From a virus, in IMG/VR virus record IMGVR_UViG_3300034200_001984, positions 1 through 43,680 of that record: 43,680 nt of DNA; one strand, written 5' to 3'. The translations under genes were made by a program, and so were the position numbers. The notes under the pieces were generated by a model that did no database searches, was not told where the DNA came from, and worked only from the letters and a program-made list of their open reading frames with translations. Within the stretch, counting starts at the first letter, position 1. The number at the start of each line of letters is the position of its first letter. Positions 1 through 43,680 of this stretch are shown piece after piece.

Positions 1-120
1 GGTTTCCGATTCGGTTTCCGATTCGGTTTCCGATTCGGTTTCCGATTCGGTTTCCGATTCGGTTTCCGATTCGGTTTCCGATTCGGTTTCCGATTCGGTT
101 TCCGATTCGGTTTCCGATTC
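1..120. repeat. 12-bp tandem repeat, ten perfect copies
   Basis: The unit GGTTTCCGATTC is repeated ten times head to tail from the first base, then decays into variants up to about 138. Related copies recur at 210-300. On the minus strand each unit encodes Glu-Ser-Glu-Thr. The array probably continues beyond the left edge. Perfect identity between units suggests recent expansion. Confidence 0.95.
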
Positions 121-573
121 GGTTTCTGACTCGGTTTCCCGCTCTGCTGGAGTTGGTGGCGGCGGTGGCGGCGGTGTAGGTGTTGGCGTTGGTGAAAGCG
201 TTGGACTTTCTGTTTCGGTTGAGGTTTCCGACTCTGTTGAGGTTTCCGACTCTGTTGAGGTTTCCGATTCGGTTTCCGATTCGGTTTCCGATTCGGTTTC
301 TGGCGCCGTAGGAGTTGCGGTAGGAGTTGCGGTAGGAGTTGCGGTAGGTGTTGGCGTTGGGCAAGTTGAAATTTGAACAACCTGCGAGTTGTTACATGGT
401 CCGCCAGAAGAAATTGTTAATTGGGACGCGGAATTGTTCACCGAAACAGTTACGCCAGATAGCAACTGGATTTTAGTGATAGAATTTGGAACAACAGTTC
501 CAATATCGGCAGTTATTGTCAAAATACTGCCTACGGAACTGCCCACCTCATCGGTTTTCAAAAAAACTTCCAT
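1..573 (-). CDS. Repeat-rich surface/fibre-like protein, ESET and PT repeats (partial)
   Basis: An open frame runs from an ATG at 573 off the left edge, so the C-terminus is missing. Roughly residues 1-70 form a compact Thr/Ser/Val-rich module with two Cys. It resembles the protein at 5960-6607: both carry a GTVVPN motif, then a SG..(I/V)TV stretch, then Cys-x-N. It is followed by a TPTPTATPTAT linker, ESET/STESET repeats, a Pro-rich hinge with seven prolines, and at least ten perfect ESET units. Pro/Thr and acidic Ser/Thr repeats of this kind are common in virion fibres and surface-exposed phage proteins. Function is inferred from composition and from neighbouring glycosyltransferases, not from a recognised domain. 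Four-residue units from an in-register 12-bp repeat keep the frame open, so length can vary by slippage without frameshift. Confidence 0.75.
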   Translation of the reverse strand, partial: MEVFLKTDEVGSSVGSILTITADIGTVVPNSITKIQLLSGVTVSVNNSASQLTISSGGPCNNSQVVQISTCPTPTPTATPTATPTATPTAPETESETESETESETSTESETSTESETSTETESPTLSPTPTPTPPPPPPPTPAERETESETESETESETESETESETESETESETESETESETESETESET

Positions 574-649
574 ATGTTTCTATACACTCATCCGCAAAAA
601 AAAACCTAATTTTCAGGAATTAGCCAAAATAAAATATCTTAATTAAATA

Positions 650-2545
650 TTATGCGCCAAAATTTCCTGAGATTTTTTTATATGGTAAGCGTGTAAACTC
701 CTCTTGCGACAAATTAAACAAGCTGCAATTATTTTCTCCAGCTATTTTTTCAAATCTTCTATATATGTTTTCCAAATAATTAGGATCACCATTGCTTCTT
801 ACTTTAACCATCAGGTCAGGATCTGAAATTCCTCTATTTTTAATATCTATTCCAACCCCGTAAAAATGCGTATTTCCATCTTTATCTGGAATATAACTCA
901 TATCTGCGCCCAAATAATATATTTCCCTTGGCTTTAGATTGTCGAGCGCCCAGTAAGAAGCGTTGAGCATAATTGAAAATCCGCACTCATGTATTCCGCC
1001 ATATTTTCTAAGAGATGGTCCATATCCATTTGCATTTATTTCTAATTGATTTTCTTTTATGAATTCTGGACTAGAGCCTTTATAGTCATTTGGATGAATC
1101 CAATGCGTCCATTTTTCAGTAAGCGCCCACGCATTGTTTACAGCAACAATTACATCAAAATGCTTTTCATATTTTAGAACATCTAATCCACTTTTCCCGC
1201 TTCCAATTATCAGGATTTTGTCCTTTTGAGAATCTGCGCGGGTTGAAATTTTATAATTTTTTATATGGTTATCCTGTGCAATTTCTATATTTTTTGGATC
1301 TTTTGGATCTTTTGAATTTTCTATTGTGAATAATGGGCTTTTTTTAATCCATTTTTTAGATTTTGAATAGGGCCAAATAACGAAACTCTTGGGTTCTTGC
1401 GCTGGATAATAGTAATCAATCTCAAATTCATGTTCATTCGTTTTTTTATTTATAATGTCGGGAAATTTGTCCGTATTTATATTTTTTCTCTGAATTGTAT
1501 TTTCATTGGAATCTTTAACGAAGAAAGCCCAAAATGATATATCTGACTCCTCTGGAACAAGATCTGGATCCCATTTTAATTTTTTAATGCTTTTTTTCTT
1601 AATTAATGACCATGATTCTGGATCTTGGTTAACAGGCGGCTCTTTGCATTCAATTGTGTCCGCGTGTAGAATATTTCTTTCCAAATCTATGCCTGAGTAT
1701 TTTTTATAATCTTCTATGCTTCTCTCGCTCCCTACAGAAAAGTTTTTAACATCTTGCTCCGAACTTAATCCAAGTAAACATTTTAATCTAATTCTGGATT
1801 TAGCAGTCAAATGACCAGTTTTATGGTCATTCCAGTGTTTTGAGTTTTGTTTTCTTGTATAATAATGCCAAATGAAAAAATCACTTGGATGATACAAATT
1901 ATAACCGTGCGTGTAAAATCTGATAAAAAGCGAAGTTTCTTCTCCTGAGAAATAAAATTCTGGATCATAGGGCACTTCTTTTATCATAGACCCCTTGCCG
2001 AAAATAAAGCCTGCCGCCAAATGCCTTGCCTTGTACGGAGTATTTCTATTTTGCCAATTTTCTGCTGTCTTCGGTCGCTGTTTTGTCATTCCATTATGGA
2101 TGCCATAAACATGTATCACATAAACTTTTTTTTCCCAATCTTTTTCATCCTGAGATGGATTATATGGAGCAGGGTAAGACGTGTAGATAGCTTTGTCGTC
2201 ATTAATAGATTTCCAAGAACTTATCAATTTCGAGTCCCAGTTTTTTATGAATCTTGAATGAGAGTCTATTTGTAGTGTAAATTCTTCATCATTATACATT
2301 CCATTAGTTTTACTTCTGGCCCAACAAGCTCCAAGGGATTCATTGAATGGTACGTTTAAAATATTAAATCTAGAATCGTTTTTATACTTGTCAGATTCTA
2401 AAGAGAAGCTGTCCTCGGTGGAATATTGATTAACAATTGCAAATGTTAGGTTTTCTGGAAATTGGGCTTTGGAAATGCAGTCATCAATTGTGCTGCATAA
2501 TTCTGGATCTCTATAAGAGGCGATTTGAACAAATATCTTTGGCAT
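650..2545 (-). CDS. Two-domain glycosyltransferase (GlcNAc-transferase-like + MptE/DUF115-like)
   Basis: The N-terminal ~270 residues begin with FVQIASYRDPEL and contain FTLQIDSHSRF, the pattern of the GlcNAc-transferase (Skp1 Gnt1-like) family, where the D-x-H motif binds the nucleotide-sugar metal. After a charged linker, residues ~440-631 start with a Rossmann-like KILIIGSGKSGLDVL. They continue with VAVNNAW and YYLGADMSY, which resembles DUF115/MptE-like or bacterial sialyltransferase-like domains found in glycan loci. A GT-A domain fused to this kind of domain suggests a protein that builds or attaches sugar on a phage or host surface. The start ATG follows an AT-rich divergent region shared with the plus-strand gene at 2611. 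Substrate is unknown. Family assignment is from motif memory. Confidence 0.72.
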   Translation of the reverse strand: MPKIFVQIASYRDPELCSTIDDCISKAQFPENLTFAIVNQYSTEDSFSLESDKYKNDSRFNILNVPFNESLGACWARSKTNGMYNDEEFTLQIDSHSRFIKNWDSKLISSWKSINDDKAIYTSYPAPYNPSQDEKDWEKKVYVIHVYGIHNGMTKQRPKTAENWQNRNTPYKARHLAAGFIFGKGSMIKEVPYDPEFYFSGEETSLFIRFYTHGYNLYHPSDFFIWHYYTRKQNSKHWNDHKTGHLTAKSRIRLKCLLGLSSEQDVKNFSVGSERSIEDYKKYSGIDLERNILHADTIECKEPPVNQDPESWSLIKKKSIKKLKWDPDLVPEESDISFWAFFVKDSNENTIQRKNINTDKFPDIINKKTNEHEFEIDYYYPAQEPKSFVIWPYSKSKKWIKKSPLFTIENSKDPKDPKNIEIAQDNHIKNYKISTRADSQKDKILIIGSGKSGLDVLKYEKHFDVIVAVNNAWALTEKWTHWIHPNDYKGSSPEFIKENQLEINANGYGPSLRKYGGIHECGFSIMLNASYWALDNLKPREIYYLGADMSYIPDKDGNTHFYGVGIDIKNRGISDPDLMVKVRSNGDPNYLENIYRRFEKIAGENNCSLFNLSQEEFTRLPYKKISGNFGA

Positions 2546-2610
2546 AATAATTAAAATTTAAAAAAATGTGTATATAATTATAATTAATTATAAGGAAAAA
2601 TAAATAATTT
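2546..2610. promoter_or_regulatory. Divergent intergenic region
   Basis: This 65-bp, almost purely A/T region separates the minus-strand glycosyltransferase from the plus-strand DUF3431 gene and must hold both starts. An AAGGA Shine-Dalgarno-like stretch and an AATAAATA box precede the plus-strand ATG. AATAAATA resembles a T4-type late promoter core, but no consensus pair is certain. Confidence 0.4.
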
Positions 2611-3558
2611 ATGAAAAAAGTTGCAGTTTTGTCGAGATATAAGGAGAATAATAATTTTTGGCACGACTTGGTGTCTGAAAGATACGAGGTAATCGTTTAT
2701 AACAAAAACGAGGGCGACAATCTTCTTCCAAATATAGGCAGAGAGGGACATACTTATCTTAACTATATAATTCAAAACTATGACAATCTTCCAGATGAAG
2801 TATTATTTTCGCAATATGATCCCGTTGACCATTTTAGTAAAAAAAAGGCACACTTCCCGCACGAGATGAATATTTTTTTAAATAAAAATTTGGTTGATTT
2901 TTGCGGAATAGCTCCAACTGATTTTGATCTAATTGTGCGAAGGAGAAGAATAAATTGGGCGGGTTTTTCTAGGGAGTTATATGGGCAATTTGAATCAAAA
3001 AAAATAAATGAATTGCTTGCTTGTGGAGCAACATTATATGGGGTATTCAGAGTTTCTAAGGATGCTATTTTGAGAAACAGCATTGACTTTTATAAAAAAG
3101 CATTGGAAATGGTTTCAAGAGGGTGCGATCCATACGAGGGGTATTACTTTGAAAGAATGTGGAAGTTTATGTTTATGAAAACTGGATGCGGTGAACAATT
3201 TTCAGAAACATTTAATAATAGAATATTTTTATTTGGAAATGCTGACCCGAATGTTCATTTATCAAAATTTGAAAAATGGAAATTAAATAATTATGGTCAT
3301 TTAAAGCTTTCTGAAGATGGAACCATAAGATCTAACGGTAATATTTCGTACTACCACCATTTTAATGAAAGTTATTGGGTGATTAAAGATAACCTATTGT
3401 ATTTTCTAGACGGATGTGGGGCGGCAACTTCAAGATACGAAATACCTGAAAATTTAAACTTAGATACATTAACTGGAGACCAAAAGATTGGCTTGACAGG
3501 TGAATGGAAAATCGGGATAATGAAATTGTCGCCGCCTTTTTGGGGTTGGGATATATAG
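2611..3558 (+). CDS. DUF3431-family protein, probable glycan-related
   Basis: The first ~230 residues match the DUF3431 pattern I recall: VAVLSRYKEN at the start, VYNKNEGDN, then LPNIGREGHTYLNYI and a following NYDNLPDEVLFSQ. DUF3431 proteins are uncharacterised but often sit with glycosyltransferases. The last ~80 residues (from about LKLSEDGTIRSNG) look like a separate small beta-rich module that could be a carbohydrate-binding tail. It is one of only three convincing plus-strand genes here, transcribed away from the two-domain glycosyltransferase and converging with the metallopeptidase gene 12 bases beyond. Its position among sugar genes supports a glycan role. No catalytic residues are assigned. 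Confidence 0.7.
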   Translation: MKKVAVLSRYKENNNFWHDLVSERYEVIVYNKNEGDNLLPNIGREGHTYLNYIIQNYDNLPDEVLFSQYDPVDHFSKKKAHFPHEMNIFLNKNLVDFCGIAPTDFDLIVRRRRINWAGFSRELYGQFESKKINELLACGATLYGVFRVSKDAILRNSIDFYKKALEMVSRGCDPYEGYYFERMWKFMFMKTGCGEQFSETFNNRIFLFGNADPNVHLSKFEKWKLNNYGHLKLSEDGTIRSNGNISYYHHFNESYWVIKDNLLYFLDGCGAATSRYEIPENLNLDTLTGDQKIGLTGEWKIGIMKLSPPFWGWDI

Positions 3559-3570
3559 TTGCAACAATAT

Positions 3571-4911
3571 TTACTCAAAATCCTTCAAAGAAAATGTATG
3601 CGATTCTTTTGGTATGCAAGATTTGTTGTCTTCTGATAAAAACCAATACCATTTCTTTGCATCTTGAGGCTTAACATTGGTTCCATATCCATCTGTCAAA
3701 ACAAATACTGCGGCTGGGTATTTTTTTCCCTCTTTTTTAATTGATTTTTGAATAAAGTTTTCTATTGAGATAAAACAGGTCCCGCCAAATCCATAAAGTT
3801 TTCCGGCGTTTATATCGGCATCTTTCAATTTATAAACTTGAGTATCAAAGCAGTAATAATGGACATTGAACTTTTCTTTTGGAAGGGAATTTGCTGCGCG
3901 CCAAAATCTTGGAGCTAAATCTGCGCATGAGCCTGAAGTGTCAAGCATCATCCAAACATCTATTTTTTCATCTTTTGTTTTTTTAATTTCGTATTCGATT
4001 TCAGAGGGAATAAAGAAATCGCTATTGATTAAAGAGTTCCTGCGAGCCTTCACCAACCAGTGGTTTTCTTCCCTTTCTGCTCTTCCAAATTTTAAACTCC
4101 ACTTTTTAATAACAGTCTCCCATTTTTTCTTTTTTTTGGGTTTTATTTTTCCAAGAAGTTTGACCATTCCGCCAGCCACATTACCTCGCGTTTTTGATTT
4201 TTCTTCTTTATTTTCGGACTCTTCATTTCTAGCCATTCTTTCGCATATGTCTTTTAGGCTACCGGCTTCTTCTTCGGAAAGAGATTCAGCCAAGTCTTGA
4301 ACCGCTTTTTCGCCATCTTCGCCATCGAAGGAATTAAGAGACTCATGCGAATTTGTTTCCAAATCACCCTCTCCGGAATCTCCTGATCCCATTCCGCACA
4401 TTGATATTTTTTCTACATCTGCATTTTCTTTTATTTTATTAAAATAAAATTCGTACCCTTTGTCATTTGGTACTTTTTCTTTCTTGAAGACAGTATCTGC
4501 CCAGCAAAATTTGCCTTTTGGATCTATATCTTTTTTATCAAAGCCAAAATATTTAACCAACATTTCATTGATTGGAATATCAAGGCAGGCATTTGTCAAC
4601 TCTGGATTCAGTTTGGTATTTATAGAGCACGCTCGTTTTCCATGCTCCAAAATAACATGAAGACACTCGTGGCAAATAATAAAGTTTTTCTTTTCTTGCG
4701 AGAGTTTATTCCAGAATTTCTTATTTATAAGGAAGTCAATGCATTGATTTTCTTTATTGAAAACTACGCATGCAGTTGGTATATTTTTAGCGTTTGTATA
4801 AGACGGGCGAACTAGATCCCAAAATTTATAGAAAACTCCATGGTGCTTGATAATATCTCTGGATATTTCAGAGAATTCGGAATAGTCAAGGGATTCATAA
4901 AAATCTTTCAT
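3571..4911 (-). CDS. Zinc metallopeptidase-like + VWA-like protein (DUF2201 type)
   Basis: Residues 78-90 carry FIICHECLHVILEH, an HExxH zinc-binding motif (H81, E82, H85) with a further His at 90. The C-terminal third has WMMLDTSGSC, a DxSGS metal-ion-dependent adhesion site of a von Willebrand A fold, followed by FGGT. This order (metallopeptidase-like domain, acidic/charged linker, VWA) is that of the DUF2201 family, which usually pairs with a MoxR-type AAA ATPase. No such ATPase is visible in the window. The linker (residues ~190-250) is rich in Glu, Asp, Ser and Lys. It may act as a chaperone-like or assembly factor, with proteolysis unproven. The 446-residue length is normal for the family. 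Confidence 0.8.
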   Translation of the reverse strand: MKDFYESLDYSEFSEISRDIIKHHGVFYKFWDLVRPSYTNAKNIPTACVVFNKENQCIDFLINKKFWNKLSQEKKNFIICHECLHVILEHGKRACSINTKLNPELTNACLDIPINEMLVKYFGFDKKDIDPKGKFCWADTVFKKEKVPNDKGYEFYFNKIKENADVEKISMCGMGSGDSGEGDLETNSHESLNSFDGEDGEKAVQDLAESLSEEEAGSLKDICERMARNEESENKEEKSKTRGNVAGGMVKLLGKIKPKKKKKWETVIKKWSLKFGRAEREENHWLVKARRNSLINSDFFIPSEIEYEIKKTKDEKIDVWMMLDTSGSCADLAPRFWRAANSLPKEKFNVHYYCFDTQVYKLKDADINAGKLYGFGGTCFISIENFIQKSIKKEGKKYPAAVFVLTDGYGTNVKPQDAKKWYWFLSEDNKSCIPKESHTFSLKDFE

Positions 4912-4966
4912 CTATATTAAAAGATATAGATTTTTTATATATTCGTCAAGTATTTTTAAGTTTATT

Positions 4967-5955
4967 TCAAATTGGATAACAATTCACACAATTCACGTTA
5001 GCGCTTGTTTCGTCACAATAAAAACTAAATGTATAACTTCCTTTTGCATAACCCTGAGGACAGGTCGAAGAGGATGAGATTATAATTGGATAATTATTAT
5101 TCGGAGCATTACTAGCGCAGTCGCAAGTTGTTGGTGTGGGGGTTGGTGTAGGAGTTGCGGTAGGGGTTGGTGTAGGAGTTGCGGTAGGAGTTGGCGTAGG
5201 AGTTTCTATTGGAATGCAGGGCTTGCAATTAAGCCTAGAAGGTTCTGAACACGGTAATGTCTTTTTTTGGCGTCGTTCTCCGCAATCCAGGAATTTGTCC
5301 ATTTTTTGAATTTGGAAATACTGGCGCTTTTGAATTTAACTGCTGGTTTATCAGTCTCCTGTTCGTATGGGCTAGTTTTTCCATTGAGTCCTAATTTATT
5401 TTTTAAAGTCAGCAAATTCTTTGAATAAATTGAGTTTGACCAAAAATCGGCATCGCTTCCAGATGCTCCCAATGCCATCAACCCTGAGCTATCTCTTTGT
5501 AAGCCTATTAAAAGTCCAATTAATCTTGCAGTAATCACGCTGATTTGCAGCGACGACAAGCCTTGATAAAATATAATTCCAGATTTTAATGGATCTTGAG
5601 GAAAAGCGGTATGATTGTATGATAATAATGTGCCAGGATTTGCTTGCCCATAAAGATATTGTAATTTCTGATACACTTGGTTTATGGGGGCAAAGGGCTG
5701 ATTAGTAATTAAAGAGGTAAAAATAATATAGCATCTTCTATTTGCTGGCGCGGAATTAAAATCTGCGTTCGAAGTTGTAACCTTCACTTTAAATGGGGAA
5801 AATTTTTCCTCAAGAAAAAAAACTAAATCGTCCTTTTGGCTATCAGGTATATTCCAGCCAGTAGTCTGAATATTCGGTATTTACATTGCAATATTGAGGA
5901 ATCTTCCCTGTATACCGTATGCTTGAAACATTAAATATATTGTAAAGTCTGGCAT
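4967..5955 (-). pseudogene. Degenerate zincin-like protein with PT-rich Cys tail; nonsense and frameshift
   Basis: Three pieces read as one protein. Piece 1 starts at ATG 5955 and meets an in-frame TAA at 5881-5883. Piece 2 continues in the same frame (TTGWNIPDSQKDDLV, then EEKFSPFKVKVTT) to a stop near 5206. Piece 3 lies in the -1 frame from an A7 run at about 5263 and ends at 4967 with PTPTPTATPT repeats and a Cys-rich domain. The middle resembles a family of secreted zincin metalloproteases, where FSPFxVxVTT and PANRR precede an HExxHxxGxxH helix. Here the equivalent stretch appears as ITARLIGLLIGLQRD, with no zinc His left. It may be a structural pseudo-enzyme, a decayed gene, or a sequence-error victim. 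The PT tail resembles that of the left-edge protein. Confidence 0.55.
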
Positions 5956-5959
5956 ATTT

Positions 5960-6607
5960 TTAAAAACTAATCATGTCATATATTGACCATTCTTCCACTT
6001 GATATCCGATTGTGGGGGATCCGGTTATTTTATATGATGCGTTGGTATCTTGAGAAAGGATAATGAAATTCAAATCTAAATTCGTATTTTCATCAAAAAG
6101 GAAAGTAAATGTTTCTGCAGAAGAGTTAGCAGTTCCAGATTTTATAACGCTTTGGCTATCTGGATCGATAGAGTCAGAATCAATCAAAAAGTTAATATTT
6201 TTATTAAAGATGTTTAATACAAATGTGTCACTTACAGTTTTAGATTTGATTTCTTGAATTTTTTGTAAATCAATCGATCCTGTAGAAAATGGGGCTGCGG
6301 CTCCGTCTTCGTCTAACGGTCTAGTATTTCCAAGTTGGAAACTTGAAGCATTCGCGGAATAACAAGTTGCAGCTTCTTTGTCTATATTTATTGACAAAGT
6401 ATTGGCGCAAGTTCCATCCAAACTTGTTAAAATAATAGTTGACGCAAGTTCGTCTACTGTTAAAATTTTGCCAGATATTAACTCGTTTTTCGTAGCAGTA
6501 TTCGGGACAACTGTACCAACATTCAAAGATATTGAAAAATTTGTACCTAAATTCTCTCCGATGCTGCCAGATTCAGATCTGACCATTATTTCAACTGTAT
6601 TTGGCAT
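5960..6607 (-). CDS. Putative virion/surface protein, paralogue of the left-edge ESET protein
   Basis: 215 residues, rich in Ser, Thr, Asn and Ile, with two Cys and no signal peptide. The first ~80 residues match the N-terminal module of the gene at the left edge: a GTVVPN motif, then the pattern SGKILTV, ASTI and a Cys-x-N. The remainder shows strand-rich, low-charge sequence (FTFLFDENTNLDLNFII) typical of beta-structured phage proteins. It ends immediately before the zincin-like gene on the same strand. No named family is recognised. A structural or receptor-related role is inferred only from paralogy and neighbours. Confidence 0.6.
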   Translation of the reverse strand: MPNTVEIMVRSESGSIGENLGTNFSISLNVGTVVPNTATKNELISGKILTVDELASTIILTSLDGTCANTLSINIDKEAATCYSANASSFQLGNTRPLDEDGAAAPFSTGSIDLQKIQEIKSKTVSDTFVLNIFNKNINFLIDSDSIDPDSQSVIKSGTANSSAETFTFLFDENTNLDLNFIILSQDTNASYKITGSPTIGYQVEEWSIYDMISF

Positions 6608-6710
6608 AGTAATTAATTACTACACTATTACTGATGATTTTGTTTTTTTTAAAAAAAAATATTAGAACATTATCAAATTAGATAATTAAACGTGCAGCTG
6701 ACTATTGGGA

Positions 6711-7256
6711 CTATTCGCAACTAAAATACTCAGTTTGTAATTTCAAACCGGTTGAGATATTTTTATCCGTAAAACTATTGTCTTTGAATAAAACCTTATT
6801 GGTGGGCTGAATGGTCAATCTGCCATTGTCCAATTCAATAAATTTAAATTCTTTTGATTGCTCTGGCGCATTTGAAAAACCATCGCCAATCGGGGCAACT
6901 GTAAATAAATATGTCCCATCCACGAAATTGTCTTTAATCTTGCATGAACAGCCTAATCCTTTTAAATATGTATATTCTACAGCAGTCCAATCATACCCAT
7001 AACAGTCCCATAGTTGTGCGTCATCAGCCTTCCAAATTCTCTGTTTTGGATTTTCTGAAAAAGAAACAGCATGCGGCGGCAACGACCTGTAGACCGCGCC
7101 ACTTTCAAACATTACATTCAGTCCCCAAGTTCGACTTGGAAAGCTAACAAGTCCAAACCAAACTGCTCTTACAAAGCCTACTGGATTTTTATGAGTAAAA
7201 TTTGAATCAACCCAAATATACTGGTGTTTTGGTATTGATCCAATTAGGGTATTCAT
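6711..7256 (-). CDS. Hypothetical phage protein, aromatic-rich
   Basis: 181 residues with many Trp, Tyr and Phe and a Cys-x-Cys pair near the middle (GLGCSCKIKDN). The N-terminus MNTLIGSIPKHQYIWV and the motif LPPHAVSFSENP look like a conserved phage protein, but I cannot name a family. It starts within the last bases of the upstream 87-residue gene (4-base overlap), so the two are translationally coupled. Its position between hsp20 and structural-looking genes makes a virion or assembly role possible. Confidence 0.65.
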   Translation of the reverse strand: MNTLIGSIPKHQYIWVDSNFTHKNPVGFVRAVWFGLVSFPSRTWGLNVMFESGAVYRSLPPHAVSFSENPKQRIWKADDAQLWDCYGYDWTAVEYTYLKGLGCSCKIKDNFVDGTYLFTVAPIGDGFSNAPEQSKEFKFIELDNGRLTIQPTNKVLFKDNSFTDKNISTGLKLQTEYFSCE

Positions 7257-7516
7257 TTTTCTACCTCAAAATCATCAACTTTACTGGTGAAATCATGCCG
7301 ATTTTCAACAATTAAATTAAATAAATTTAAAATTTCTTTTTCAAATTCAAGTTGCTTATGATCTTCCAACTTGGAAACCATGAAATCTATGATTGATACG
7401 CACATTCCTGCTACAATCGCCGGGTCTAAACTTGCGGTATTAATTTGTCGGCAGGCTGGCATCTGTTCGTCAACTATGCCAACTTCAAAAACTGGTAAAA
7501 ATGAAATTTTGCTCAA
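7253..7516 (-). CDS. Hypothetical protein
   Basis: 87 residues, soluble and acidic at the C-terminus (DDFEVEK). The middle part is a predicted helical stretch containing IIDFMVSKLEDHK. It overlaps the next gene by an ATGA-type junction. No family recognised. Confidence 0.6.
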   Translation of the reverse strand: MSKISFLPVFEVGIVDEQMPACRQINTASLDPAIVAGMCVSIIDFMVSKLEDHKQLEFEKEILNLFNLIVENRHDFTSKVDDFEVEK

Positions 7517-7526
7517 AATATTTTAA

Positions 7527-7541
7527 AATCTCTGACGCTCG
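7527..7541. repeat. Left arm of 15-bp inverted repeat flanking hsp20
   Basis: AATCTCTGACGCTCG lies just downstream of the hsp20 stop codon. Its exact reverse complement is found at 8084-8098, upstream of the hsp20 start. The pair brackets the gene precisely. Confidence 0.9.
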
Positions 7542-7546
7542 TTTGA

Positions 7547-8017
7547 TTACATCACTTTAACATCAATGTCTAAAGTTTCTGGCTGAGCCAATGGGACAAC
7601 AACCTTCAACAGACCATCGATATAAGATGATGAGATTTTCTTTTTTTGTACTTTTTCACCAAGAGAAAAAGAGAGTTTTCCTTTTCTTTGACTGATTCCC
7701 TTGCGAAGATATGAATTTTTACCATCTTCCAATTCGGGATTCTTTACTTCAATATTGAGAAGAGTGTCTTTTACTTTTACATCAATATTATTCTTTCCAA
7801 CTCCGGCGAGTGCAACTTCTATTTCGTAGAGTTTTTCTTCGCCTTTTTCGTTTTTAACCAATTTGATATTGTATGGGTAAACCGCATTTGGAACATCCAA
7901 AGCCTTATCCCAATTATCAATTGCATTTGCAAGCCAATTATCATTGAACAGATCGGGCAATCGGCTTAAAACCCTCTCTGTGGACGAATAATGTCCAGGT
8001 ACTAATGTATTTGTCAT
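7547..8017 (-). CDS. hsp20: Small heat-shock protein, Hsp20/alpha-crystallin family
   Basis: 156 residues in the layout usual for sHSPs. A variable N-terminus (about 45 residues) is followed by an alpha-crystallin domain with YPYNIKLVKNEKGEEK, the typical IEVALAGVGKNNIDV strand pair, and a late GLLKVVVPLA matching the conserved G(V/L)L motif. The C-terminus holds LDIDVKV as an IxV-like anchor. It is an ATP-independent holdase that keeps unfolding proteins soluble. T4-like marine phages often carry such a gene, where it is thought to aid virion-protein folding. A strong ribosome site (AAAGGAGATATA) precedes the ATG. It is flanked by a perfect 15-bp inverted repeat, so it could be a cassette or have its own transcript boundaries. 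Confidence 0.93.
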   Translation of the reverse strand: MTNTLVPGHYSSTERVLSRLPDLFNDNWLANAIDNWDKALDVPNAVYPYNIKLVKNEKGEEKLYEIEVALAGVGKNNIDVKVKDTLLNIEVKNPELEDGKNSYLRKGISQRKGKLSFSLGEKVQKKKISSSYIDGLLKVVVPLAQPETLDIDVKVM

Positions 8018-8083
8018 ATTTTATATCTCCTTTATTAAGCGAGTTTAATATTATTTTTGTTGTTTGTTTATTTCTAACCTCTT

Positions 8084-8098
8084 CGAGCGTCAGAGATT
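8084..8098. repeat. Right arm of 15-bp inverted repeat flanking hsp20
   Basis: CGAGCGTCAGAGATT is the exact reverse complement of 7527-7541, 66 bases upstream of the hsp20 start codon. Confidence 0.9.
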
Positions 8099-8181
8099 CA
8101 AATTATTATACGCTTTAACTTATTATTTTATAACCAAAAAACAAATAGATTAATAAAATAAAAAAAGAAATAGCGGCGACT

Positions 8182-8329
8182 TTAATTTTTAGTTTTAGGC
8201 CCATCTTTTTTAGACTTCCACTTTATTTGATCAAAGTTTTCGTAAAATTTATTGCTGATATTTCTAGGTTTATCACCTTTACCAGCATCACTTTTTTGTT
8301 TGAAAATTGAATCGTTTTTATCAGATATA
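8182..8329 (-). other. Orphan coding frame without ATG, 'GDKPRN' phage motif
   Basis: Downstream of the 67-residue gene, the +1 frame reads about 49 codons to a TAA at 8182. It contains AGKGDKPRNISNKFYENFD, a motif I recognise from small phage proteins (GDKPRN...Y..NFD..W). There is no ATG/GTG/TTG at its beginning. It begins exactly at the A7 run that ends the preceding gene, so it may be a frameshift extension of that gene or a separate gene with its start lost. Confidence 0.45.
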
Positions 8330-8524
8330 TTTTTTTAATTTATTATAAGTTTTGAGCAGTCTTTTGAAGCCCTTGCTGGACGCAACTCCCCCTATTACCC
8401 AGTCGTCTCTGTCTGTCTGTTCGCTTACCCACTTTTCAATAAGTTTTACAGCCTCTACGACTTCAGTTGGTGGAGTTTTTGGATCAGTTTTTGTTTTAAT
8501 ATTTTCTTGATTTGTAATTCTCAT
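8321..8524 (-). CDS. Hypothetical protein, possibly continued by +1 frameshift
   Basis: 67 residues, Lys/Thr-rich N-terminus followed by a helical segment (VVEAVKLIEKWVSEQ) and DDWVIGGVASSKGFKRLL. Its 3' end is TTA followed by AAAAAAA and a TGA six bases later. A +1 shift in that A7 run would add the GDKPRN-containing 49 codons downstream. No family recognised. Confidence 0.55.
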   Translation of the reverse strand: MRITNQENIKTKTDPKTPPTEVVEAVKLIEKWVSEQTDRDDWVIGGVASSKGFKRLLKTYNKLKKYI

Positions 8525-8560
8525 ATTATATTTATTTTTAACAACGTCAAGAAATAAAAA

Positions 8561-9115
8561 TCACCAGACCCATCCAGCTTTAGGGACAAACAAATTTCCA
8601 CCTTGATGTTGTTTCCATTGTTTTACTGGTGTTACCAAGTCTTTATCGAGCCTTTGGGAGGCAAATCTTAAAATTCTTAAATTTGGCCAAGCCATAGGTC
8701 TAACTTGGAGAACTTCGTCAAGTGCTTCTACCGGAGTTTTGCCCTGTAATACCCAGGAGATTATTCCTACTGCTGTTGATCTAGACACGCCAGCAAAGCA
8801 ATTAATCCCAAGATTATAAACAATGCTGGAATCAACCAGCGGTTCGATAAAAGAAATAATATTATTGACATGTTGTTCTCTTGGCCCTTTTTCTTCTATG
8901 TTTTTTTGGATATACGGCTCGCTGTCTTCATCAGACCAATCATAAAAATATTGTGCAAAATGTTTAATATTTCTTTTGCATAAATTGCCTCTCATCATTC
9001 TGATTTTATTCTCGTCCTCTTCATCGACTGTAGAAATCCAAGCGTTTTGCTTGACTTCCTTGAAAGAAAGAGACACGGCATCGGAAAGATCTGTTATTGT
9101 GACGCTATTTATCAT
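8561..9115 (-). CDS. Dual-specificity phosphatase-like protein
   Basis: 184 residues. Residues 105-114 read NCFAGVSRST, matching the Cys-x5-Arg phosphate-binding loop of protein tyrosine and dual-specificity phosphatases (C106, R112). The usual preceding His is Asn. The segment after the loop (GIISWVLQGKTPVEALDEVLQVRP) is the expected helix pair with an alternating 'AL..V...RP' pattern. An acidic DWSDED around 59-64 could supply the general acid. It may remove phosphate from host or phage proteins, nucleotides or RNA ends. It overlaps the next gene by 11 bases. Confidence 0.75.
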   Translation of the reverse strand: MINSVTITDLSDAVSLSFKEVKQNAWISTVDEEDENKIRMMRGNLCKRNIKHFAQYFYDWSDEDSEPYIQKNIEEKGPREQHVNNIISFIEPLVDSSIVYNLGINCFAGVSRSTAVGIISWVLQGKTPVEALDEVLQVRPMAWPNLRILRFASQRLDKDLVTPVKQWKQHQGGNLFVPKAGWVW

Positions 9116-9314
9116 TAAATTTATTTAAAAATTGACCGAGATCCCAACTATAAACGCCGTGATCTCCATCATCGAGGATGGGGCAAGTCTTCCCCCTCAT
9201 GAAATTATCCCATTCTTCTCGTAATTCGTTTGGAATGTTTATCAAAATTTCGCTTTCTTTAATGGCTTGAGCCTCTAAAGATTTTTCATTGAGAATTTGC
9301 GCCCAATTTTTCAT
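9105..9314 (-). CDS. Hypothetical protein
   Basis: 69 residues, acidic, helical N-terminus (NWAQILNEKSLEAQAIKES), then a Gly/Asp-rich DDGDHGVYSWDLGQFL. It is coupled to both neighbours by short overlaps: 4 bases upstream, 11 downstream into the phosphatase. No family recognised. Confidence 0.55.
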   Translation of the reverse strand: MKNWAQILNEKSLEAQAIKESEILINIPNELREEWDNFMRGKTCPILDDGDHGVYSWDLGQFLNKFNDK

Positions 9315-9796
9315 ATTATTAAGGACAATACTTTTTCAGTATTTTGGATGATATCATTGTATCCTTTTAATTTATTGATAAGGTAGTCTTCCCCAACCAT
9401 CAAGGGCTTTCCGTGATCTGTGATCACTAATTTATTACCAGTACCACTATTGATAATGTAACCATATCCATCCATTTCCCATTGGTGATGCAGGATTCTA
9501 AATTTGGAAACAATTTTGCCAAATTCTTTTTCTATTTTTTTCTCAAGCCCACTTGAATGCGGTAAATCATCCCAGGATCCAACTATTTTCGGATAGTCTG
9601 CATAACCTTCCATGAATTCACAATCGGCAGGAGTGATATCGAAATCCGTTTTAATATTTTCCATGGCTTCTTTAAAATTAAATTTATTTCCATCGCTATA
9701 AGATGTTTTCAAGTTAATTTCTTGCAGTTTATTTTTGGCTTTAAGAAGAGCCACTTCTGATTCTAATTCCTCTACTCTTTGTTCAATGTATTTCAT
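9311..9796 (-). CDS. Hypothetical protein with N-terminal coiled coil
   Basis: 161 residues. The first ~27 residues (QRVEELESEVALLKAKN) form a clear heptad coiled coil, likely an oligomerisation handle. The rest is a soluble mixed domain with HHQWEMDGYGYIINSG and DHGKPLMVGEDYL. A good ribosome site (AGGAGATATTT) lies inside the end of the preceding 50-codon gene. Family not recognised. Confidence 0.65.
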   Translation of the reverse strand: MKYIEQRVEELESEVALLKAKNKLQEINLKTSYSDGNKFNFKEAMENIKTDFDITPADCEFMEGYADYPKIVGSWDDLPHSSGLEKKIEKEFGKIVSKFRILHHQWEMDGYGYIINSGTGNKLVITDHGKPLMVGEDYLINKLKGYNDIIQNTEKVLSLII

Positions 9797-9935
9797 AAAT
9801 ATCTCCTATATCATACTGTGTCCAAGTGTGTTTGTCTACTAAAACTTCAACCAATCCTTCGCTTTCATCTTCTACATAAAATGAATAGCGTTTAAAAAAC
9901 CAAAAGCCCCACTTGTCTTTATGGTAAATTTTCAT
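9783..9935 (-). CDS. Small hypothetical protein (50 aa)
   Basis: ATG at 9935 overlaps the stop of the upstream AbrB-like gene as ATGA. The frame encodes MKIYHKDKWGFWFFKRYSF, then an acidic EDESEGLVEVLVDKHTW, and stops at 9783, overlapping the next start by 14 bases. The junctions on both sides and the aromatic, non-random composition support a real gene. No family known. Confidence 0.65.
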   Translation of the reverse strand: MKIYHKDKWGFWFFKRYSFYVEDESEGLVEVLVDKHTWTQYDIGDIYEIH

Positions 9936-10207
9936 TTATATTGCTCTAAGCCTTTCTCCAGAAGATCTGAAATAACTTCATTAATTGAAACGTCTTTGTC
10001 GCAAGACTCTTGAATGAGAAATTCAAGAATTTCCCTGCTGCATTCTGCTAAATCAATATCAACTGTGGCAAATTTTTCGAGCAAAATTCCTTCACTTGTC
10101 TCCTTGATGGAAAATTTATCTCCCTGTTTAATATTTAATTGTGCGAGTTCATCTTCTGTGAATTTAACACAGACCTCTCCTGTTGGTTCTACGGTTTTCT
10201 TTATCAT
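9932..10207 (-). CDS. AbrB/SpoVT-like protein, putative antitoxin-type DNA binder
   Basis: 91 residues. The first ~45 read as a swapped-hairpin AbrB fold: EVCVKFTEDELAQLNIKQGD followed by KFSIKETSEGILLEKF, i.e. the 'L.l..GD...i....g.i.i' pattern. The remainder (EFLIQESCDKDVSINEVISD) is a helical ribbon/oligomerisation tail. Such proteins bind operator DNA as dimers and often serve as antitoxins or regulators. No toxin partner is obvious beside it. It overlaps the next small gene by ATGA. Confidence 0.65.
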   Translation of the reverse strand: MIKKTVEPTGEVCVKFTEDELAQLNIKQGDKFSIKETSEGILLEKFATVDIDLAECSREILEFLIQESCDKDVSINEVISDLLEKGLEQYK

Positions 10208-10545
10208 ATAAGTTTTTCTAGCAATTCTTTTTCGTTACAAACAAATTCACAATCAGTCCAGTCTCTGCTTTGAACGCTATTGTCCAATTTGTCATCTAAA
10301 ATTGTGCAGGCAGTTTTTAGTGCTTTTTTTGCATCCTTACTCAACTTAGATTTCAATAGTGTTAAAACAGCTTCGACATCGTCATCATCTAAATCAAATC
10401 TTAGCTTACTACCATCATACTTTGATCCATATCCAAAGTCAAGTATTAATTCTACATGGGGATCAAATTCTCCAAAACATTTTCCAGAAAAATCAGAATA
10501 ATAAACTGCTTCTTCTCGCTGTGCTGGTCTAGTTGTTTTTTTCAT
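10204..10545 (-). CDS. Hypothetical protein
   Basis: 113 residues with an acidic core (RFDLDDDDVEAVLTLLKSK) and a conserved-looking FGEFDPHVELILDFGYGSKYD. Its start overlaps the end of the upstream gene by 17 bases, and its stop overlaps the AbrB-like start. Resembles a phage hypothetical family but I cannot name it. Confidence 0.6.
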   Translation of the reverse strand: MKKTTRPAQREEAVYYSDFSGKCFGEFDPHVELILDFGYGSKYDGSKLRFDLDDDDVEAVLTLLKSKLSKDAKKALKTACTILDDKLDNSVQSRDWTDCEFVCNEKELLEKLI

Positions 10546-10840
10546 TTATGTACTCCTTAACTGTTTCCCAAAGAGATTCAATATTGTGGCAAATCTCTGT
10601 ACCATCTACATCAAATGCTTGTAGAGGTTCTTTACCACCAAAGCTAGGTCTTTCGTGTAGATACCAATCAATCCAATCCTTACCTTCTACATTGAAAGTA
10701 GATAGCATTAAAGCTCCAATTACTTCTTGGTAAATTTCATCATAGTCTATCAAATTTATACCCAACTGATACAAAGAATGGGAACGTTCTCTGCATTTTT
10801 CTAAGTTTTTAATTAACTTTTCAAATCGCGTGTAGTTCAT
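10529..10840 (-). CDS. Hypothetical protein
   Basis: 103 residues, largely helical. Contains EGKDWIDWYLHERPSFGGK and a C-terminal ESLWETVKEYINEKNN. The 'DW..W' patch recurs in small phage proteins of unknown role. Coupled to the following gene by overlap. Confidence 0.6.
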   Translation of the reverse strand: MNYTRFEKLIKNLEKCRERSHSLYQLGINLIDYDEIYQEVIGALMLSTFNVEGKDWIDWYLHERPSFGGKEPLQAFDVDGTEICHNIESLWETVKEYINEKNN

Positions 10841-10841
10841 A

Positions 10842-11099
10842 TTAAAATTCTATTTTAAGAGTCGTAAAAACATTAGTTTCTTTTATTTCATTTTTAAAAC
10901 AATCGAGATCAACATTCAATGCATTAGAAATACTAATCAGGATTTTATGATCTTCGTATATTTTAAATAGATGTTCAATTTTGTTGCTTGATGTCAATTG
11001 TTTATTATTTTGTTGAGAATAGTTTGTATTACCATCAAATTTAACTTGTGCATAACTAATATTAGCACATATTAAGAGCAAAGCAACTATAAGTTTCAT
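10842..11099 (-). CDS. Secreted or periplasmic small protein
   Basis: 85 residues beginning MKLIVALLLICANISYAQV, a textbook Sec signal peptide with an AxA-like site (SYA). The mature part is Asn/Gln-rich (NTNYSQQNNKQLTSSNK) then helical, with one Cys. A secreted phage accessory protein could act in the envelope during infection. Function unknown. It overlaps the 197-residue gene upstream by 4 bases. Confidence 0.6.
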   Translation of the reverse strand: MKLIVALLLICANISYAQVKFDGNTNYSQQNNKQLTSSNKIEHLFKIYEDHKILISISNALNVDLDCFKNEIKETNVFTTLKIEF

Positions 11100-11689
11100 A
11101 GTATATTTCTAATAATAGAGTATCGAATAGTATCAAAAAAGCGAGACATTGAATAGCAGCCTTTTTCTATTTTCTTCCACAACCAAAACCAACCAGAGTA
11201 TTTTCTAAGTTTGTAAGAGAAGCTATTTTGTTTGCTCTCATAGGTCTTCCAATATTCATCCATCTTTATTTTACGGTTTTCGTATTTTTCTACTTTAGCC
11301 AACTCTAGCTTATCTAGCTTCCCGTAAACAAAATATGCATCAAAATCTACCCAAATATCTTGTTCGTCCGTAAAATTCAAAGTCTCATAAAAAGTAATCT
11401 TGCCATGAAAATCTACTTTTTTGGTCTCTTGTTTTACTATCTTTTGATCTTTGACGATATTCCAAGGCTTGTGGTCTTTTTGCTTCTTTTCTTCTTCTGT
11501 ATAATAAGTGTACTCGTACTCTATTACCTCTTCCAATAGTTCCCCGTCTTCTGAAATAATATAAGTCTCCAAACAATTATCCAAATCTTTAGTTTGGAAT
11601 TGAGTTTCGTTCCACTTCACAGAAAGACCTTTAAGTTCATCTGTTAGTGGTAAATTTTTTTTGCATTTTATGTATGAAAACATTCCCAT
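11096..11689 (-). CDS. Conserved phage hypothetical (MGMFSYIKC family)
   Basis: 197 residues. The N-terminus MGMFSYIKCKKNLPLTDEL, then VKWNETQFQTKDLDNCLETY, is a pattern I associate with a widespread phage hypothetical family. It continues with a charged region rich in Glu/Lys and ends with an aromatic, basic tail (YSGWFWLWKKIEKGCY). The tail was possibly added, as most relatives I recall end earlier. No function is known. Confidence 0.65.
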   Translation of the reverse strand: MGMFSYIKCKKNLPLTDELKGLSVKWNETQFQTKDLDNCLETYIISEDGELLEEVIEYEYTYYTEEEKKQKDHKPWNIVKDQKIVKQETKKVDFHGKITFYETLNFTDEQDIWVDFDAYFVYGKLDKLELAKVEKYENRKIKMDEYWKTYESKQNSFSYKLRKYSGWFWLWKKIEKGCYSMSRFFDTIRYSIIRNIL

Positions 11690-11693
11690 AGTA

Positions 11694-12377
11694 TTAATTT
11701 ATTAGTTTATTGTTTTTCCAAGATTGTAGCGTATATTTGAAAGGTTGTCCAGAAATATTTTCTACTAAATTCAGCATTTGTTCAGCTATTTCTCTAATTT
11801 CTAATTGAGCGTGTTCGCTATTTCTAAGTTTTTGAAAATTTGCAAAGCTCCTCATGTTGAACATAATATCTGCTTGAATTTGAGAATTATAGGTTTTAAA
11901 AAATCTAGCTGACTCTTTTGCTCTTTTTCTTCCAAGGTTTGGTTCTAAGTCTTTGATGCATTGATGATAAAGAGTGTTTCCAAGTTCAGTATAGTCTTTA
12001 AGGATATTCACCCAACTATCTTCCATTACCCCTAAGATATTTTCTTCTGGATTAAAAGATGATTTTATATCTTCCCAATCTAAAGGAATATAATACTTGT
12101 CTTCTTTTAATTCTTTATACCTTGCAGATTCAGCATTAATACTTGATAATCTATGCTTCAGTAAATGTATATGAGATGCAATATCACAGTTTATGAGAAA
12201 ATGAATAGACGATTTTTCAAAGCAAGTATGGTGTCCTTCAGACCACAGTGTATTAATCATTTTATCGATTCTGTTTCTTTTTTCCTCAGTCAAAGTTCTG
12301 CTTGTCGATGTCCACGCTGAACATGCAATAATCTCGTCGCTACCATAATATCCAATTAATTCTACTTTGTTATTCAT
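11694..12377 (-). CDS. thyX: Flavin-dependent thymidylate synthase ThyX
   Basis: 227 residues. Converts dUMP to dTMP with FAD, NADPH and methylene-tetrahydrofolate, feeding phage DNA synthesis. The ThyX signature is at 74-87 (KHRLSSINAESARY: H75, R76, S84, R86), and SEGHHTCFEKSSIHFLI precedes it as in the family. The C-terminal QIQADIMFNMRSFANF carries further conserved Arg and Asn. Length is normal. Its ATG overlaps the stop of an HNH endonuclease gene (ATGA). A second, truncated copy of its first 17 codons lies upstream of that endonuclease gene. The codon-level differences between copies are described in the findings. Confidence 0.93.
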   Translation of the reverse strand: MNNKVELIGYYGSDEIIACSAWTSTSRTLTEEKRNRIDKMINTLWSEGHHTCFEKSSIHFLINCDIASHIHLLKHRLSSINAESARYKELKEDKYYIPLDWEDIKSSFNPEENILGVMEDSWVNILKDYTELGNTLYHQCIKDLEPNLGRKRAKESARFFKTYNSQIQADIMFNMRSFANFQKLRNSEHAQLEIREIAEQMLNLVENISGQPFKYTLQSWKNNKLIN

Positions 12378-13108
12378 GATTGATCTGTATAGTATTTTTG
12401 TTTTAGTTCTTCTATTGTAATTTCACTACTTGAATTTTTTTGCAAGTTTTGTTTAGCGGGAATGTATCTAAGATTGTGATAAGACGAAACAATTTCAACT
12501 TCAATATTATTATTAAATGCTTCCGATATTGAAAGAATATGATCTAAATGATGTCCTTCATTTTTAGTACCTTTAATTAATTTTTTATATTTTCTTGCAT
12601 TTCTATGACTTAGTGATCTTACATCGTATTGATATTTCTCCCATTCATTCAGTCTATTATAGTCAATTTTTCTTAACTTTGCGAACCACTCCGGATTGTC
12701 TGCACATGAAGAAAGCCATTTTGGTGGCAGGTTTTCATATCTTTTAAGATTGGTCTCGCGTATTTTATTTTTTGTATCCTCGCTATGATTATATGATCCA
12801 ATGGGTCTATTATTACCTCTCTTTGCAGCAGCAGCTTTGTAGTTTAGAATCTGTTCATCAGTTCTTTTTCTGCCTGTGTTAGTTCTTGATATTTTTTCCC
12901 TGTACTCATCTGTAATATAGGATTTATCTTTTTTAAAATTGAGTGGAATATTATGTTTATTCGCAATGTAGTAAACTCTTCTAGCTTTATTATCTCTCAG
13001 TAAATTATATTTTATCGCTAACTCTTTCGGTGTAAAATTTCCAGATGAAGCGTCAATTTTAAATTCTTCTAAATTAATGTTTATTTTTTCGTATTGTTGT
13101 TTACTCAT
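12374..13108 (-). CDS. Free-standing HNH homing endonuclease
   Basis: 244 residues. The C-terminal third holds GHHLDHILSISEAFNN and NLRYIPAKQNLQKN, an HNH catalytic pattern (H-H..D-H, then N-L, then N). The N-terminal half has helix-turn-helix-like FTPKELAIKYNL and a NUMOD-like basic segment (SRTNTGRKRTDEQILNYKAAAAKRG), as in phage homing enzymes that bind long DNA sites. It sits between a truncated thyX 5' end and an intact thyX, overlapping the latter by four bases. A TATAAATA box (13114-13121) just upstream resembles a T4-type late promoter, which several T4 homing genes use. Confidence 0.85.
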   Translation of the reverse strand: MSKQQYEKININLEEFKIDASSGNFTPKELAIKYNLLRDNKARRVYYIANKHNIPLNFKKDKSYITDEYREKISRTNTGRKRTDEQILNYKAAAAKRGNNRPIGSYNHSEDTKNKIRETNLKRYENLPPKWLSSCADNPEWFAKLRKIDYNRLNEWEKYQYDVRSLSHRNARKYKKLIKGTKNEGHHLDHILSISEAFNNNIEVEIVSSYHNLRYIPAKQNLQKNSSSEITIEELKQKYYTDQS

Positions 13109-13113
13109 AATAT

Positions 13114-13121
13114 TATTTATA
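13114..13121 (-). promoter_or_regulatory. Late-promoter-like TATAAATA box
   Basis: On the minus strand TATAAATA lies 6 bases before the HNH ATG. It equals the T4 late-promoter core. Similar (G)ATAAATA boxes precede both LAGLIDADG genes, which hints at shared timing. The distance to the start is short. Confidence 0.35.
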
Positions 13122-13144
13122 CTAAAAAGTGAACAAATTCTTTT

Positions 13145-13213
13145 TCAAACTAAAAATTTATTAATTTCATCACTGCCATAATAACCCAATAATTCTACTG
13201 TGTTTTTAATCAT
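13145..13213 (-). pseudogene. thyX: Truncated 5' end of thyX (first 17 codons)
   Basis: The ATG at 13213 opens a 22-codon frame, MIKNTVELLGYYGSDEI followed by NKFLV and a stop. Residues 1-17 match the start of the intact ThyX (MNNKVELIGYYGSDEI), then identity ends abruptly. Over the shared VEL.GYYGSDEI stretch most Gly, Ser, Asp and Glu codons differ at the third base between the copies. This is a scar of insertion by the HNH gene, with the downstream copy supplying a recoded, complete gene. Confidence 0.85.
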
Positions 13214-13217
13214 AGAT

Positions 13218-13835
13218 TTAAGTCCAGAAGTAGTTTCTGCGTTTTACGAGTTCTGTTAAAATTTCTGTATCTCGTTTTTCGATCTCTTCTTCGATTCTAT
13301 TAACTTCCCTATATTTAACTTCATAAGGAATGCCGTCGTCTTTCATGTACATTCTGGTTGTTCCGTCTTCTTGTGGAATGCGCTCGAACATTTCTTCAAT
13401 TGGTTTAGAAGGAGGATAAGCATTTTGTAGATCAATTTCCAATTGAGGTCTAATTTTAGTTACGTATTCATAAGCTTCTTCCAGCCATTTTGCAAATTCA
13501 CTATGTTTTTCTGTTGCTTCCCAATCTACAATATCTGCTTTAAATTCGTCTTCATAAAAAGCTTTAATCATTTCAAAGTTAACACTTACTACCATTTCGG
13601 TAATATCAACCCAAGTGCGAGGAATTGCTTTTCTAATACGTTGGTTTTGAGGCTTGAATATTGGTTTAATCTTATCGTAATATGTCATTCTCCAGCTATA
13701 AGGAAATAAATCCCAAGCATCCCAAAAGCCATATTTTTCAAAAATATAACTCCTTATTTTTCCGAAAAGAGTTTTATCCTTTTTAGGAAAATCTTTCAAG
13801 CAGTGATTTTTAGCTATAAATTTTTCTTCGTTCAT
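13218..13835 (-). CDS. Conserved phage hypothetical protein
   Basis: 205 residues, charged and aromatic, with GFWDAWDLFPYSWRMTYYDK near the start and EDEFKADIVDWEATEKHSEF later. The C-terminal 40 residues are helical (REVNRIEEEIEKRDTEI). It lies upstream of the thyX remnant with a 4-base spacer and is coupled to the 94-residue gene before it. I recognise the general pattern as a phage hypothetical without a named function. Confidence 0.62.
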   Translation of the reverse strand: MNEEKFIAKNHCLKDFPKKDKTLFGKIRSYIFEKYGFWDAWDLFPYSWRMTYYDKIKPIFKPQNQRIRKAIPRTWVDITEMVVSVNFEMIKAFYEDEFKADIVDWEATEKHSEFAKWLEEAYEYVTKIRPQLEIDLQNAYPPSKPIEEMFERIPQEDGTTRMYMKDDGIPYEVKYREVNRIEEEIEKRDTEILTELVKRRNYFWT

Positions 13836-14116
13836 TTTTTATTGATCCATTTAGTAAATTTTTCAGCAGTATCTTGCAAGTGTTTTTCACAAGCATTCAT
13901 AGCAGATTCTTCTGTCTTATAAAATTTATTAGAGACTCTTGTAGCATCATCATCAAATTTACTAAAAAATAAACATCCAACAAACCTTTTTGAGTCTCCC
14001 ATGCAATAGTATTCGTCTACGATATATTCCCAATTGATAATAGGTACTTTTGCAGAATGCCAGTAGCCAGATTTATCATCAAGCCATTTCTTCTTCCAAT
14101 TTAATTTAGTTTTCAT
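13832..14116 (-). CDS. Hypothetical protein
   Basis: 94 residues, basic, Trp-rich (KLNWKKKWLDDKSGYWHSAK), with a YCMGDSKRFVGCLFFSKFDD core and a helical tail. Overlaps both neighbours by ATGA-type junctions, so it is part of a coupled run. No family recognised. Confidence 0.58.
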   Translation of the reverse strand: MKTKLNWKKKWLDDKSGYWHSAKVPIINWEYIVDEYYCMGDSKRFVGCLFFSKFDDDATRVSNKFYKTEESAMNACEKHLQDTAEKFTKWINKK

Positions 14117-14523
14117 TTCAAGTTCACTAAATAATCTATATGCTTTTGAAGATTAGTCAAGTCTTCTTCTAGAATTCCGCAAACTTCTAATTTTGCCGTT
14201 GGTCCAGAATAACCCTCTCGGTCATGCAATTTTACTTCTGGGTAGTATCTTAAATCAAACTCAAAATAATCTTCAAACACTGGCATGAGTGCTTCAAGAT
14301 GAAGTCTTTTAAATTTTTCGTTTTTACTTTTAAACCCGAATTGCCAAAATGTTGAAGATTCTTCTATATCTGGTTTTTCTTTAGCAACTGACATATCTTT
14401 CCAGTTGCCACAATAACGACCATCAGAATACCAAAAGCATTGAAGAATCTCAAAGCCATTTTGCTTTAAAACTTCTCTAAAAGAATCTACTTTTTTAATT
14501 ATTTTTATTAATTCTGGACTCAT
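14113..14523 (-). CDS. Hypothetical protein
   Basis: About 136 residues from the internal ATG at 14523 (MSPELIKIIKKVDSFREVL). The longer frame starting at 14610 would overlap the upstream gene by over 100 bases, so the shorter start is preferred and has a GGA-type ribosome site. Contains FWYSDGRYCGNWKD and FDLRYYPEVKLHD. Family unknown. Confidence 0.58.
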   Translation of the reverse strand: MSPELIKIIKKVDSFREVLKQNGFEILQCFWYSDGRYCGNWKDMSVAKEKPDIEESSTFWQFGFKSKNEKFKRLHLEALMPVFEDYFEFDLRYYPEVKLHDREGYSGPTAKLEVCGILEEDLTNLQKHIDYLVNLK

Positions 14524-14815
14524 ATGTTTTTTCCAAAAATGTTCTGGCAATTTGTCCCATACTTTTCCAGTCTTCGTAAGTATCATCGCCATCAATAAAG
14601 ATATCCTCAATTGCCATTAATGCATCTATTGCAGCGTCTCGTTGTTTACATATCTCATTTACTTCCAGCATATTTTCTACTGCAAGTGTATCGTATTTTT
14701 CTTGTATTTCGTTAAGTTTTTTTTCAACTGAAAGGAATTGTTCTAAAGGAACAACAAAGGCAGACCTTTCATAATCTTGCGCTTCTTTATATTCTGCTTC
14801 TGTTAATTCTCTCAT
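14495..14815 (-). CDS. Hypothetical coiled-coil protein
   Basis: 106 residues, with a predicted coiled coil over LEQFLSVEKKLNEIQEKYDT and onwards, then EDIFIDGDDTYEDWKSMGQ. Such small helical proteins are frequent in phage accessory regions. Coupled to its neighbours. No function assigned. Confidence 0.58.
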   Translation of the reverse strand: MRELTEAEYKEAQDYERSAFVVPLEQFLSVEKKLNEIQEKYDTLAVENMLEVNEICKQRDAAIDALMAIEDIFIDGDDTYEDWKSMGQIARTFLEKTYESRINKNN

Positions 14816-15117
14816 TTTAAAATTTTTTCTTTTTGTTTCAATATTCTATCCTTTGCTTCAGACCAAAACTTTTGTCTTTCTTCTGCGTCTTTATCTGCTT
14901 TGGGTGTATCGCAAAGTTTCCAGAATGCATTATTGATCATTTTATCTCTTTGAGCATCAGTAATAAACTCACCGCTTCTATGACTATAGCTCCAATTATC
15001 CGCATTCTCTACAAGCTCTCTAATACCATCATTGTTACAAGAAACAATAAACATATTGATCTTGTGTAAGAAAGACTCATATTGCAAAATTTTTTCTTTG
15101 TTTGTGGGACTTTTCAT
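14812..15117 (-). CDS. Hypothetical protein, first gene of a minus-strand run
   Basis: 101 residues, Lys/Asp-rich and helical, with ADNWSYSHRSGEFITDAQRD in the centre and a basic coiled tail. It is the first gene after a consensus-quality sigma70-like promoter (15134-15162), so it leads the transcript running left through thyX. No family recognised. Confidence 0.58.
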   Translation of the reverse strand: MKSPTNKEKILQYESFLHKINMFIVSCNNDGIRELVENADNWSYSHRSGEFITDAQRDKMINNAFWKLCDTPKADKDAEERQKFWSEAKDRILKQKEKILK

Positions 15118-15133
15118 AATTTATTCGTGTAAT

Positions 15134-15162
15134 ATTATAATTCAATGTTGGTGTTTTGTCAA
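15134..15162 (-). promoter_or_regulatory. Consensus sigma70-type promoter
   Basis: On the minus strand TTGACA and TATAAT are separated by exactly 17 bases, a perfect housekeeping consensus, about 17 bases before the ATG of the 101-residue gene. It is the best match of a promoter family repeated through this region, probably an early phage promoter read by host RNA polymerase. Confidence 0.85.
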
Positions 15163-15170
15163 GATAAAAA

Positions 15171-15178
15171 GATAAATA
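15171..15178 (+). promoter_or_regulatory. Late-promoter-like GATAAATA box
   Basis: GATAAATA precedes the plus-strand LAGLIDADG gene by 7 bases. The same box stands before the second LAGLIDADG gene at 34250-34257. Confidence 0.35.
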
Positions 15179-15184
15179 TTATAT

Positions 15185-16171
15185 ATGAGAAAGAAAAGAA
15201 AAATTATATCAGAAGAAGAGAAATCTTTAGCAGTTGAAATGTATTTAAAGGATGGTTTATCTACAAGAAAAATAGGAAAAATTTTTAATGTTGATCGAAG
15301 CGTTGTGGAAAGAGCCATCGTAAAAAGCGGAAATTCTATGAGAACGAGTAAAGAATGTCATTTAAAGTTAACAAAAAATGAAGATTTGGAAATATACAAA
15401 ATGTATTATGAAAAATATACTCCAGAAGAAATAGGAAAAAAATTCAATGTTTCAGATAATACAATAAGATACAGTATAAAAAGACAAGGAGGAGAGTTAA
15501 GAAATTTCACACAAAGTATTACAAAATATAATTTTAATCATGATTTTTTTGAAAAAATAGATACAGAGGCAAAGGCTTATTTTTTAGGATTTTGGTTAGC
15601 TGATGGAAACGTTTGGAATAACAAAGTTCAAATGTCATTACATCCTAAAGATTCTTATATAATGGAAAGTTTTGTAAAGCATATTGATGGGAATAATGTA
15701 ATACATTTTTATAAATACAAACGAGACTCTTCAAGACTTTCAATAACATCCAAAAAGATGGTAGATGATCTTATAGATAAGGGAATTGTGCCGAATAAAA
15801 CATTTGAATTAAATAAAATGCCCGATATACAAGATAACTTAGAAAAACACTTTTGGAGAGGAGTATTAGACGGCGATGGTTGGGTATTAAATACGCAAAA
15901 AAATAAAATGATAGAAACTGGAATTTGCAATAAACAAAAAATTGCGATGGAATATTTTAAGAAATTTTTAGAAAAAAATAATATTTCTCCATGTAAAATA
16001 CAATATGCTAATAAATCGGTCTATAGGATATGGCTAACTGCCCGTAGAGCAATAAAATTTTTAAATTTAATTTATGAAGGATCTTCGCCTGATCTTAGAT
16101 TAAAAAGAAAGTATAATAACTATATTAAAGCAAAAAAATATAGAATTAAAAATAATTTACCGTCTTTTTAA
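15185..16171 (+). CDS. LAGLIDADG homing endonuclease with N-terminal HTH modules
   Basis: 328 residues. The N-terminal ~110 contain two helix-turn-helix units: DGLSTRKIGKIFNVDRSVVE and YTPEEIGKKFNVSDNTI. The nuclease core follows with two LAGLIDADG-type helices, AYFLGFWLADGNVW (about 134-147) and FWRGVLDGDGWV, whose acidic residues (LADG, LDGDG) bind catalytic metals. Two motifs in one chain suggest a monomeric enzyme. It stands alone on the plus strand against the surrounding minus-strand run, as expected for a mobile insertion, and no intron or intein signs flank it. Its target site is likely nearby, in an allele lacking it. Confidence 0.88.
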   Translation: MRKKRKIISEEEKSLAVEMYLKDGLSTRKIGKIFNVDRSVVERAIVKSGNSMRTSKECHLKLTKNEDLEIYKMYYEKYTPEEIGKKFNVSDNTIRYSIKRQGGELRNFTQSITKYNFNHDFFEKIDTEAKAYFLGFWLADGNVWNNKVQMSLHPKDSYIMESFVKHIDGNNVIHFYKYKRDSSRLSITSKKMVDDLIDKGIVPNKTFELNKMPDIQDNLEKHFWRGVLDGDGWVLNTQKNKMIETGICNKQKIAMEYFKKFLEKNNISPCKIQYANKSVYRIWLTARRAIKFLNLIYEGSSPDLRLKRKYNNYIKAKKYRIKNNLPSF

Positions 16172-16183
16172 GAGTTGGCATTT

Positions 16184-16548
16184 TCATTTTTCCTCGTAAA
16201 TTTTCCATTGTGGTTTCTTGTAACCATTGATCATATAGATGTGTTGGTTCTTATCCCAATCATTATTCCAGAATTTTTTAACAATGTCAAGATATTCTTT
16301 TGCTTCTGACTTTGTAGAAAAATATTTAATTGGAGTTGGTTTATACAATAACTTTGAAAATTCTTCTTGACAAATCGGTACAGTGGTTGTCCATCCATCA
16401 AGAGGACTTTTGCTGCCTTCATTGACATAAGTGTATTCATCTGGTTTATGATTGTATTCGCAGACTTTGTATTTTTTTGTTCTTTATTAAAAATTCTAAA
16501 TAAACCGCCTACTATTACAATACTAACAATTTTTTGTTTGAGTGTCAT
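16184..16548 (-). CDS. Membrane-anchored hypothetical, frameshifted at A7
   Basis: The N-terminus from ATG 16548 (MTLKQKIVSIVIVGGLFRIF) is a membrane anchor or signal. At an A7 run near 16482 the zero frame turns into low-quality sequence. The -1 frame continues as VCEYNHKPDEYTYVNEGS, EAKEYLDIVKKFWNNDWD and GYKKPQWKIYEEK, to a TGA at 16184. That composition is clearly coding, so the natural product is ~121 residues. The run needs one extra A, or ribosomal or transcriptional slippage. No family recognised for the soluble domain. Confidence 0.6.
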
Positions 16549-16549
16549 T

Positions 16550-16852
16550 TTATTCCTCCCATTTTTCGAGCGTTTTTAAGAATGCCTTGGCACGGTTCCA
16601 TGCCGAGGCATGGACTGATACGAAGCGAACAGTTCCACCTCCATACTCCGCAAGATATTGACAGTATCGCGTCCAGTCTCCGCTCCTCATTTGCTTCTCC
16701 GCTCCGTGCATGGCGTTGAGGTCATTGCAGTAGTCTGGAATTTTGTCCTTGTATTGCCAATCACCATTGGGTGGTTTTGCTAAGTATTTATGTTTATTAA
16801 CCTGCCATCCACACGCCTCCGCAATTGCGATGTTGATTTGTTCGTTTGTCAT
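16550..16852 (-). CDS. Phage ABA-sandwich domain protein
   Basis: 100 residues starting MTNEQINIAIAEACGW, with DYCNDLNAMHGAEK and AKAFLKTLEKWEE at the end, the pattern of the phage ABA-sandwich family (small, function unknown). A paralogue begins with the same residues at 24700. DNA here is clearly richer in G+C than the surroundings (GCGCGG, CGCGTCC), which suggests separate acquisition together with the two coiled-coil genes upstream of it. Its ATG overlaps the stop of the upstream coiled-coil gene. Confidence 0.8.
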   Translation of the reverse strand: MTNEQINIAIAEACGWQVNKHKYLAKPPNGDWQYKDKIPDYCNDLNAMHGAEKQMRSGDWTRYCQYLAEYGGGTVRFVSVHASAWNRAKAFLKTLEKWEE

Positions 16853-17154
16853 TTCGCTTCCTCCTTGATTTGGTCGAGTTCGGCGCGGAGCCTTAATCCT
16901 TCTTCTTTAATTGCTCGGATTGCCCGGACTGCACTTGCATCTGGCAAGCAAACTCCGGCCAGCACGCAAACCCAAACCGCTTTTTCCGCGATCTCGCGTA
17001 GCTTGGCGTTTTGCTCCAGCGCCTTGTCGCGCTCGCTCGACAATCTATTTAGTTCATCTGTAATATCTTGTAAATCTCCAACATCTCCCTTGTTGTTTGG
17101 TTTGTTAATCCATCTGTCCTTGAACTGATCATTAACTAATTTGTATTTACTCAT
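16849..17154 (-). CDS. Coiled-coil hypothetical protein (GC-rich cassette)
   Basis: 101 residues: a short basic start, then a long heptad helix (LQDITDELNRLSSERDKALE and on), a hydrophobic CVLAGVCLPDASAVRAIRAI break, and a second coil ending LRAELDQIKEEAK. The same architecture appears in the next gene upstream. It is part of the GC-richer block. Neighbour overlaps are ATGA. Likely an oligomeric scaffold. No family named. Confidence 0.65.
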   Translation of the reverse strand: MSKYKLVNDQFKDRWINKPNNKGDVGDLQDITDELNRLSSERDKALEQNAKLREIAEKAVWVCVLAGVCLPDASAVRAIRAIKEEGLRLRAELDQIKEEAK

Positions 17155-17170
17155 TTCGCGCCCTCCTTGA
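17151..17170. repeat. 20-bp gene-junction repeat, copy A
   Basis: TCATTTCGCGCCCTCCTTGA recurs exactly at 17571-17590, and in a diverged form at 16849-16868. On the minus strand it holds the end of one gene (KEGAK, TGA) fused to the next ATG, plus the ribosome site AAGGAGGGCG. It could serve as homology for gene exchange. Confidence 0.85.
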
Positions 17171-17574
17171 GTTGGTCGAGTTCGGCGCGGAGGATACTAT
17201 CCTCGACTGAGGTTCGTAATCGCCCTTGCCGAATTTCTGGGGGGGATTAATTTAATCGCCCTCTCTGCGATGTCGCGTAGCTTGGCGTTCTCTTTTTCTA
17301 GTTTACCTACATGTAATGCGGAGCAAAGTAATTGTCCGGAGATGCCTACGATTCGCCCACTCGCCTCAACTAATTCATCTAATGTTTTGTCGAGTTCCTC
17401 CTTTTCTTTAAGATACTTCTCCCTCTCCTCGTCGCGCTCGCGTTTTAAAACTAACAGCTCGCCCCGAATAACAGCAATTTCTGAAAGAGACAAAATACGC
17501 CAGTCTTTGTGTGCATTGTGTTTGTGTAGCCACTCTGCTCTACGTTTAGCTTCTGCTTCATCTGTCTCACTCAT
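17151..17574 (-). CDS. Coiled-coil paralogue with G7 frameshift in its tail
   Basis: From ATG 17574 the frame encodes a long heptad coil (REKYLKEKEELDKTLDELVE) and LREIAER-like RDIAERAIKLIPP, then stops at 17197. In the +1 frame after a G7 run at about 17239-17245 the sequence continues with SVEDSILRAELDQLKEGAK and a TGA overlapping the next ATG. This matches the end of the neighbouring paralogue. With six G instead of seven the gene reads through perfectly, so the shift is recent or an assembly error. The restored product is about 140 residues. Confidence 0.65.
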
Positions 17575-17590
17575 TTCGCGCCCTCCTTGA
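17571..17590. repeat. 20-bp gene-junction repeat, copy B
   Basis: Exact second copy of the repeat at 17151-17170. Here it is joined to the first codons of an ABA-sandwich gene rather than to a coiled-coil gene. Confidence 0.85.
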
Positions 17591-17606
17591 TTTGTTCGTT
17601 TGTCAT
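17571..17606 (-). CDS. 11-codon chimeric leader ORF (MTNEQI + KEGAK)
   Basis: ATG at 17606 encodes MTNEQIKEGAK and stops on the ATG of the coiled-coil gene. The first six residues equal the start of the ABA-sandwich genes. The rest equals the end of the coiled-coil genes. It is best read as the remnant of an in-frame deletion that fused two genes. It has its own promoter (17614-17642) and may now be a translational leader. Confidence 0.6.
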   Translation of the reverse strand: MTNEQIKEGAK

Positions 17607-17613
17607 AGTTTAG

Positions 17614-17642
17614 ATATTAGAGAATGTTTGATGAAATGTCAA
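17614..17642 (-). promoter_or_regulatory. Sigma70-type promoter
   Basis: TTGACA, 17-base spacer, TAATAT on the minus strand, 8 bases before the chimeric leader ORF and coiled-coil cassette. The downstream TAATATCTAAAC stretch matches the promoter at 24708. Confidence 0.8.
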
Positions 17643-17841
17643 GATTTTTCTTAGCAAAAGCCATAGTAGAACCATCAGAATGTTTTACTAAAAATTTTCC
17701 GTTCTTGCATTGCTTCTGTACAGTACAAACTTGCCCGATATATTTTCTATACTCCTTCGTCATATATAAATCATTATTTCGATTAACAATAACGTCTTGT
17801 TGTTCTGTAATAATTTTTTCCATTTTGCTTATCTGATCCAA
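17617..17841 (-). CDS. Hypothetical protein, SH3-like
   Basis: 74 residues (or 68 from the second Met). The end, YIGQVCTVQKQCKNGKFLVK followed by HSDGSTMAFAKKNL, looks like a small SH3/KOW-type barrel. A promoter (17901-17929) lies upstream, and its own 3' end contains the promoter of the next unit. Family unknown. Confidence 0.5.
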   Translation of the reverse strand: MDQISKMEKIITEQQDVIVNRNNDLYMTKEYRKYIGQVCTVQKQCKNGKFLVKHSDGSTMAFAKKNLDISSNIL

Positions 17842-17900
17842 TCAGAAATATCCCAATAACTTTCGAAACCTATAAGATATTTTCCTCTGTTCCAAAATTG

Positions 17901-17929
17901 ATATTAAATTAAGTTGGTGGAACTGTCAA
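17901..17929 (-). promoter_or_regulatory. Sigma70-type promoter
   Basis: TTGACA, 17 bases, TAATAT on the minus strand. It lies about 60 bases before the 74-residue gene. The space between holds a start-less coding remnant (GKYLIGFESYWDISDWIR). Confidence 0.75.
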
Positions 17930-17938
17930 TCTTTATTT

Positions 17939-18190
17939 TTAACCAGCGTCAAAAAATTTATTTCTCTCACCATTCATAACTCCATCTGCATACTCTGTTT
18001 CTTTGATAGGAATACCATCTACAGAAAACTTAGGTCTAAAATCACCATCACCATCTGAATAAAATGTAACTTTTCTTGAACCACCCAAACCTCCAAGTTG
18101 TTCCATATATTTTAACATTCCAAGAAATTGAGGAACCCAACGTTCTCTCATTGTGCAAGTTATAGTGAATGTTGTTTTTGGAGATTTCAT
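17939..18190 (-). CDS. Conserved phage hypothetical (small, Gly-rich)
   Basis: 83 residues. ERWVPQFLGMLKYMEQLGGL and SRKVTFYSDGDGDFRPKF are strongly patterned and occur in small phage proteins I have seen across unrelated phages. Function unknown. Overlaps the YopX-like gene before it by four bases, and precedes a promoter. Confidence 0.68.
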   Translation of the reverse strand: MKSPKTTFTITCTMRERWVPQFLGMLKYMEQLGGLGGSRKVTFYSDGDGDFRPKFSVDGIPIKETEYADGVMNGERNKFFDAG

Positions 18191-18648
18191 TCTTTATTCT
18201 CTTTATTAAACTGACAATCACTCAACCAACAATCACAAACCAAACATTCTCCGTTATGATCTGGATTACAAGGCAATTGAAAAATATTTCCAACTACTTC
18301 AAAGTATTTCATATAATCCATTAAGTCTTCAAATGTTTCAAAAGCATTTCCAGTTCTAACTCCAAAAGATGCTCTGTCTTCAAGCCAAATAACTTCACCA
18401 AAGAAGTCTACTTTTCCAGTATAGCCAAATCTTGCTCTATCACCTTCATAGATTGGTTTTTTGTTCTTGTCGTAGAGTTCGGTGAATTGCTGAATTACTC
18501 CGCAATGCTTATCGAAATGCACCCATTCTTTCTTTTCATCGTTCCAAACACTACTACAAGGATCATCTGTTTCTGTATCGCCAACTAATACTCTTGTATA
18601 AAATTTTGACTCTGTATAGCTCCATGCTCTGAATTTTAATTGTCTCAT
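18187..18648 (-). CDS. YopX-family protein 1
   Basis: 153 residues. Starts MRQLKFRAWSYTESKFYT and contains QFTELYDKNKKPIYEGD, then EVIWLEDRASFGV and FEVVGNIFQLP, the full YopX signature (start motif, TGLKDKNGKxIYEGD-like hairpin, 'VIGNIxE' end). A Cys-rich extension (CLVCDCWLSDC) follows that other YopX copies here lack and could bind metal. YopX proteins are ubiquitous in phages. Function unknown. Confidence 0.85.
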   Translation of the reverse strand: MRQLKFRAWSYTESKFYTRVLVGDTETDDPCSSVWNDEKKEWVHFDKHCGVIQQFTELYDKNKKPIYEGDRARFGYTGKVDFFGEVIWLEDRASFGVRTGNAFETFEDLMDYMKYFEVVGNIFQLPCNPDHNGECLVCDCWLSDCQFNKENKE

Positions 18649-18866
18649 TGTTTATAATATGACTGTATATAATTTTTTGATTCTTGTAAATGTTTTAATG
18701 ACTTCTGTGAAGCTCTTAACAGTATTCTCTCTGCTACTCCTTCATCGTTTTTATTATTTTCAATAATTTGTTTTTCAATTTCAATATAATGATTTAAAAC
18801 TACAACACAAATATGCTTAGTAAAATCTTCAGATAATACTTGGGAATTTTCAATATTAATTCTCAT
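18645..18866 (-). CDS. Hypothetical helical protein
   Basis: 73 residues, mostly helical, with a Tyr/Gln-rich end (SKNYIQSYYKQ). Sits between two YopX genes with overlaps of four and 11 bases, so it is co-expressed with them. No family recognised. Confidence 0.55.
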   Translation of the reverse strand: MRINIENSQVLSEDFTKHICVVVLNHYIEIEKQIIENNKNDEGVAERILLRASQKSLKHLQESKNYIQSYYKQ

Positions 18867-19299
18867 TGTTTAAAAGTTCCTTAGATTCGAAAATATTTCC
18901 AATTACTTCATAACTATAAGAAAGATATAGAAAATCGTCCATGTCATCATAACCTTTATACGCAATTAAAAAGGTAGCTTTGGTTTCCAGCCAAATTATC
19001 TGTCCTGTCTCTAGCAAGCCATCAATTGTTTTATATTCTATTTTTCCGTCCTTAACATAAGGACGAGTAAAACTTCTTTGGACATTGACTATATCACCTT
19101 CATAGATTTCTTTTCCATTTTTATCCTTCAATCCAGTAAATTGCTGAAAGACTATCTCATCAAATTTAGCGACATCATAATAATGAGCTTCTCTATAAGC
19201 ATCATAACCAATTTTCTCTAACTCAAAATCAATGCTTCTCAAATCCACAAAACGTTTTTCAATTTTGTGCCAGACTCTATAATTTGGAATTATATTCAT
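18856..19299 (-). CDS. YopX-family protein 2
   Basis: 147 residues: YRVWHKIEKRFVDLRSIDFE, then QQFTGLKDKNGKEIYEGDIV, IIWLETKATFLI and YEVIGNIFESKELL. The insertion between the start and the central motif differs from copy 1, so they are old paralogues rather than a fresh duplication. Confidence 0.87.
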   Translation of the reverse strand: MNIIPNYRVWHKIEKRFVDLRSIDFELEKIGYDAYREAHYYDVAKFDEIVFQQFTGLKDKNGKEIYEGDIVNVQRSFTRPYVKDGKIEYKTIDGLLETGQIIWLETKATFLIAYKGYDDMDDFLYLSYSYEVIGNIFESKELLNNEN

Positions 19300-19307
19300 A
19301 AGTTTTT

Positions 19308-19514
19308 TTATCTACTTGTTCTGTTATTTCCAAGAAAAGCATATCTCAACACAGTCTCCTCACATGTGAGCAATACATTGTTATACGGATCAACATTGCC
19401 TGCAAAATCAATTCGAAATGCTACGTCAGTTTCCAGTATAACTCTTTTGTGCTTTAAGTCCTTCAAGAAGATGTGATGATCTTCATTAATGTCTCTCCAA
19501 TTAATATCGTTCAT
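19308..19514 (-). CDS. Hypothetical protein
   Basis: 68 residues with a strand-rich core (KRVILETDVAFRIDFAGN). It follows its own promoter (19522-19550) and lies between two YopX genes. The ETDVAFRI strand is reminiscent of the YopX 'WLExxAxF' strand, so it may be a reduced relative, but this is weak. Confidence 0.5.
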   Translation of the reverse strand: MNDINWRDINEDHHIFLKDLKHKRVILETDVAFRIDFAGNVDPYNNVLLTCEETVLRYAFLGNNRTSR

Positions 19515-19521
19515 AGTTTAT

Positions 19522-19550
19522 ATATTAGACAATATTTCTAGAAACGTCAA
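19522..19550 (-). promoter_or_regulatory. Sigma70-type promoter
   Basis: TTGACG, 17 bases, TAATAT on the minus strand, 7 bases before the ATG of the 68-residue gene. The flanking TAATATATAAACTATG strongly resembles the promoters at 17614 and 24708. Confidence 0.8.
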
Positions 19551-19936
19551 TCTTTATTTTTTAAAAGCTCACTATTTTCGAAAATATTTCCAATGATAGT
19601 TACAGGTTCACCACTGTATCTCCATTCTTCGATTCCTATATTAAAACAAGCATATCTTTCTGCCCAAACAACTTCAGAATTAATGGTTTCGAGATGTCTG
19701 TATTCTGTATCAAAAAATTTGCCTCTTACAATATCTCCATCATAAATCTCTTTACCTTTAGAATCTTTTAGTCCAGTCCATTGTTGTACAACATATTCAT
19801 CGCCACCAGAACCATTCTGAAGGTTTTGAAATTGTCCATTCAAAGTAAGAATGAAGTGGCCCTGATATCCTCGATCGGGGTAAATGAATTGTTTTGCCAA
19901 AGTATCCCAAGCGCGGAATTTAAGTTGTCTTTGCAT
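19547..19936 (-). CDS. YopX-family protein 3
   Basis: 129 residues: MQRQLKFRAWDTLAKQFIYP, QQWTGLKDSKGKEIYDGDIV, VVWAERYACFNIG and VTIIGNIFENSELL. Canonical YopX length. Overlaps the upstream 164-residue gene by 17 bases. Confidence 0.88.
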   Translation of the reverse strand: MQRQLKFRAWDTLAKQFIYPDRGYQGHFILTLNGQFQNLQNGSGGDEYVVQQWTGLKDSKGKEIYDGDIVRGKFFDTEYRHLETINSEVVWAERYACFNIGIEEWRYSGEPVTIIGNIFENSELLKNKD

Positions 19937-20414
19937 AATAATCTAAAGCTTCTTGATATTGCTTTTCATTATATGAATCATCTTCATAGCTGTCAACATA
20001 AAAAATTTTAGGCATAAGAGGAAATTTGACATTCATTTTGGATTTTCCATTTGTGTAGCAATATCCATCTAAATCTCTCCAAACTACAGCTTCTATGTAA
20101 TATGCTGACCCATCTGAATTTTTAAATACTGCCCCATTTCTTATGTTTTGATATTTTGTATCATCTCCTAAACTAGAAATATCTCCCCATTCATCGTCTT
20201 CTCCAGTCAGAGGAGTTAATGCTTCAAAATTTGCTAAAGTTTTAAACATATTTGCAACATAAGGAGCACTGAAACCAGAATGTCCTTGTTTTGAAAATAC
20301 TTCAATAAGTTCTAGAATACAATCATATGCTAATTTGTTATAACCTGCTTTTAGATCTTCTTCTGAATAGATAAGACCAAGTTCTTTTTTTGCGTGTGTT
20401 ACTAGGTTGCTCAT
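19920..20414 (-). CDS. Conserved phage hypothetical
   Basis: 164 residues. FSAPYVANMFKTLANFEALT and DDEWGDIS, then RNGAVFKNSDGSAYYIEAVVW, are conserved-looking blocks I associate with phage hypothetical proteins of unknown function. Starts six bases after the kinase gene downstream region and reads into the YopX gene. Confidence 0.62.
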   Translation of the reverse strand: MSNLVTHAKKELGLIYSEEDLKAGYNKLAYDCILELIEVFSKQGHSGFSAPYVANMFKTLANFEALTPLTGEDDEWGDISSLGDDTKYQNIRNGAVFKNSDGSAYYIEAVVWRDLDGYCYTNGKSKMNVKFPLMPKIFYVDSYEDDSYNEKQYQEALDYYAKTT

Positions 20415-20419
20415 ATTTT

Positions 20420-20827
20420 TTAATCAAAGTCTGCTAAAGAAAACATTTGTCTCTTGTTTCTCATTTCTTCAATCTTCCAATCGGGAACCCCGTGCTCGTT
20501 TCGAAATTCTCCAGTCATATGATGAATTTCTACATTATAACCATATTTTCTAGATAAGTCAATATAAGGTTTTGCTTCTTTTTTGGTAAGATTAGTATTA
20601 GAGACAATAACATCTTCCCCTCTCTGCATAGAATCTTCCGTGCTTTTTTGGCACTCAGCATGACAATAAGCAAGCCTTTTAGGATTAAAAAAATAGTTGC
20701 CATATAGATCCACCATCCATTGATCTGCTTCAAAATGATTGGCGATATTTTTTTCTTTTTTAATCTTGTTGGCGAATGTAGTTTTTCCTGAGCCGCTAGG
20801 ACCACAGATTAGATATAGAGTTTTCAT
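20420..20827 (-). CDS. Polynucleotide kinase-like P-loop kinase
   Basis: 135 residues. Walker A at 9-16 (GPSGSGKT), D35 in FEADQWMVD, and VIVSNTNLTKKEAKPYIDLS at about 73-92. This aligns with the kinase half of T4 PNK, which has GCPGSGKS and ISDTNLNPERR. The expected role is 5' phosphorylation of RNA or DNA with ATP. The T4 enzyme carries a 3'-phosphatase domain that is missing here, and the gene directly upstream (sharing one base) encodes a metallophosphoesterase instead. The pair could be a split end-healing unit feeding the two ligases further along. A different substrate (nucleoside, protein) remains possible. Confidence 0.78.
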   Translation of the reverse strand: MKTLYLICGPSGSGKTTFANKIKKEKNIANHFEADQWMVDLYGNYFFNPKRLAYCHAECQKSTEDSMQRGEDVIVSNTNLTKKEAKPYIDLSRKYGYNVEIHHMTGEFRNEHGVPDWKIEEMRNKRQMFSLADFD

Positions 20828-21510
20828 TAAAATGGATTTAAAGTATTTTTAGTATGATGATCAAATGTTTTGTTTTCAACGTTTTTGAACTTGCCTCTAA
20901 TTTCACTAAAGGAAATAGGAATTGGTGAATTTTCTACACCAACATCGATAATTTTACACTTATACAATAAGCCGCCAACTTCGCTTCTATAAAGATTCTG
21001 ATGGCAATGGCCGTGAACCATCCAGCTTCCTTTAGCCTGACCATTCCAAGATGCGAGAGGGTAATGGCTGGCCACGATACTTTGACCGCAAACTACCATC
21101 TCTAAATAATTTGGAACAAAATATAATCTTTTATTGTTAAAATCAAGAAATCTAACCCCGTTTTCTTCTGATGACTTGCTCAGTAACTGCTTGTAACCTC
21201 CAGCATGATTGCCCGAAAAAAGATACAGAGTCTTGAATGTCAACCTATTAAGAGCATTTGTCAATCTTTCTTCTCCGTTAATACCAAATATAATGTCGCC
21301 CAAATGAAAAATTTCAGACTCTTGATTAAGTTTATTATTCCATCTATTGATCAAGGTTTCGTCGTGATCTTCTACGCAATCAAACCCTCTGTTTTTCCAC
21401 AAAGGAGTTTCCCAGTGTTCGCACTTATGCCCCAGATGCATGTCAGACCAAAAATAAACATTGGTATGTTCAATTTTAATTGGTTCCCAAAAATAATTAG
21501 ATAGTTTCAT
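20827..21510 (-). CDS. Metallophosphoesterase (calcineurin-like), copy 1
   Basis: 227 residues with the complete metal-binding set: SDMHLGH (D23, H25), LGDIIF (G71-D72), SGNHAGG (N101, H102), ASHYPL and MVHGHCHQN. Di-metal phosphoesterases of this class act on phosphodiester or phosphomonoester bonds. They include 2',3'-cyclic phosphate-processing enzymes such as the phosphatase domain of bacterial Pnkp. One base overlap with the PNK-like kinase gene makes joint function in RNA end healing plausible but unproven. Confidence 0.87.
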   Translation of the reverse strand: MKLSNYFWEPIKIEHTNVYFWSDMHLGHKCEHWETPLWKNRGFDCVEDHDETLINRWNNKLNQESEIFHLGDIIFGINGEERLTNALNRLTFKTLYLFSGNHAGGYKQLLSKSSEENGVRFLDFNNKRLYFVPNYLEMVVCGQSIVASHYPLASWNGQAKGSWMVHGHCHQNLYRSEVGGLLYKCKIIDVGVENSPIPISFSEIRGKFKNVENKTFDHHTKNTLNPF

Positions 21511-21770
21511 GCTTTATATTTCTTTCTCTCAAGTCTAACAGCTTTTCTCTTCAAGTCAAGTTTTTTGATTTGTTCTTCAAGTTTCATGAATCTATGCTTT
21601 CCAAAATCAAAACTATAAGCTCCAAAAGGATTTATTTTATTTTGGAGCCTTGTAATCTCTCTATCCAGCTTTTGTAATTTTTTAAAAATGGTCGAAGAAG
21701 CACGACTCGAACGTGCGCCACTCATGCGTCCATGGTTATTCTTTCCACCTAAACTATTCTTCGGTTTCAC
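21507..21770 (-). CDS. Coiled-coil hypothetical whose 5' part overlaps a tRNA-like sequence
   Basis: The frame opens with GTG at 21770 and its codons 3-28 lie entirely inside the tRNA-like element. The rest is a good coil (LQKLDREITRLQNKINPFG, EEQIKKLDLKRKAVRLERK). The residues over the tRNA (SGARSSRASS) look like incidental translation. No ATG follows the tRNA. Either the protein begins at a non-ATG codon after 21689, or the tRNA is embedded in a live gene. Confidence 0.45.
   Translation of the reverse strand: MKPKNSLGGKNNHGRMSGARSSRASSTIFKKLQKLDREITRLQNKINPFGAYSFDFGKHRFMKLEEQIKKLDLKRKAVRLERKKYKA
21689..21763 (-). tRNA. tRNA-like element with abnormal anticodon arm
   Basis: 75 nt on the minus strand, including an encoded CCA end. 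The acceptor stem CGAAGAA/UUCUUCG is perfect, U8-A9 follow, the D arm GUUU/GAAU encloses AGGUGG, and the T arm GCACG-UUCGAGU-CGUGC is perfect. The 20 bases between (ACCAUGGACGCAUGAGUGGC) do not fold into a 5-bp anticodon stem with a 7-nt loop. The best pairings are CCAU/GUGG or CAUG/CAUG. The anticodon is therefore not assignable. It may be a decayed tRNA, a decoy or a structural tRNA mimic. Confidence 0.65.
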
Positions 21771-22040
21771 TTAAAGTTTAAATTGCTTATCGTTTCCAAA
21801 ATGGATTGAACAAAGTATATCCAAGCATCCATGAATTTCTCTCATTAAATTTGGATGAGGATTGCTAAAAAAACTTTCTGGATAGTCTGAACCAGAAGAA
21901 ATAGAACGAATTGGTTCCAGTGTTTCAGAGTCTTTTATTACAACTTCAACGAAGTATCTTTTTTCTTTCATAATATTTTTTTTAATAATATTGAAGTTTT
22001 CTTCACCCCAAACATACTTTGTGTCTTTTGGGTTTCTCAT
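21771..22040 (-). CDS. Hypothetical protein, related to N-terminus of 27141-27812 gene
   Basis: 89 residues, or 66 from the internal ATG at 21971. From KRYFVEVVIKDSETLEPIRS it aligns with KYVFEIIVRETENLEKICS in the 27.1-kb gene, including the Ser/Asp turn and the later 'LDIL' region. That relation favours the internal start. The family is not known. It appears as a single-domain version of a fused paralogue. Confidence 0.55.
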   Translation of the reverse strand: MRNPKDTKYVWGEENFNIIKKNIMKEKRYFVEVVIKDSETLEPIRSISSGSDYPESFFSNPHPNLMREIHGCLDILCSIHFGNDKQFKL

Positions 22041-22046
22041 GTTATG

Positions 22047-22075
22047 AACATAGAATTATTCGTAGGAAATGTCAA
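22047..22075 (-). promoter_or_regulatory. Sigma70-type promoter (weak -10)
   Basis: TTGACA, 17 bases, TATGTT on the minus strand, just before the 89-residue gene. It overlaps the end of the 112-residue gene. Confidence 0.5.
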
Positions 22076-22394
22076 GCCAATTCGTATCTTCTGGCATTAT
22101 TTCTACCTTCACTCCGGCTTCTTTGGATTTTTCTATAATGTCATGTAAAACTCCGTGACCGTAGATAGTAGCACCGTAGCGTTTTTCGCTACAAGAATAA
22201 ACAGAACCAGAATAACCTTCAAACAAATAGAAGTTTTTTTCTTTTGTAACTTTTGTAATACCGCTGTTCATCTTCCAAGAGTCGCCGTTTAAATAGCCGC
22301 CATACCAACAAGCAAATACCTTGTAGGTCAAAGGAAATTTTCCTCCTTCGATCTTAACAACTAGCCATTTGTCGGGGGTGTATTCGTTATTCAT
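22056..22394 (-). CDS. Hypothetical phage protein
   Basis: 112 residues with WLVVKIEGGKFPLTYKVFAC near the start and SEKRYGATIYGHGVLHDIIE later. Gly/Tyr-rich, soluble, single domain. I recognise the 'Y.VFA.WYGGYL..DSW..NSGI' style from phages but no function. Preceded by a small membrane protein gene with overlap. Confidence 0.62.
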   Translation of the reverse strand: MNNEYTPDKWLVVKIEGGKFPLTYKVFACWYGGYLNGDSWKMNSGITKVTKEKNFYLFEGYSGSVYSCSEKRYGATIYGHGVLHDIIEKSKEAGVKVEIMPEDTNWLDISYE

Positions 22395-22512
22395 TTTTTC
22401 TAAAAACAGTTCTTGCTAATTCACAAAGGTACGCAAGTGGAGCAGTTATTAAAATTAAAGTTCCAAGCCAAATCCAAAAAGAGGAAAATATAAATTGCAG
22501 TATTTGCAACAT
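22387..22512 (-). CDS. Small single-pass membrane protein (41 aa)
   Basis: ATG at 22512 encodes MLQILQFIFSSFWIWLGTLI followed by LITAPLAYLCELARTVFRKNE. One long hydrophobic helix with a basic C-terminus suggests an inner-membrane protein with the tail in the cytoplasm. It overlaps the next gene by 8 bases and fills an otherwise empty gap. Confidence 0.65.
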   Translation of the reverse strand: MLQILQFIFSSFWIWLGTLILITAPLAYLCELARTVFRKNE

Positions 22513-22514
22513 AA

Positions 22515-22748
22515 TTAATTTTCAATAATATCAAACCAAGTTAGTTCTACTTCTTCGTTTGTTTCCTCCAGTATAACGCCAGTTGAAGAAGAAGCAACGC
22601 TAATTTTCTTTACTGTATAAATCTGTCCGGAAACTAGCTTCTTTGCATTCTCAATTCTATTTGTAAACCAATGTATGGTAGATTCTCTAAATCTAATCTT
22701 GTCTCCAACTTTGGTGTTTTGGTATGTTGCGTATTTTTTAGGTATCAT
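22515..22748 (-). CDS. Hypothetical protein, small beta-barrel-like
   Basis: 77 residues: TKVGDKIRFRESTIHWF then SGQIYTVKKISVASSSTGVI and VELTWFDIIEN. The pattern 'GDki....G..YtV..i....i.l......w' suggests a small SH3-like barrel. Overlaps the upstream gene by 11 bases. Confidence 0.58.
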   Translation of the reverse strand: MIPKKYATYQNTKVGDKIRFRESTIHWFTNRIENAKKLVSGQIYTVKKISVASSSTGVILEETNEEVELTWFDIIEN

Positions 22749-23019
22749 TTTTTTTAAGTTGTGCTATTTCTTCTTTGAGTTTTTTGTTCTCAAGAATAAG
22801 ATCTGTAATGACATCATGTTGAGCTATAACAACGGGATTTTTAGTATGTTTTTTTAGCACACCTCTCTTCACATAGTCATCCAAAGTTTCTTCTGTATAC
22901 TCTCTAATCCAATGCCCTTTGTCTTTAAACTTTTTCATCTCTTGCAAATAGAATGTTTTGCTTTCTTCATCATAAACAAAGAATTCTCCATCATCAATTC
23001 TTTCGTAAAATGTATTCAT
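22738..23019 (-). CDS. Hypothetical protein with 'YERVDDGE' module
   Basis: 93 residues. MNTFYERIDDGEFFVYDEES, then KKFKDKGHWIREYTEE, form a module also present at the C-terminus of the 27141-27812 gene (TYYERVDDGEIFVKDKKTN...FKDEGYFVFAYTEE). A leucine-rich coil (LILENKKLKEEIAQLKK) is appended here. Part of a duplicated accessory block. Confidence 0.62.
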   Translation of the reverse strand: MNTFYERIDDGEFFVYDEESKTFYLQEMKKFKDKGHWIREYTEETLDDYVKRGVLKKHTKNPVVIAQHDVITDLILENKKLKEEIAQLKKNDT

Positions 23020-23372
23020 TTGTTATAAAAACTGATTAAAATTAAAATAAAAACAATTGCAACAGACAAAGTAATTGAAGTACCAATTAAATGTCTCTGA
23101 AATTCATTAACGGCTTTTTTGAATTCTTGTAACTCTTTTTGGAGTTTTTCTATTTCCTTCCCTGTAATTGCTTTGATTATTTTTATTTCAGACTGCAATA
23201 AATTTAGATCAGACTGCAATGCATTTAGATCTTTGCTTGTATCGTTTGCTAATAGTTCTACATTTTGCTTCAAGTTTAACAAATCTTCTTTGCTTGGGTA
23301 TGTAGAAATAAAACCATTTCCTACAACTACTTCGTTTGGTCCAAAATCTGATGCACTATAATGGTATTTCAT
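23016..23372 (-). CDS. Coiled-coil protein with C-terminal transmembrane helix
   Basis: 118 residues. After about 30 residues comes a long heptad coil (LQSDLNLLQSEIKIIKAITG, ELQEFKKAVNEFQ), then a C-terminal helix GTSITLSVAIVFILILISFY. It is tail-anchored with the coil in the cytoplasm. Shape resembles small phage membrane regulators or spanin/antiholin-like proteins, but no lysis gene is nearby. Function unknown. Confidence 0.62.
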   Translation of the reverse strand: MKYHYSASDFGPNEVVVGNGFISTYPSKEDLLNLKQNVELLANDTSKDLNALQSDLNLLQSEIKIIKAITGKEIEKLQKELQEFKKAVNEFQRHLIGTSITLSVAIVFILILISFYNK

Positions 23373-23731
23373 AATAGTTCTGGATTAGCGAATTTATTCC
23401 CAATTACCTTAACTTCACAATATTCGTTCAAGTGCGGCAACCAAAAAAAGCTAAGAGTTCCTTCATGTTTAATAAATTTTGCCAAATATGCTCCTTCAAC
23501 AAATTGAATCTCTGCTCTGTGTAATCCTTCTCTATCTTTTCTTTTTAATTCAATTATATCGCCTTCCCATATTTCATTTCCAAAATCATCCTTTAATCCT
23601 GTATATTGAGAAGGAACTAAAATTCTCCATTCTCTTTCATCAAACAACTCATCAACAAGTCCATTATATTTGTAGTTTTGCCAAAATGTTTTTCCTTGCG
23701 GACTCCAGAAACGAAATTTTATTGTTCTCAT
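23369..23731 (-). CDS. YopX-family protein 4
   Basis: 120 residues: MRTIKFRFWSPQGKTFWQN, QYTGLKDDFGNEIWEGDIIE, and CEVKVIGNKFANPELL. The central hairpin and the final 'VIGN' strand identify YopX. It lies about 3.4 kb from the other three copies and is placed after a frameshifted membrane gene. Confidence 0.85.
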   Translation of the reverse strand: MRTIKFRFWSPQGKTFWQNYKYNGLVDELFDEREWRILVPSQYTGLKDDFGNEIWEGDIIELKRKDREGLHRAEIQFVEGAYLAKFIKHEGTLSFFWLPHLNEYCEVKVIGNKFANPELL

Positions 23732-23912
23732 TTGCTTTCTAAAAGAAGTTTAACTTGCTCAGGCGTCCAATTTTTCTGAATTGCTTCTTTGATTAGTTCT
23801 GCTTTGATATTCTTTTCTTGTCTTTCGGAAAAGACTACACAACAGAAGAAAACAAACAACAAAATATTAAAACCACACAAGCTACATTAAATGGATCAAT
23901 TTTTTCGTTCAT
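23728..23912 (-). pseudogene. Frameshifted copy of the MNTQIDPFN membrane protein
   Basis: The start MNEKIDPFNVACVVLIFCC and the end IKAELIKEAIQKNWTPEQVK both match the intact 59-residue gene at 27809-27988, but they lie in different frames (one base missing in a T-rich stretch around 23850-23870). Both ends still overlap the neighbours as ATGA, showing the gene was intact recently. The intact version has one membrane helix and an amphipathic tail. Confidence 0.75.
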
Positions 23913-24190
23913 GATTCTATTGTATATGTTACTTTTAATTTCACAACTTCAAATTCTAAAAAGTTTTCATTACCGTAATTTGGCATGCCATTAAAAACAC
24001 TACGTCTCAAAAAAGTTTCCAAATAACCTTTGGTCCTAGAAATTGTGCAATGTTTAAAATCCACCAACGTTATAACAGTAACTGTTAATTCCAACTCATC
24101 ATTTTCAAATTCAACCCATTTTTTCGTAGGTTTATGCCGAAGAGCATAACGAAGCTCTTCAAACATTTCTTCGTTTTCTTTCATAAACAT
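23909..24190 (-). CDS. Hypothetical protein, duplicated (paralogue at 28255)
   Basis: 93 residues. LRYALRHKPTKKWVEFENDE and FNGMPNYGNENFLEFEVVKL are nearly repeated in the 87-residue gene at 28255-28518. Alignment with that gene suggests the real start may be the second or third Met. The beta-rich core has no known family. The gene is followed by the frameshifted membrane gene, mirroring the order at 28 kb. Confidence 0.65.
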   Translation of the reverse strand: MFMKENEEMFEELRYALRHKPTKKWVEFENDELELTVTVITLVDFKHCTISRTKGYLETFLRRSVFNGMPNYGNENFLEFEVVKLKVTYTIES

Positions 24191-24193
24191 TTG

Positions 24194-24700
24194 TCAGTCT
24201 TTGACGACGAGATTTTTGTCGTTCTCAATTTTCCAGCCCCACTGCACATCAAACCAAGCATGCTCCTTCTCCATCATTTGCTTGGTGAATTTGAGATCCT
24301 TTCGACCTTCTGCTACAAACCATTTTTTAAATTCTTCGGATTGTTCTTCCTCCCATTTTCCGATTGTTTTTAGAAAAGCCTCTGCGCGTTGGCGAGCGGT
24401 TGCGTGCAAGTCAGCTTTGCACCATTGCGACACCATTCTGATTCCTCCAAGGACTACATTCCGCAATTCCTCTCGATATTCAAGCCATTGTTCATCATTA
24501 AGCACTTTCTCCGCTTCGTGTATTACATTGAGGTCGTTGCAGTAGTTTGGAAGTTGGGCCATCCCATTTTCGTATGCGCCGTAAATCGGGGGATTATTCG
24601 GCGGCGGCAAGCCTTTTGTTAGCTTGAGAGATTCTACAAATACGCAGTCAGTCCACCCACGCACTTCCGCAATAGCAATATTGATTTGTTCGTTTGTCAT
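24194..24700 (-). CDS. Phage ABA-sandwich protein with extra C-terminal domain
   Basis: 168 residues. The first ~115 match the ABA-sandwich family (MTNEQINIAIAEVRGW, LPNYCNDLNVIHEAEK, AEAFLKTIGKWEE), a paralogue of the gene at 16550. A C-terminal ~55-residue segment follows, EEFKKWFVAEGRKDLKFTKQ with MMEKEHAWF. This segment also forms the end of the gene at 29669-29920. So this is a fusion of two modules that also exist apart in this genome. Confidence 0.78.
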   Translation of the reverse strand: MTNEQINIAIAEVRGWTDCVFVESLKLTKGLPPPNNPPIYGAYENGMAQLPNYCNDLNVIHEAEKVLNDEQWLEYREELRNVVLGGIRMVSQWCKADLHATARQRAEAFLKTIGKWEEEQSEEFKKWFVAEGRKDLKFTKQMMEKEHAWFDVQWGWKIENDKNLVVKD

Positions 24701-24707
24701 GGTTTAG

Positions 24708-24736
24708 ATATTAGAAAATATTTCAGGAAAGGTCAA
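24708..24736 (-). promoter_or_regulatory. Sigma70-type promoter
   Basis: TTGACC, 17 bases, TAATAT on the minus strand, 7 bases before the ABA-sandwich ATG. The sequence from -10 to ATG is nearly identical to that at 17614. Confidence 0.8.
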
Positions 24737-25068
24737 TCTTTTTCTCCAAACTCATATTCTTTTGTTTCTAATCTATCTTTTAACCAAGCCTTCAATGCCC
24801 AATGATAATATGTATAATTGGGATCTCCTTCATAATGAAAGAAAGCATGACCAAGATCAAAAATAACTTCTCTGTAAATTTTTTCTTTTAATCTTTTTAA
24901 ATGTCTACAGGTAACACTTCTCAAACTAATTGAAGACTCCATACCAAAGTCCCATACAAAATGCACTGCTCCTGTTACTCTGTCAACATGATAAACATCA
25001 AAGTAGATAGGTTCTTTGCAAGTGAAATGACCTAATTCTTGGAATGTTTCTGGAAGATAGAGTTTCAT
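24733..25068 (-). CDS. Hypothetical protein
   Basis: 111 residues with FQELGHFTCKEPIYFDVYHV and AFFHYEGDPNYTYYHWALKA. His- and Tyr-rich, soluble. Coupled to the following membrane gene by four bases. No family recognised. Confidence 0.58.
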   Translation of the reverse strand: MKLYLPETFQELGHFTCKEPIYFDVYHVDRVTGAVHFVWDFGMESSISLRSVTCRHLKRLKEKIYREVIFDLGHAFFHYEGDPNYTYYHWALKAWLKDRLETKEYEFGEKD

Positions 25069-25367
25069 TCTTTAAATGATACTTTGACTAGTTGATGACC
25101 AGCAAATGCAAGAAATAAAATACTGATTAAAATATTCATATTAATATCTTTACTATGAAACATTACGCTACCAATTAAACAAAAAAAGAAGTACCCAAAT
25201 ACTCTGGATGCAATTAATAGATGATCTATTATTAAATCCCGCATACATTCATATATTGTGTCTTTCTGCCTTTTTCTAGATTCTAATTGAATTGTTTGTT
25301 CTCTACTTTGAAAACAATTAAAACACCCACATCCATAAGGATGTACTTTTGTATTATATTCTTTCAC
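25065..25367 (-). CDS. Membrane protein with two helices and Cys-rich N-terminus
   Basis: 100 residues. An N-terminal YGCGCFNCF cluster is followed by a charged stretch. Then come two hydrophobic segments (IASRVFGYFFFCLIGSVMF and MNILISILFLAFAGHQL), giving a helical hairpin. The Cys cluster could hold a metal. Function unknown. Confidence 0.6.
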   Translation of the reverse strand: MKEYNTKVHPYGCGCFNCFQSREQTIQLESRKRQKDTIYECMRDLIIDHLLIASRVFGYFFFCLIGSVMFHSKDINMNILISILFLAFAGHQLVKVSFKE

Positions 25368-25627
25368 TGTTGTTCAATTGTGACTGTTCCTGAAATTCTA
25401 ACCAGCTTTCCATTCACCACAAAGAACCAACCATCCGAACTTGATTCTGTATTTACAAACCCTTCAACTTTATATGTCCTTACAGCTTGTCCACCGGACC
25501 AAACTGTGACAATATATGTTCCACTAGAAAGACCATTCAAAGTTTTATTGAGACTGTTTTGAAATCTTCCACAACCTGTAAGAAGAATTGTAGACGCGAT
25601 TGTTGTTATTAGTATTAGTTTTTTCAT
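25364..25627 (-). CDS. Predicted lipoprotein
   Basis: 87 residues. MKKLILITTIASTILLTGC is a classical lipoprotein signal with an LTGC lipobox, so Cys19 would be lipidated and the rest (strand-rich, GTYIVTVWSGGQAVRTYKVE) exposed to the periplasm. Phage lipoproteins often serve superinfection exclusion, but no specific family is recognised. Overlaps the upstream membrane gene by four bases. Confidence 0.7.
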   Translation of the reverse strand: MKKLILITTIASTILLTGCGRFQNSLNKTLNGLSSGTYIVTVWSGGQAVRTYKVEGFVNTESSSDGWFFVVNGKLVRISGTVTIEQQ

Positions 25628-25628
25628 A

Positions 25629-25805
25629 TTATTTCCAAGTAAAAACTGCTTCCTTCGAAGGTGGTGTGGGCAGTTTCATTTCGGCATATCCCCTTTTGAT
25701 TGCCTCTTCTAGTCGAGGATTTGTTACATGAGTCGTGATTAAAAATCCCATAGTGTAACCGCCTAAAAATAATCCGATAAAAAATGCTGATAGTGTTTCT
25801 TTCAT
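25629..25805 (-). CDS. Small membrane protein (58 aa)
   Basis: ATG at 25805 encodes MKETLSAFFIGLFLGGYTMG, then FLITTHVTNPRLEEAIKRGY and a Pro-rich tail. One membrane helix is followed by an amphipathic cytoplasmic or periplasmic tail. Strong promoter (25853-25881) directly upstream. Same general plan as the 59-residue protein at 27809. Confidence 0.65.
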   Translation of the reverse strand: MKETLSAFFIGLFLGGYTMGFLITTHVTNPRLEEAIKRGYAEMKLPTPPSKEAVFTWK

Positions 25806-25852
25806 ATTATTCTCCGATATTTTTTAAAAAGCATTTCTTCATAATAGAGATT

Positions 25853-25881
25853 ATTGTAGAGATTGTTTGAGGAATAGTCAA
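25853..25881 (-). promoter_or_regulatory. Sigma70-type promoter, repeated element copy 1
   Basis: TTGACT, 17 bases, TACAAT on the minus strand. The -35 and spacer are identical to those of the promoter at 26256-26284, so the element has been duplicated around the frameshifted HTH gene. Confidence 0.85.
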
Positions 25882-25889
25882 GAATTATT

Positions 25890-26248
25890 TTATTTTTCGA
25901 TTAAATTAAATTCTATTCTGCTATTAAGTGCAGAAGCTATATTCACAAGTGCAGCTAATGAAAAGTTGGTACATTCTTCATTCAAGATAATATTAAGCTG
26001 TTGTTTGGTCGTGTTGAGGCGTTTTGCAAGTTCGCTTTTGCTGACCTTTTGCTTTTGCTGACCTTTTGCTTTTTCATAATCTTCAATACTTCTTCAACAA
26101 ATAGACCGCTTAGACAATCAGTTTGAAAATCTACATCATTCTCAAGTTCTTTTGCAGATTTACGCAATTCTTTTAAACTTTTTTTACTCATTTTTGGAGT
26201 ATTTTTGAGAATTTTCTTTATTTCTGGATCAATAATTTTTGTTTTCAT
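25890..26248 (-). pseudogene. XRE-type HTH regulator broken by 17-bp duplication
   Basis: ATG at 26248 (MKTKIIDPEIKKILKN) leads through FVEEVLKIMKKQKVSKS. After a 17-bp tandem duplication the frame is lost. The other frame continues with SELAKRLNTTKQQLNIILNE and FSLAALVNIASALNS, a clear XRE helix-turn-helix (HigA/MqsA-style antitoxin-like). Removing one 17-bp unit restores a 113-residue protein exactly. The disrupted part includes the DNA-reading helices. Upstream and downstream lie two copies of one promoter element, which could be its operator. No toxin partner was found. Confidence 0.8.
26034..26067. repeat. 17-bp tandem duplication
   Basis: GCTTTTGCTGACCTTTT occurs twice in direct tandem, followed by a partial third copy. 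The unit is not a multiple of three and shifts the frame of the HTH gene. Confidence 0.92.
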
Positions 26249-26255
26249 AACATTG

Positions 26256-26284
26256 ATACTAGAGATTGTTTGAGGAATAGTCAA
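26256..26284 (-). promoter_or_regulatory. Sigma70-type promoter, repeated element copy 2
   Basis: TTGACT, 17 bases, TAGTAT on the minus strand, 8 bases before the HTH gene ATG. Shares about 30 bases (including the spacer) with copy 1. Confidence 0.82.
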
Positions 26285-27135
26285 GAATTATTTTCTTTTT
26301 TATATTTCTCGAAATAATCTGTAGTTGCTTGTGGAGGATTAAAAGTTTCTGATGACATTTTTGGATAAGGATTTAAATCTTCATTTAGTTTGGGAAGTAA
26401 ATTCAAACCATCAACGATTCTTTTAAGATTATTGTAAGTGTACATACTGTACATATCAGGTATATCGACTTTTCCTTCACCAAGAACATAAGAAGGAAGT
26501 TTACTACATATGCTAAATTTAGGAACGCTTAGAGTTTGTCTTAGATATAACTTCCATCTATCATTTTGGAAGAATTCTAAATAATACATGCAATTATTTT
26601 CTGCATAGTTTTTAGGATAATATTCATCGGGATATAGTTGTTTGGTCAAATCTTCCCAATCTTCATCAGTCATTCTTGGATCACAATTATCACAAACTTC
26701 AGATGGTCTAGCTACCGTAAAACCACTGATAAAAGGATCATTCGAAAAAGGAAAAGGTTTTTTTGACGCCAGATCGCTACTTGGATCATCTTTATCTTCC
26801 GTTTCTACGTTTGCTCCATAAGTCCAATAGTTTTCTTTAAATTTTTGCCATTTAATCATGTTTTCATAATCTTGGACATCTTCTTTTGTGACAATATTTT
26901 TATTCTCATGTTCAATGTCTTCTTTTGTAAAAGATTCTGATTTAAGATTTTCAACAGTATCCACAACATATATAGAATCTATTTCGTGCCACTGAGACAA
27001 ACTATTTTTATTTTTTATATTTACAAATTTTTTAGAGTCTGAATAACCTAAAATTTCCCCTTCATATAACGAACCTACCTTACTAAAAAGTCTGTAAATA
27101 ATAGTTTTTCCGTTTTTGTAATCTTCTGGTTTCAT
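26281..27135 (-). CDS. Hypothetical protein (284 aa)
   Basis: The first ~55 residues (KTIIYRLFSKVGSLYEGEIL, FVNIKNKNSLSQWHEID) suggest an SH3-like fold. A long acidic, Pro/Asp-rich middle follows, with a Cys pair (EVCDNCDPRMTDEDWEDL) and later a MYSMYTYNNLKRIVDGL helix. One of the largest proteins in the accessory block, no family recognised. Its stop lies within the promoter of the HTH gene. Confidence 0.62.
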   Translation of the reverse strand: MKPEDYKNGKTIIYRLFSKVGSLYEGEILGYSDSKKFVNIKNKNSLSQWHEIDSIYVVDTVENLKSESFTKEDIEHENKNIVTKEDVQDYENMIKWQKFKENYWTYGANVETEDKDDPSSDLASKKPFPFSNDPFISGFTVARPSEVCDNCDPRMTDEDWEDLTKQLYPDEYYPKNYAENNCMYYLEFFQNDRWKLYLRQTLSVPKFSICSKLPSYVLGEGKVDIPDMYSMYTYNNLKRIVDGLNLLPKLNEDLNPYPKMSSETFNPPQATTDYFEKYKKENNS

Positions 27136-27140
27136 TATTT

Positions 27141-27812
27141 TTAAATCTTTCTAAAACATCCTTTTTTTACAAGTCTATTCATAATTTCTTCTGTATAAGC
27201 AAAAACGAAATATCCTTCATCTTTAAATTTTTGCATATTTACATTGTGGAAACTGTTTGTTTTTTTGTCTTTAACAAAAATCTCTCCATCGTCAACTCTT
27301 TCATAATATGTTTCTGTATTATTTGTTTTTTGAGGAGTATTAATACCATATGTATCTGGATTTTTAAAATGATTTTCGTAATCCTTACAAGCCTCTTCCA
27401 TATCTTTTTTGTATTGCTTCTCAGCAGTATCTTGATCGGCATTATTAAATGGAGTTTCGTTGGTTTCCGAATTTGTGCAATATCTAATATTAGTTTTTTG
27501 TAGTTTATCCCAATTTCCTTCTGCTATTTTTTTACGATATTCTTCACCGAAAATGCTGTTTTTAGGAGCATTGCATGTATCTGATTTTTTTAAATCAGAG
27601 TGGTTTTTGGAATCCTTAAAATACTTCTCCAATTCTTTTTTAGGAAGATGGTCTAGAAGAATGTCCTTACAATTTAAAATTTCGTGATCAGCTTTTCTAC
27701 CTTTTAATTCTTCAAAAGTATAATCGCAAGCTGTAATTGTTGAGCAGATCTTTTCTAGATTTTCTGTCTCTCTGACAATTATTTCAAATACATATTTTTT
27801 GTTTTTGTTCAT
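27141..27812 (-). CDS. Hypothetical protein fusing two modules found separately upstream
   Basis: About 223 residues from ATG 27812 (MNKNKKYVFEIIVRETENL). The apparent longer start has no support, and this ATG overlaps the upstream stop as ATGA. N-terminal module resembles the 21771-22040 protein. C-terminal module (TYYERVDDGEIFVKDKKTN, FKDEGYFVFAYTEE) resembles 22738-23019. A hydrophilic linker joins them. It shows that modules of the 22-24 kb block recombined here. Confidence 0.65.
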   Translation of the reverse strand: MNKNKKYVFEIIVRETENLEKICSTITACDYTFEELKGRKADHEILNCKDILLDHLPKKELEKYFKDSKNHSDLKKSDTCNAPKNSIFGEEYRKKIAEGNWDKLQKTNIRYCTNSETNETPFNNADQDTAEKQYKKDMEEACKDYENHFKNPDTYGINTPQKTNNTETYYERVDDGEIFVKDKKTNSFHNVNMQKFKDEGYFVFAYTEEIMNRLVKKGCFRKI

Positions 27813-27988
27813 TTTAAAATACCTTTGACTTGTTCTGGTGTCCAACCTTTTTGAATTGCTTCTTTAACTATATTGGCTTTGATTTCTCTTTCTTTTACCT
27901 CGCTATAAGTCAAAAAACCTATAAAGATTATGCCAAAAGCAACGAGAGTCATGCAAGCTACATTAAATGGATCAATTTGTGTGTTCAT
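27809..27988 (-). CDS. Small membrane protein (59 aa)
   Basis: MNTQIDPFNVACMTLVAFGI, one membrane helix, then ANIVKEAIQKGWTPEQVKGI, an amphipathic tail. Intact paralogue of the frameshifted gene at 23728. ATGA overlap with the following gene. Function unknown. Confidence 0.72.
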   Translation of the reverse strand: MNTQIDPFNVACMTLVAFGIIFIGFLTYSEVKEREIKANIVKEAIQKGWTPEQVKGILK

Positions 27989-27991
27989 AAA

Positions 27992-28258
27992 TTATTTGTT
28001 AATTAAATCTTCGTAATTTTTGCCAAGGGTTTCTAAATAGTGCGCAAAGTCATCAATTTGCTGATCATCATTGCTTACATTATAGATATAATCAAAAAGA
28101 TACTCTTCTCCTTCTTCAGTAAGATTTAGCCCTTTCGCCAGTCTTTCGAAGTAGTCGTCTTGGACGTCTCTGAGTTTTTCAAAGAAACCTTTAACTTCGT
28201 AGATGGCATCTTCGGGGTGTTTTCCTTCTGGTGTATATGGTTTTGTATAGTCACTCAT
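27992..28258 (-). CDS. Hypothetical acidic helical protein
   Basis: 88 residues: KPYTPEGKHPEDAIYEVKGF then acidic helices (EEGEEYLFDYIYNVSNDDQQ). Coupled to the upstream paralogue gene by four bases. It has no counterpart in the 23-24 kb block. No family recognised. Confidence 0.6.
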   Translation of the reverse strand: MSDYTKPYTPEGKHPEDAIYEVKGFFEKLRDVQDDYFERLAKGLNLTEEGEEYLFDYIYNVSNDDQQIDDFAHYLETLGKNYEDLINK

Positions 28259-28518
28259 TTCTCTATTGTATATGTTGTTTTTATTTTGACAAGCTCAAAT
28301 TCCAAAAAGTTTTCGTTACCATAATTTGGAGTGTTGTTAAATGAACTCATTTTTAAAAATGTTTCCAAAATAACTCTATTTGCTGAAATTAAAGAGTCCT
28401 TAAAATCTACTAATTCTATAGTGGTTGCAGTTATTTCCAAATCATCATTTTTGAAATTAACCCATTTTTGAGTAGGTTTGTGACGAATTGCATATTTATA
28501 TTCTTCAAATGTTTCCAT
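28255..28518 (-). CDS. Hypothetical protein, duplicated (paralogue at 23909)
   Basis: 87 residues, with YAIRHKPTQKWVNFKNDDLE and NNTPNYGNENFLEFELVKI matching the 23909-24190 gene along its whole length. Its ATG defines the probable start of that paralogue. Overlaps the nucleotidyltransferase gene by 14 bases. Confidence 0.66.
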   Translation of the reverse strand: METFEEYKYAIRHKPTQKWVNFKNDDLEITATTIELVDFKDSLISANRVILETFLKMSSFNNTPNYGNENFLEFELVKIKTTYTIEK

Positions 28519-29563
28519 AATTTTTATACCATTTCATAAAATCTTCTTTAATGAATTGCTGATCTTTAAGAAGAATATAGTCTTTAAATTTTTTATCAAC
28601 GAAATCTTTATCTGCCCCATTAGCAATGTAATCTTTAAACCCAGCAATACATTCACCTATCTTTTTGCCATCTGTAATTCCCCATTCAATCAAATGTTTA
28701 CCGTTAAATTTTTCTTTGTAAAATTTTTCCATTTGATGTTTGGCTATTCTTTGTTCAATTAAAGACGTTAAATTAATATCAAAAAAATTAGATATTTCTT
28801 TGATATAAACAGATTTGTCTGGATTACCTACAAATTTATTTGGTTTATCTTTTATATATTCTAGCCACTGATGATAATCTTTTCTTAACCTATCTCTTTT
28901 TCTATTAACATGGTTTAGATTTTCAAAAGCAAAAATGTCTTTGTTAAAAAGTTTTGAACTCACAAGCCATTCAAAAATATCACTTTGATTTAAAAATGCG
29001 CCTTCAAATCTCTCAAAGCAATCTCCAAAATCACGCGTCATGCCTAAGAATTCCAACATTTTCTCAAACGTAATAAATGGATCATCTTGACATGAAATTT
29101 CTATCTCCCCTAATTGTTCGGAGTCGGATAATTTAACCGGATAGCACAAACCACGTATTCCCCACTTTAATCCTTTTTGTTTTATCAATCTGCCAATAAC
29201 ATTTCCTACTGGCGAAAAGCACGAGAACAAATAGTAAGAATAAAAATCATAACGGTTATCTAAGATAGCTAGATCTATCTGAACGTTTTTATAGTCAAAA
29301 GAATAAACGCACGAATTTTTTGAAATATACTGACAATTAAAAGCTTCTTTAATTTTTTCTTCTAGATCACTAGTTCGTAAATTACATGCAACAAAATCAA
29401 TATCTCCGTGATCTAACTTATTAGAATAATGAAGCACGTCTTTGCATTTGGAATTAAAATTTTGTTTCCAAATGCTTTTAATCTCTTTTACTATTTCAAA
29501 ATACTCTTTTTTTGAAATTCTTTTGCTTTCAAACCCTAAATGTTTTAATGCTGTACCACCCAT
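28505..29563 (-). CDS. Nucleotidyltransferase-fold protein (CCA-adding/polymerase-beta-like)
   Basis: 352 residues. MGGTALKHL gives the Gly-Gly of the superfamily. HGDIDFVAC (D54, D56) and VQIDLAI (D97) supply the three metal-binding acids. The C-terminal part is helical, with GKHLIEWGITDGKKIGECIA followed by a helix resembling the tail of tRNA nucleotidyltransferases (G..KIG..I..F...I..G). It would transfer NMP to a nucleic-acid end, a protein or a small molecule. Phage versions with this GG-GDIDF arrangement are known but uncharacterised. With kinases, phosphoesterases and ligases nearby, an RNA 3'-end role is attractive, but a protein-modifying role is possible. Confidence 0.74.
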   Translation of the reverse strand: MGGTALKHLGFESKRISKKEYFEIVKEIKSIWKQNFNSKCKDVLHYSNKLDHGDIDFVACNLRTSDLEEKIKEAFNCQYISKNSCVYSFDYKNVQIDLAILDNRYDFYSYYLFSCFSPVGNVIGRLIKQKGLKWGIRGLCYPVKLSDSEQLGEIEISCQDDPFITFEKMLEFLGMTRDFGDCFERFEGAFLNQSDIFEWLVSSKLFNKDIFAFENLNHVNRKRDRLRKDYHQWLEYIKDKPNKFVGNPDKSVYIKEISNFFDINLTSLIEQRIAKHQMEKFYKEKFNGKHLIEWGITDGKKIGECIAGFKDYIANGADKDFVDKKFKDYILLKDQQFIKEDFMKWYKNYGNI

Positions 29564-29564
29564 C

Positions 29565-29654
29565 TTAATCTTTTTCGTTTGCTAAAAAATATATTGCTAA
29601 AGAAAAAAGAATGACAGTTAATATAAAATAAAAAATTGCGTAACCAGTACTCAT
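29565..29654 (-). CDS. Tiny membrane protein (29 aa)
   Basis: ATG at 29654 encodes MSTGYAIFYFILTVILFSLA then IYFLANEKD. It is essentially one membrane helix and stops just before the nucleotidyltransferase start. A real gene is suggested by the fit between neighbours, but the length is minimal. Confidence 0.5.
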   Translation of the reverse strand: MSTGYAIFYFILTVILFSLAIYFLANEKD

Positions 29655-29668
29655 GGTACATTGAGAAG

Positions 29669-29920
29669 TTATACTTCTTTCCAGCCCCATTTTAAATTAA
29701 ACCAAGCATGTTCTTTTTCCATCATTTGCTTCGTAAACTTGAGATCTTTTTTACCTTCTGTTATAAACCACTTTTTAAAATCAGCTGATTGTTCTTCAGT
29801 CCAAGTTTTCAGACTGTACCAATTTTCTTGATCTGCAAAATCTCCATCAAACTTTTCAAAGCCAACCATCTGAAACATTTTGTCTAGTGCTTTTTTTAGG
29901 AATTTATCATAGTTTTTCAT
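29669..29920 (-). CDS. Hypothetical with mobile 'KEHAWF' C-terminal module
   Basis: 83 residues. The last ~45 (SADFKKWFITEGKKDLKFTK, MMEKEHAWFNLKWGWK) match the C-terminus of the ABA-sandwich fusion at 24194. The N-terminal 35 residues differ (KFLKKALDKMFQMVGFEKFD). It indicates domain shuffling. Function unknown. A promoter precedes it only in the next unit. Confidence 0.62.
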   Translation of the reverse strand: MKNYDKFLKKALDKMFQMVGFEKFDGDFADQENWYSLKTWTEEQSADFKKWFITEGKKDLKFTKQMMEKEHAWFNLKWGWKEV

Positions 29921-29926
29921 AAGTTA

Positions 29927-29954
29927 ATTCTAAAAGAGTTTTAATAATTGTCAA
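29927..29954 (-). promoter_or_regulatory. Sigma70-type promoter
   Basis: TTGACA, 16 bases, TAGAAT on the minus strand, upstream of the 83-residue gene and within the tail of the 78-residue gene. Confidence 0.6.
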
Positions 29955-30187
29955 GGTTCGTCATCCTCACCCTGGATTTCAACTTCACAGTTAATTCCAA
30001 AGTGTTTCAAAATATCTTCAATAACAGTCAGATCACAAAAAGCATCAGTGCCGTCTGTTACTTTTTTGCCGTCTACAAAATAATCATAACCAGTCTCGTA
30101 ACAACATCCATCACCACATTCATATGTATAGTGCTTAGCAGTTAATTTATGAACTTTGTCTTTGTTTGTTTTCATCAAATTTTCCAA
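29951..30187 (-). CDS. Hypothetical Cys-rich small protein
   Basis: 78 residues, or 74 from the second Met. Contains TYECGDGCCYETGYDYFVDG and FCDLTVIEDILKHFGI. Four Cys in a short stretch suggest a metal or disulphide knot. Overlaps the 89-residue gene upstream. No family recognised. Confidence 0.58.
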   Translation of the reverse strand: MENLMKTNKDKVHKLTAKHYTYECGDGCCYETGYDYFVDGKKVTDGTDAFCDLTVIEDILKHFGINCEVEIQGEDDEP

Positions 30188-30444
30188 GTCATTTTTTCTA
30201 CCGTGTCATAACACGAGCTACAAGGCTCCGAATCGCGCTCATAATCATCATATTGAAAAAGTTGTACAACATCCTGAAAAGATATTGTGTTGCCTCTGAC
30301 TCCTTCTTTAATCTTAACAAACAAGTAATCTAAAATCTCTTCTTGTTTTTCTATAGGAATTTCAGAAATAGGTTCTTCGTTTATGTAAAAATTAAAAGCA
30401 GTGCATCCAGTTACTTCCTCAAATTTATATTTAGTATTTTCCAT
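30175..30444 (-). CDS. Hypothetical protein with C-terminal Cys pair
   Basis: 89 residues: YKFEEVTGCTAFNFYINEEP, ISEIPIEKQEEILDYLFVKI, and SEPCSSCYDTVEKMTWKI. Has the look of a small phage protein with a half zinc-knuckle. Overlaps the next membrane gene by 14 bases. Confidence 0.58.
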   Translation of the reverse strand: MENTKYKFEEVTGCTAFNFYINEEPISEIPIEKQEEILDYLFVKIKEGVRGNTISFQDVVQLFQYDDYERDSEPCSSCYDTVEKMTWKI

Positions 30445-30604
30445 GAGTTTGTTGTATTTCTTTTTCTACCATTTGTTCTAATTCTCGCATGTCTAATTTG
30501 CTTTGTGTTTGAATATAATAACTAAAAACAAAAGCAGATAGTACTAACAGAAGAATAACTAAAAAGAATAAAATCTTTTCAAGAACCGGTGCTATATTCT
30601 TCAT
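30431..30604 (-). CDS. Small membrane protein
   Basis: About 57 residues from MKNIAPVLEKILFFLVILLL. The ORF can be extended to 30652, but the internal start gives a conventional short basic N-terminus. A single strong hydrophobic helix is followed by a Gln/Glu-rich helix. Overlaps the neighbour before it. Function unknown. Confidence 0.55.
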   Translation of the reverse strand: MKNIAPVLEKILFFLVILLLVLSAFVFSYYIQTQSKLDMRELEQMVEKEIQQTHGKY

Positions 30605-30944
30605 ACATTTTAATAGCATTAACTGCTTCCGAGTAAAGCCCTGGTCCAACAACCACTATAGATGTTTTTTTAGAAACTTCCTGAACATGCAAAACCACTC
30701 CATAGAGTTTTTTCGCAATCTCTTCTAGTTTTTGGTTCAATACCCCTACAGGTTCGCAACAATAACAACTTCCTTGAAAGCCTTCTATAAAATTTTCTTT
30801 TTGTTTTTGTACAAGAATTCTACCATATCTCTCAATAGCCTCAATAGTATAAGCATCTAATTTTTGTAAACATCCGTCAGCAGACAATCCACTTTCATAA
30901 AATGCAAACTCTTCAAGTTGTTTCAAGTTCTTCGTGGCCGTCAT
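30579..30944 (-). CDS. Hypothetical protein with CYCC motif
   Basis: About 121 residues from ATG 30944 (MTATKNLKQLEEFAFYE), chosen because AAGGAG precedes it. The longer frame to 30995 overlaps the upstream gene further. Contains FIEGFQGSCYCCEPVGVLNQ and a hydrophobic SIVVVGPGLYSEAV strand-turn. The Cys cluster may bind metal. No family. Confidence 0.58.
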   Translation of the reverse strand: MTATKNLKQLEEFAFYESGLSADGCLQKLDAYTIEAIERYGRILVQKQKENFIEGFQGSCYCCEPVGVLNQKLEEIAKKLYGVVLHVQEVSKKTSIVVVGPGLYSEAVNAIKMYEEYSTGS

Positions 30945-31422
30945 TTTTTTCTCCTTTTGCGTCTTTTTCTTTCCAGTATGCTTCGGTTGATTCATTACAG
31001 GCTACATATTTTAACTTTCTTGCTTCTTCGTAACAAAGAGTTTTATACCATCCACCTCGTTTACAAGGTTCTCCATGCTTACCTGACACTTCACAAGTTC
31101 TGGCGGACTCTGCTTCCGCTTGATTAATAATATCATCTATAATATTATTTTCAATACTATTTGCACCATAGACACTTACGTAAAAACGGAGAGTGCTGTG
31201 CTTTTCCTTTATTTGGTTAGCAACAACTTGTACCTCTTCACCATTCTTTGAACAAAGATCGCAGAAGTATTGAAGTTTCTCCATACATTTGTCTAGAAGA
31301 TTATACCAGCCCGACTCCGTATTTATCCCAAAAGCCATACAAGATTCCATGGGACTTTTTCCACCGTCTTGTAAAATTTTGGGGTATTTATTGTATAGTT
31401 TTAGTTCAAATTCATGATTCAT
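30913..31422 (-). CDS. Conserved phage hypothetical, His/Cys-containing
   Basis: 169 residues. Starts MNHEFELKLYNKYPKILQDG, with MESCMAFGINTESGWYNLLD and CDLCSKNGEEVQVVANQIKE. I recognise this opening ('L.KYP.if.......M..GI....GW..Li..lc') from a phage hypothetical family that is widespread, of unknown function. It is preceded by a promoter at 31431. Confidence 0.7.
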   Translation of the reverse strand: MNHEFELKLYNKYPKILQDGGKSPMESCMAFGINTESGWYNLLDKCMEKLQYFCDLCSKNGEEVQVVANQIKEKHSTLRFYVSVYGANSIENNIIDDIINQAEAESARTCEVSGKHGEPCKRGGWYKTLCYEEARKLKYVACNESTEAYWKEKDAKGEKNDGHEELETT

Positions 31423-31430
31423 ATATTACA

Positions 31431-31458
31431 ATATTAATATATTTTGTGATAATGTCAA
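31431..31458 (-). promoter_or_regulatory. Sigma70-type promoter
   Basis: TTGACA, 16 bases, TAATAT on the minus strand, 8 bases before the 169-residue gene ATG. It overlaps the end of the 34-codon basic peptide gene. Confidence 0.65.
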
Positions 31459-31459
31459 T

Positions 31460-31564
31460 TTATTTCTTTTTCCTAGAAGGTCTAGAAATACTAACAGTTA
31501 CAGGTTTTCGAATTTTAGTAGAACCAATTTTTCTTTCTGTTACTCTTTGTTTTTTTATTTTCAT
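31460..31564 (-). CDS. Very basic 34-aa peptide
   Basis: ATG at 31564 encodes MKIKKQRVTERKIGSTKIRK then PVTVSISRPSRKKK. Eleven Lys and five or more Arg, no acidic residue except one Glu. It fills an otherwise empty gap and could bind nucleic acid. Small size keeps confidence moderate. Confidence 0.5.
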   Translation of the reverse strand: MKIKKQRVTERKIGSTKIRKPVTVSISRPSRKKK

Positions 31565-31566
31565 GA

Positions 31567-31845
31567 TTATTTTTCTTCCCAACACCAATTCTCATTATCC
31601 CAATGTCGTGAATCATAAATTATAAATCCTGCGTCAAACCCCAAAAAAGTTAAATTTATACTCAATCCACCATGATCTCTTGTAATTGGAGAAAAATCTA
31701 ATTGAAATTGAAAAATGTTATCTCCCGAATAAAATATTTCGAATTCTATATTTTTATATTTGGAAAGTTGTTTATAAAATGAAAAATACTTTTCAAATTC
31801 TTTTCTTGGTTTGCAAAAGTTCCTTATTGTAAAATTAAAATACAT
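31567..31845 (-). CDS. Hypothetical protein
   Basis: 92 residues, Phe-rich and strand-rich (FEIFYSGDNIFQFQLDFSPI, GFDAGFIIYDSRHWDNENW). Soluble single domain with no named family. Follows the lipoprotein-like gene directly. Confidence 0.6.
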   Translation of the reverse strand: MYFNFTIRNFCKPRKEFEKYFSFYKQLSKYKNIEFEIFYSGDNIFQFQLDFSPITRDHGGLSINLTFLGFDAGFIIYDSRHWDNENWCWEEK

Positions 31846-31846
31846 A

Positions 31847-32236
31847 TTATTTTATAAATTCCGCAAAATAAACGTCTCTATCTTCTAGTCTAACCCTAAC
31901 TGCTTCTTTTGCGATCTGTAGAGGGTTGTCTTTGAAGGCCCTGACTCTATAACTGCCCCAAAAGTCATAAGTCCATAACTGATTTTTTCCTTTTGGGTAC
32001 ATATAAGCAACTATCGCGTGACCTTTTGGTTTCTTGGTTTTTACGTCAATCCAGTGATATACAACTACTTCGGACCAAACATCATATTTTTGCAAGCCTT
32101 CTCGAAAAGCAATTGCCGTTGGAAGACAAGCATTTCTTTTTGTTTCCATCCAAGATTCTGAGTTTTTAGGAGTATTCGTGCAAGATGTAAAAATAATACA
32201 ACTTATCAACATTAACCACAAAAATCTTTTTTTCAT
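31847..32236 (-). CDS. Predicted lipoprotein with Cys-His-Asp (papain/transglutaminase-like) pattern
   Basis: About 129 residues from ATG 32236 (MKKRFLWLMLISCIIFTSC), a lipoprotein signal with Cys at the lipobox. The longer frame to 32296 would overlap the next gene. The mature part reads ACLPTAIAFREGL, then GHAIVAYMYPKG, then LWTYDFWGS. A Cys helix, a His strand and an Asp strand in that order recall papain-like or transglutaminase-like hydrolases. A surface-attached peptidase or amidase is possible. The assignment is by pattern only. Confidence 0.6.
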   Translation of the reverse strand: MKKRFLWLMLISCIIFTSCTNTPKNSESWMETKRNACLPTAIAFREGLQKYDVWSEVVVYHWIDVKTKKPKGHAIVAYMYPKGKNQLWTYDFWGSYRVRAFKDNPLQIAKEAVRVRLEDRDVYFAEFIK

Positions 32237-32244
32237 GTTTATAT

Positions 32245-32457
32245 TTATCGATGAATTAAAAATGCTTTTGTTTTTAAAAGCTCTTCTTCTTTGCAATCAT
32301 CATATTCCCCATAGTACCACTCTCTTTTAAAAGGACCACATACTTCTATTTGTTTTGTTCCGACTGGTGCTACATACCCGCCTTCATATCCATCAACTAA
32401 AACAATAGTATCTGGATCTAATTTCTGTAATGATTCAATTAGTTCTTTAGCTTTCAT
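32245..32457 (-). CDS. Conserved small phage protein
   Basis: 70 residues: MKAKELIESLQKLDPDTIVL then VDGYEGGYVAPVG. The 'ELI..L..LDPD..V.v.GYEGG' pattern is common in phages and prophages. Function unknown. Overlaps the ligase gene upstream by 11 bases. Confidence 0.75.
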   Translation of the reverse strand: MKAKELIESLQKLDPDTIVLVDGYEGGYVAPVGTKQIEVCGPFKREWYYGEYDDCKEEELLKTKAFLIHR

Positions 32458-33523
32458 AATTTTGATTTATAAGTTTTGTCCATTGTTCTTTTGTTATTAT
32501 TTTACCATCTAAAACCCAAAATACAAATGAAGAGTTTTCTTGGAAATTTCTCTTAATCATCTCGGCTTGCGCCTTTCTGGTCTCAACTTTTCTTATATCA
32601 TGTACCACCTCTAGAATATGGTCAATGTATTTTCTTGCCTTTTCTCCTGCTTCGCAAATTTTTTCAATTTCACTTTTTAACTGAACCGCAATCTCATAAT
32701 CAAATTCTGTCTCAATTATTTTGCTGAACGCTTCGCAAGGTGGCATTTCTTTATCGATATAAAATTCAATTAAATTTTTTTCATTACTCAGGGTTGACTT
32801 GATACGGTGCAGAATAAGATAACGATCAGATTTAGTTTTTTTAAGAATTTGCCCATTATTACCATAAATTACAATTCCTTCTCCTTTCTTCCATTGATTG
32901 ACTGATTCAATCATTGAGGGTAGCGAATTAAATTGATAGCGGGCGGGTCTTTGTATTTTCCACTCCAAAGCAAATGCGTCTAGGTCTTTTTGTAACAAAT
33001 AAGAATAGTCATCATGCTTTATTATTCCAGTAAGCCAAAGAGTCGGTTCTTCCGCTTCTCTTTCAACAATAACATTTTTTGGAGAATACCATTCGCAAAC
33101 AATTGAATACTCTCCACTATTAAGAATATCATTATCAAAAATTGAAGGATACTTTTGTTTTAAAAAGGGAATTTCATCGCCATTATTTAATATAGATGCA
33201 TCATGAGTTCCTCTTGTTCTAACAATTAGCTCTCCTTTGAATTTTGAAATAATTAGAGTTGATCCATCTAACTTGTGGATAAACTCAATATCGGAATCAA
33301 TATCAAGTGGTTCAAATTCTAGCTGCTCGCCAAGATTTGTAAACTTTTTCCATGACGCGCTAATAAGTTCTCCGTCTTTAGTCCAAATGGAAGAGCGAAA
33401 TATTTTATTTTCTTCGCTCCATTTAACGTCTAGCTTAACAGGAAAAATTAATTTACAATCAGTATTTGCAATAATACAATCTCTGATGCAAAATTCTTCC
33501 GAACATGGAAAACTGACTTTCAT
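32447..33523 (-). CDS. T4 Rnl1-like RNA ligase
   Basis: 358 residues, close to T4 Rnl1 (374). The nucleotidyl-lysine motif HKLDGSTLI (K84) is followed by RTRGTHD (motif Ia/II region), EWYSPKNVIV (motif III/IIIa), GEGIVIYG (motif IV) and KKTKSDRYLILH (motif V). A helical C-terminal domain follows (IEKICEAGEKARKYIDHILE). It would seal 5'-phosphate to 3'-OH ends in RNA, classically at tRNA anticodon loops cut by host nucleases such as PrrC. It is next to a metallophosphoesterase gene, six bases upstream. The 5'-kinase it would need lies at 20.4 kb. Confidence 0.82.
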   Translation of the reverse strand: MKVSFPCSEEFCIRDCIIANTDCKLIFPVKLDVKWSEENKIFRSSIWTKDGELISASWKKFTNLGEQLEFEPLDIDSDIEFIHKLDGSTLIISKFKGELIVRTRGTHDASILNNGDEIPFLKQKYPSIFDNDILNSGEYSIVCEWYSPKNVIVEREAEEPTLWLTGIIKHDDYSYLLQKDLDAFALEWKIQRPARYQFNSLPSMIESVNQWKKGEGIVIYGNNGQILKKTKSDRYLILHRIKSTLSNEKNLIEFYIDKEMPPCEAFSKIIETEFDYEIAVQLKSEIEKICEAGEKARKYIDHILEVVHDIRKVETRKAQAEMIKRNFQENSSFVFWVLDGKIITKEQWTKLINQNYES

Positions 33524-33529
33524 ATTATA

Positions 33530-34249
33530 TTATAAATCTATATTTCCCCAAATTTCATTAATGTCCAAAAGTTTATGTATGCATCCATTGACTCTTTCAG
33601 TCCAGGAACTATGAAAATGACCATACAAATGTAATTTAGGTTTACATAGTTTGCATATCTCGTCCATAATTGTCCTTTCTTCTGTAAGATCTTCTAATAA
33701 ATAAGCATCTTCTCTTGCCCAACCGTAAACCATTTCGTTAAACTGTTGTGGGAAACACCAAGACGGAGCAGTATGAGTTACGAGAATATCTACTTCTTTG
33801 CACTTTTCCCTATCAAATTTAACCGCTTCGTCTTCCCAATAGGAAACCCCTTCTTTTCTGGCAGTTCTGTCAATAGAAACAGCGCCGCCAATAAATTGAA
33901 TTTTTTTACCATTATATTCAGCTGTTGTATAATCTTCAATCAATTCAAAATTACTTAAGGAAACTCTGTTAGCGTCTATAAAATAAAATGGATCTGAATG
34001 ATTTCCGCGTATACTCAAATATTCTATATTGTATTTTTTAAAACGATTATTTAAAAGTTCAAATTGTCTTAGCTGTCTTTCTTTTGAAAGAAATCCTTCG
34101 CCGCCGTCTCCAACGCAAACAATATAGCAATTATCTATTTTTTTAGTTTTTATAATATTAAAAACTAAATCCCATTCGCCGTGATGGTCGCCTAAAAATA
34201 ATAATGGTTTGCTTTTGTTTAAATTTTTAATAGAAAAAGTGGTATCCAT
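33530..34249 (-). CDS. Metallophosphoesterase (calcineurin-like), copy 2
   Basis: 239 residues with KPLLFLGDHHGEW (D, H), CVGDGGEGF, SIRGNHSDPF (GNH), LVTHTAPSW and LYGHFHSSW, all five motifs of the superfamily. The first motif has GDHHG rather than GDxHG. It is adjacent to the Rnl1-like ligase and unrelated in detail to copy 1. It could remove 2',3'-cyclic or 3' phosphates before ligation, or hydrolyse a signalling nucleotide. Its ATG overlaps the plus-strand GATAAATA box of the homing gene. Confidence 0.87.
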   Translation of the reverse strand: MDTTFSIKNLNKSKPLLFLGDHHGEWDLVFNIIKTKKIDNCYIVCVGDGGEGFLSKERQLRQFELLNNRFKKYNIEYLSIRGNHSDPFYFIDANRVSLSNFELIEDYTTAEYNGKKIQFIGGAVSIDRTARKEGVSYWEDEAVKFDREKCKEVDILVTHTAPSWCFPQQFNEMVYGWAREDAYLLEDLTEERTIMDEICKLCKPKLHLYGHFHSSWTERVNGCIHKLLDINEIWGNIDL

Positions 34250-34257
34250 GATAAATA
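34250..34257 (+). promoter_or_regulatory. Late-promoter-like GATAAATA box
   Basis: GATAAATA stands 8 bases before the plus-strand LAGLIDADG gene at 34265, as before the one at 15185. Confidence 0.35.
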
Positions 34258-34264
34258 ATCATAT

Positions 34265-35104
34265 ATGATATTTAATTTAAATCAAGAAGAATGTTGTTAT
34301 ATTTTAGGATTTTTTTGGGCAGATTGTTATTTTGGTATTTCTTCTAGTGGCAGATATAATTTTTCTTTTGAAATAAAAACGGATGATTTTTTAAATGTTT
34401 GGAGTTATTTAGAAAACATAGGTTTTGAAAAATATAAAACTAGAAAAAGAAAAAATTCGAAAAATACGCAAACGTATATTAAATCAGCTAAACAAAAAGA
34501 AATGCAATTCTTTAAAAAATATAATTTTGATAAAAAAAATAATGGATGTCCATTGTATTTTGATTTAGAAGATAAGATGAAGCCATTTTTTATAAAAGGT
34601 TTTTTAGATGGTGATGGCAGTATATCATTGGATAGAAATAACGGTTTTAGAATCGGATTTAATGGTCCGAAAAATCAAAATTGGTACTTTTTGGAGGATT
34701 TTTGTAATAAAAATAATATCAAATTTGCAATCTATAGAAAAGATAGAATATCTAAACACGAAACTCACAAAAAACAAATCCACGGATATTCAGTTTTTGA
34801 ATTTACCAATATAGAAAATAGATTAAAAATGTGTGATATTTTAGATTTAAATATAGGTCTTTCTAGAAAAATAGATATATATATAAAATATAAAAAAAAT
34901 AGAGATGAAAGGAATATACAAAAAAATATTTTAAAAGAAAAAAGATTAAATTATAAATTAGAGACTGTAAGTAAAGGAATAAAAAAAGATTTTAATCAAA
35001 AATTTGTAACATATTCCTCAGTAAAGATTGATAAAAAATACAAATATTTAGGAACATTTAAAACATTAGATGAAGCATTAGAAGCACAAAAAAATGTAAT
35101 TTAA
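34265..35104 (+). CDS. LAGLIDADG-type homing endonuclease with AP2-like tail
   Basis: 279 residues. CYILGFFWADCYF (about 11-23) and KGFLDGDGSISL (about 113-124) are the two LAGLIDADG helices, the second intact and the first with D in a WAD setting. The final ~50 residues (YKYLGTFKTLDEALEAQ) look like an AP2/integrase-type DNA-binding strand-helix that often accompanies phage homing enzymes. Plus strand in a minus-strand region, inserted between a metallophosphoesterase and a hypothetical gene, with no interrupted coding sequence visible. Very AT-rich, low-complexity codons. Confidence 0.85.
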   Translation: MIFNLNQEECCYILGFFWADCYFGISSSGRYNFSFEIKTDDFLNVWSYLENIGFEKYKTRKRKNSKNTQTYIKSAKQKEMQFFKKYNFDKKNNGCPLYFDLEDKMKPFFIKGFLDGDGSISLDRNNGFRIGFNGPKNQNWYFLEDFCNKNNIKFAIYRKDRISKHETHKKQIHGYSVFEFTNIENRLKMCDILDLNIGLSRKIDIYIKYKKNRDERNIQKNILKEKRLNYKLETVSKGIKKDFNQKFVTYSSVKIDKKYKYLGTFKTLDEALEAQKNVI

Positions 35105-35110
35105 AATTTA

Positions 35111-35395
35111 TTACCATCCATCTCCATTATCTTCCTCTTGAGATTTTTTCTCTTCTTCTATTTTTTCTTTTAAAATGTCTCTTAAAACTGTCAATGCTTC
35201 TTCATAAGATTCGCATTCTTCTTCAATCCTGTCAAGTATATAGCCATAATGTTGAACAGTATAAGTAGGAGGCTGTCCATAACTCCACTTGGTTTCCACG
35301 TACCAATGACAATCTCGATTTTTGTGGTGCGAGGGTCCGATTAATGTATACCATTCGTCAGACAATTTTGTAATTTCTTCAATAATACTTTCCAT
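35111..35395 (-). CDS. Hypothetical acidic protein
   Basis: About 94 residues from ATG 35395 (MESIIEEITKLSDEWYTLIG), which lies just past the upstream stop. The longer frame to 35434 overlaps it. Contains HKNRDCHWYVETKWSYGQPP and a highly acidic tail (KIEEEKKSQEEDNGDGW). Phage hypothetical. Confidence 0.6.
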   Translation of the reverse strand: MESIIEEITKLSDEWYTLIGPSHHKNRDCHWYVETKWSYGQPPTYTVQHYGYILDRIEEECESYEEALTVLRDILKEKIEEEKKSQEEDNGDGW

Positions 35396-35397
35396 AA

Positions 35398-36030
35398 TCA
35401 GTCCATTAAATATGGTTCTTCTACGATAGCCCAATAAGTGCCTGCAATTTTTTCTATTTTTGTTTTTCTGCCGCTTGGCAAGGGTTTATTTTTAAATACC
35501 TTGTCTACTATTTCCCAAACTAAATTGAAGTTTTTGCTTTTCATAGCTTCGTCCATTCGATCTTGATATCTAGGTGGAATCATAAATTCTTTTTGTGGCT
35601 TCCAATAGCCTTTTTCATCTAAAATTTTTGGAATAGGTACTTTGGAACTTTGAAATGGTCCGTCGCCAGAAACGTCACAAATTTTTCTGTATCCATCGTT
35701 TCTTTGATAGTGAAGAAACTGTTCAATAGTCTTTTTAATCTCCCATGCTACTGTGCCATCTTTCATTTTTTCGCAACCAACACCATAGTAAGCATTTCTG
35801 TGTTCCATCAATTCTTTTTCTTTATGGAAAACGATAGTTCTCACCATGCTTTCCAATACTTCGCCGTCTTGATAAGTCAACTCTTTGTCCCAAAATGCGG
35901 CATCCATAGCAAACTTAATCTGGCCCGAACGCAAACGAGAGTAGACTTCTAAAGCATTTGTTAGTGTTCCAAGATGCTGTTCGTCAAATTCTATAGATAC
36001 TTTTTTAGATGGTTTGGTTTTCTTTTTCAT
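35398..36030 (-). CDS. Conserved phage hypothetical (210 aa)
   Basis: Basic start, then VSIEFDEQHLGTLTNALEVY, SRLRSGQIKFAMDAAF, GEVLESMVRTIVFH and WEIKKTIEQFLHYQRNDGYR. I recognise the 'L..ALe.YsRl..GQ' block from phage hypothetical proteins. It probably forms a helical domain. Function unknown. Overlaps the gene upstream by four bases. Confidence 0.65.
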   Translation of the reverse strand: MKKKTKPSKKVSIEFDEQHLGTLTNALEVYSRLRSGQIKFAMDAAFWDKELTYQDGEVLESMVRTIVFHKEKELMEHRNAYYGVGCEKMKDGTVAWEIKKTIEQFLHYQRNDGYRKICDVSGDGPFQSSKVPIPKILDEKGYWKPQKEFMIPPRYQDRMDEAMKSKNFNLVWEIVDKVFKNKPLPSGRKTKIEKIAGTYWAIVEEPYLMD

Positions 36031-36287
36031 TTTTCGATTGGGCTAAAATAAATTTTAGGATCTCTTCTAATGTAGGATGAATTTGAATCAATGTCAATAG
36101 TAACATACCAAGATCTATTGCCGACGGTTGCAATTTTCTTATCTAGGTGTTCAGATTTACTAAGAATATTCATGTATTCTTTATGAGTTTTATCTTTTAG
36201 CTCGCTTGCTTTTTCATAAGCTTTTTTAGCTTTAAAAATTTGATTGAATGAAGTGAGCTTTTCTTTTTTGGGTTTTGCTTGTTTCAT
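36027..36287 (-). CDS. Hypothetical protein
   Basis: 86 residues: helical basic start (FNQIFKAKKAYEKASELKDK), then a short strand domain (VGNRSWYVTIDIDSN, KIYFSPIEK). First gene after the tRNA-tmRNA cluster, with its own promoter. No family. Confidence 0.6.
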   Translation of the reverse strand: MKQAKPKKEKLTSFNQIFKAKKAYEKASELKDKTHKEYMNILSKSEHLDKKIATVGNRSWYVTIDIDSNSSYIRRDPKIYFSPIEK

Positions 36288-36299
36288 AATTTGAAAATG

Positions 36300-36328
36300 A
36301 ATATGATTTATTTTTAAGCAAATGTCAA
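36300..36328 (-). promoter_or_regulatory. Sigma70-type promoter (weak -10)
   Basis: TTGACA, 17 bases, CATATT on the minus strand, between the tRNA-Gly 3' end and the 86-residue gene. It would restart transcription after the RNA genes. Confidence 0.45.
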
Positions 36329-36340
36329 TAAAATTTAAAA

Positions 36341-36414
36341 TGGTGCGAAATGAGAGAATCGAACTCTCGACCGAAGTTTGGAAAACTCCTGTTTTGCCAC
36401 TAAACTAATTTCGC
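36341..36414 (-). tRNA. tRNA-Gly (anticodon UCC), CCA encoded
   Basis: Acceptor GCGAAAU/AUUUCGC, U8-A9, D arm GUUU...AAAC with AGUGGC loop, anticodon stem GGAGU/ACUUC around loop UUUCCAA, and T arm GAGAG-UUCGAUU-CUCUC, followed by discriminator A and encoded CCA. All arms pair. Anticodon UCC reads GGA/GGG glycine codons. The tmRNA ends one base before its 5' end, so both are cut from one precursor. Confidence 0.95.
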
Positions 36415-36415
36415 T

Positions 36416-36831
36416 TGGTGGAGGTGACGGCCTACGATAGCCGTTTCCAATGAACGTTCGCTTTCAGATCTACACATGCTTTAATATATTTAATTTATAA
36501 GGTATATGGCATATTAACCAACCTATATGCCTTAAAGACGCATACAATCTTTCCACAATAAATTTTACATGATTTCTAGCGGATTGTCAAAACCTCTGCT
36601 ATTCAAAACGGATTTAGAGGATTACCGTTAGGCTCTTAAGCGGCGAGTAAATACTCTTCTTCAAAGCTGGCGAGAACGTCGTCAGCGTTGTTGAAGATGT
36701 ATTCAGCCTCAGCTAAGAGGTCAGAAGTATTGTCTTCTGCATTTAGTTTTTAATAGATGATTAAAGAGGCCAACTATTATCCTCTACATGCACTGAGAAG
36801 TTAGAATCCAATGTCGAATCCTTTCACCCCC
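36416..36831 (-). ncRNA. ssrA: tmRNA (SsrA) with 34-residue tag
   Basis: 416 nt on the minus strand. The 5' end GGGGGUGAAAGGAUUCGAC has the conserved tmRNA start, and its first seven bases pair with CACCUCC before an encoded ACCA 3' end. The mRNA part begins after ACUAAAU with GCA (Ala resume codon) and ends YLLAA-stop. The T-like arm ACGGC/GCCGU closes an 8-base loop (UAUCGUAG) rather than the canonical UUCRANN. tmRNA charged with Ala enters stalled ribosomes, releases them, and marks the nascent chain for ClpXP-type proteases. It needs host SmpB. None is visible here. Confidence 0.92.
36636..36740 (-). other. tmRNA tag reading frame (34 codons + TAA)
   Basis: The tag starts AEDNTSDLLA, continues EAEYIFNNADD, then VLASF, and ends EEEYLLAA. 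Ten Asp/Glu and no basic residue. Hydrophobic YLLAA at the end fits the ClpX/ClpA-recognised LAA degron. Most bacterial tags are 8-15 residues, so this is unusually long. The resume context UAAAU-GCA matches many bacterial tmRNAs. Confidence 0.88.
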
Positions 36832-36850
36832 ATAATTTCAAAGAACAATT

Positions 36851-36933
36851 GCTAGAAAGCTTTTCATTGGCTACCGTGTTTTTAACACGCTGGACGAAAT
36901 TTTACTTATTAACCCTGCCTAATCGGGTCTAGC
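36851..36933 (-). ncRNA. Structured element upstream of tmRNA
   Basis: Between the 61-residue gene and the tmRNA 5' end, an 83-nt stretch is closed by GCUAGA/UCUAGC. It contains two internal hairpins: CCC-GAUUAGGCA-GGG and CGUGUU-AAA-AACACG. This is not a tRNA fold I can complete. It may be a processing leader, a riboregulator or a further small RNA. Confidence 0.45.
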
Positions 36934-36947
36934 ACAAAATATATACA

Positions 36948-37133
36948 CTAAAATAAAGATTCAAAGTCTTTAATCAATTTATTTGCATCATCCTCTAGAT
37001 CACTTAACCCAATGAGTAGCTCTTTTGCTCTACCTGAGTTTTCATAATAATGATCTAATGTTTTATCTTTCATTTCTTTTATTGAACTAATTATTTCAGA
37101 AACTTCAATGATATGTGAATATGCATCTTTCAT
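36948..37133 (-). CDS. Hypothetical helical protein
   Basis: 61 residues, all-helical (YSHIIEVSEIISSIKEMKDK, ELLIGLSDLEDDANKLIKDF). Starts at the last base of the RNA ligase gene, so it is translated from the same message, and ends just before the RNA cluster. No family. Confidence 0.58.
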   Translation of the reverse strand: MKDAYSHIIEVSEIISSIKEMKDKTLDHYYENSGRAKELLIGLSDLEDDANKLIKDFESLF

Positions 37134-38146
37134 TAATCTTTGTAATTTCTATTAATTAATTTAAATCCAAGCGGACGACGAGAAGAGTAACTTCTTGGAT
37201 ATGAGGATGGTCTGACTACAATTCCTTCTCCCTCAAGTCCACTTGGATACTTTTGCTTGTCTGCAAGCTCTTGCAATTTTTGCAAAGGATTTGTCCATAA
37301 TTTAATAGTCGCATCTAACTCAAACTTAGCCACAAGGGGGACCGCATCGCAATGCAATGAATTTTCACAGAAACTTTTCATGTCTTCGTAACTCATGTAT
37401 TTTCTATCTTGACTAATTTGAAATACAAATATCTTAATATCTTCTAATTTGAGCTGATTACGCTGAATCCCGTTTCCACAAAGTTCACCAGCAATTACTC
37501 CAGTCCAATTTTCTGGAATAGTGAGCTTTCTTGCGGCTTTCCAGAATGTATTGTTTTCGGTTTCTTTCTTAGAAAGATTTCTAGTACAAACCTGTGTAAG
37601 TATGCCATTTTCAATAATTAATGTACAACTCGACCCATCTAATTTTTGGGTCACTGTTATATGAGAATCGTGATTAAGAACCTTATTGACCAATTCTGGA
37701 TCGTTCAATCCGTTATCTTCATCGGTTTTAGAAGCTAAATGCGTTGGAAAATCTCCTAATGTTTCACCGGAAAGATTAGCTGGAATTTCCTTAACGTATT
37801 TTTGAATGCCAAGTAATTCTGTTAAATTTTCCCCAACAACTGTAGTTTCCGCAAATTGTTCGGGAAACTCACTCAAAGGAATAACCAAACCGCTCGAATA
37901 CTCTCCTCGAAGTTTAATATTTTTTAGTCTAATGGGTTTATCTGGATTTTTTTGATCAACCAGGAACTCGGACCAATTATAACGAGGGACGACAGTATCG
38001 ATAGTAATAAAAACTACTTTATCACCCTCTTTGTGAATTCCTTTTTTAACAATTGTTTGCCAGCCCAAAATTTCAGCAATTTCTAAAGACTCAGCATTAC
38101 TATGCTCTCTGATATTTTTTATGATTTCAATTGATGCTAATTTCAT
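37133..38146 (-). CDS. RNA ligase, DRB0094/Rnl5-type
   Basis: 337 residues. An N-terminal ~120-residue OB-like domain (GWQTIVKKGIHKEGDKVVFI, then YNW..F and LRGEYSSGLVIPL) is followed by the ligase core. TQKLDGSSCTL holds the nucleotidyl-lysine K168, VCTRNLSKKE is the next motif, AGELCGNGIQRN motif III, EGEGIVVR motif IV and LGFKLIN motif V. OB-first order is that of the Deinococcus Rnl (DRB0094) family, which seals nicked RNA, including RNA:DNA nicks. It is the second ligase in the window and directly precedes the tmRNA/tRNA cluster. Confidence 0.88.
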   Translation of the reverse strand: MKLASIEIIKNIREHSNAESLEIAEILGWQTIVKKGIHKEGDKVVFITIDTVVPRYNWSEFLVDQKNPDKPIRLKNIKLRGEYSSGLVIPLSEFPEQFAETTVVGENLTELLGIQKYVKEIPANLSGETLGDFPTHLASKTDEDNGLNDPELVNKVLNHDSHITVTQKLDGSSCTLIIENGILTQVCTRNLSKKETENNTFWKAARKLTIPENWTGVIAGELCGNGIQRNQLKLEDIKIFVFQISQDRKYMSYEDMKSFCENSLHCDAVPLVAKFELDATIKLWTNPLQKLQELADKQKYPSGLEGEGIVVRPSSYPRSYSSRRPLGFKLINRNYKD

Positions 38147-38154
38147 ATTTTTAA

Positions 38155-38183
38155 ATGGTATGAACTATTTTCAATTTAGTCAA
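38155..38183 (-). promoter_or_regulatory. Sigma70-type promoter
   Basis: TTGACT, 17 bases, TACCAT on the minus strand, 9 bases before the RNA ligase ATG. It probably drives the ligase, the 61-residue gene and perhaps the RNA cluster. Confidence 0.6.
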
Positions 38184-38191
38184 GAAAAATC

Positions 38192-38782
38192 TTAACTTCT
38201 TGTCACACTTTTTTCTGAAGTGAAGCCATTCACCCAAACGGCTTGCCATGGATAAGGCGCGTTTCCAGTTCCGGTCGATAGTGTTCCATATGTGGTATTA
38301 TTGTATTCCCAATTTGAGCCATTCCAGAGTACGGTTTCGTCTCCGTATGTGTAAGCTGGTCTGCCATTTGATAAAGATGTTGGATTTAAAATTCTCCAAG
38401 ATTGTCCGCCAACTGGAACCCCGCCAATATACCAACCGTCCATTTTTACGCCAGCCTCATTATCCGCAAGACTATTAAGTGGATCGGCGGGATTGTAGTC
38501 TGGTAAATTTGTAATCAATTCCCAGCAATGACTGGCGTATGGCAGGTATCCAACTCCGCATGTTATATTTTTGAATGCGTAAAGAGCGCGAGAATTCATA
38601 TTAGTTTCAAAATTCCTGCCGAGTGATATAACTGCATCATTGAGATTATATTGAATTCCAGTAAATTCGCCTCTAAAATTGTAATTTACAACTGGTTCTG
38701 GAGCACTGTAGTTTAAAACCTTAAGTTTGCCATCAACTTTAAGGTTTCCATCGACTTTTAAAATGAAATTTTCTGTTGGCAT
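38192..38782 (-). CDS. Putative structural/tail-associated protein
   Basis: 196 residues. MPTENFILKVDGNLKVDGKL is a short strand repeat, followed by a Gly/Asn/Tyr/Trp-rich beta domain (YPASHCWELITNL-like, VGGQSWRILNP, ETVLWNGSNWEYNNTTYG). Such composition is typical of phage fibre or neck decorations. Cys at two places. No family named. Follows the late-type gene group to its right. Confidence 0.55.
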   Translation of the reverse strand: MPTENFILKVDGNLKVDGKLKVLNYSAPEPVVNYNFRGEFTGIQYNLNDAVISLGRNFETNMNSRALYAFKNITCGVGYLPYASHCWELITNLPDYNPADPLNSLADNEAGVKMDGWYIGGVPVGGQSWRILNPTSLSNGRPAYTYGDETVLWNGSNWEYNNTTYGTLSTGTGNAPYPWQAVWVNGFTSEKSVTRS

Positions 38783-38826
38783 GATATTTAATACACTTAT
38801 TATTTTTAATTTTTATTTGTTTTTAA

Positions 38827-39228
38827 TCAAACTAAATTACCTGTCCAGCAAAATACAACATTGTCAAAATTTTCTAATTTTTTAACCAAATTGTGTCTAA
38901 TTAGTTTTTGCCATATATCGTATTTATTTGCCAGTCCGCCGCCCAGTTGGGATATATAAAAAATATTATTCGGCGAATTTTTAATTGTTTTTTCTAGTTT
39001 TTCTAACTCTTCAAAAAAGACAGAAGAATATTCTTCTGGTTTATAAAACGATTCGTCGCGGTTGTCTGGAAATTTTTTCGTAATAAAGCCGATAGCTCTT
39101 TTATGGAATCTTAATTTTGCCGCCCCGCCAGTTCCGCGTCTTTCTAAATTATCTCCAAATACAAAATACGCATTAGAATTAGCATCTAAAAAAGATTCTG
39201 TTACTGTTAATGAATTATAAATAGCCAT
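38827..39228 (-). CDS. Conserved phage protein ('FVFGDN' family, macro-like)
   Basis: 133 residues with AYFVFGDNLERRGTGGAAKL, RAIGFITKKFPDNRDESFYK and FYISQLGGGLANKYDIWQ. The 'FGDN..r.G.GGAA..R....a.GI.TK' block is widespread in phages and some bacteria and resembles a Gly-rich nucleotide-binding (macro-type) loop. A role with ADP-ribose or nucleotides is conceivable but unproven. Confidence 0.72.
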   Translation of the reverse strand: MAIYNSLTVTESFLDANSNAYFVFGDNLERRGTGGAAKLRFHKRAIGFITKKFPDNRDESFYKPEEYSSVFFEELEKLEKTIKNSPNNIFYISQLGGGLANKYDIWQKLIRHNLVKKLENFDNVVFCWTGNLV

Positions 39229-39245
39229 TTTAAGGATATGGTTAA

Positions 39246-39476
39246 TTATTCTTCATCGCTCTCATTAAAGTTCTTGCCGCTTTTCTGCTGTCTCATCTTT
39301 TTGATTTTTTTTTTCTGATCTTCAGAAAGAATACCCAGCACTTCTTCGCGCCAAGTCCTGTTAGCCTCCTTGTTTGAGATTGGAGGTTCGCCTTTTTTTG
39401 ATTTTTTCTTTAATGCTTGTCTGATCTCCGCCATCATTGGAGACGATTTTAAGGATGGCCATGTTGCAATATACAT
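39246..39476 (-). CDS. Hypothetical basic protein
   Basis: 76 residues, Lys-rich with a helical MAEIRQALKKKSKKGEPPIS and DQKKKIKKMRQQKSGK. Contains an A10 run in frame, showing that long homopolymers are tolerated in this sequence. No family. Confidence 0.58.
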   Translation of the reverse strand: MYIATWPSLKSSPMMAEIRQALKKKSKKGEPPISNKEANRTWREEVLGILSEDQKKKIKKMRQQKSGKNFNESDEE

Positions 39477-39508
39477 ATTTTATTTTATTTTATTTTATTT
39501 TTGTGTGT

Positions 39509-40105
39509 TTAAAAACTATTTATGTGTTTTATGAATTCTGAAACTTTTTTAAAAGTATTGCAAGTTACCGACTCTTGCTCTTGCCATGTTGTTGTACTTA
39601 GTTGGATTTGTCCGTCGTGGTTTTCAACCTTGTCAATCAAAAGGTCGGCTTCTTCTTTTTTGCTCGCCAATTTGAAATTAATAAACTGCTTTCTTGTATA
39701 TTCAAAATCTAAGTCATTAAATTCTTTTTTATTTTTTAAGTTTTTGTAAGTTTCCGCTGCGTCTCCTGGCAAGAACGCAATTGCTACTTTTTTGAATTCA
39801 AAATTTACGCTTGTTTCTAGTAGATTTATTAAATTTAACCTACTTGCTTCATTGAGAAATAGTCCATTTAGTAGTACATTTTTACGCTTCTTGTTTTTTG
39901 TGAAAATTTTTACGCATCTATTCAGTGTTTCTTCCATTACCATTTGCTCAACTATTTTATTCTCAACAATCGCGCTTTTAGAAAGCTTTAATCTAATTGA
40001 AGAGGATGAAACCAATTCATAGTCGTCATTTTCTTCAATAAATTTTTCACAAAAAATATCTTTTTCCGCGCAGGTTGGTCCATAGCAATATGCCAGTATT
40101 TTCAT
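39509..40105 (-). CDS. PNK-like P-loop protein with degenerate Walker A
   Basis: 198 residues. The start MKILAYCYGPTCAEKDIFCE sits where a Walker A would, but GxxxxGK(S/T) is lost (GPTCAEKD). Later VLLNGLFLNEASRLNLINLL resembles the 'DTNLNPERR' helix of PNK-type kinases, and FKKVAIAFLPGDAAETYKNL the following strand-helix. Likely derived from a PNK-type kinase that lost ATP binding. It could bind RNA ends without phosphorylating, or be an unrelated alpha/beta protein. Confidence 0.5.
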   Translation of the reverse strand: MKILAYCYGPTCAEKDIFCEKFIEENDDYELVSSSSIRLKLSKSAIVENKIVEQMVMEETLNRCVKIFTKNKKRKNVLLNGLFLNEASRLNLINLLETSVNFEFKKVAIAFLPGDAAETYKNLKNKKEFNDLDFEYTRKQFINFKLASKKEEADLLIDKVENHDGQIQLSTTTWQEQESVTCNTFKKVSEFIKHINSF

Positions 40106-40110
40106 CTATA

Positions 40111-40920
40111 TTAACTAATTTTCTTTTTGATTCTTTGAATAAGTGAAAAGATAGTTTTATTTGGAATTTCTGAAATAGAAGTCCAGTTGGAGGCGTCTTC
40201 AATTCCTTCTTTTACCAAAGTGTCTTTGATAGTATCAAACGATATATTAGCCTTTGACATTAAATCTTTCAATACATTAGATGGATGGCTCGCTGAGACT
40301 TGAGTTTCAGTTCCCGACTCGGTATGGATGACAGTTTGGTTTTTAGAGTCCCCAAGTTCGTCGCTACCTAAAATATTAATTCTCAAAAAATTTCTAACAG
40401 ATCTGACGAATGCTCTATTTTCGGCAATAGCCATTAAGAAATCTTTGGCAAAACTTTTAGTATTATCAAGATGCGCGTCGGCAAGTGATTCAAACTCTAC
40501 TTCTTGACCACTTGTTTCAAAATTAGGCATCCAGGTAATTTTGCACGATACTGCAACATGATTTTGAGTGCAATTAAATACGTTGTATTGGACTTTTGAA
40601 TAACCCCTGATATTTGCCAAGTCTTTTATGCCGCCCAACAAAATTAAAAGTTGCGAATCCTCTAAATCCTGCACGTTTAAATTTTTATTTTCAGTTCCGG
40701 ACGGAAATTTTGACAAGTTTGGAACAAGGTATTTTGTGTCAATCATCCTCCTCCAATTAACAAGACCATCTTCCGTAAATTCGTAAGATTTCCCATCTAG
40801 CAAGCCAAGCTCATCCCTTTTGAAGGTGGATTTATATTTCACGTTGTCGTCAACAACTTGCGAATCATCTAAAGTATTAATCATTTCTGAGTTTTCTTCG
40901 TTTTTTTTAATTTTTGGCAT
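40111..40920 (-). CDS. Hypothetical, possible single-strand annealing-type protein
   Basis: 269 residues. Acidic start, then a domain with GGIKDLANIRGYSKVQYNVF, then NHVAVSCKITWMPNFETSG, and a helix ENRAFVRSVRNFLRINILG. The last block resembles the 'AeT.A..RAlR..lGi' helix of Rad52-like annealing proteins. The C-terminus (ANISFDTIKDTLVKEGIEDA) looks like a small helical domain. The assignment is tentative. Confidence 0.45.
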   Translation of the reverse strand: MPKIKKNEENSEMINTLDDSQVVDDNVKYKSTFKRDELGLLDGKSYEFTEDGLVNWRRMIDTKYLVPNLSKFPSGTENKNLNVQDLEDSQLLILLGGIKDLANIRGYSKVQYNVFNCTQNHVAVSCKITWMPNFETSGQEVEFESLADAHLDNTKSFAKDFLMAIAENRAFVRSVRNFLRINILGSDELGDSKNQTVIHTESGTETQVSASHPSNVLKDLMSKANISFDTIKDTLVKEGIEDASNWTSISEIPNKTIFSLIQRIKKKIS

Positions 40921-40924
40921 ATAT

Positions 40925-42169
40925 TTAAGGGTTATATATGTAGCAATTTTCTAACTCTTTGCCTAAACTTTCCTTGTCATTTATTTCGGAAATTTTTTGC
41001 TCAATTGCTGGGCATGGTTTATTTTCCAGAAGGGCGGTTTTTGTTAAAAATTTACTACCATTTGAAATAATAATACGAGAACTTTTCATTATTGTCAAGT
41101 CATTAATTCTGCCAAATGAATCTTCCGATAAATTTTTTGACCATGATGTTTGGTCAAGCATATTTATATTTTTAATATCTAAAAACTTAAATTTTAAATC
41201 ATTTATTTCTTGCTCTGCAAAATCATTCTTTATCAATGCGACTGCTATATTGAATCCATCTTTGATGCCTTTTTCAATAAATTTGATAGCTTCGTCTATT
41301 TTTGATAGATGTTTTTTTTCAATATGGAATATAAGTGACGATATATTTTGCTTTAAATTCTTCAATTGGTCAAGATCAAATGGCATTGAGGTTATAACGC
41401 AGCATTTTCTAATTGAAAGATTCATTATTGCGGAATTTATGTTGTCTTGCTTTACCTCGTTAGATTTTAAATAATCAAATCTTATATTAAGTGGCGTTTC
41501 TTTTAAATCTGTAATTGCAAATAATTGATCTGGAACAAATTCTATTGCTATTTTTGAATAATTTTTTCCAAAAAATAATGATTCAATTTCCAACTCGCTC
41601 GAAAGTTTTAGATCAGGCAGGGCAGAGTTTATTTCTTTAATAATTTGCTCTGGCTTTATCCTGTTTATTATCATTTCAGGATCTTCATTTGAATATTTTG
41701 GTTTTTTCCCATTTAGCGGTGCCATAATTGTAAATTGTTTTCCATTGTTCCAATATGGACCAGCAACTTCAGGCTGGACAGCTGAATATAAGCTCACGCA
41801 CGGGGTTCCGAAGCTTGAGCACATATGCGTCGAAAAACTATCATTTGTAATAAGCAAACTTGCGTTTTTTAATATAAATGCTGTTTGGTGGATATTTGTT
41901 ATCCCCTGAAGATTTAAACAGTTTCCCAATTTTGGATCGTTTTGGCTCCCGATTTGAATAATTCCATACCCCGCCGCATTTACTTTTTCGAATACAAAAT
42001 CAATTACGTCTTGATAATATGAATAATTTTTAGAATTCGTGCCGCTGCTTGCGTGAATTACAATATATTTATCAAATGGCGTTGGATAATATGATGTATA
42101 AATATAGGGTTTGCCTAATTTTTTGGGACTTATTCCGCAATTTAAGCTGTATTTTTCTATTAAGTGCAT
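40925..42169 (-). CDS. GT9 heptosyltransferase-like half, probably split from the upstream GT4 gene
   Basis: 414 residues. KYIVIHASSGTNSKNYSYYQ, GIIQIGSQNDP, then SLLITNDSFSTHMCSSFGTP are the C-terminal-lobe motifs of GT9 (heptosyltransferase), with D-S-F-S-T-H as the donor site. The N-terminal lobe is missing here and lies at the end of the upstream ORF (KKILYVMPGFMEDCFLSTAV). The remaining ~200 residues are a second, helical/Rossmann-like domain of unknown role. Start ATG follows the upstream stop by only a few bases in the +1 frame. Together the ORFs look like one polyfunctional transferase. Confidence 0.7.
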   Translation of the reverse strand: MHLIEKYSLNCGISPKKLGKPYIYTSYYPTPFDKYIVIHASSGTNSKNYSYYQDVIDFVFEKVNAAGYGIIQIGSQNDPKLGNCLNLQGITNIHQTAFILKNASLLITNDSFSTHMCSSFGTPCVSLYSAVQPEVAGPYWNNGKQFTIMAPLNGKKPKYSNEDPEMIINRIKPEQIIKEINSALPDLKLSSELEIESLFFGKNYSKIAIEFVPDQLFAITDLKETPLNIRFDYLKSNEVKQDNINSAIMNLSIRKCCVITSMPFDLDQLKNLKQNISSLIFHIEKKHLSKIDEAIKFIEKGIKDGFNIAVALIKNDFAEQEINDLKFKFLDIKNINMLDQTSWSKNLSEDSFGRINDLTIMKSSRIIISNGSKFLTKTALLENKPCPAIEQKISEINDKESLGKELENCYIYNP

Positions 42170-42173
42170 TTTA

Positions 42174-43680
42174 TTAAAGTAGTAATTTATTTATTCCATT
42201 ATGGATATAGTTCATTGATCTTTGAGTTGAAAGATGCGGCGTAAAACATATGTCAAACCATCCCTGATGTTCTCCGATTCCTTCCATTTTCATATGATCT
42301 TCCATTTCTTGAGAGTATGGAATCCAAGCAGTTATATTTTTATTTCCGTCGAATATTGATTTAAATTCTTGACTGGTTGATACGTAAATATCCCAATTTT
42401 CTTCTTCGTACGCTTCTCTCAAGCTTTCCAATACTGCAGTCGATAAAAAGCAATCTTCCATAAAACCAGGCATAACGTAAAGTATTTTTTTCTTATCGTT
42501 TTTTATAATTAAATCGTTTATTGATGATCGATTATTTTTTTGATTTAATTCGTTCAAATCCTTCTGAGCGACGTGTCTAAAATAATTTTCAATTTGTTGT
42601 CGAGGAGTATTTTTTGCCAATTCACTCATCCAGTAAAGTAAACCTTCATCGTCGTCTTCCACAACGCGATCTAGAATTATCTTATAAAGTGATTTTACCC
42701 ACTCTTTGTCTTGCAACTGTCCGTTGATTTCACCATTTGGATTTGGATTTGCCGCAACTGATTGAATAAAATTGCTTTCGTCTTCTTCGTTTACATATGG
42801 AGAGGAGTCAATAAAATTTTCTATTTTTGCCCCAATATTTTCAATAGAAAAATTTTGTAAAGCCCATTTCCTAGCACCCTTGCCCCATTTTTCTTTTTCT
42901 TTTTTAGACATTTTAAAAAAAACATCTAATTGTTCCGCTATAGAAACTGGAGAAGTGGATGCTTTTATAAACTCAGTACCGTGTTCAAGATATTTATTCC
43001 ATTTTAATGGCAAAGAATACGCACCATCTTCACAACATTCTTGCCCGCAACTATAATCTGTGACAAGTGTTACCAATTCTGTTAATTTAGCCTCTTGAAT
43101 TGGTATTTCTTGTCCGCCGCTTGTAAAAGCATGGACATAAACATCCATTAAATTATAAACTTCATTGAGTTGCGATTCTGTAACTCCCAGCCCAACTGAG
43201 GTACTATTTTGAGAATTTTGCGTTTTGCAAAATGGGCATGTTTTGCCCTCTAGTGAGATAGGTTTCTCAATTTTTTGAAAATTTTTATCTAATTTAAAAA
43301 TCCCTTTGTCATCAACTTCGAATTTTTGATCTCGGTCATCAAATGATTTCACCTCGTATTCTTTACATTTAGAGCAAATATATGTAATCAATATTTCTTT
43401 TGGGTCTATTCCATGCTGGTGAGCTTGTGACCTAATGTTCCATCCCTCTGAAAGACTGGTATGGAGCAAAAGATATGTATTTTTAACTTGAGGATTATTA
43501 TTTTTCCAAATTTTATAGCCCTCCATTAAGTTTGGGACAAGCTTTCTTAATTGGTTTCTAAATACAAATCCAATAATAGTGGAATCTTCTGGAATATTGT
43601 TTTTAATTCTAATTTGTTTTCTTTCGCTATCGCTCAACTTATAGAAATGCTTGGATTCAATGGGTCCATGTACCGTTTTT
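42174..43680 (-). CDS. GT4-type glycosyltransferase with start of GT9 domain (partial)
   Basis: The frame continues upstream past the TTG at 43637 to the window edge (HGPIESKHFYKLSDSERKQI), so the N-terminus is outside. GT4-like features: TIIGFVFRNQLRKLVPNLME, a zinc-ribbon-like insertion (CSKCKEY...CPFCKTQN), SGGQEIPIQEAK, DYSCGQECCEDGAYSLPLKW and WGKGARKWALQNFS. The last ~110 residues (KKILYVMPGFMEDCFLSTAV, WDIYVSTSQEF) are the N-lobe of a GT9 transferase whose C-lobe is the next ORF. Nucleotide-sugar-dependent transfer to phage or host surface glycan is likely. Confidence 0.75.
   Translation of the reverse strand, partial: KTVHGPIESKHFYKLSDSERKQIRIKNNIPEDSTIIGFVFRNQLRKLVPNLMEGYKIWKNNNPQVKNTYLLLHTSLSEGWNIRSQAHQHGIDPKEILITYICSKCKEYEVKSFDDRDQKFEVDDKGIFKLDKNFQKIEKPISLEGKTCPFCKTQNSQNSTSVGLGVTESQLNEVYNLMDVYVHAFTSGGQEIPIQEAKLTELVTLVTDYSCGQECCEDGAYSLPLKWNKYLEHGTEFIKASTSPVSIAEQLDVFFKMSKKEKEKWGKGARKWALQNFSIENIGAKIENFIDSSPYVNEEDESNFIQSVAANPNPNGEINGQLQDKEWVKSLYKIILDRVVEDDDEGLLYWMSELAKNTPRQQIENYFRHVAQKDLNELNQKNNRSSINDLIIKNDKKKILYVMPGFMEDCFLSTAVLESLREAYEEENWDIYVSTSQEFKSIFDGNKNITAWIPYSQEMEDHMKMEGIGEHQGWFDICFTPHLSTQRSMNYIHNGINKLLL

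Follow-up and report, generated by a model that had tools for sequence, protein, structure and literature searches.

The window analysed here is a virus record of 43,680 bases, numbered from its first letter, and the unit of interest is read on its minus strand. The unit is preceded by a native thyX 5' stub of codons 1-17 (MIKNTVELLGYYGSDEI; 13163-13213), recognized by ORF and codon comparison, whose reading frame (13213-13145) continues as NKFLV and ends with a stop at 13145. Next come the left end or leader of the inserted unit (AATAAATTTTTAGTTTGAAAAAGAATTTGTTCACTTTTTAGTATAAATAATATT; 13109-13162), placed by DNA alignment with locus L012, which has the same outline, a gene for an HNH-type endonuclease of 244 amino acids (12374-13108), and a complete thyX (FAD-dependent thymidylate synthase, 227 amino acids; 11694-12377). 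This thyX matches Pfam Thy1 (8.6e-32), starts at its own ATG, spans positions 1-188 of the 191-position profile, and scores above the TIGR02170 family cut-off; its ATG overlaps the HNH stop codon by 4 nt, as ATGA. Comparison with other thyX loci delimits the replacement 5' end of the gene (12316-12377), with the insertion point near 12330; the right-hand limit of the imported tract is a position that we infer. By ORFs, profiles, and strand, stub, HNH gene, and complete thyX are all present where the sequence-only reading had placed them. Over the 12 codons V-E-L-x-G-Y-Y-G-S-D-E-I, stub and complete copy share 11 residues and 29 of 36 nt. Of the 11 codons that keep their residue, 5 have a different third base, among them the four consecutive G-S-D-E codons by the junction, so that the earlier description of mostly different third bases is somewhat overstated.

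The endonuclease ORF carries a C-terminal HLDHI..NLRYIP..NL.K motif (the DHI..NL..N..K pattern), matches the phrog_314 homing endonuclease family weakly (2.2e-5), and matches NUMOD3 under the cut-off (0.0037); this motif and the weak family matches suggest an HNH endonuclease. No Pfam HNH match was returned by profile search and no match by a search of solved structures, and an AlphaFold model from two sequences (pLDDT 49) was too poor for use. Loci L012-L014 have a 58% identical ORF of this type directly upstream of thyX, with a similar leader and no stub, and they were the only further relatives found in viral_contigs by single-sequence and two-member-alignment searches; genome_contigs yielded none. 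The L012 thyX 5' end may be akin to that of the window, matching it in 31 of 32 nt, the best of 156 loci by a lead of only 2 nt over the others, which reach 29. A 23-nt 5' match between the same two loci was rejected as special, since four other loci tie. The last 114 amino acids of the window ORF are 39% identical to an ORF inside the split rnlA of Acinetobacter phage 133. At that locus (L290, 1229-3306), the relative overlaps both rnlA halves, and a duplicated gene end was sought in the split rnlA and not found.

Among the 80 loci returned by a thyX scan of viral_contigs, L001 has the best protein identity to the window thyX (77%), and its thyX body is also the closest in DNA (78% identity). 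L001 and L015 have a common gene neighbourhood, in which no HNH gene precedes thyX; for the window, presence and absence of the insert at one site can be compared only with these more distant loci. The window stub agrees with L001 in 32 of 36 nt, joint best among 157 thyX loci, and the replacement copy in about 27 of 36. The L015 and L001 thyX genes are equal over the first 29 nt and differ once in nt 56-205, and of the seven differences within nt 29-55, all seven match the window replacement copy; for seven of nine differences to fall in 27 of 464 nt, p is about 7e-8 under uniform scatter. Window positions 12350-12316 are identical to L015 over 35 nt. The window stub lacks the bases shared with L015, which argues that those bases entered with the insert.

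The replacement codons might instead be an ordinary thyX allele that recombined with L015, the HNH gene being irrelevant, as the occurrence of the 35-nt stretch in a phage without that gene would allow. We consider this improbable, because the L015 patch (27-35 nt) is located at the insertion point, with sharp edges against otherwise L001-like surroundings. Moreover, an exact scan for the 35 nt found the contig of L015 alone, a relaxed 23-base core pattern added one locus (L083), and the closest other 35-mer in 156 loci agreed at 31 of 35. Nor does the patch occur within long shared tracts of HNH-less phages in viral_contigs. The sequence-only reading had held that the same codons in relatives without the HNH gene would count against it. 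L015 has such codons, yet as a 27-nt patch near the insertion point with L001-like sequence around it, for which homing (conversion) or an excision footprint appears to be a better fit than an ancestral state. Most likely, the patch was acquired from an element-bearing phage, or the element was lost when stub and replacement recombined.

The 5' end of the complete gene had been described as recoded; our comparisons point to an imported end instead. Over 30 nt, stubs and replacements share 24, 24, 21, 21, 19, and 19 identical positions, and random thyX pairs share 22.2 +/- 2.5, so that they differ as two natural alleles would; in some replacements residues change too (GSDE to GDDT). True recoding, by which synonymous changes were selected in place after insertion to stop self-cleavage, would account for the changed third bases in the four adjacent G-S-D-E codons of the window and for the T after GxD in every SANT-type unit. 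In replacements beside SANT-like HNH genes, this T occurs in 4 of 4 against 10 of 146 elsewhere (p = 5e-5), the four being related and not independent, and it may reflect target resistance or simply common descent of the unit. We nevertheless regard recoding as quite unlikely, given that the divergence is no larger than between random thyX pairs, that it extends across the entire 5' end and affects N-terminal residues remote from the site, and that the 35 nt are exactly common to the window and L015.

The displacement of a native gene end is seen most directly in a pair of loci, one with the insert (L125) and one empty (L051), whose thyX bodies are 93% shared. The L125 stub is identical to the L051 thyX start at 52 of 55 nt, whereas the functional L125 start agrees with it at just 30 of 53 nt; directly after the insertion point, 95 consecutive nt are identical. 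Occupied and empty versions of one site are thus available with downstream thyX alike. Because the stub matches the empty locus while the functional start diverges, the pair shows that the mobile unit in L125 carries a foreign thyX 5' end, which arrived with the endonuclease gene and displaced the native one. The pair also bears out, in a sister case, the proposal made for the window that the endonuclease gene entered thyX near codon 16-17 and that the native 5' end persists as a dead stub. If the insertion had duplicated the thyX 5' end in tandem (a long target-site duplication) and the upstream copy had decayed, with nothing foreign involved, a single event would give both stub and full copy, and the stubs, being non-functional, would be free to drift. 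However, L125 presents the reverse of stub decay, which contradicts such a duplication there, and the distance between stub and replacement equals that of unrelated thyX alleles; we judge this explanation very unlikely.

The same layout recurs in other phages. When 197 thyX loci were scored for a second, upstream copy of their own thyX N-terminus, 5 distinct loci (the window, L113, L044, L145, and L125) scored >=0.70, all with an HNH gene in between, and the next best score after these was 0.52. The short frame is therefore not the unrelated one that the sequence-only reading had allowed for as an objection, scores of this height occurring only with an HNH gene between. A stub-like score of 0.52 at L120/L174 lay 1.6 kb upstream, in antisense orientation relative to a predicted gene, and was set aside as chance. 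A scan for a second HNH lineage (alignment A3) added L206-L208, each with a stub (MQNKVELLGYYGSDE and a stop), an HNH gene, and a full thyX; L210, with a shorter stub (ATGAGTAATAAAGTAGAGCTT), an HNH gene, and thyX; and L211, L212, and L215, with an endonuclease-like gene upstream of thyX and no visible stub. L054 has a different ORF upstream of thyX, HNH-like by eye and with no Pfam match. Stub, HNH gene, and full thyX with a divergent 5' end are found together in at least six distinct loci in metagenomic phages, with stubs ending anywhere from codon 7 to codon 20, and in 14 of 14 measured loci the stop of the upstream ORF overlaps the thyX start by 4-25 nt. Since the count of HNH-bearing loci comes partly from targeted scans, frequencies are valid only from the thyX-based scans, by which the HNH-bearing share is estimated at about 4% of distinct loci. 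The ORFs of L044, L125, L206, and L210 (4 of 4) exceed the curated cut-off of Pfam HNH_3, and profile comparison found no relation between these and the window-type enzymes; two HNH lineages with no detectable relation indicate that the layout has at least two origins. That the HNH gene merely entered intergenic space upstream of thyX, the stub being an unrelated short frame, is barely credible, for although no stub is visible at L012, L054, L211, and L215, where an endonuclease-like gene precedes thyX, such loci are expected if the upstream gene was common to donor and recipient or the stub was lost, and among the 197 loci stubs are confined to HNH-bearing ones and match an empty sister at up to 52 of 55 nt.

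Three annotated phages with thyX (MW202828, PA-SR01, and Nodularia 2AV2) have no recognisable endonuclease gene adjoining it. In L113/L209 (L209, 2426-3076), the thyX stub is fused in frame to the HNH ORF (MNNTVELLGWYGGDKEHAM, then SKRKNSW...), and the endonuclease could be driven from the stub's start codon. In L214 (about 2260-2330), ATGAATAAAAATACAGTAGAATTATT precedes an HNH gene and a thyX that belongs to a distant ThyX clade; it resembles a gene start from the other thyX clade and may be the foreign-clade stub that a whole-gene replacement left behind.

A host gene interrupted by an intron or intein stays functional through splicing, and free-standing endonucleases either split coding sequence or lie outside it; the thyX units represent a further phage solution, that of bringing a replacement gene end. 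Rfam searches of the window and the HEG-bearing loci for group I and II introns returned none at E 0.1, and the control detected group I introns in two phages with interrupted thyX. For want of any Rfam intron match, an intron or splicing explanation was rejected, in agreement with the original view that the gene is kept functional without an intron. The thyX genes of Alteromonas phage AD45-P1 and Vibrio phage 1.097.O (L291 and L292) are interrupted by group I introns that carry HNH genes, and in AD45-P1 also GIY-YIG, and their records annotate the thyX parts as separate thymidylate synthase genes. The HNH enzymes of these introns are distant relatives (about 30%) of the L044-type HNH, which is also in thyX, indicating that thyX has been targeted repeatedly. 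Their layout differs from that of the window, the HNH gene lying in a group I intron mid-thyX with no duplicated end.

The closest known parallel comes from fungal mitochondria, where mobile ORFs replace gene 3' ends (atp6 of Allomyces macrogynus; atp6, atp9, cox2, and nad3 of Glomus sp.), the native ends remain downstream and match empty relatives, and mRNA of the hybrid gene has been shown (PMC3630166). As in these fungi, an intron-less endonuclease ORF sits in a core gene, a foreign end is brought, the native end persists in duplicate, and the gene stays continuous; a duplicated native end beside a foreign functional one is found in L125/L051, and the likenesses of window stub and replacement to L001 follow the same pattern. 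The fungal ORFs, however, are LAGLIDADG or GIY-YIG and replace the 3' (C-terminal) end of mitochondrial genes, whereas the phage enzymes are HNH, the 5' end of thyX is replaced, and the endonuclease ORF overlaps the start codon of the gene. The phage units work like the Allomyces/Glomus type but are not members of it.

According to passages of PMC2988022, phage genes can be split by free-standing HNH endonucleases, as Aeh1 nrdA is by MobE and T4 gene 60 by MobA. Such cases share with the thyX units an HNH gene within a conserved nucleotide-metabolism or replication gene and the absence of an intron. In those cases the protein is made as two chains, whereas the downstream thyX is complete from its own ATG, a single full ORF by virtue of the imported 5' end, the native piece being a dead stub. 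The same passages present the T4 Seg/Mob enzymes as free-standing, cutting a neighbouring gene and co-converting its flank, mostly between intact genes. The thyX units likewise have an endonuclease gene adjoining its presumed target, with flank movement by co-conversion proposed here; unlike them, no Seg/Mob case in these passages has a target stub with a replacement end. The arrangement is absent from the titles and partial abstracts of literature on thyX and homing endonucleases, and no described case of phage 5' gene-end replacement was found within a limited coverage of the literature. We call the thyX units a new, phage, 5'-end variant of the fungal end-replacing endonuclease ORFs.

Comparison of the loci demonstrates the architecture, its recurrence, and, in L125/L051, the foreign origin of the 5' end and the native origin of the stub. 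The window unit is probably a free-standing HNH homing endonuclease gene, mobile together with part of the gene it targets, thyX. The unit overlaps and directly precedes a thyX allele whose first 16-20 codons would serve as its right arm. The enzyme would break an empty thyX near codons 13-20, a position that fits the variable stub ends together with the perfect right-side register in L125/L051. Homology in thyX would then guide repair of the right-hand end on the donor, so that first the donor 5' end and next the endonuclease gene would be copied. The left-hand end would be connected to the unit's distal side by a non-homologous or resected join, the recipient's first codons remaining as a dead stub after this one-sided repair. 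The recipient's thyX would stay intact, now with a 5' end of foreign origin, and encode a chimeric ThyX that is presumably active, and the altered target would probably no longer be cut. A point against this model is that L015 carries replacement codons with no HNH gene. We lean slightly towards a broader proposal, in which mobile intron-less units of a distinct class, each an endonuclease gene overlapping a replacement 5' end of its own target, land repeatedly at the start of phage thyX; homology would be needed on one side of the break only, the unit could pass among phages whose upstream genes are unrelated, and the replacement end could also move by itself, as a patch conferring resistance (L015).

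The thyX units make endonuclease invasion of an essential-type gene without splicing testable, together with the origin of chimeric gene starts and N-terminal protein variation in phages, and allow one to ask whether immunity is determined by the replacement sequence itself. L051/L125 (empty and occupied) and L001/L015 (footprint) provide substrates ready for such tests. About 2 kb from the thyX unit, the window carries a second endonuclease gene (15185-16171, plus strand; HTH and LAGLIDADG; phrog_4645 endonuclease, 7.5e-52) on the strand opposite to its neighbours. G+C is 0.386 over 16001-18000 compared with about 0.30 in the preceding 4 kb, possibly reflecting a recent acquisition.

What the first reader, a model, noticed from the sequence alone, without database searches (positions are those of the whole stretch)
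36416..36831. Phage-encoded tmRNA with an exceptionally long 34-residue acidic tag
The 5' conserved block, acceptor pairing with the 3' end, encoded CCA and an Ala-resume ORF ending YLLAA are all visible. The tag has 10 acidic and no basic residues, whereas most bacterial tags are 8-15 residues. A long acidic extension could recruit a different adaptor or protease, or serve as a longer decoy. tmRNA in phages is known but uncommon.
Basis: partly seen in the sequence, partly recalled or inferred. Interest (0 to 1): 0.9.

Follow-up and report, generated by a model that had tools for sequence, protein, structure and literature searches.

The report
Phage tmRNA with conserved 34-residue tag
This large-phage DNA carries a genuine ribosome-rescue RNA (tmRNA) that would add an unusually long, 34-residue tag to stalled proteins, and the middle of that tag has been kept almost unchanged across dozens of related viruses although no bacterium searched has it, which suggests the phage's tag is read by something specific.

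Summary
A one-piece tmRNA lies at 36416-36831 on the minus strand (Rfam RF00023, 99.4 bits, E 8.5e-38). It has encoded CCA, a G3·U70 acceptor pair, two pseudoknots and a 34-codon tag, AEDNTSDLLAEAEYIFNNADDVLASFEEEYLLAA, with 10 acidic and no basic residues. I found 46 distinct homologous tmRNAs in uncultured phage contigs, with tags of 32-35 residues. Helices covary strongly (27 of 46 pairs with compensatory changes; 0 of 500 shuffles). The tag is under protein-level selection (pN/pS 0.24 overall; 0.05-0.075 in codons 11-21). Its core is AEAEYIFNNAD, and AlphaFold predicts a helix-turn-helix. A tag-core scan of ~85,000 prokaryote genomes found no tmRNA, and no cultured phage matched. Tags of 8-35 residues were already known, so the length is extreme but not unprecedented. 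What is new is a phage-only, strongly conserved long tag, mounted on two exchangeable tRNA-like domains. The best explanation is a working phage tmRNA that uses host SmpB. It would append a bipartite degron: a ClpX-like (L)AA end plus an internal recognition element for an unidentified adaptor or AAA+ protease. The recognition step is inferred. Host and protease are unknown. New variant of a known kind.

The parts
36416..36831 (-). tmRNA gene (ssrA), one-piece, 416 nt including encoded CCA
   Evidence: Rfam RF00023 99.4 bits, E 8.5e-38, model 1-374 of 374; homologues with covariation
36825..36831 (-). acceptor stem 5' strand GGGGGUG (pairs with 36420-36426); G3·U70, the alanine identity pair
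   Evidence: pairing read directly; G3·U70 kept in 31 of 31 homologues while pairs 5 and 6 covary
36416..36426 (-). acceptor 3' strand CACCUCC, discriminator A, encoded CCA
   Evidence: sequence, Rfam alignment
36427..36444 (-). T arm with unusual 8-nt loop UAUCGUAG (TLD type A)
   Evidence: same arm in relatives and in permuted viral tmRNAs; T-stem covariation in all 5 pairs
36751..36785 (-). pseudoknot 1: AGAGG/CCUCU and UAAUAG/CUAUUA
   Evidence: stem pairing 97-100% of cells with compensatory changes (helices 4-6)
36636..36740 (-). tag reading frame, resume codon GCA to stop UAA, 34 residues
   Evidence: translation; pN/pS 0.24 overall, 0.05-0.075 for codons 11-21; conserved UA at -5/-4 of the resume codon (PMC2481249)
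36593..36629 (-). pseudoknot 2: AACGG/CCGUU and CCUCU/AGAGG
   Evidence: helices 7 and 8 (92-94% paired, helix 7 with compensatory change in all 5 pairs)
36839..36846 (-). putative promoter element GTTCTTTG, ending 7 nt before the 5' end
   Evidence: TCTTTG-like box kept in nearly all relatives whatever the sequence further upstream; function inferred
36341..36414 (-). tRNA-Gly(UCC), one base downstream of the tmRNA
   Evidence: ARAGORN, Rfam 66.1 bits
37133..38146 (-). RNA ligase gene upstream on the same strand
   Evidence: phrog_968 E 7e-54, Pfam RNA_ligase; used to find relatives

Best explanation
It is a working tmRNA of a large, probably lytic, tailed phage. Shown by sequence: a complete tRNA-like domain with the alanine identity pair, a resume-codon context of the known kind, two pseudoknots, and a 34-codon frame kept by selection on the peptide. 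Inferred: the RNA is charged by the host alanyl-tRNA synthetase, binds host SmpB (no phage SmpB was found), rescues ribosomes stalled on broken or non-stop mRNA during infection, and adds the 34-residue tag. The tag would act as a bipartite signal. The C-terminal (L)AA is a ClpX-type end, and the invariant core (LxEAEYIxNN, with A-D/E-x-F/V-L after it), predicted to form a small helical hairpin, is a docking element for an adaptor or AAA+ protease, host or phage. Tagged fragments would then be destroyed faster or through a different protease than host-tagged ones.
For: Covariance match. Covariation of acceptor, T arm, P2, PK1 and PK2: 96.4% of cells paired, 167 cells with double changes against 40.5 in shuffles, 0/500. 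G3·U70 in 31/31. Invariant T87 A88 and GCA92-94 give the U85/A86 equivalents, at the right distance from the resume codon. 46 distinct homologues from several retrievals, two of them independent of the tag. Tag indels are all whole codons and lengths are 32-35; pN/pS is 0.24, and 0.32 outside the core, in the 29 sequences found without using the tag; entropy is highest at third codon positions. Core codons 11-21 give 0.05-0.075, so the middle of the tag is more constrained than its ends, which implies a sequence-specific reader. Helices at 5-17 and 19-33, mean pLDDT 86. Precedent for a long ssrA tag read by its own protease: M. florum Lon (PMC3439342).
Against: No expression, tagging or degradation data. 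The host is unknown, so its proteases are too. No SspB-type adaptor was found in 34 phage records. A ClpC-like unfoldase was found in only 3 of 37 records, not in this one. The AlphaFold model is of a 34-residue peptide, with low confidence at the C-terminus (pLDDT 57). Selection on the peptide does not by itself show that it is a degron.
Confidence: 0.55

Rival explanations
1. The tag is simply the host's own long tag: an unsampled bacterial lineage carries the same tmRNA tag and the phage copied it, so the ordinary host pathway reads it.
For: Phages can carry host-like tmRNAs (PMC9004378), and the host here is unidentified. Uncultured lineages are under-sampled.
Against: The tag-core pattern gave only 10 unrelated hits in ~85,000 genomes. 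Nothing in 395 Bacteroidota genomes (though that search had no positive control). Bacteroidota tags are 9-10 residues. The tag is shared by phages whose other proteins are mostly 35-73% identical or have no detectable relative.
Confidence: 0.2
2. The tag does not promote degradation. The helical hairpin binds a phage or host factor to sequester, localise or stabilise rescued fragments, or the main benefit is ribosome recycling and the peptide serves another role.
For: Strongest constraint lies in the core, not in the C-terminal end, which varies (LLAA, ALAA, ALVA, EYAA, EAAV, LLTA). A small folded element is not needed for ClpX recognition.
Against: The final Ala, Ala at -2 and Leu at -3 are nearly invariant, as in classical degrons.
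Confidence: 0.2
3. The length and conservation reflect RNA-level constraint (structure inside the reading frame) rather than the peptide.
For: The frame contains local hairpin potential in the RNA.
Against: Synonymous changes are frequent (pS 0.38-0.51) while amino-acid changes are rare; the other frames show no such pattern (pN/pS 1.7 and 1.06) and hold stops in 42 and 46 of 46.
Confidence: 0.03
4. It is a tmRNA remnant or decoy that titrates SmpB and blocks host trans-translation.
For: A near-TLD-only sequence in mycobacteriophage DS6A and a similar inhibitory molecule are reported (PMC4131195).
Against: Here the mRNA-like part, stop codon, pseudoknots and reading frame are all kept under selection, which a decoy would not need.
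Confidence: 0.03

Closest known systems
Bacterial one-piece tmRNA (Rfam RF00023)
   Same: Full-length covariance match, G3·U70, resume codon context, PK1/PK2, (L)AA-ending tag
   Different: 34-residue tag with a conserved internal core; 8-nt T-loop; no bacterial homologue of the tag found
Permuted / two-piece tmRNA of phages (RF04321; e.g. viral contigs L076, L011)
   Same: The TLD (GGGG[GA]TG, GGATTCGAC, T-loop UAUCGUAN, encoded CCA) is of the same type
   Different: Here the gene is not permuted and has a different, long-tag mRNA-like part
Mesoplasma florum ssrA tag with its Lon protease
   Same: Long tag (stated as 32 residues in PMC3439342), reported there as read by a cognate protease and orthogonal to the E. 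coli system
   Different: No sequence relation was tested; this tag is phage-encoded, keeps an (L)AA end and has no protease assigned
Other phage tmRNAs (mycobacteriophage Bxz1 and Wildcat groups, Bacillus phage G, Methylophilales phage Melnitz, huge phages)
   Same: Virus-encoded ssrA; 402 of 18,146 phage genomes reported to carry one (PMC9004378)
   Different: No cultured phage record matched this tag or this RNA beyond a 36-base 5' stretch

Membership tests
tmRNA (RF00023) | Covariance model score above gathering threshold | tested here: met
   99.4 against 47 bits
tmRNA (RF00023) | Alanine acceptor stem with G3·U70 and CCA end | tested here: met
   31/31 homologues have G3·U70; CCA encoded here
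tmRNA (RF00023) | Pseudoknot before the tag frame and at least one after it | tested here: met
   PK1, PK2 with compensatory changes
tmRNA (RF00023) | Resume codon four nucleotides after the conserved A (E. coli A86), in-frame stop, tag under coding selection | tested here: met
tmRNA (RF00023) | Charged with alanine, binds SmpB, tags stalled proteins | not testable with these tools
   needs biochemistry
Permuted two-piece tmRNA (RF04321) | Gene order permuted, 3' acceptor half upstream of the 5' half | tested here: not met
   5' end at 36831, CCA end at 36416, standard order; RF04321 not reported
ClpXP-type ssrA degron | C-terminal LAA or similar hydrophobic end | tested here: met
   LLAA here; last A invariant, L and A before it nearly so
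ClpXP-type ssrA degron | Degraded by ClpXP in the host | not testable with these tools
   host and protease unknown
Long-tag, dedicated-protease ssrA system (M. florum Lon type) | Cognate protease encoded by the same genome | tested here: inconclusive
   ClpC-like gene in 3 of 37 related records, none in the 43.7-kb window fragment; Lon not searched

The most novel reading that the evidence does not exclude
The conserved helical-hairpin core of the tag is a phage-specific handle read by a phage-encoded factor (an unknown adaptor, or in some relatives the phage's own ClpC-like unfoldase with a ClpP-docking LGF loop), so that these phages run a private trans-translation and proteolysis channel separate from the host's short-tag pathway, with exchangeable tRNA-like domains fitting it to different host SmpB or synthetases.
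Probability: 0.18. Interest if true: 0.85.

Novelty: new variant of a known kind. Interest (0 to 1): 0.52.

Why it matters
Tags from tmRNA are usually treated as short, simple degrons. A phage-only tag family about 33 residues long, whose centre is more conserved than its degron end, gives a defined peptide for finding what reads it: a new adaptor, an unusual protease specificity, or a non-degradative use of tagging. If the host is a member of the Bacteroidota, its own tag is short and unrelated, and the system could test whether phages divert trans-translation to their own ends. The modular swap of tRNA-like domains on a nearly identical mRNA-like part is a natural experiment on which tmRNA half must match the host.

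Tried and rejected
Host assignment: ribosome-binding sites are near background (9/63; window 6/41 against a 7% background, G006 and G023 at background) and A is common at -3, which fits Bacteroidota, but no enrichment of the Bacteroidota -7 box was found and phage ClpC is about equally close to Bacteroidota and a spirochaete; host left open. Cultured phage relatives: none for the RNA, the tag or a glycosyltransferase beyond short or weak matches; the RNA ligase and tail sheath have only distant matches. PDB search of the tag gave only weak matches to a TPR protein, BepA (E 0.03 or worse), treated as chance. ClpP in three relatives is probably a prohead protease and not a partner. Acidity as the defining property rejected because the probable distant cousin in L009/L107 has lysines. 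'Outside the known length range' rejected (8-35 residues). Helical hydrophobic moment of the core is not significant. Foldseek was not run: a 34-residue hairpin would match too much.

Full report
What is there. The window is a 43,680-base viral record of 33% G+C. On the minus strand, 36831 to 36416, lies a complete one-piece tmRNA gene (RF00023, 99.4 bits, E 8.5e-38, full model). It begins GGGGGUG-AAA-GGAUUCGAC and ends CACCUCC-A-CCA, so CCA is encoded. A tRNA-Gly(UCC) follows after one base. Upstream on the same strand are a 61-codon ORF and an RNA ligase gene. ARAGORN does not report the tmRNA.

The tag. From the resume codon GCA at 36740 the frame reads AEDNTSDLLAEAEYIFNNADDVLASFEEEYLLAA and stops at UAA ending at 36636: 34 residues, 10 acidic, none basic. 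The bases UA at -5 and -4 of the resume codon match E. coli U85 and A86, the latter being the main frame determinant (PMC2481249). They are invariant in the alignment. In a 217-kb relative ARAGORN itself reads a 33-residue homologous tag from that same position.

Relatives. A DNA pattern for the 5' end, RNA-ligase homologues and a pattern for the tag core gave 46 distinct full-length homologous tmRNAs in uncultured viral contigs. Tags are 32-35 residues and differ by whole codons, with consensus AEDNTSDLLAEAEYIFNNADEFLxGVEEEYALAA. The same tag-core pattern in one genome for each of ~85,000 prokaryote species hit only ten unrelated proteins or reading frames, mostly acyl-CoA-ligase-like, with no tmRNA. 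395 Bacteroidota genomes gave nothing, although that search had no positive control. Cultured phages gave nothing for the tag and only one 36-base 5' match for the RNA.

RNA-level test. On 31 distinct sequences, a structure of acceptor, P2, PK1, PK2 and T arm (46 pairs) is 96.4% paired. 27 pairs show compensatory change, and there are 167 doubly changed cells against 40.5 in shuffles, none of 500 shuffles reaching it; sliding the partner by one base drops pairing to about 49%. Pair 3-70 is G·U in all 31, while pairs 5 and 6 covary.

Protein-level test. In the 29 sequences found without using the tag, pN/pS is 0.24; outside codons 11-21 it is 0.32, and inside 0.075. Other frames give 1.8 and 0.9. 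The true frame has no internal stop, whereas frames +1 and +2 contain stops in 42 and 46 of all 46 sequences. So the peptide is selected, most strongly in its middle. Leu9, Glu11-Ala12-Glu13-Tyr14-Ile15, Asn17-Asn18 and the last Ala are invariant among 33 distinct tags. AlphaFold2 on those 33 tags predicts two helices, residues 5-17 and 19-33, with pLDDT 93-96 over residues 1-20 falling to 57 at the C-terminus. This is a prediction for an isolated peptide.

Exchangeable tRNA-like domains. The window's TLD (type A) has an 8-nt T-loop UAUCGUAG. The same arm occurs in permuted, two-piece-type viral tmRNAs. Close relatives such as L120, about 95% identical over the mRNA-like part and ligase-linked like the window, carry a canonical type-B TLD (GGGGGYG...TACTGGTTTCGAT, T-loop TTCRANY, CCA often not encoded). 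Along the L120 alignment, 40-base identity is 90-100% just upstream and in most of the mRNA-like part. It falls to 0.68 in the 5' TLD and to about 0.2 across the 3' TLD and the tRNA-Gly, and returns to 1.0 beyond. Two contigs (L047, L088) combine a type-A 5' end with a type-B 3' end. I infer recombination that exchanges both TLD halves around one conserved mRNA-like part; why is unknown.

Partners. No SmpB was found in 31 related records, so host SmpB is presumed; no SspB in 34. A ClpC-like protein (two Clp_N repeats, two AAA modules, UVR motif, TLGFGAP loop resembling the ClpP-docking LGF motif) is present in 3 of 37 records, including the 217-kb one. All records may be fragments, so absence elsewhere says little.

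Host. Genes lack clear Shine-Dalgarno enrichment and have A at -3, as in Bacteroidota, but this is not proof. Bacteroidota tmRNA tags are 9-10 residues such as GENNYALAA. If the host is of that phylum, the phage tag is nothing like the host's.

What is known. Tags of 8-35 residues are on record (PMC8012679). Phage tmRNAs are known (PMC4131195; PMC9004378; PMC7162821). A long M. florum tag is read by its cognate Lon and is orthogonal to the E. coli system (PMC3439342). Other viral tags recovered here span 9-25 residues, median 13. So the RNA is an ordinary member of the tmRNA family in all testable features. The unusual points are the phage-restricted, strongly conserved long tag and the swapped TLDs.

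Mechanism. Shown: a conserved, structurally intact tmRNA with a peptide-selected long tag. Inferred: charging, SmpB binding, ribosome rescue during infection, and recognition of the tag core by an adaptor or protease in addition to the (L)AA end. The rivals are host origin of the tag, a non-degradative role, RNA-level constraint (contradicted) and a decoy (unlikely). I put about 0.95 on a functional tmRNA and 0.55 on the bipartite-degron reading.

Noticed in passing
window 36850-36935, minus strand: An ~85-nt conserved structured element (GCTAGACCCGATTAGGCAGGG...TTTCTAGC) directly upstream of the tmRNA promoter; in 29 distinct relatives, sometimes 0.5 kb or further away, with compensatory changes in three helices and no credible Rfam match. 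Possibly a new small RNA.
   Followed up: partly
window 36839-36846, minus strand: (G/T)(A/T)TCTTTG box 7-10 nt before the tmRNA 5' end in nearly all relatives regardless of upstream sequence; likely promoter.
   Followed up: partly
L009:6727-7166 and L107 (from 1749): Another viral tmRNA with type-A TLD and a 32-residue tag AKAIANAVEAVKS[V/A]MTNVAEFFFAEEPCLMAA, same length and sharing N17, A19, F22 but otherwise different and with lysines; possible distant cousin.
   Followed up: partly
L092, minus strand, about 1580: A candidate viral tmRNA with a 35-residue frame ANGIMAIIPLEDEVYILQEESCSDPVKMTLAACFA; not verified.
   Followed up: no
L312:658-3147 (minus); records behind L145 and L109: Phage-encoded ClpC-like unfoldase with an LGF loop (seen in the L312 copy) in three phages carrying the long-tag tmRNA; in the L145 record it lies about 4 kb from the tmRNA.
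   Followed up: partly
L298:2999-3073 (minus) and L302:19632-19706 (plus): ARAGORN reports a tRNA with a four-base anticodon gacg in two different related phages; possible frameshift-suppressor-type tRNA.
   Followed up: no
L027:602-520 and L142:9415-9497: Homologous tmRNA with an extra ~80 nt between the tag stop region and the following pseudoknot.
   Followed up: no
window 34265-35104, plus strand: LAGLIDADG-like ORF, a possible homing endonuclease on the opposite strand to its neighbours.
   Followed up: no
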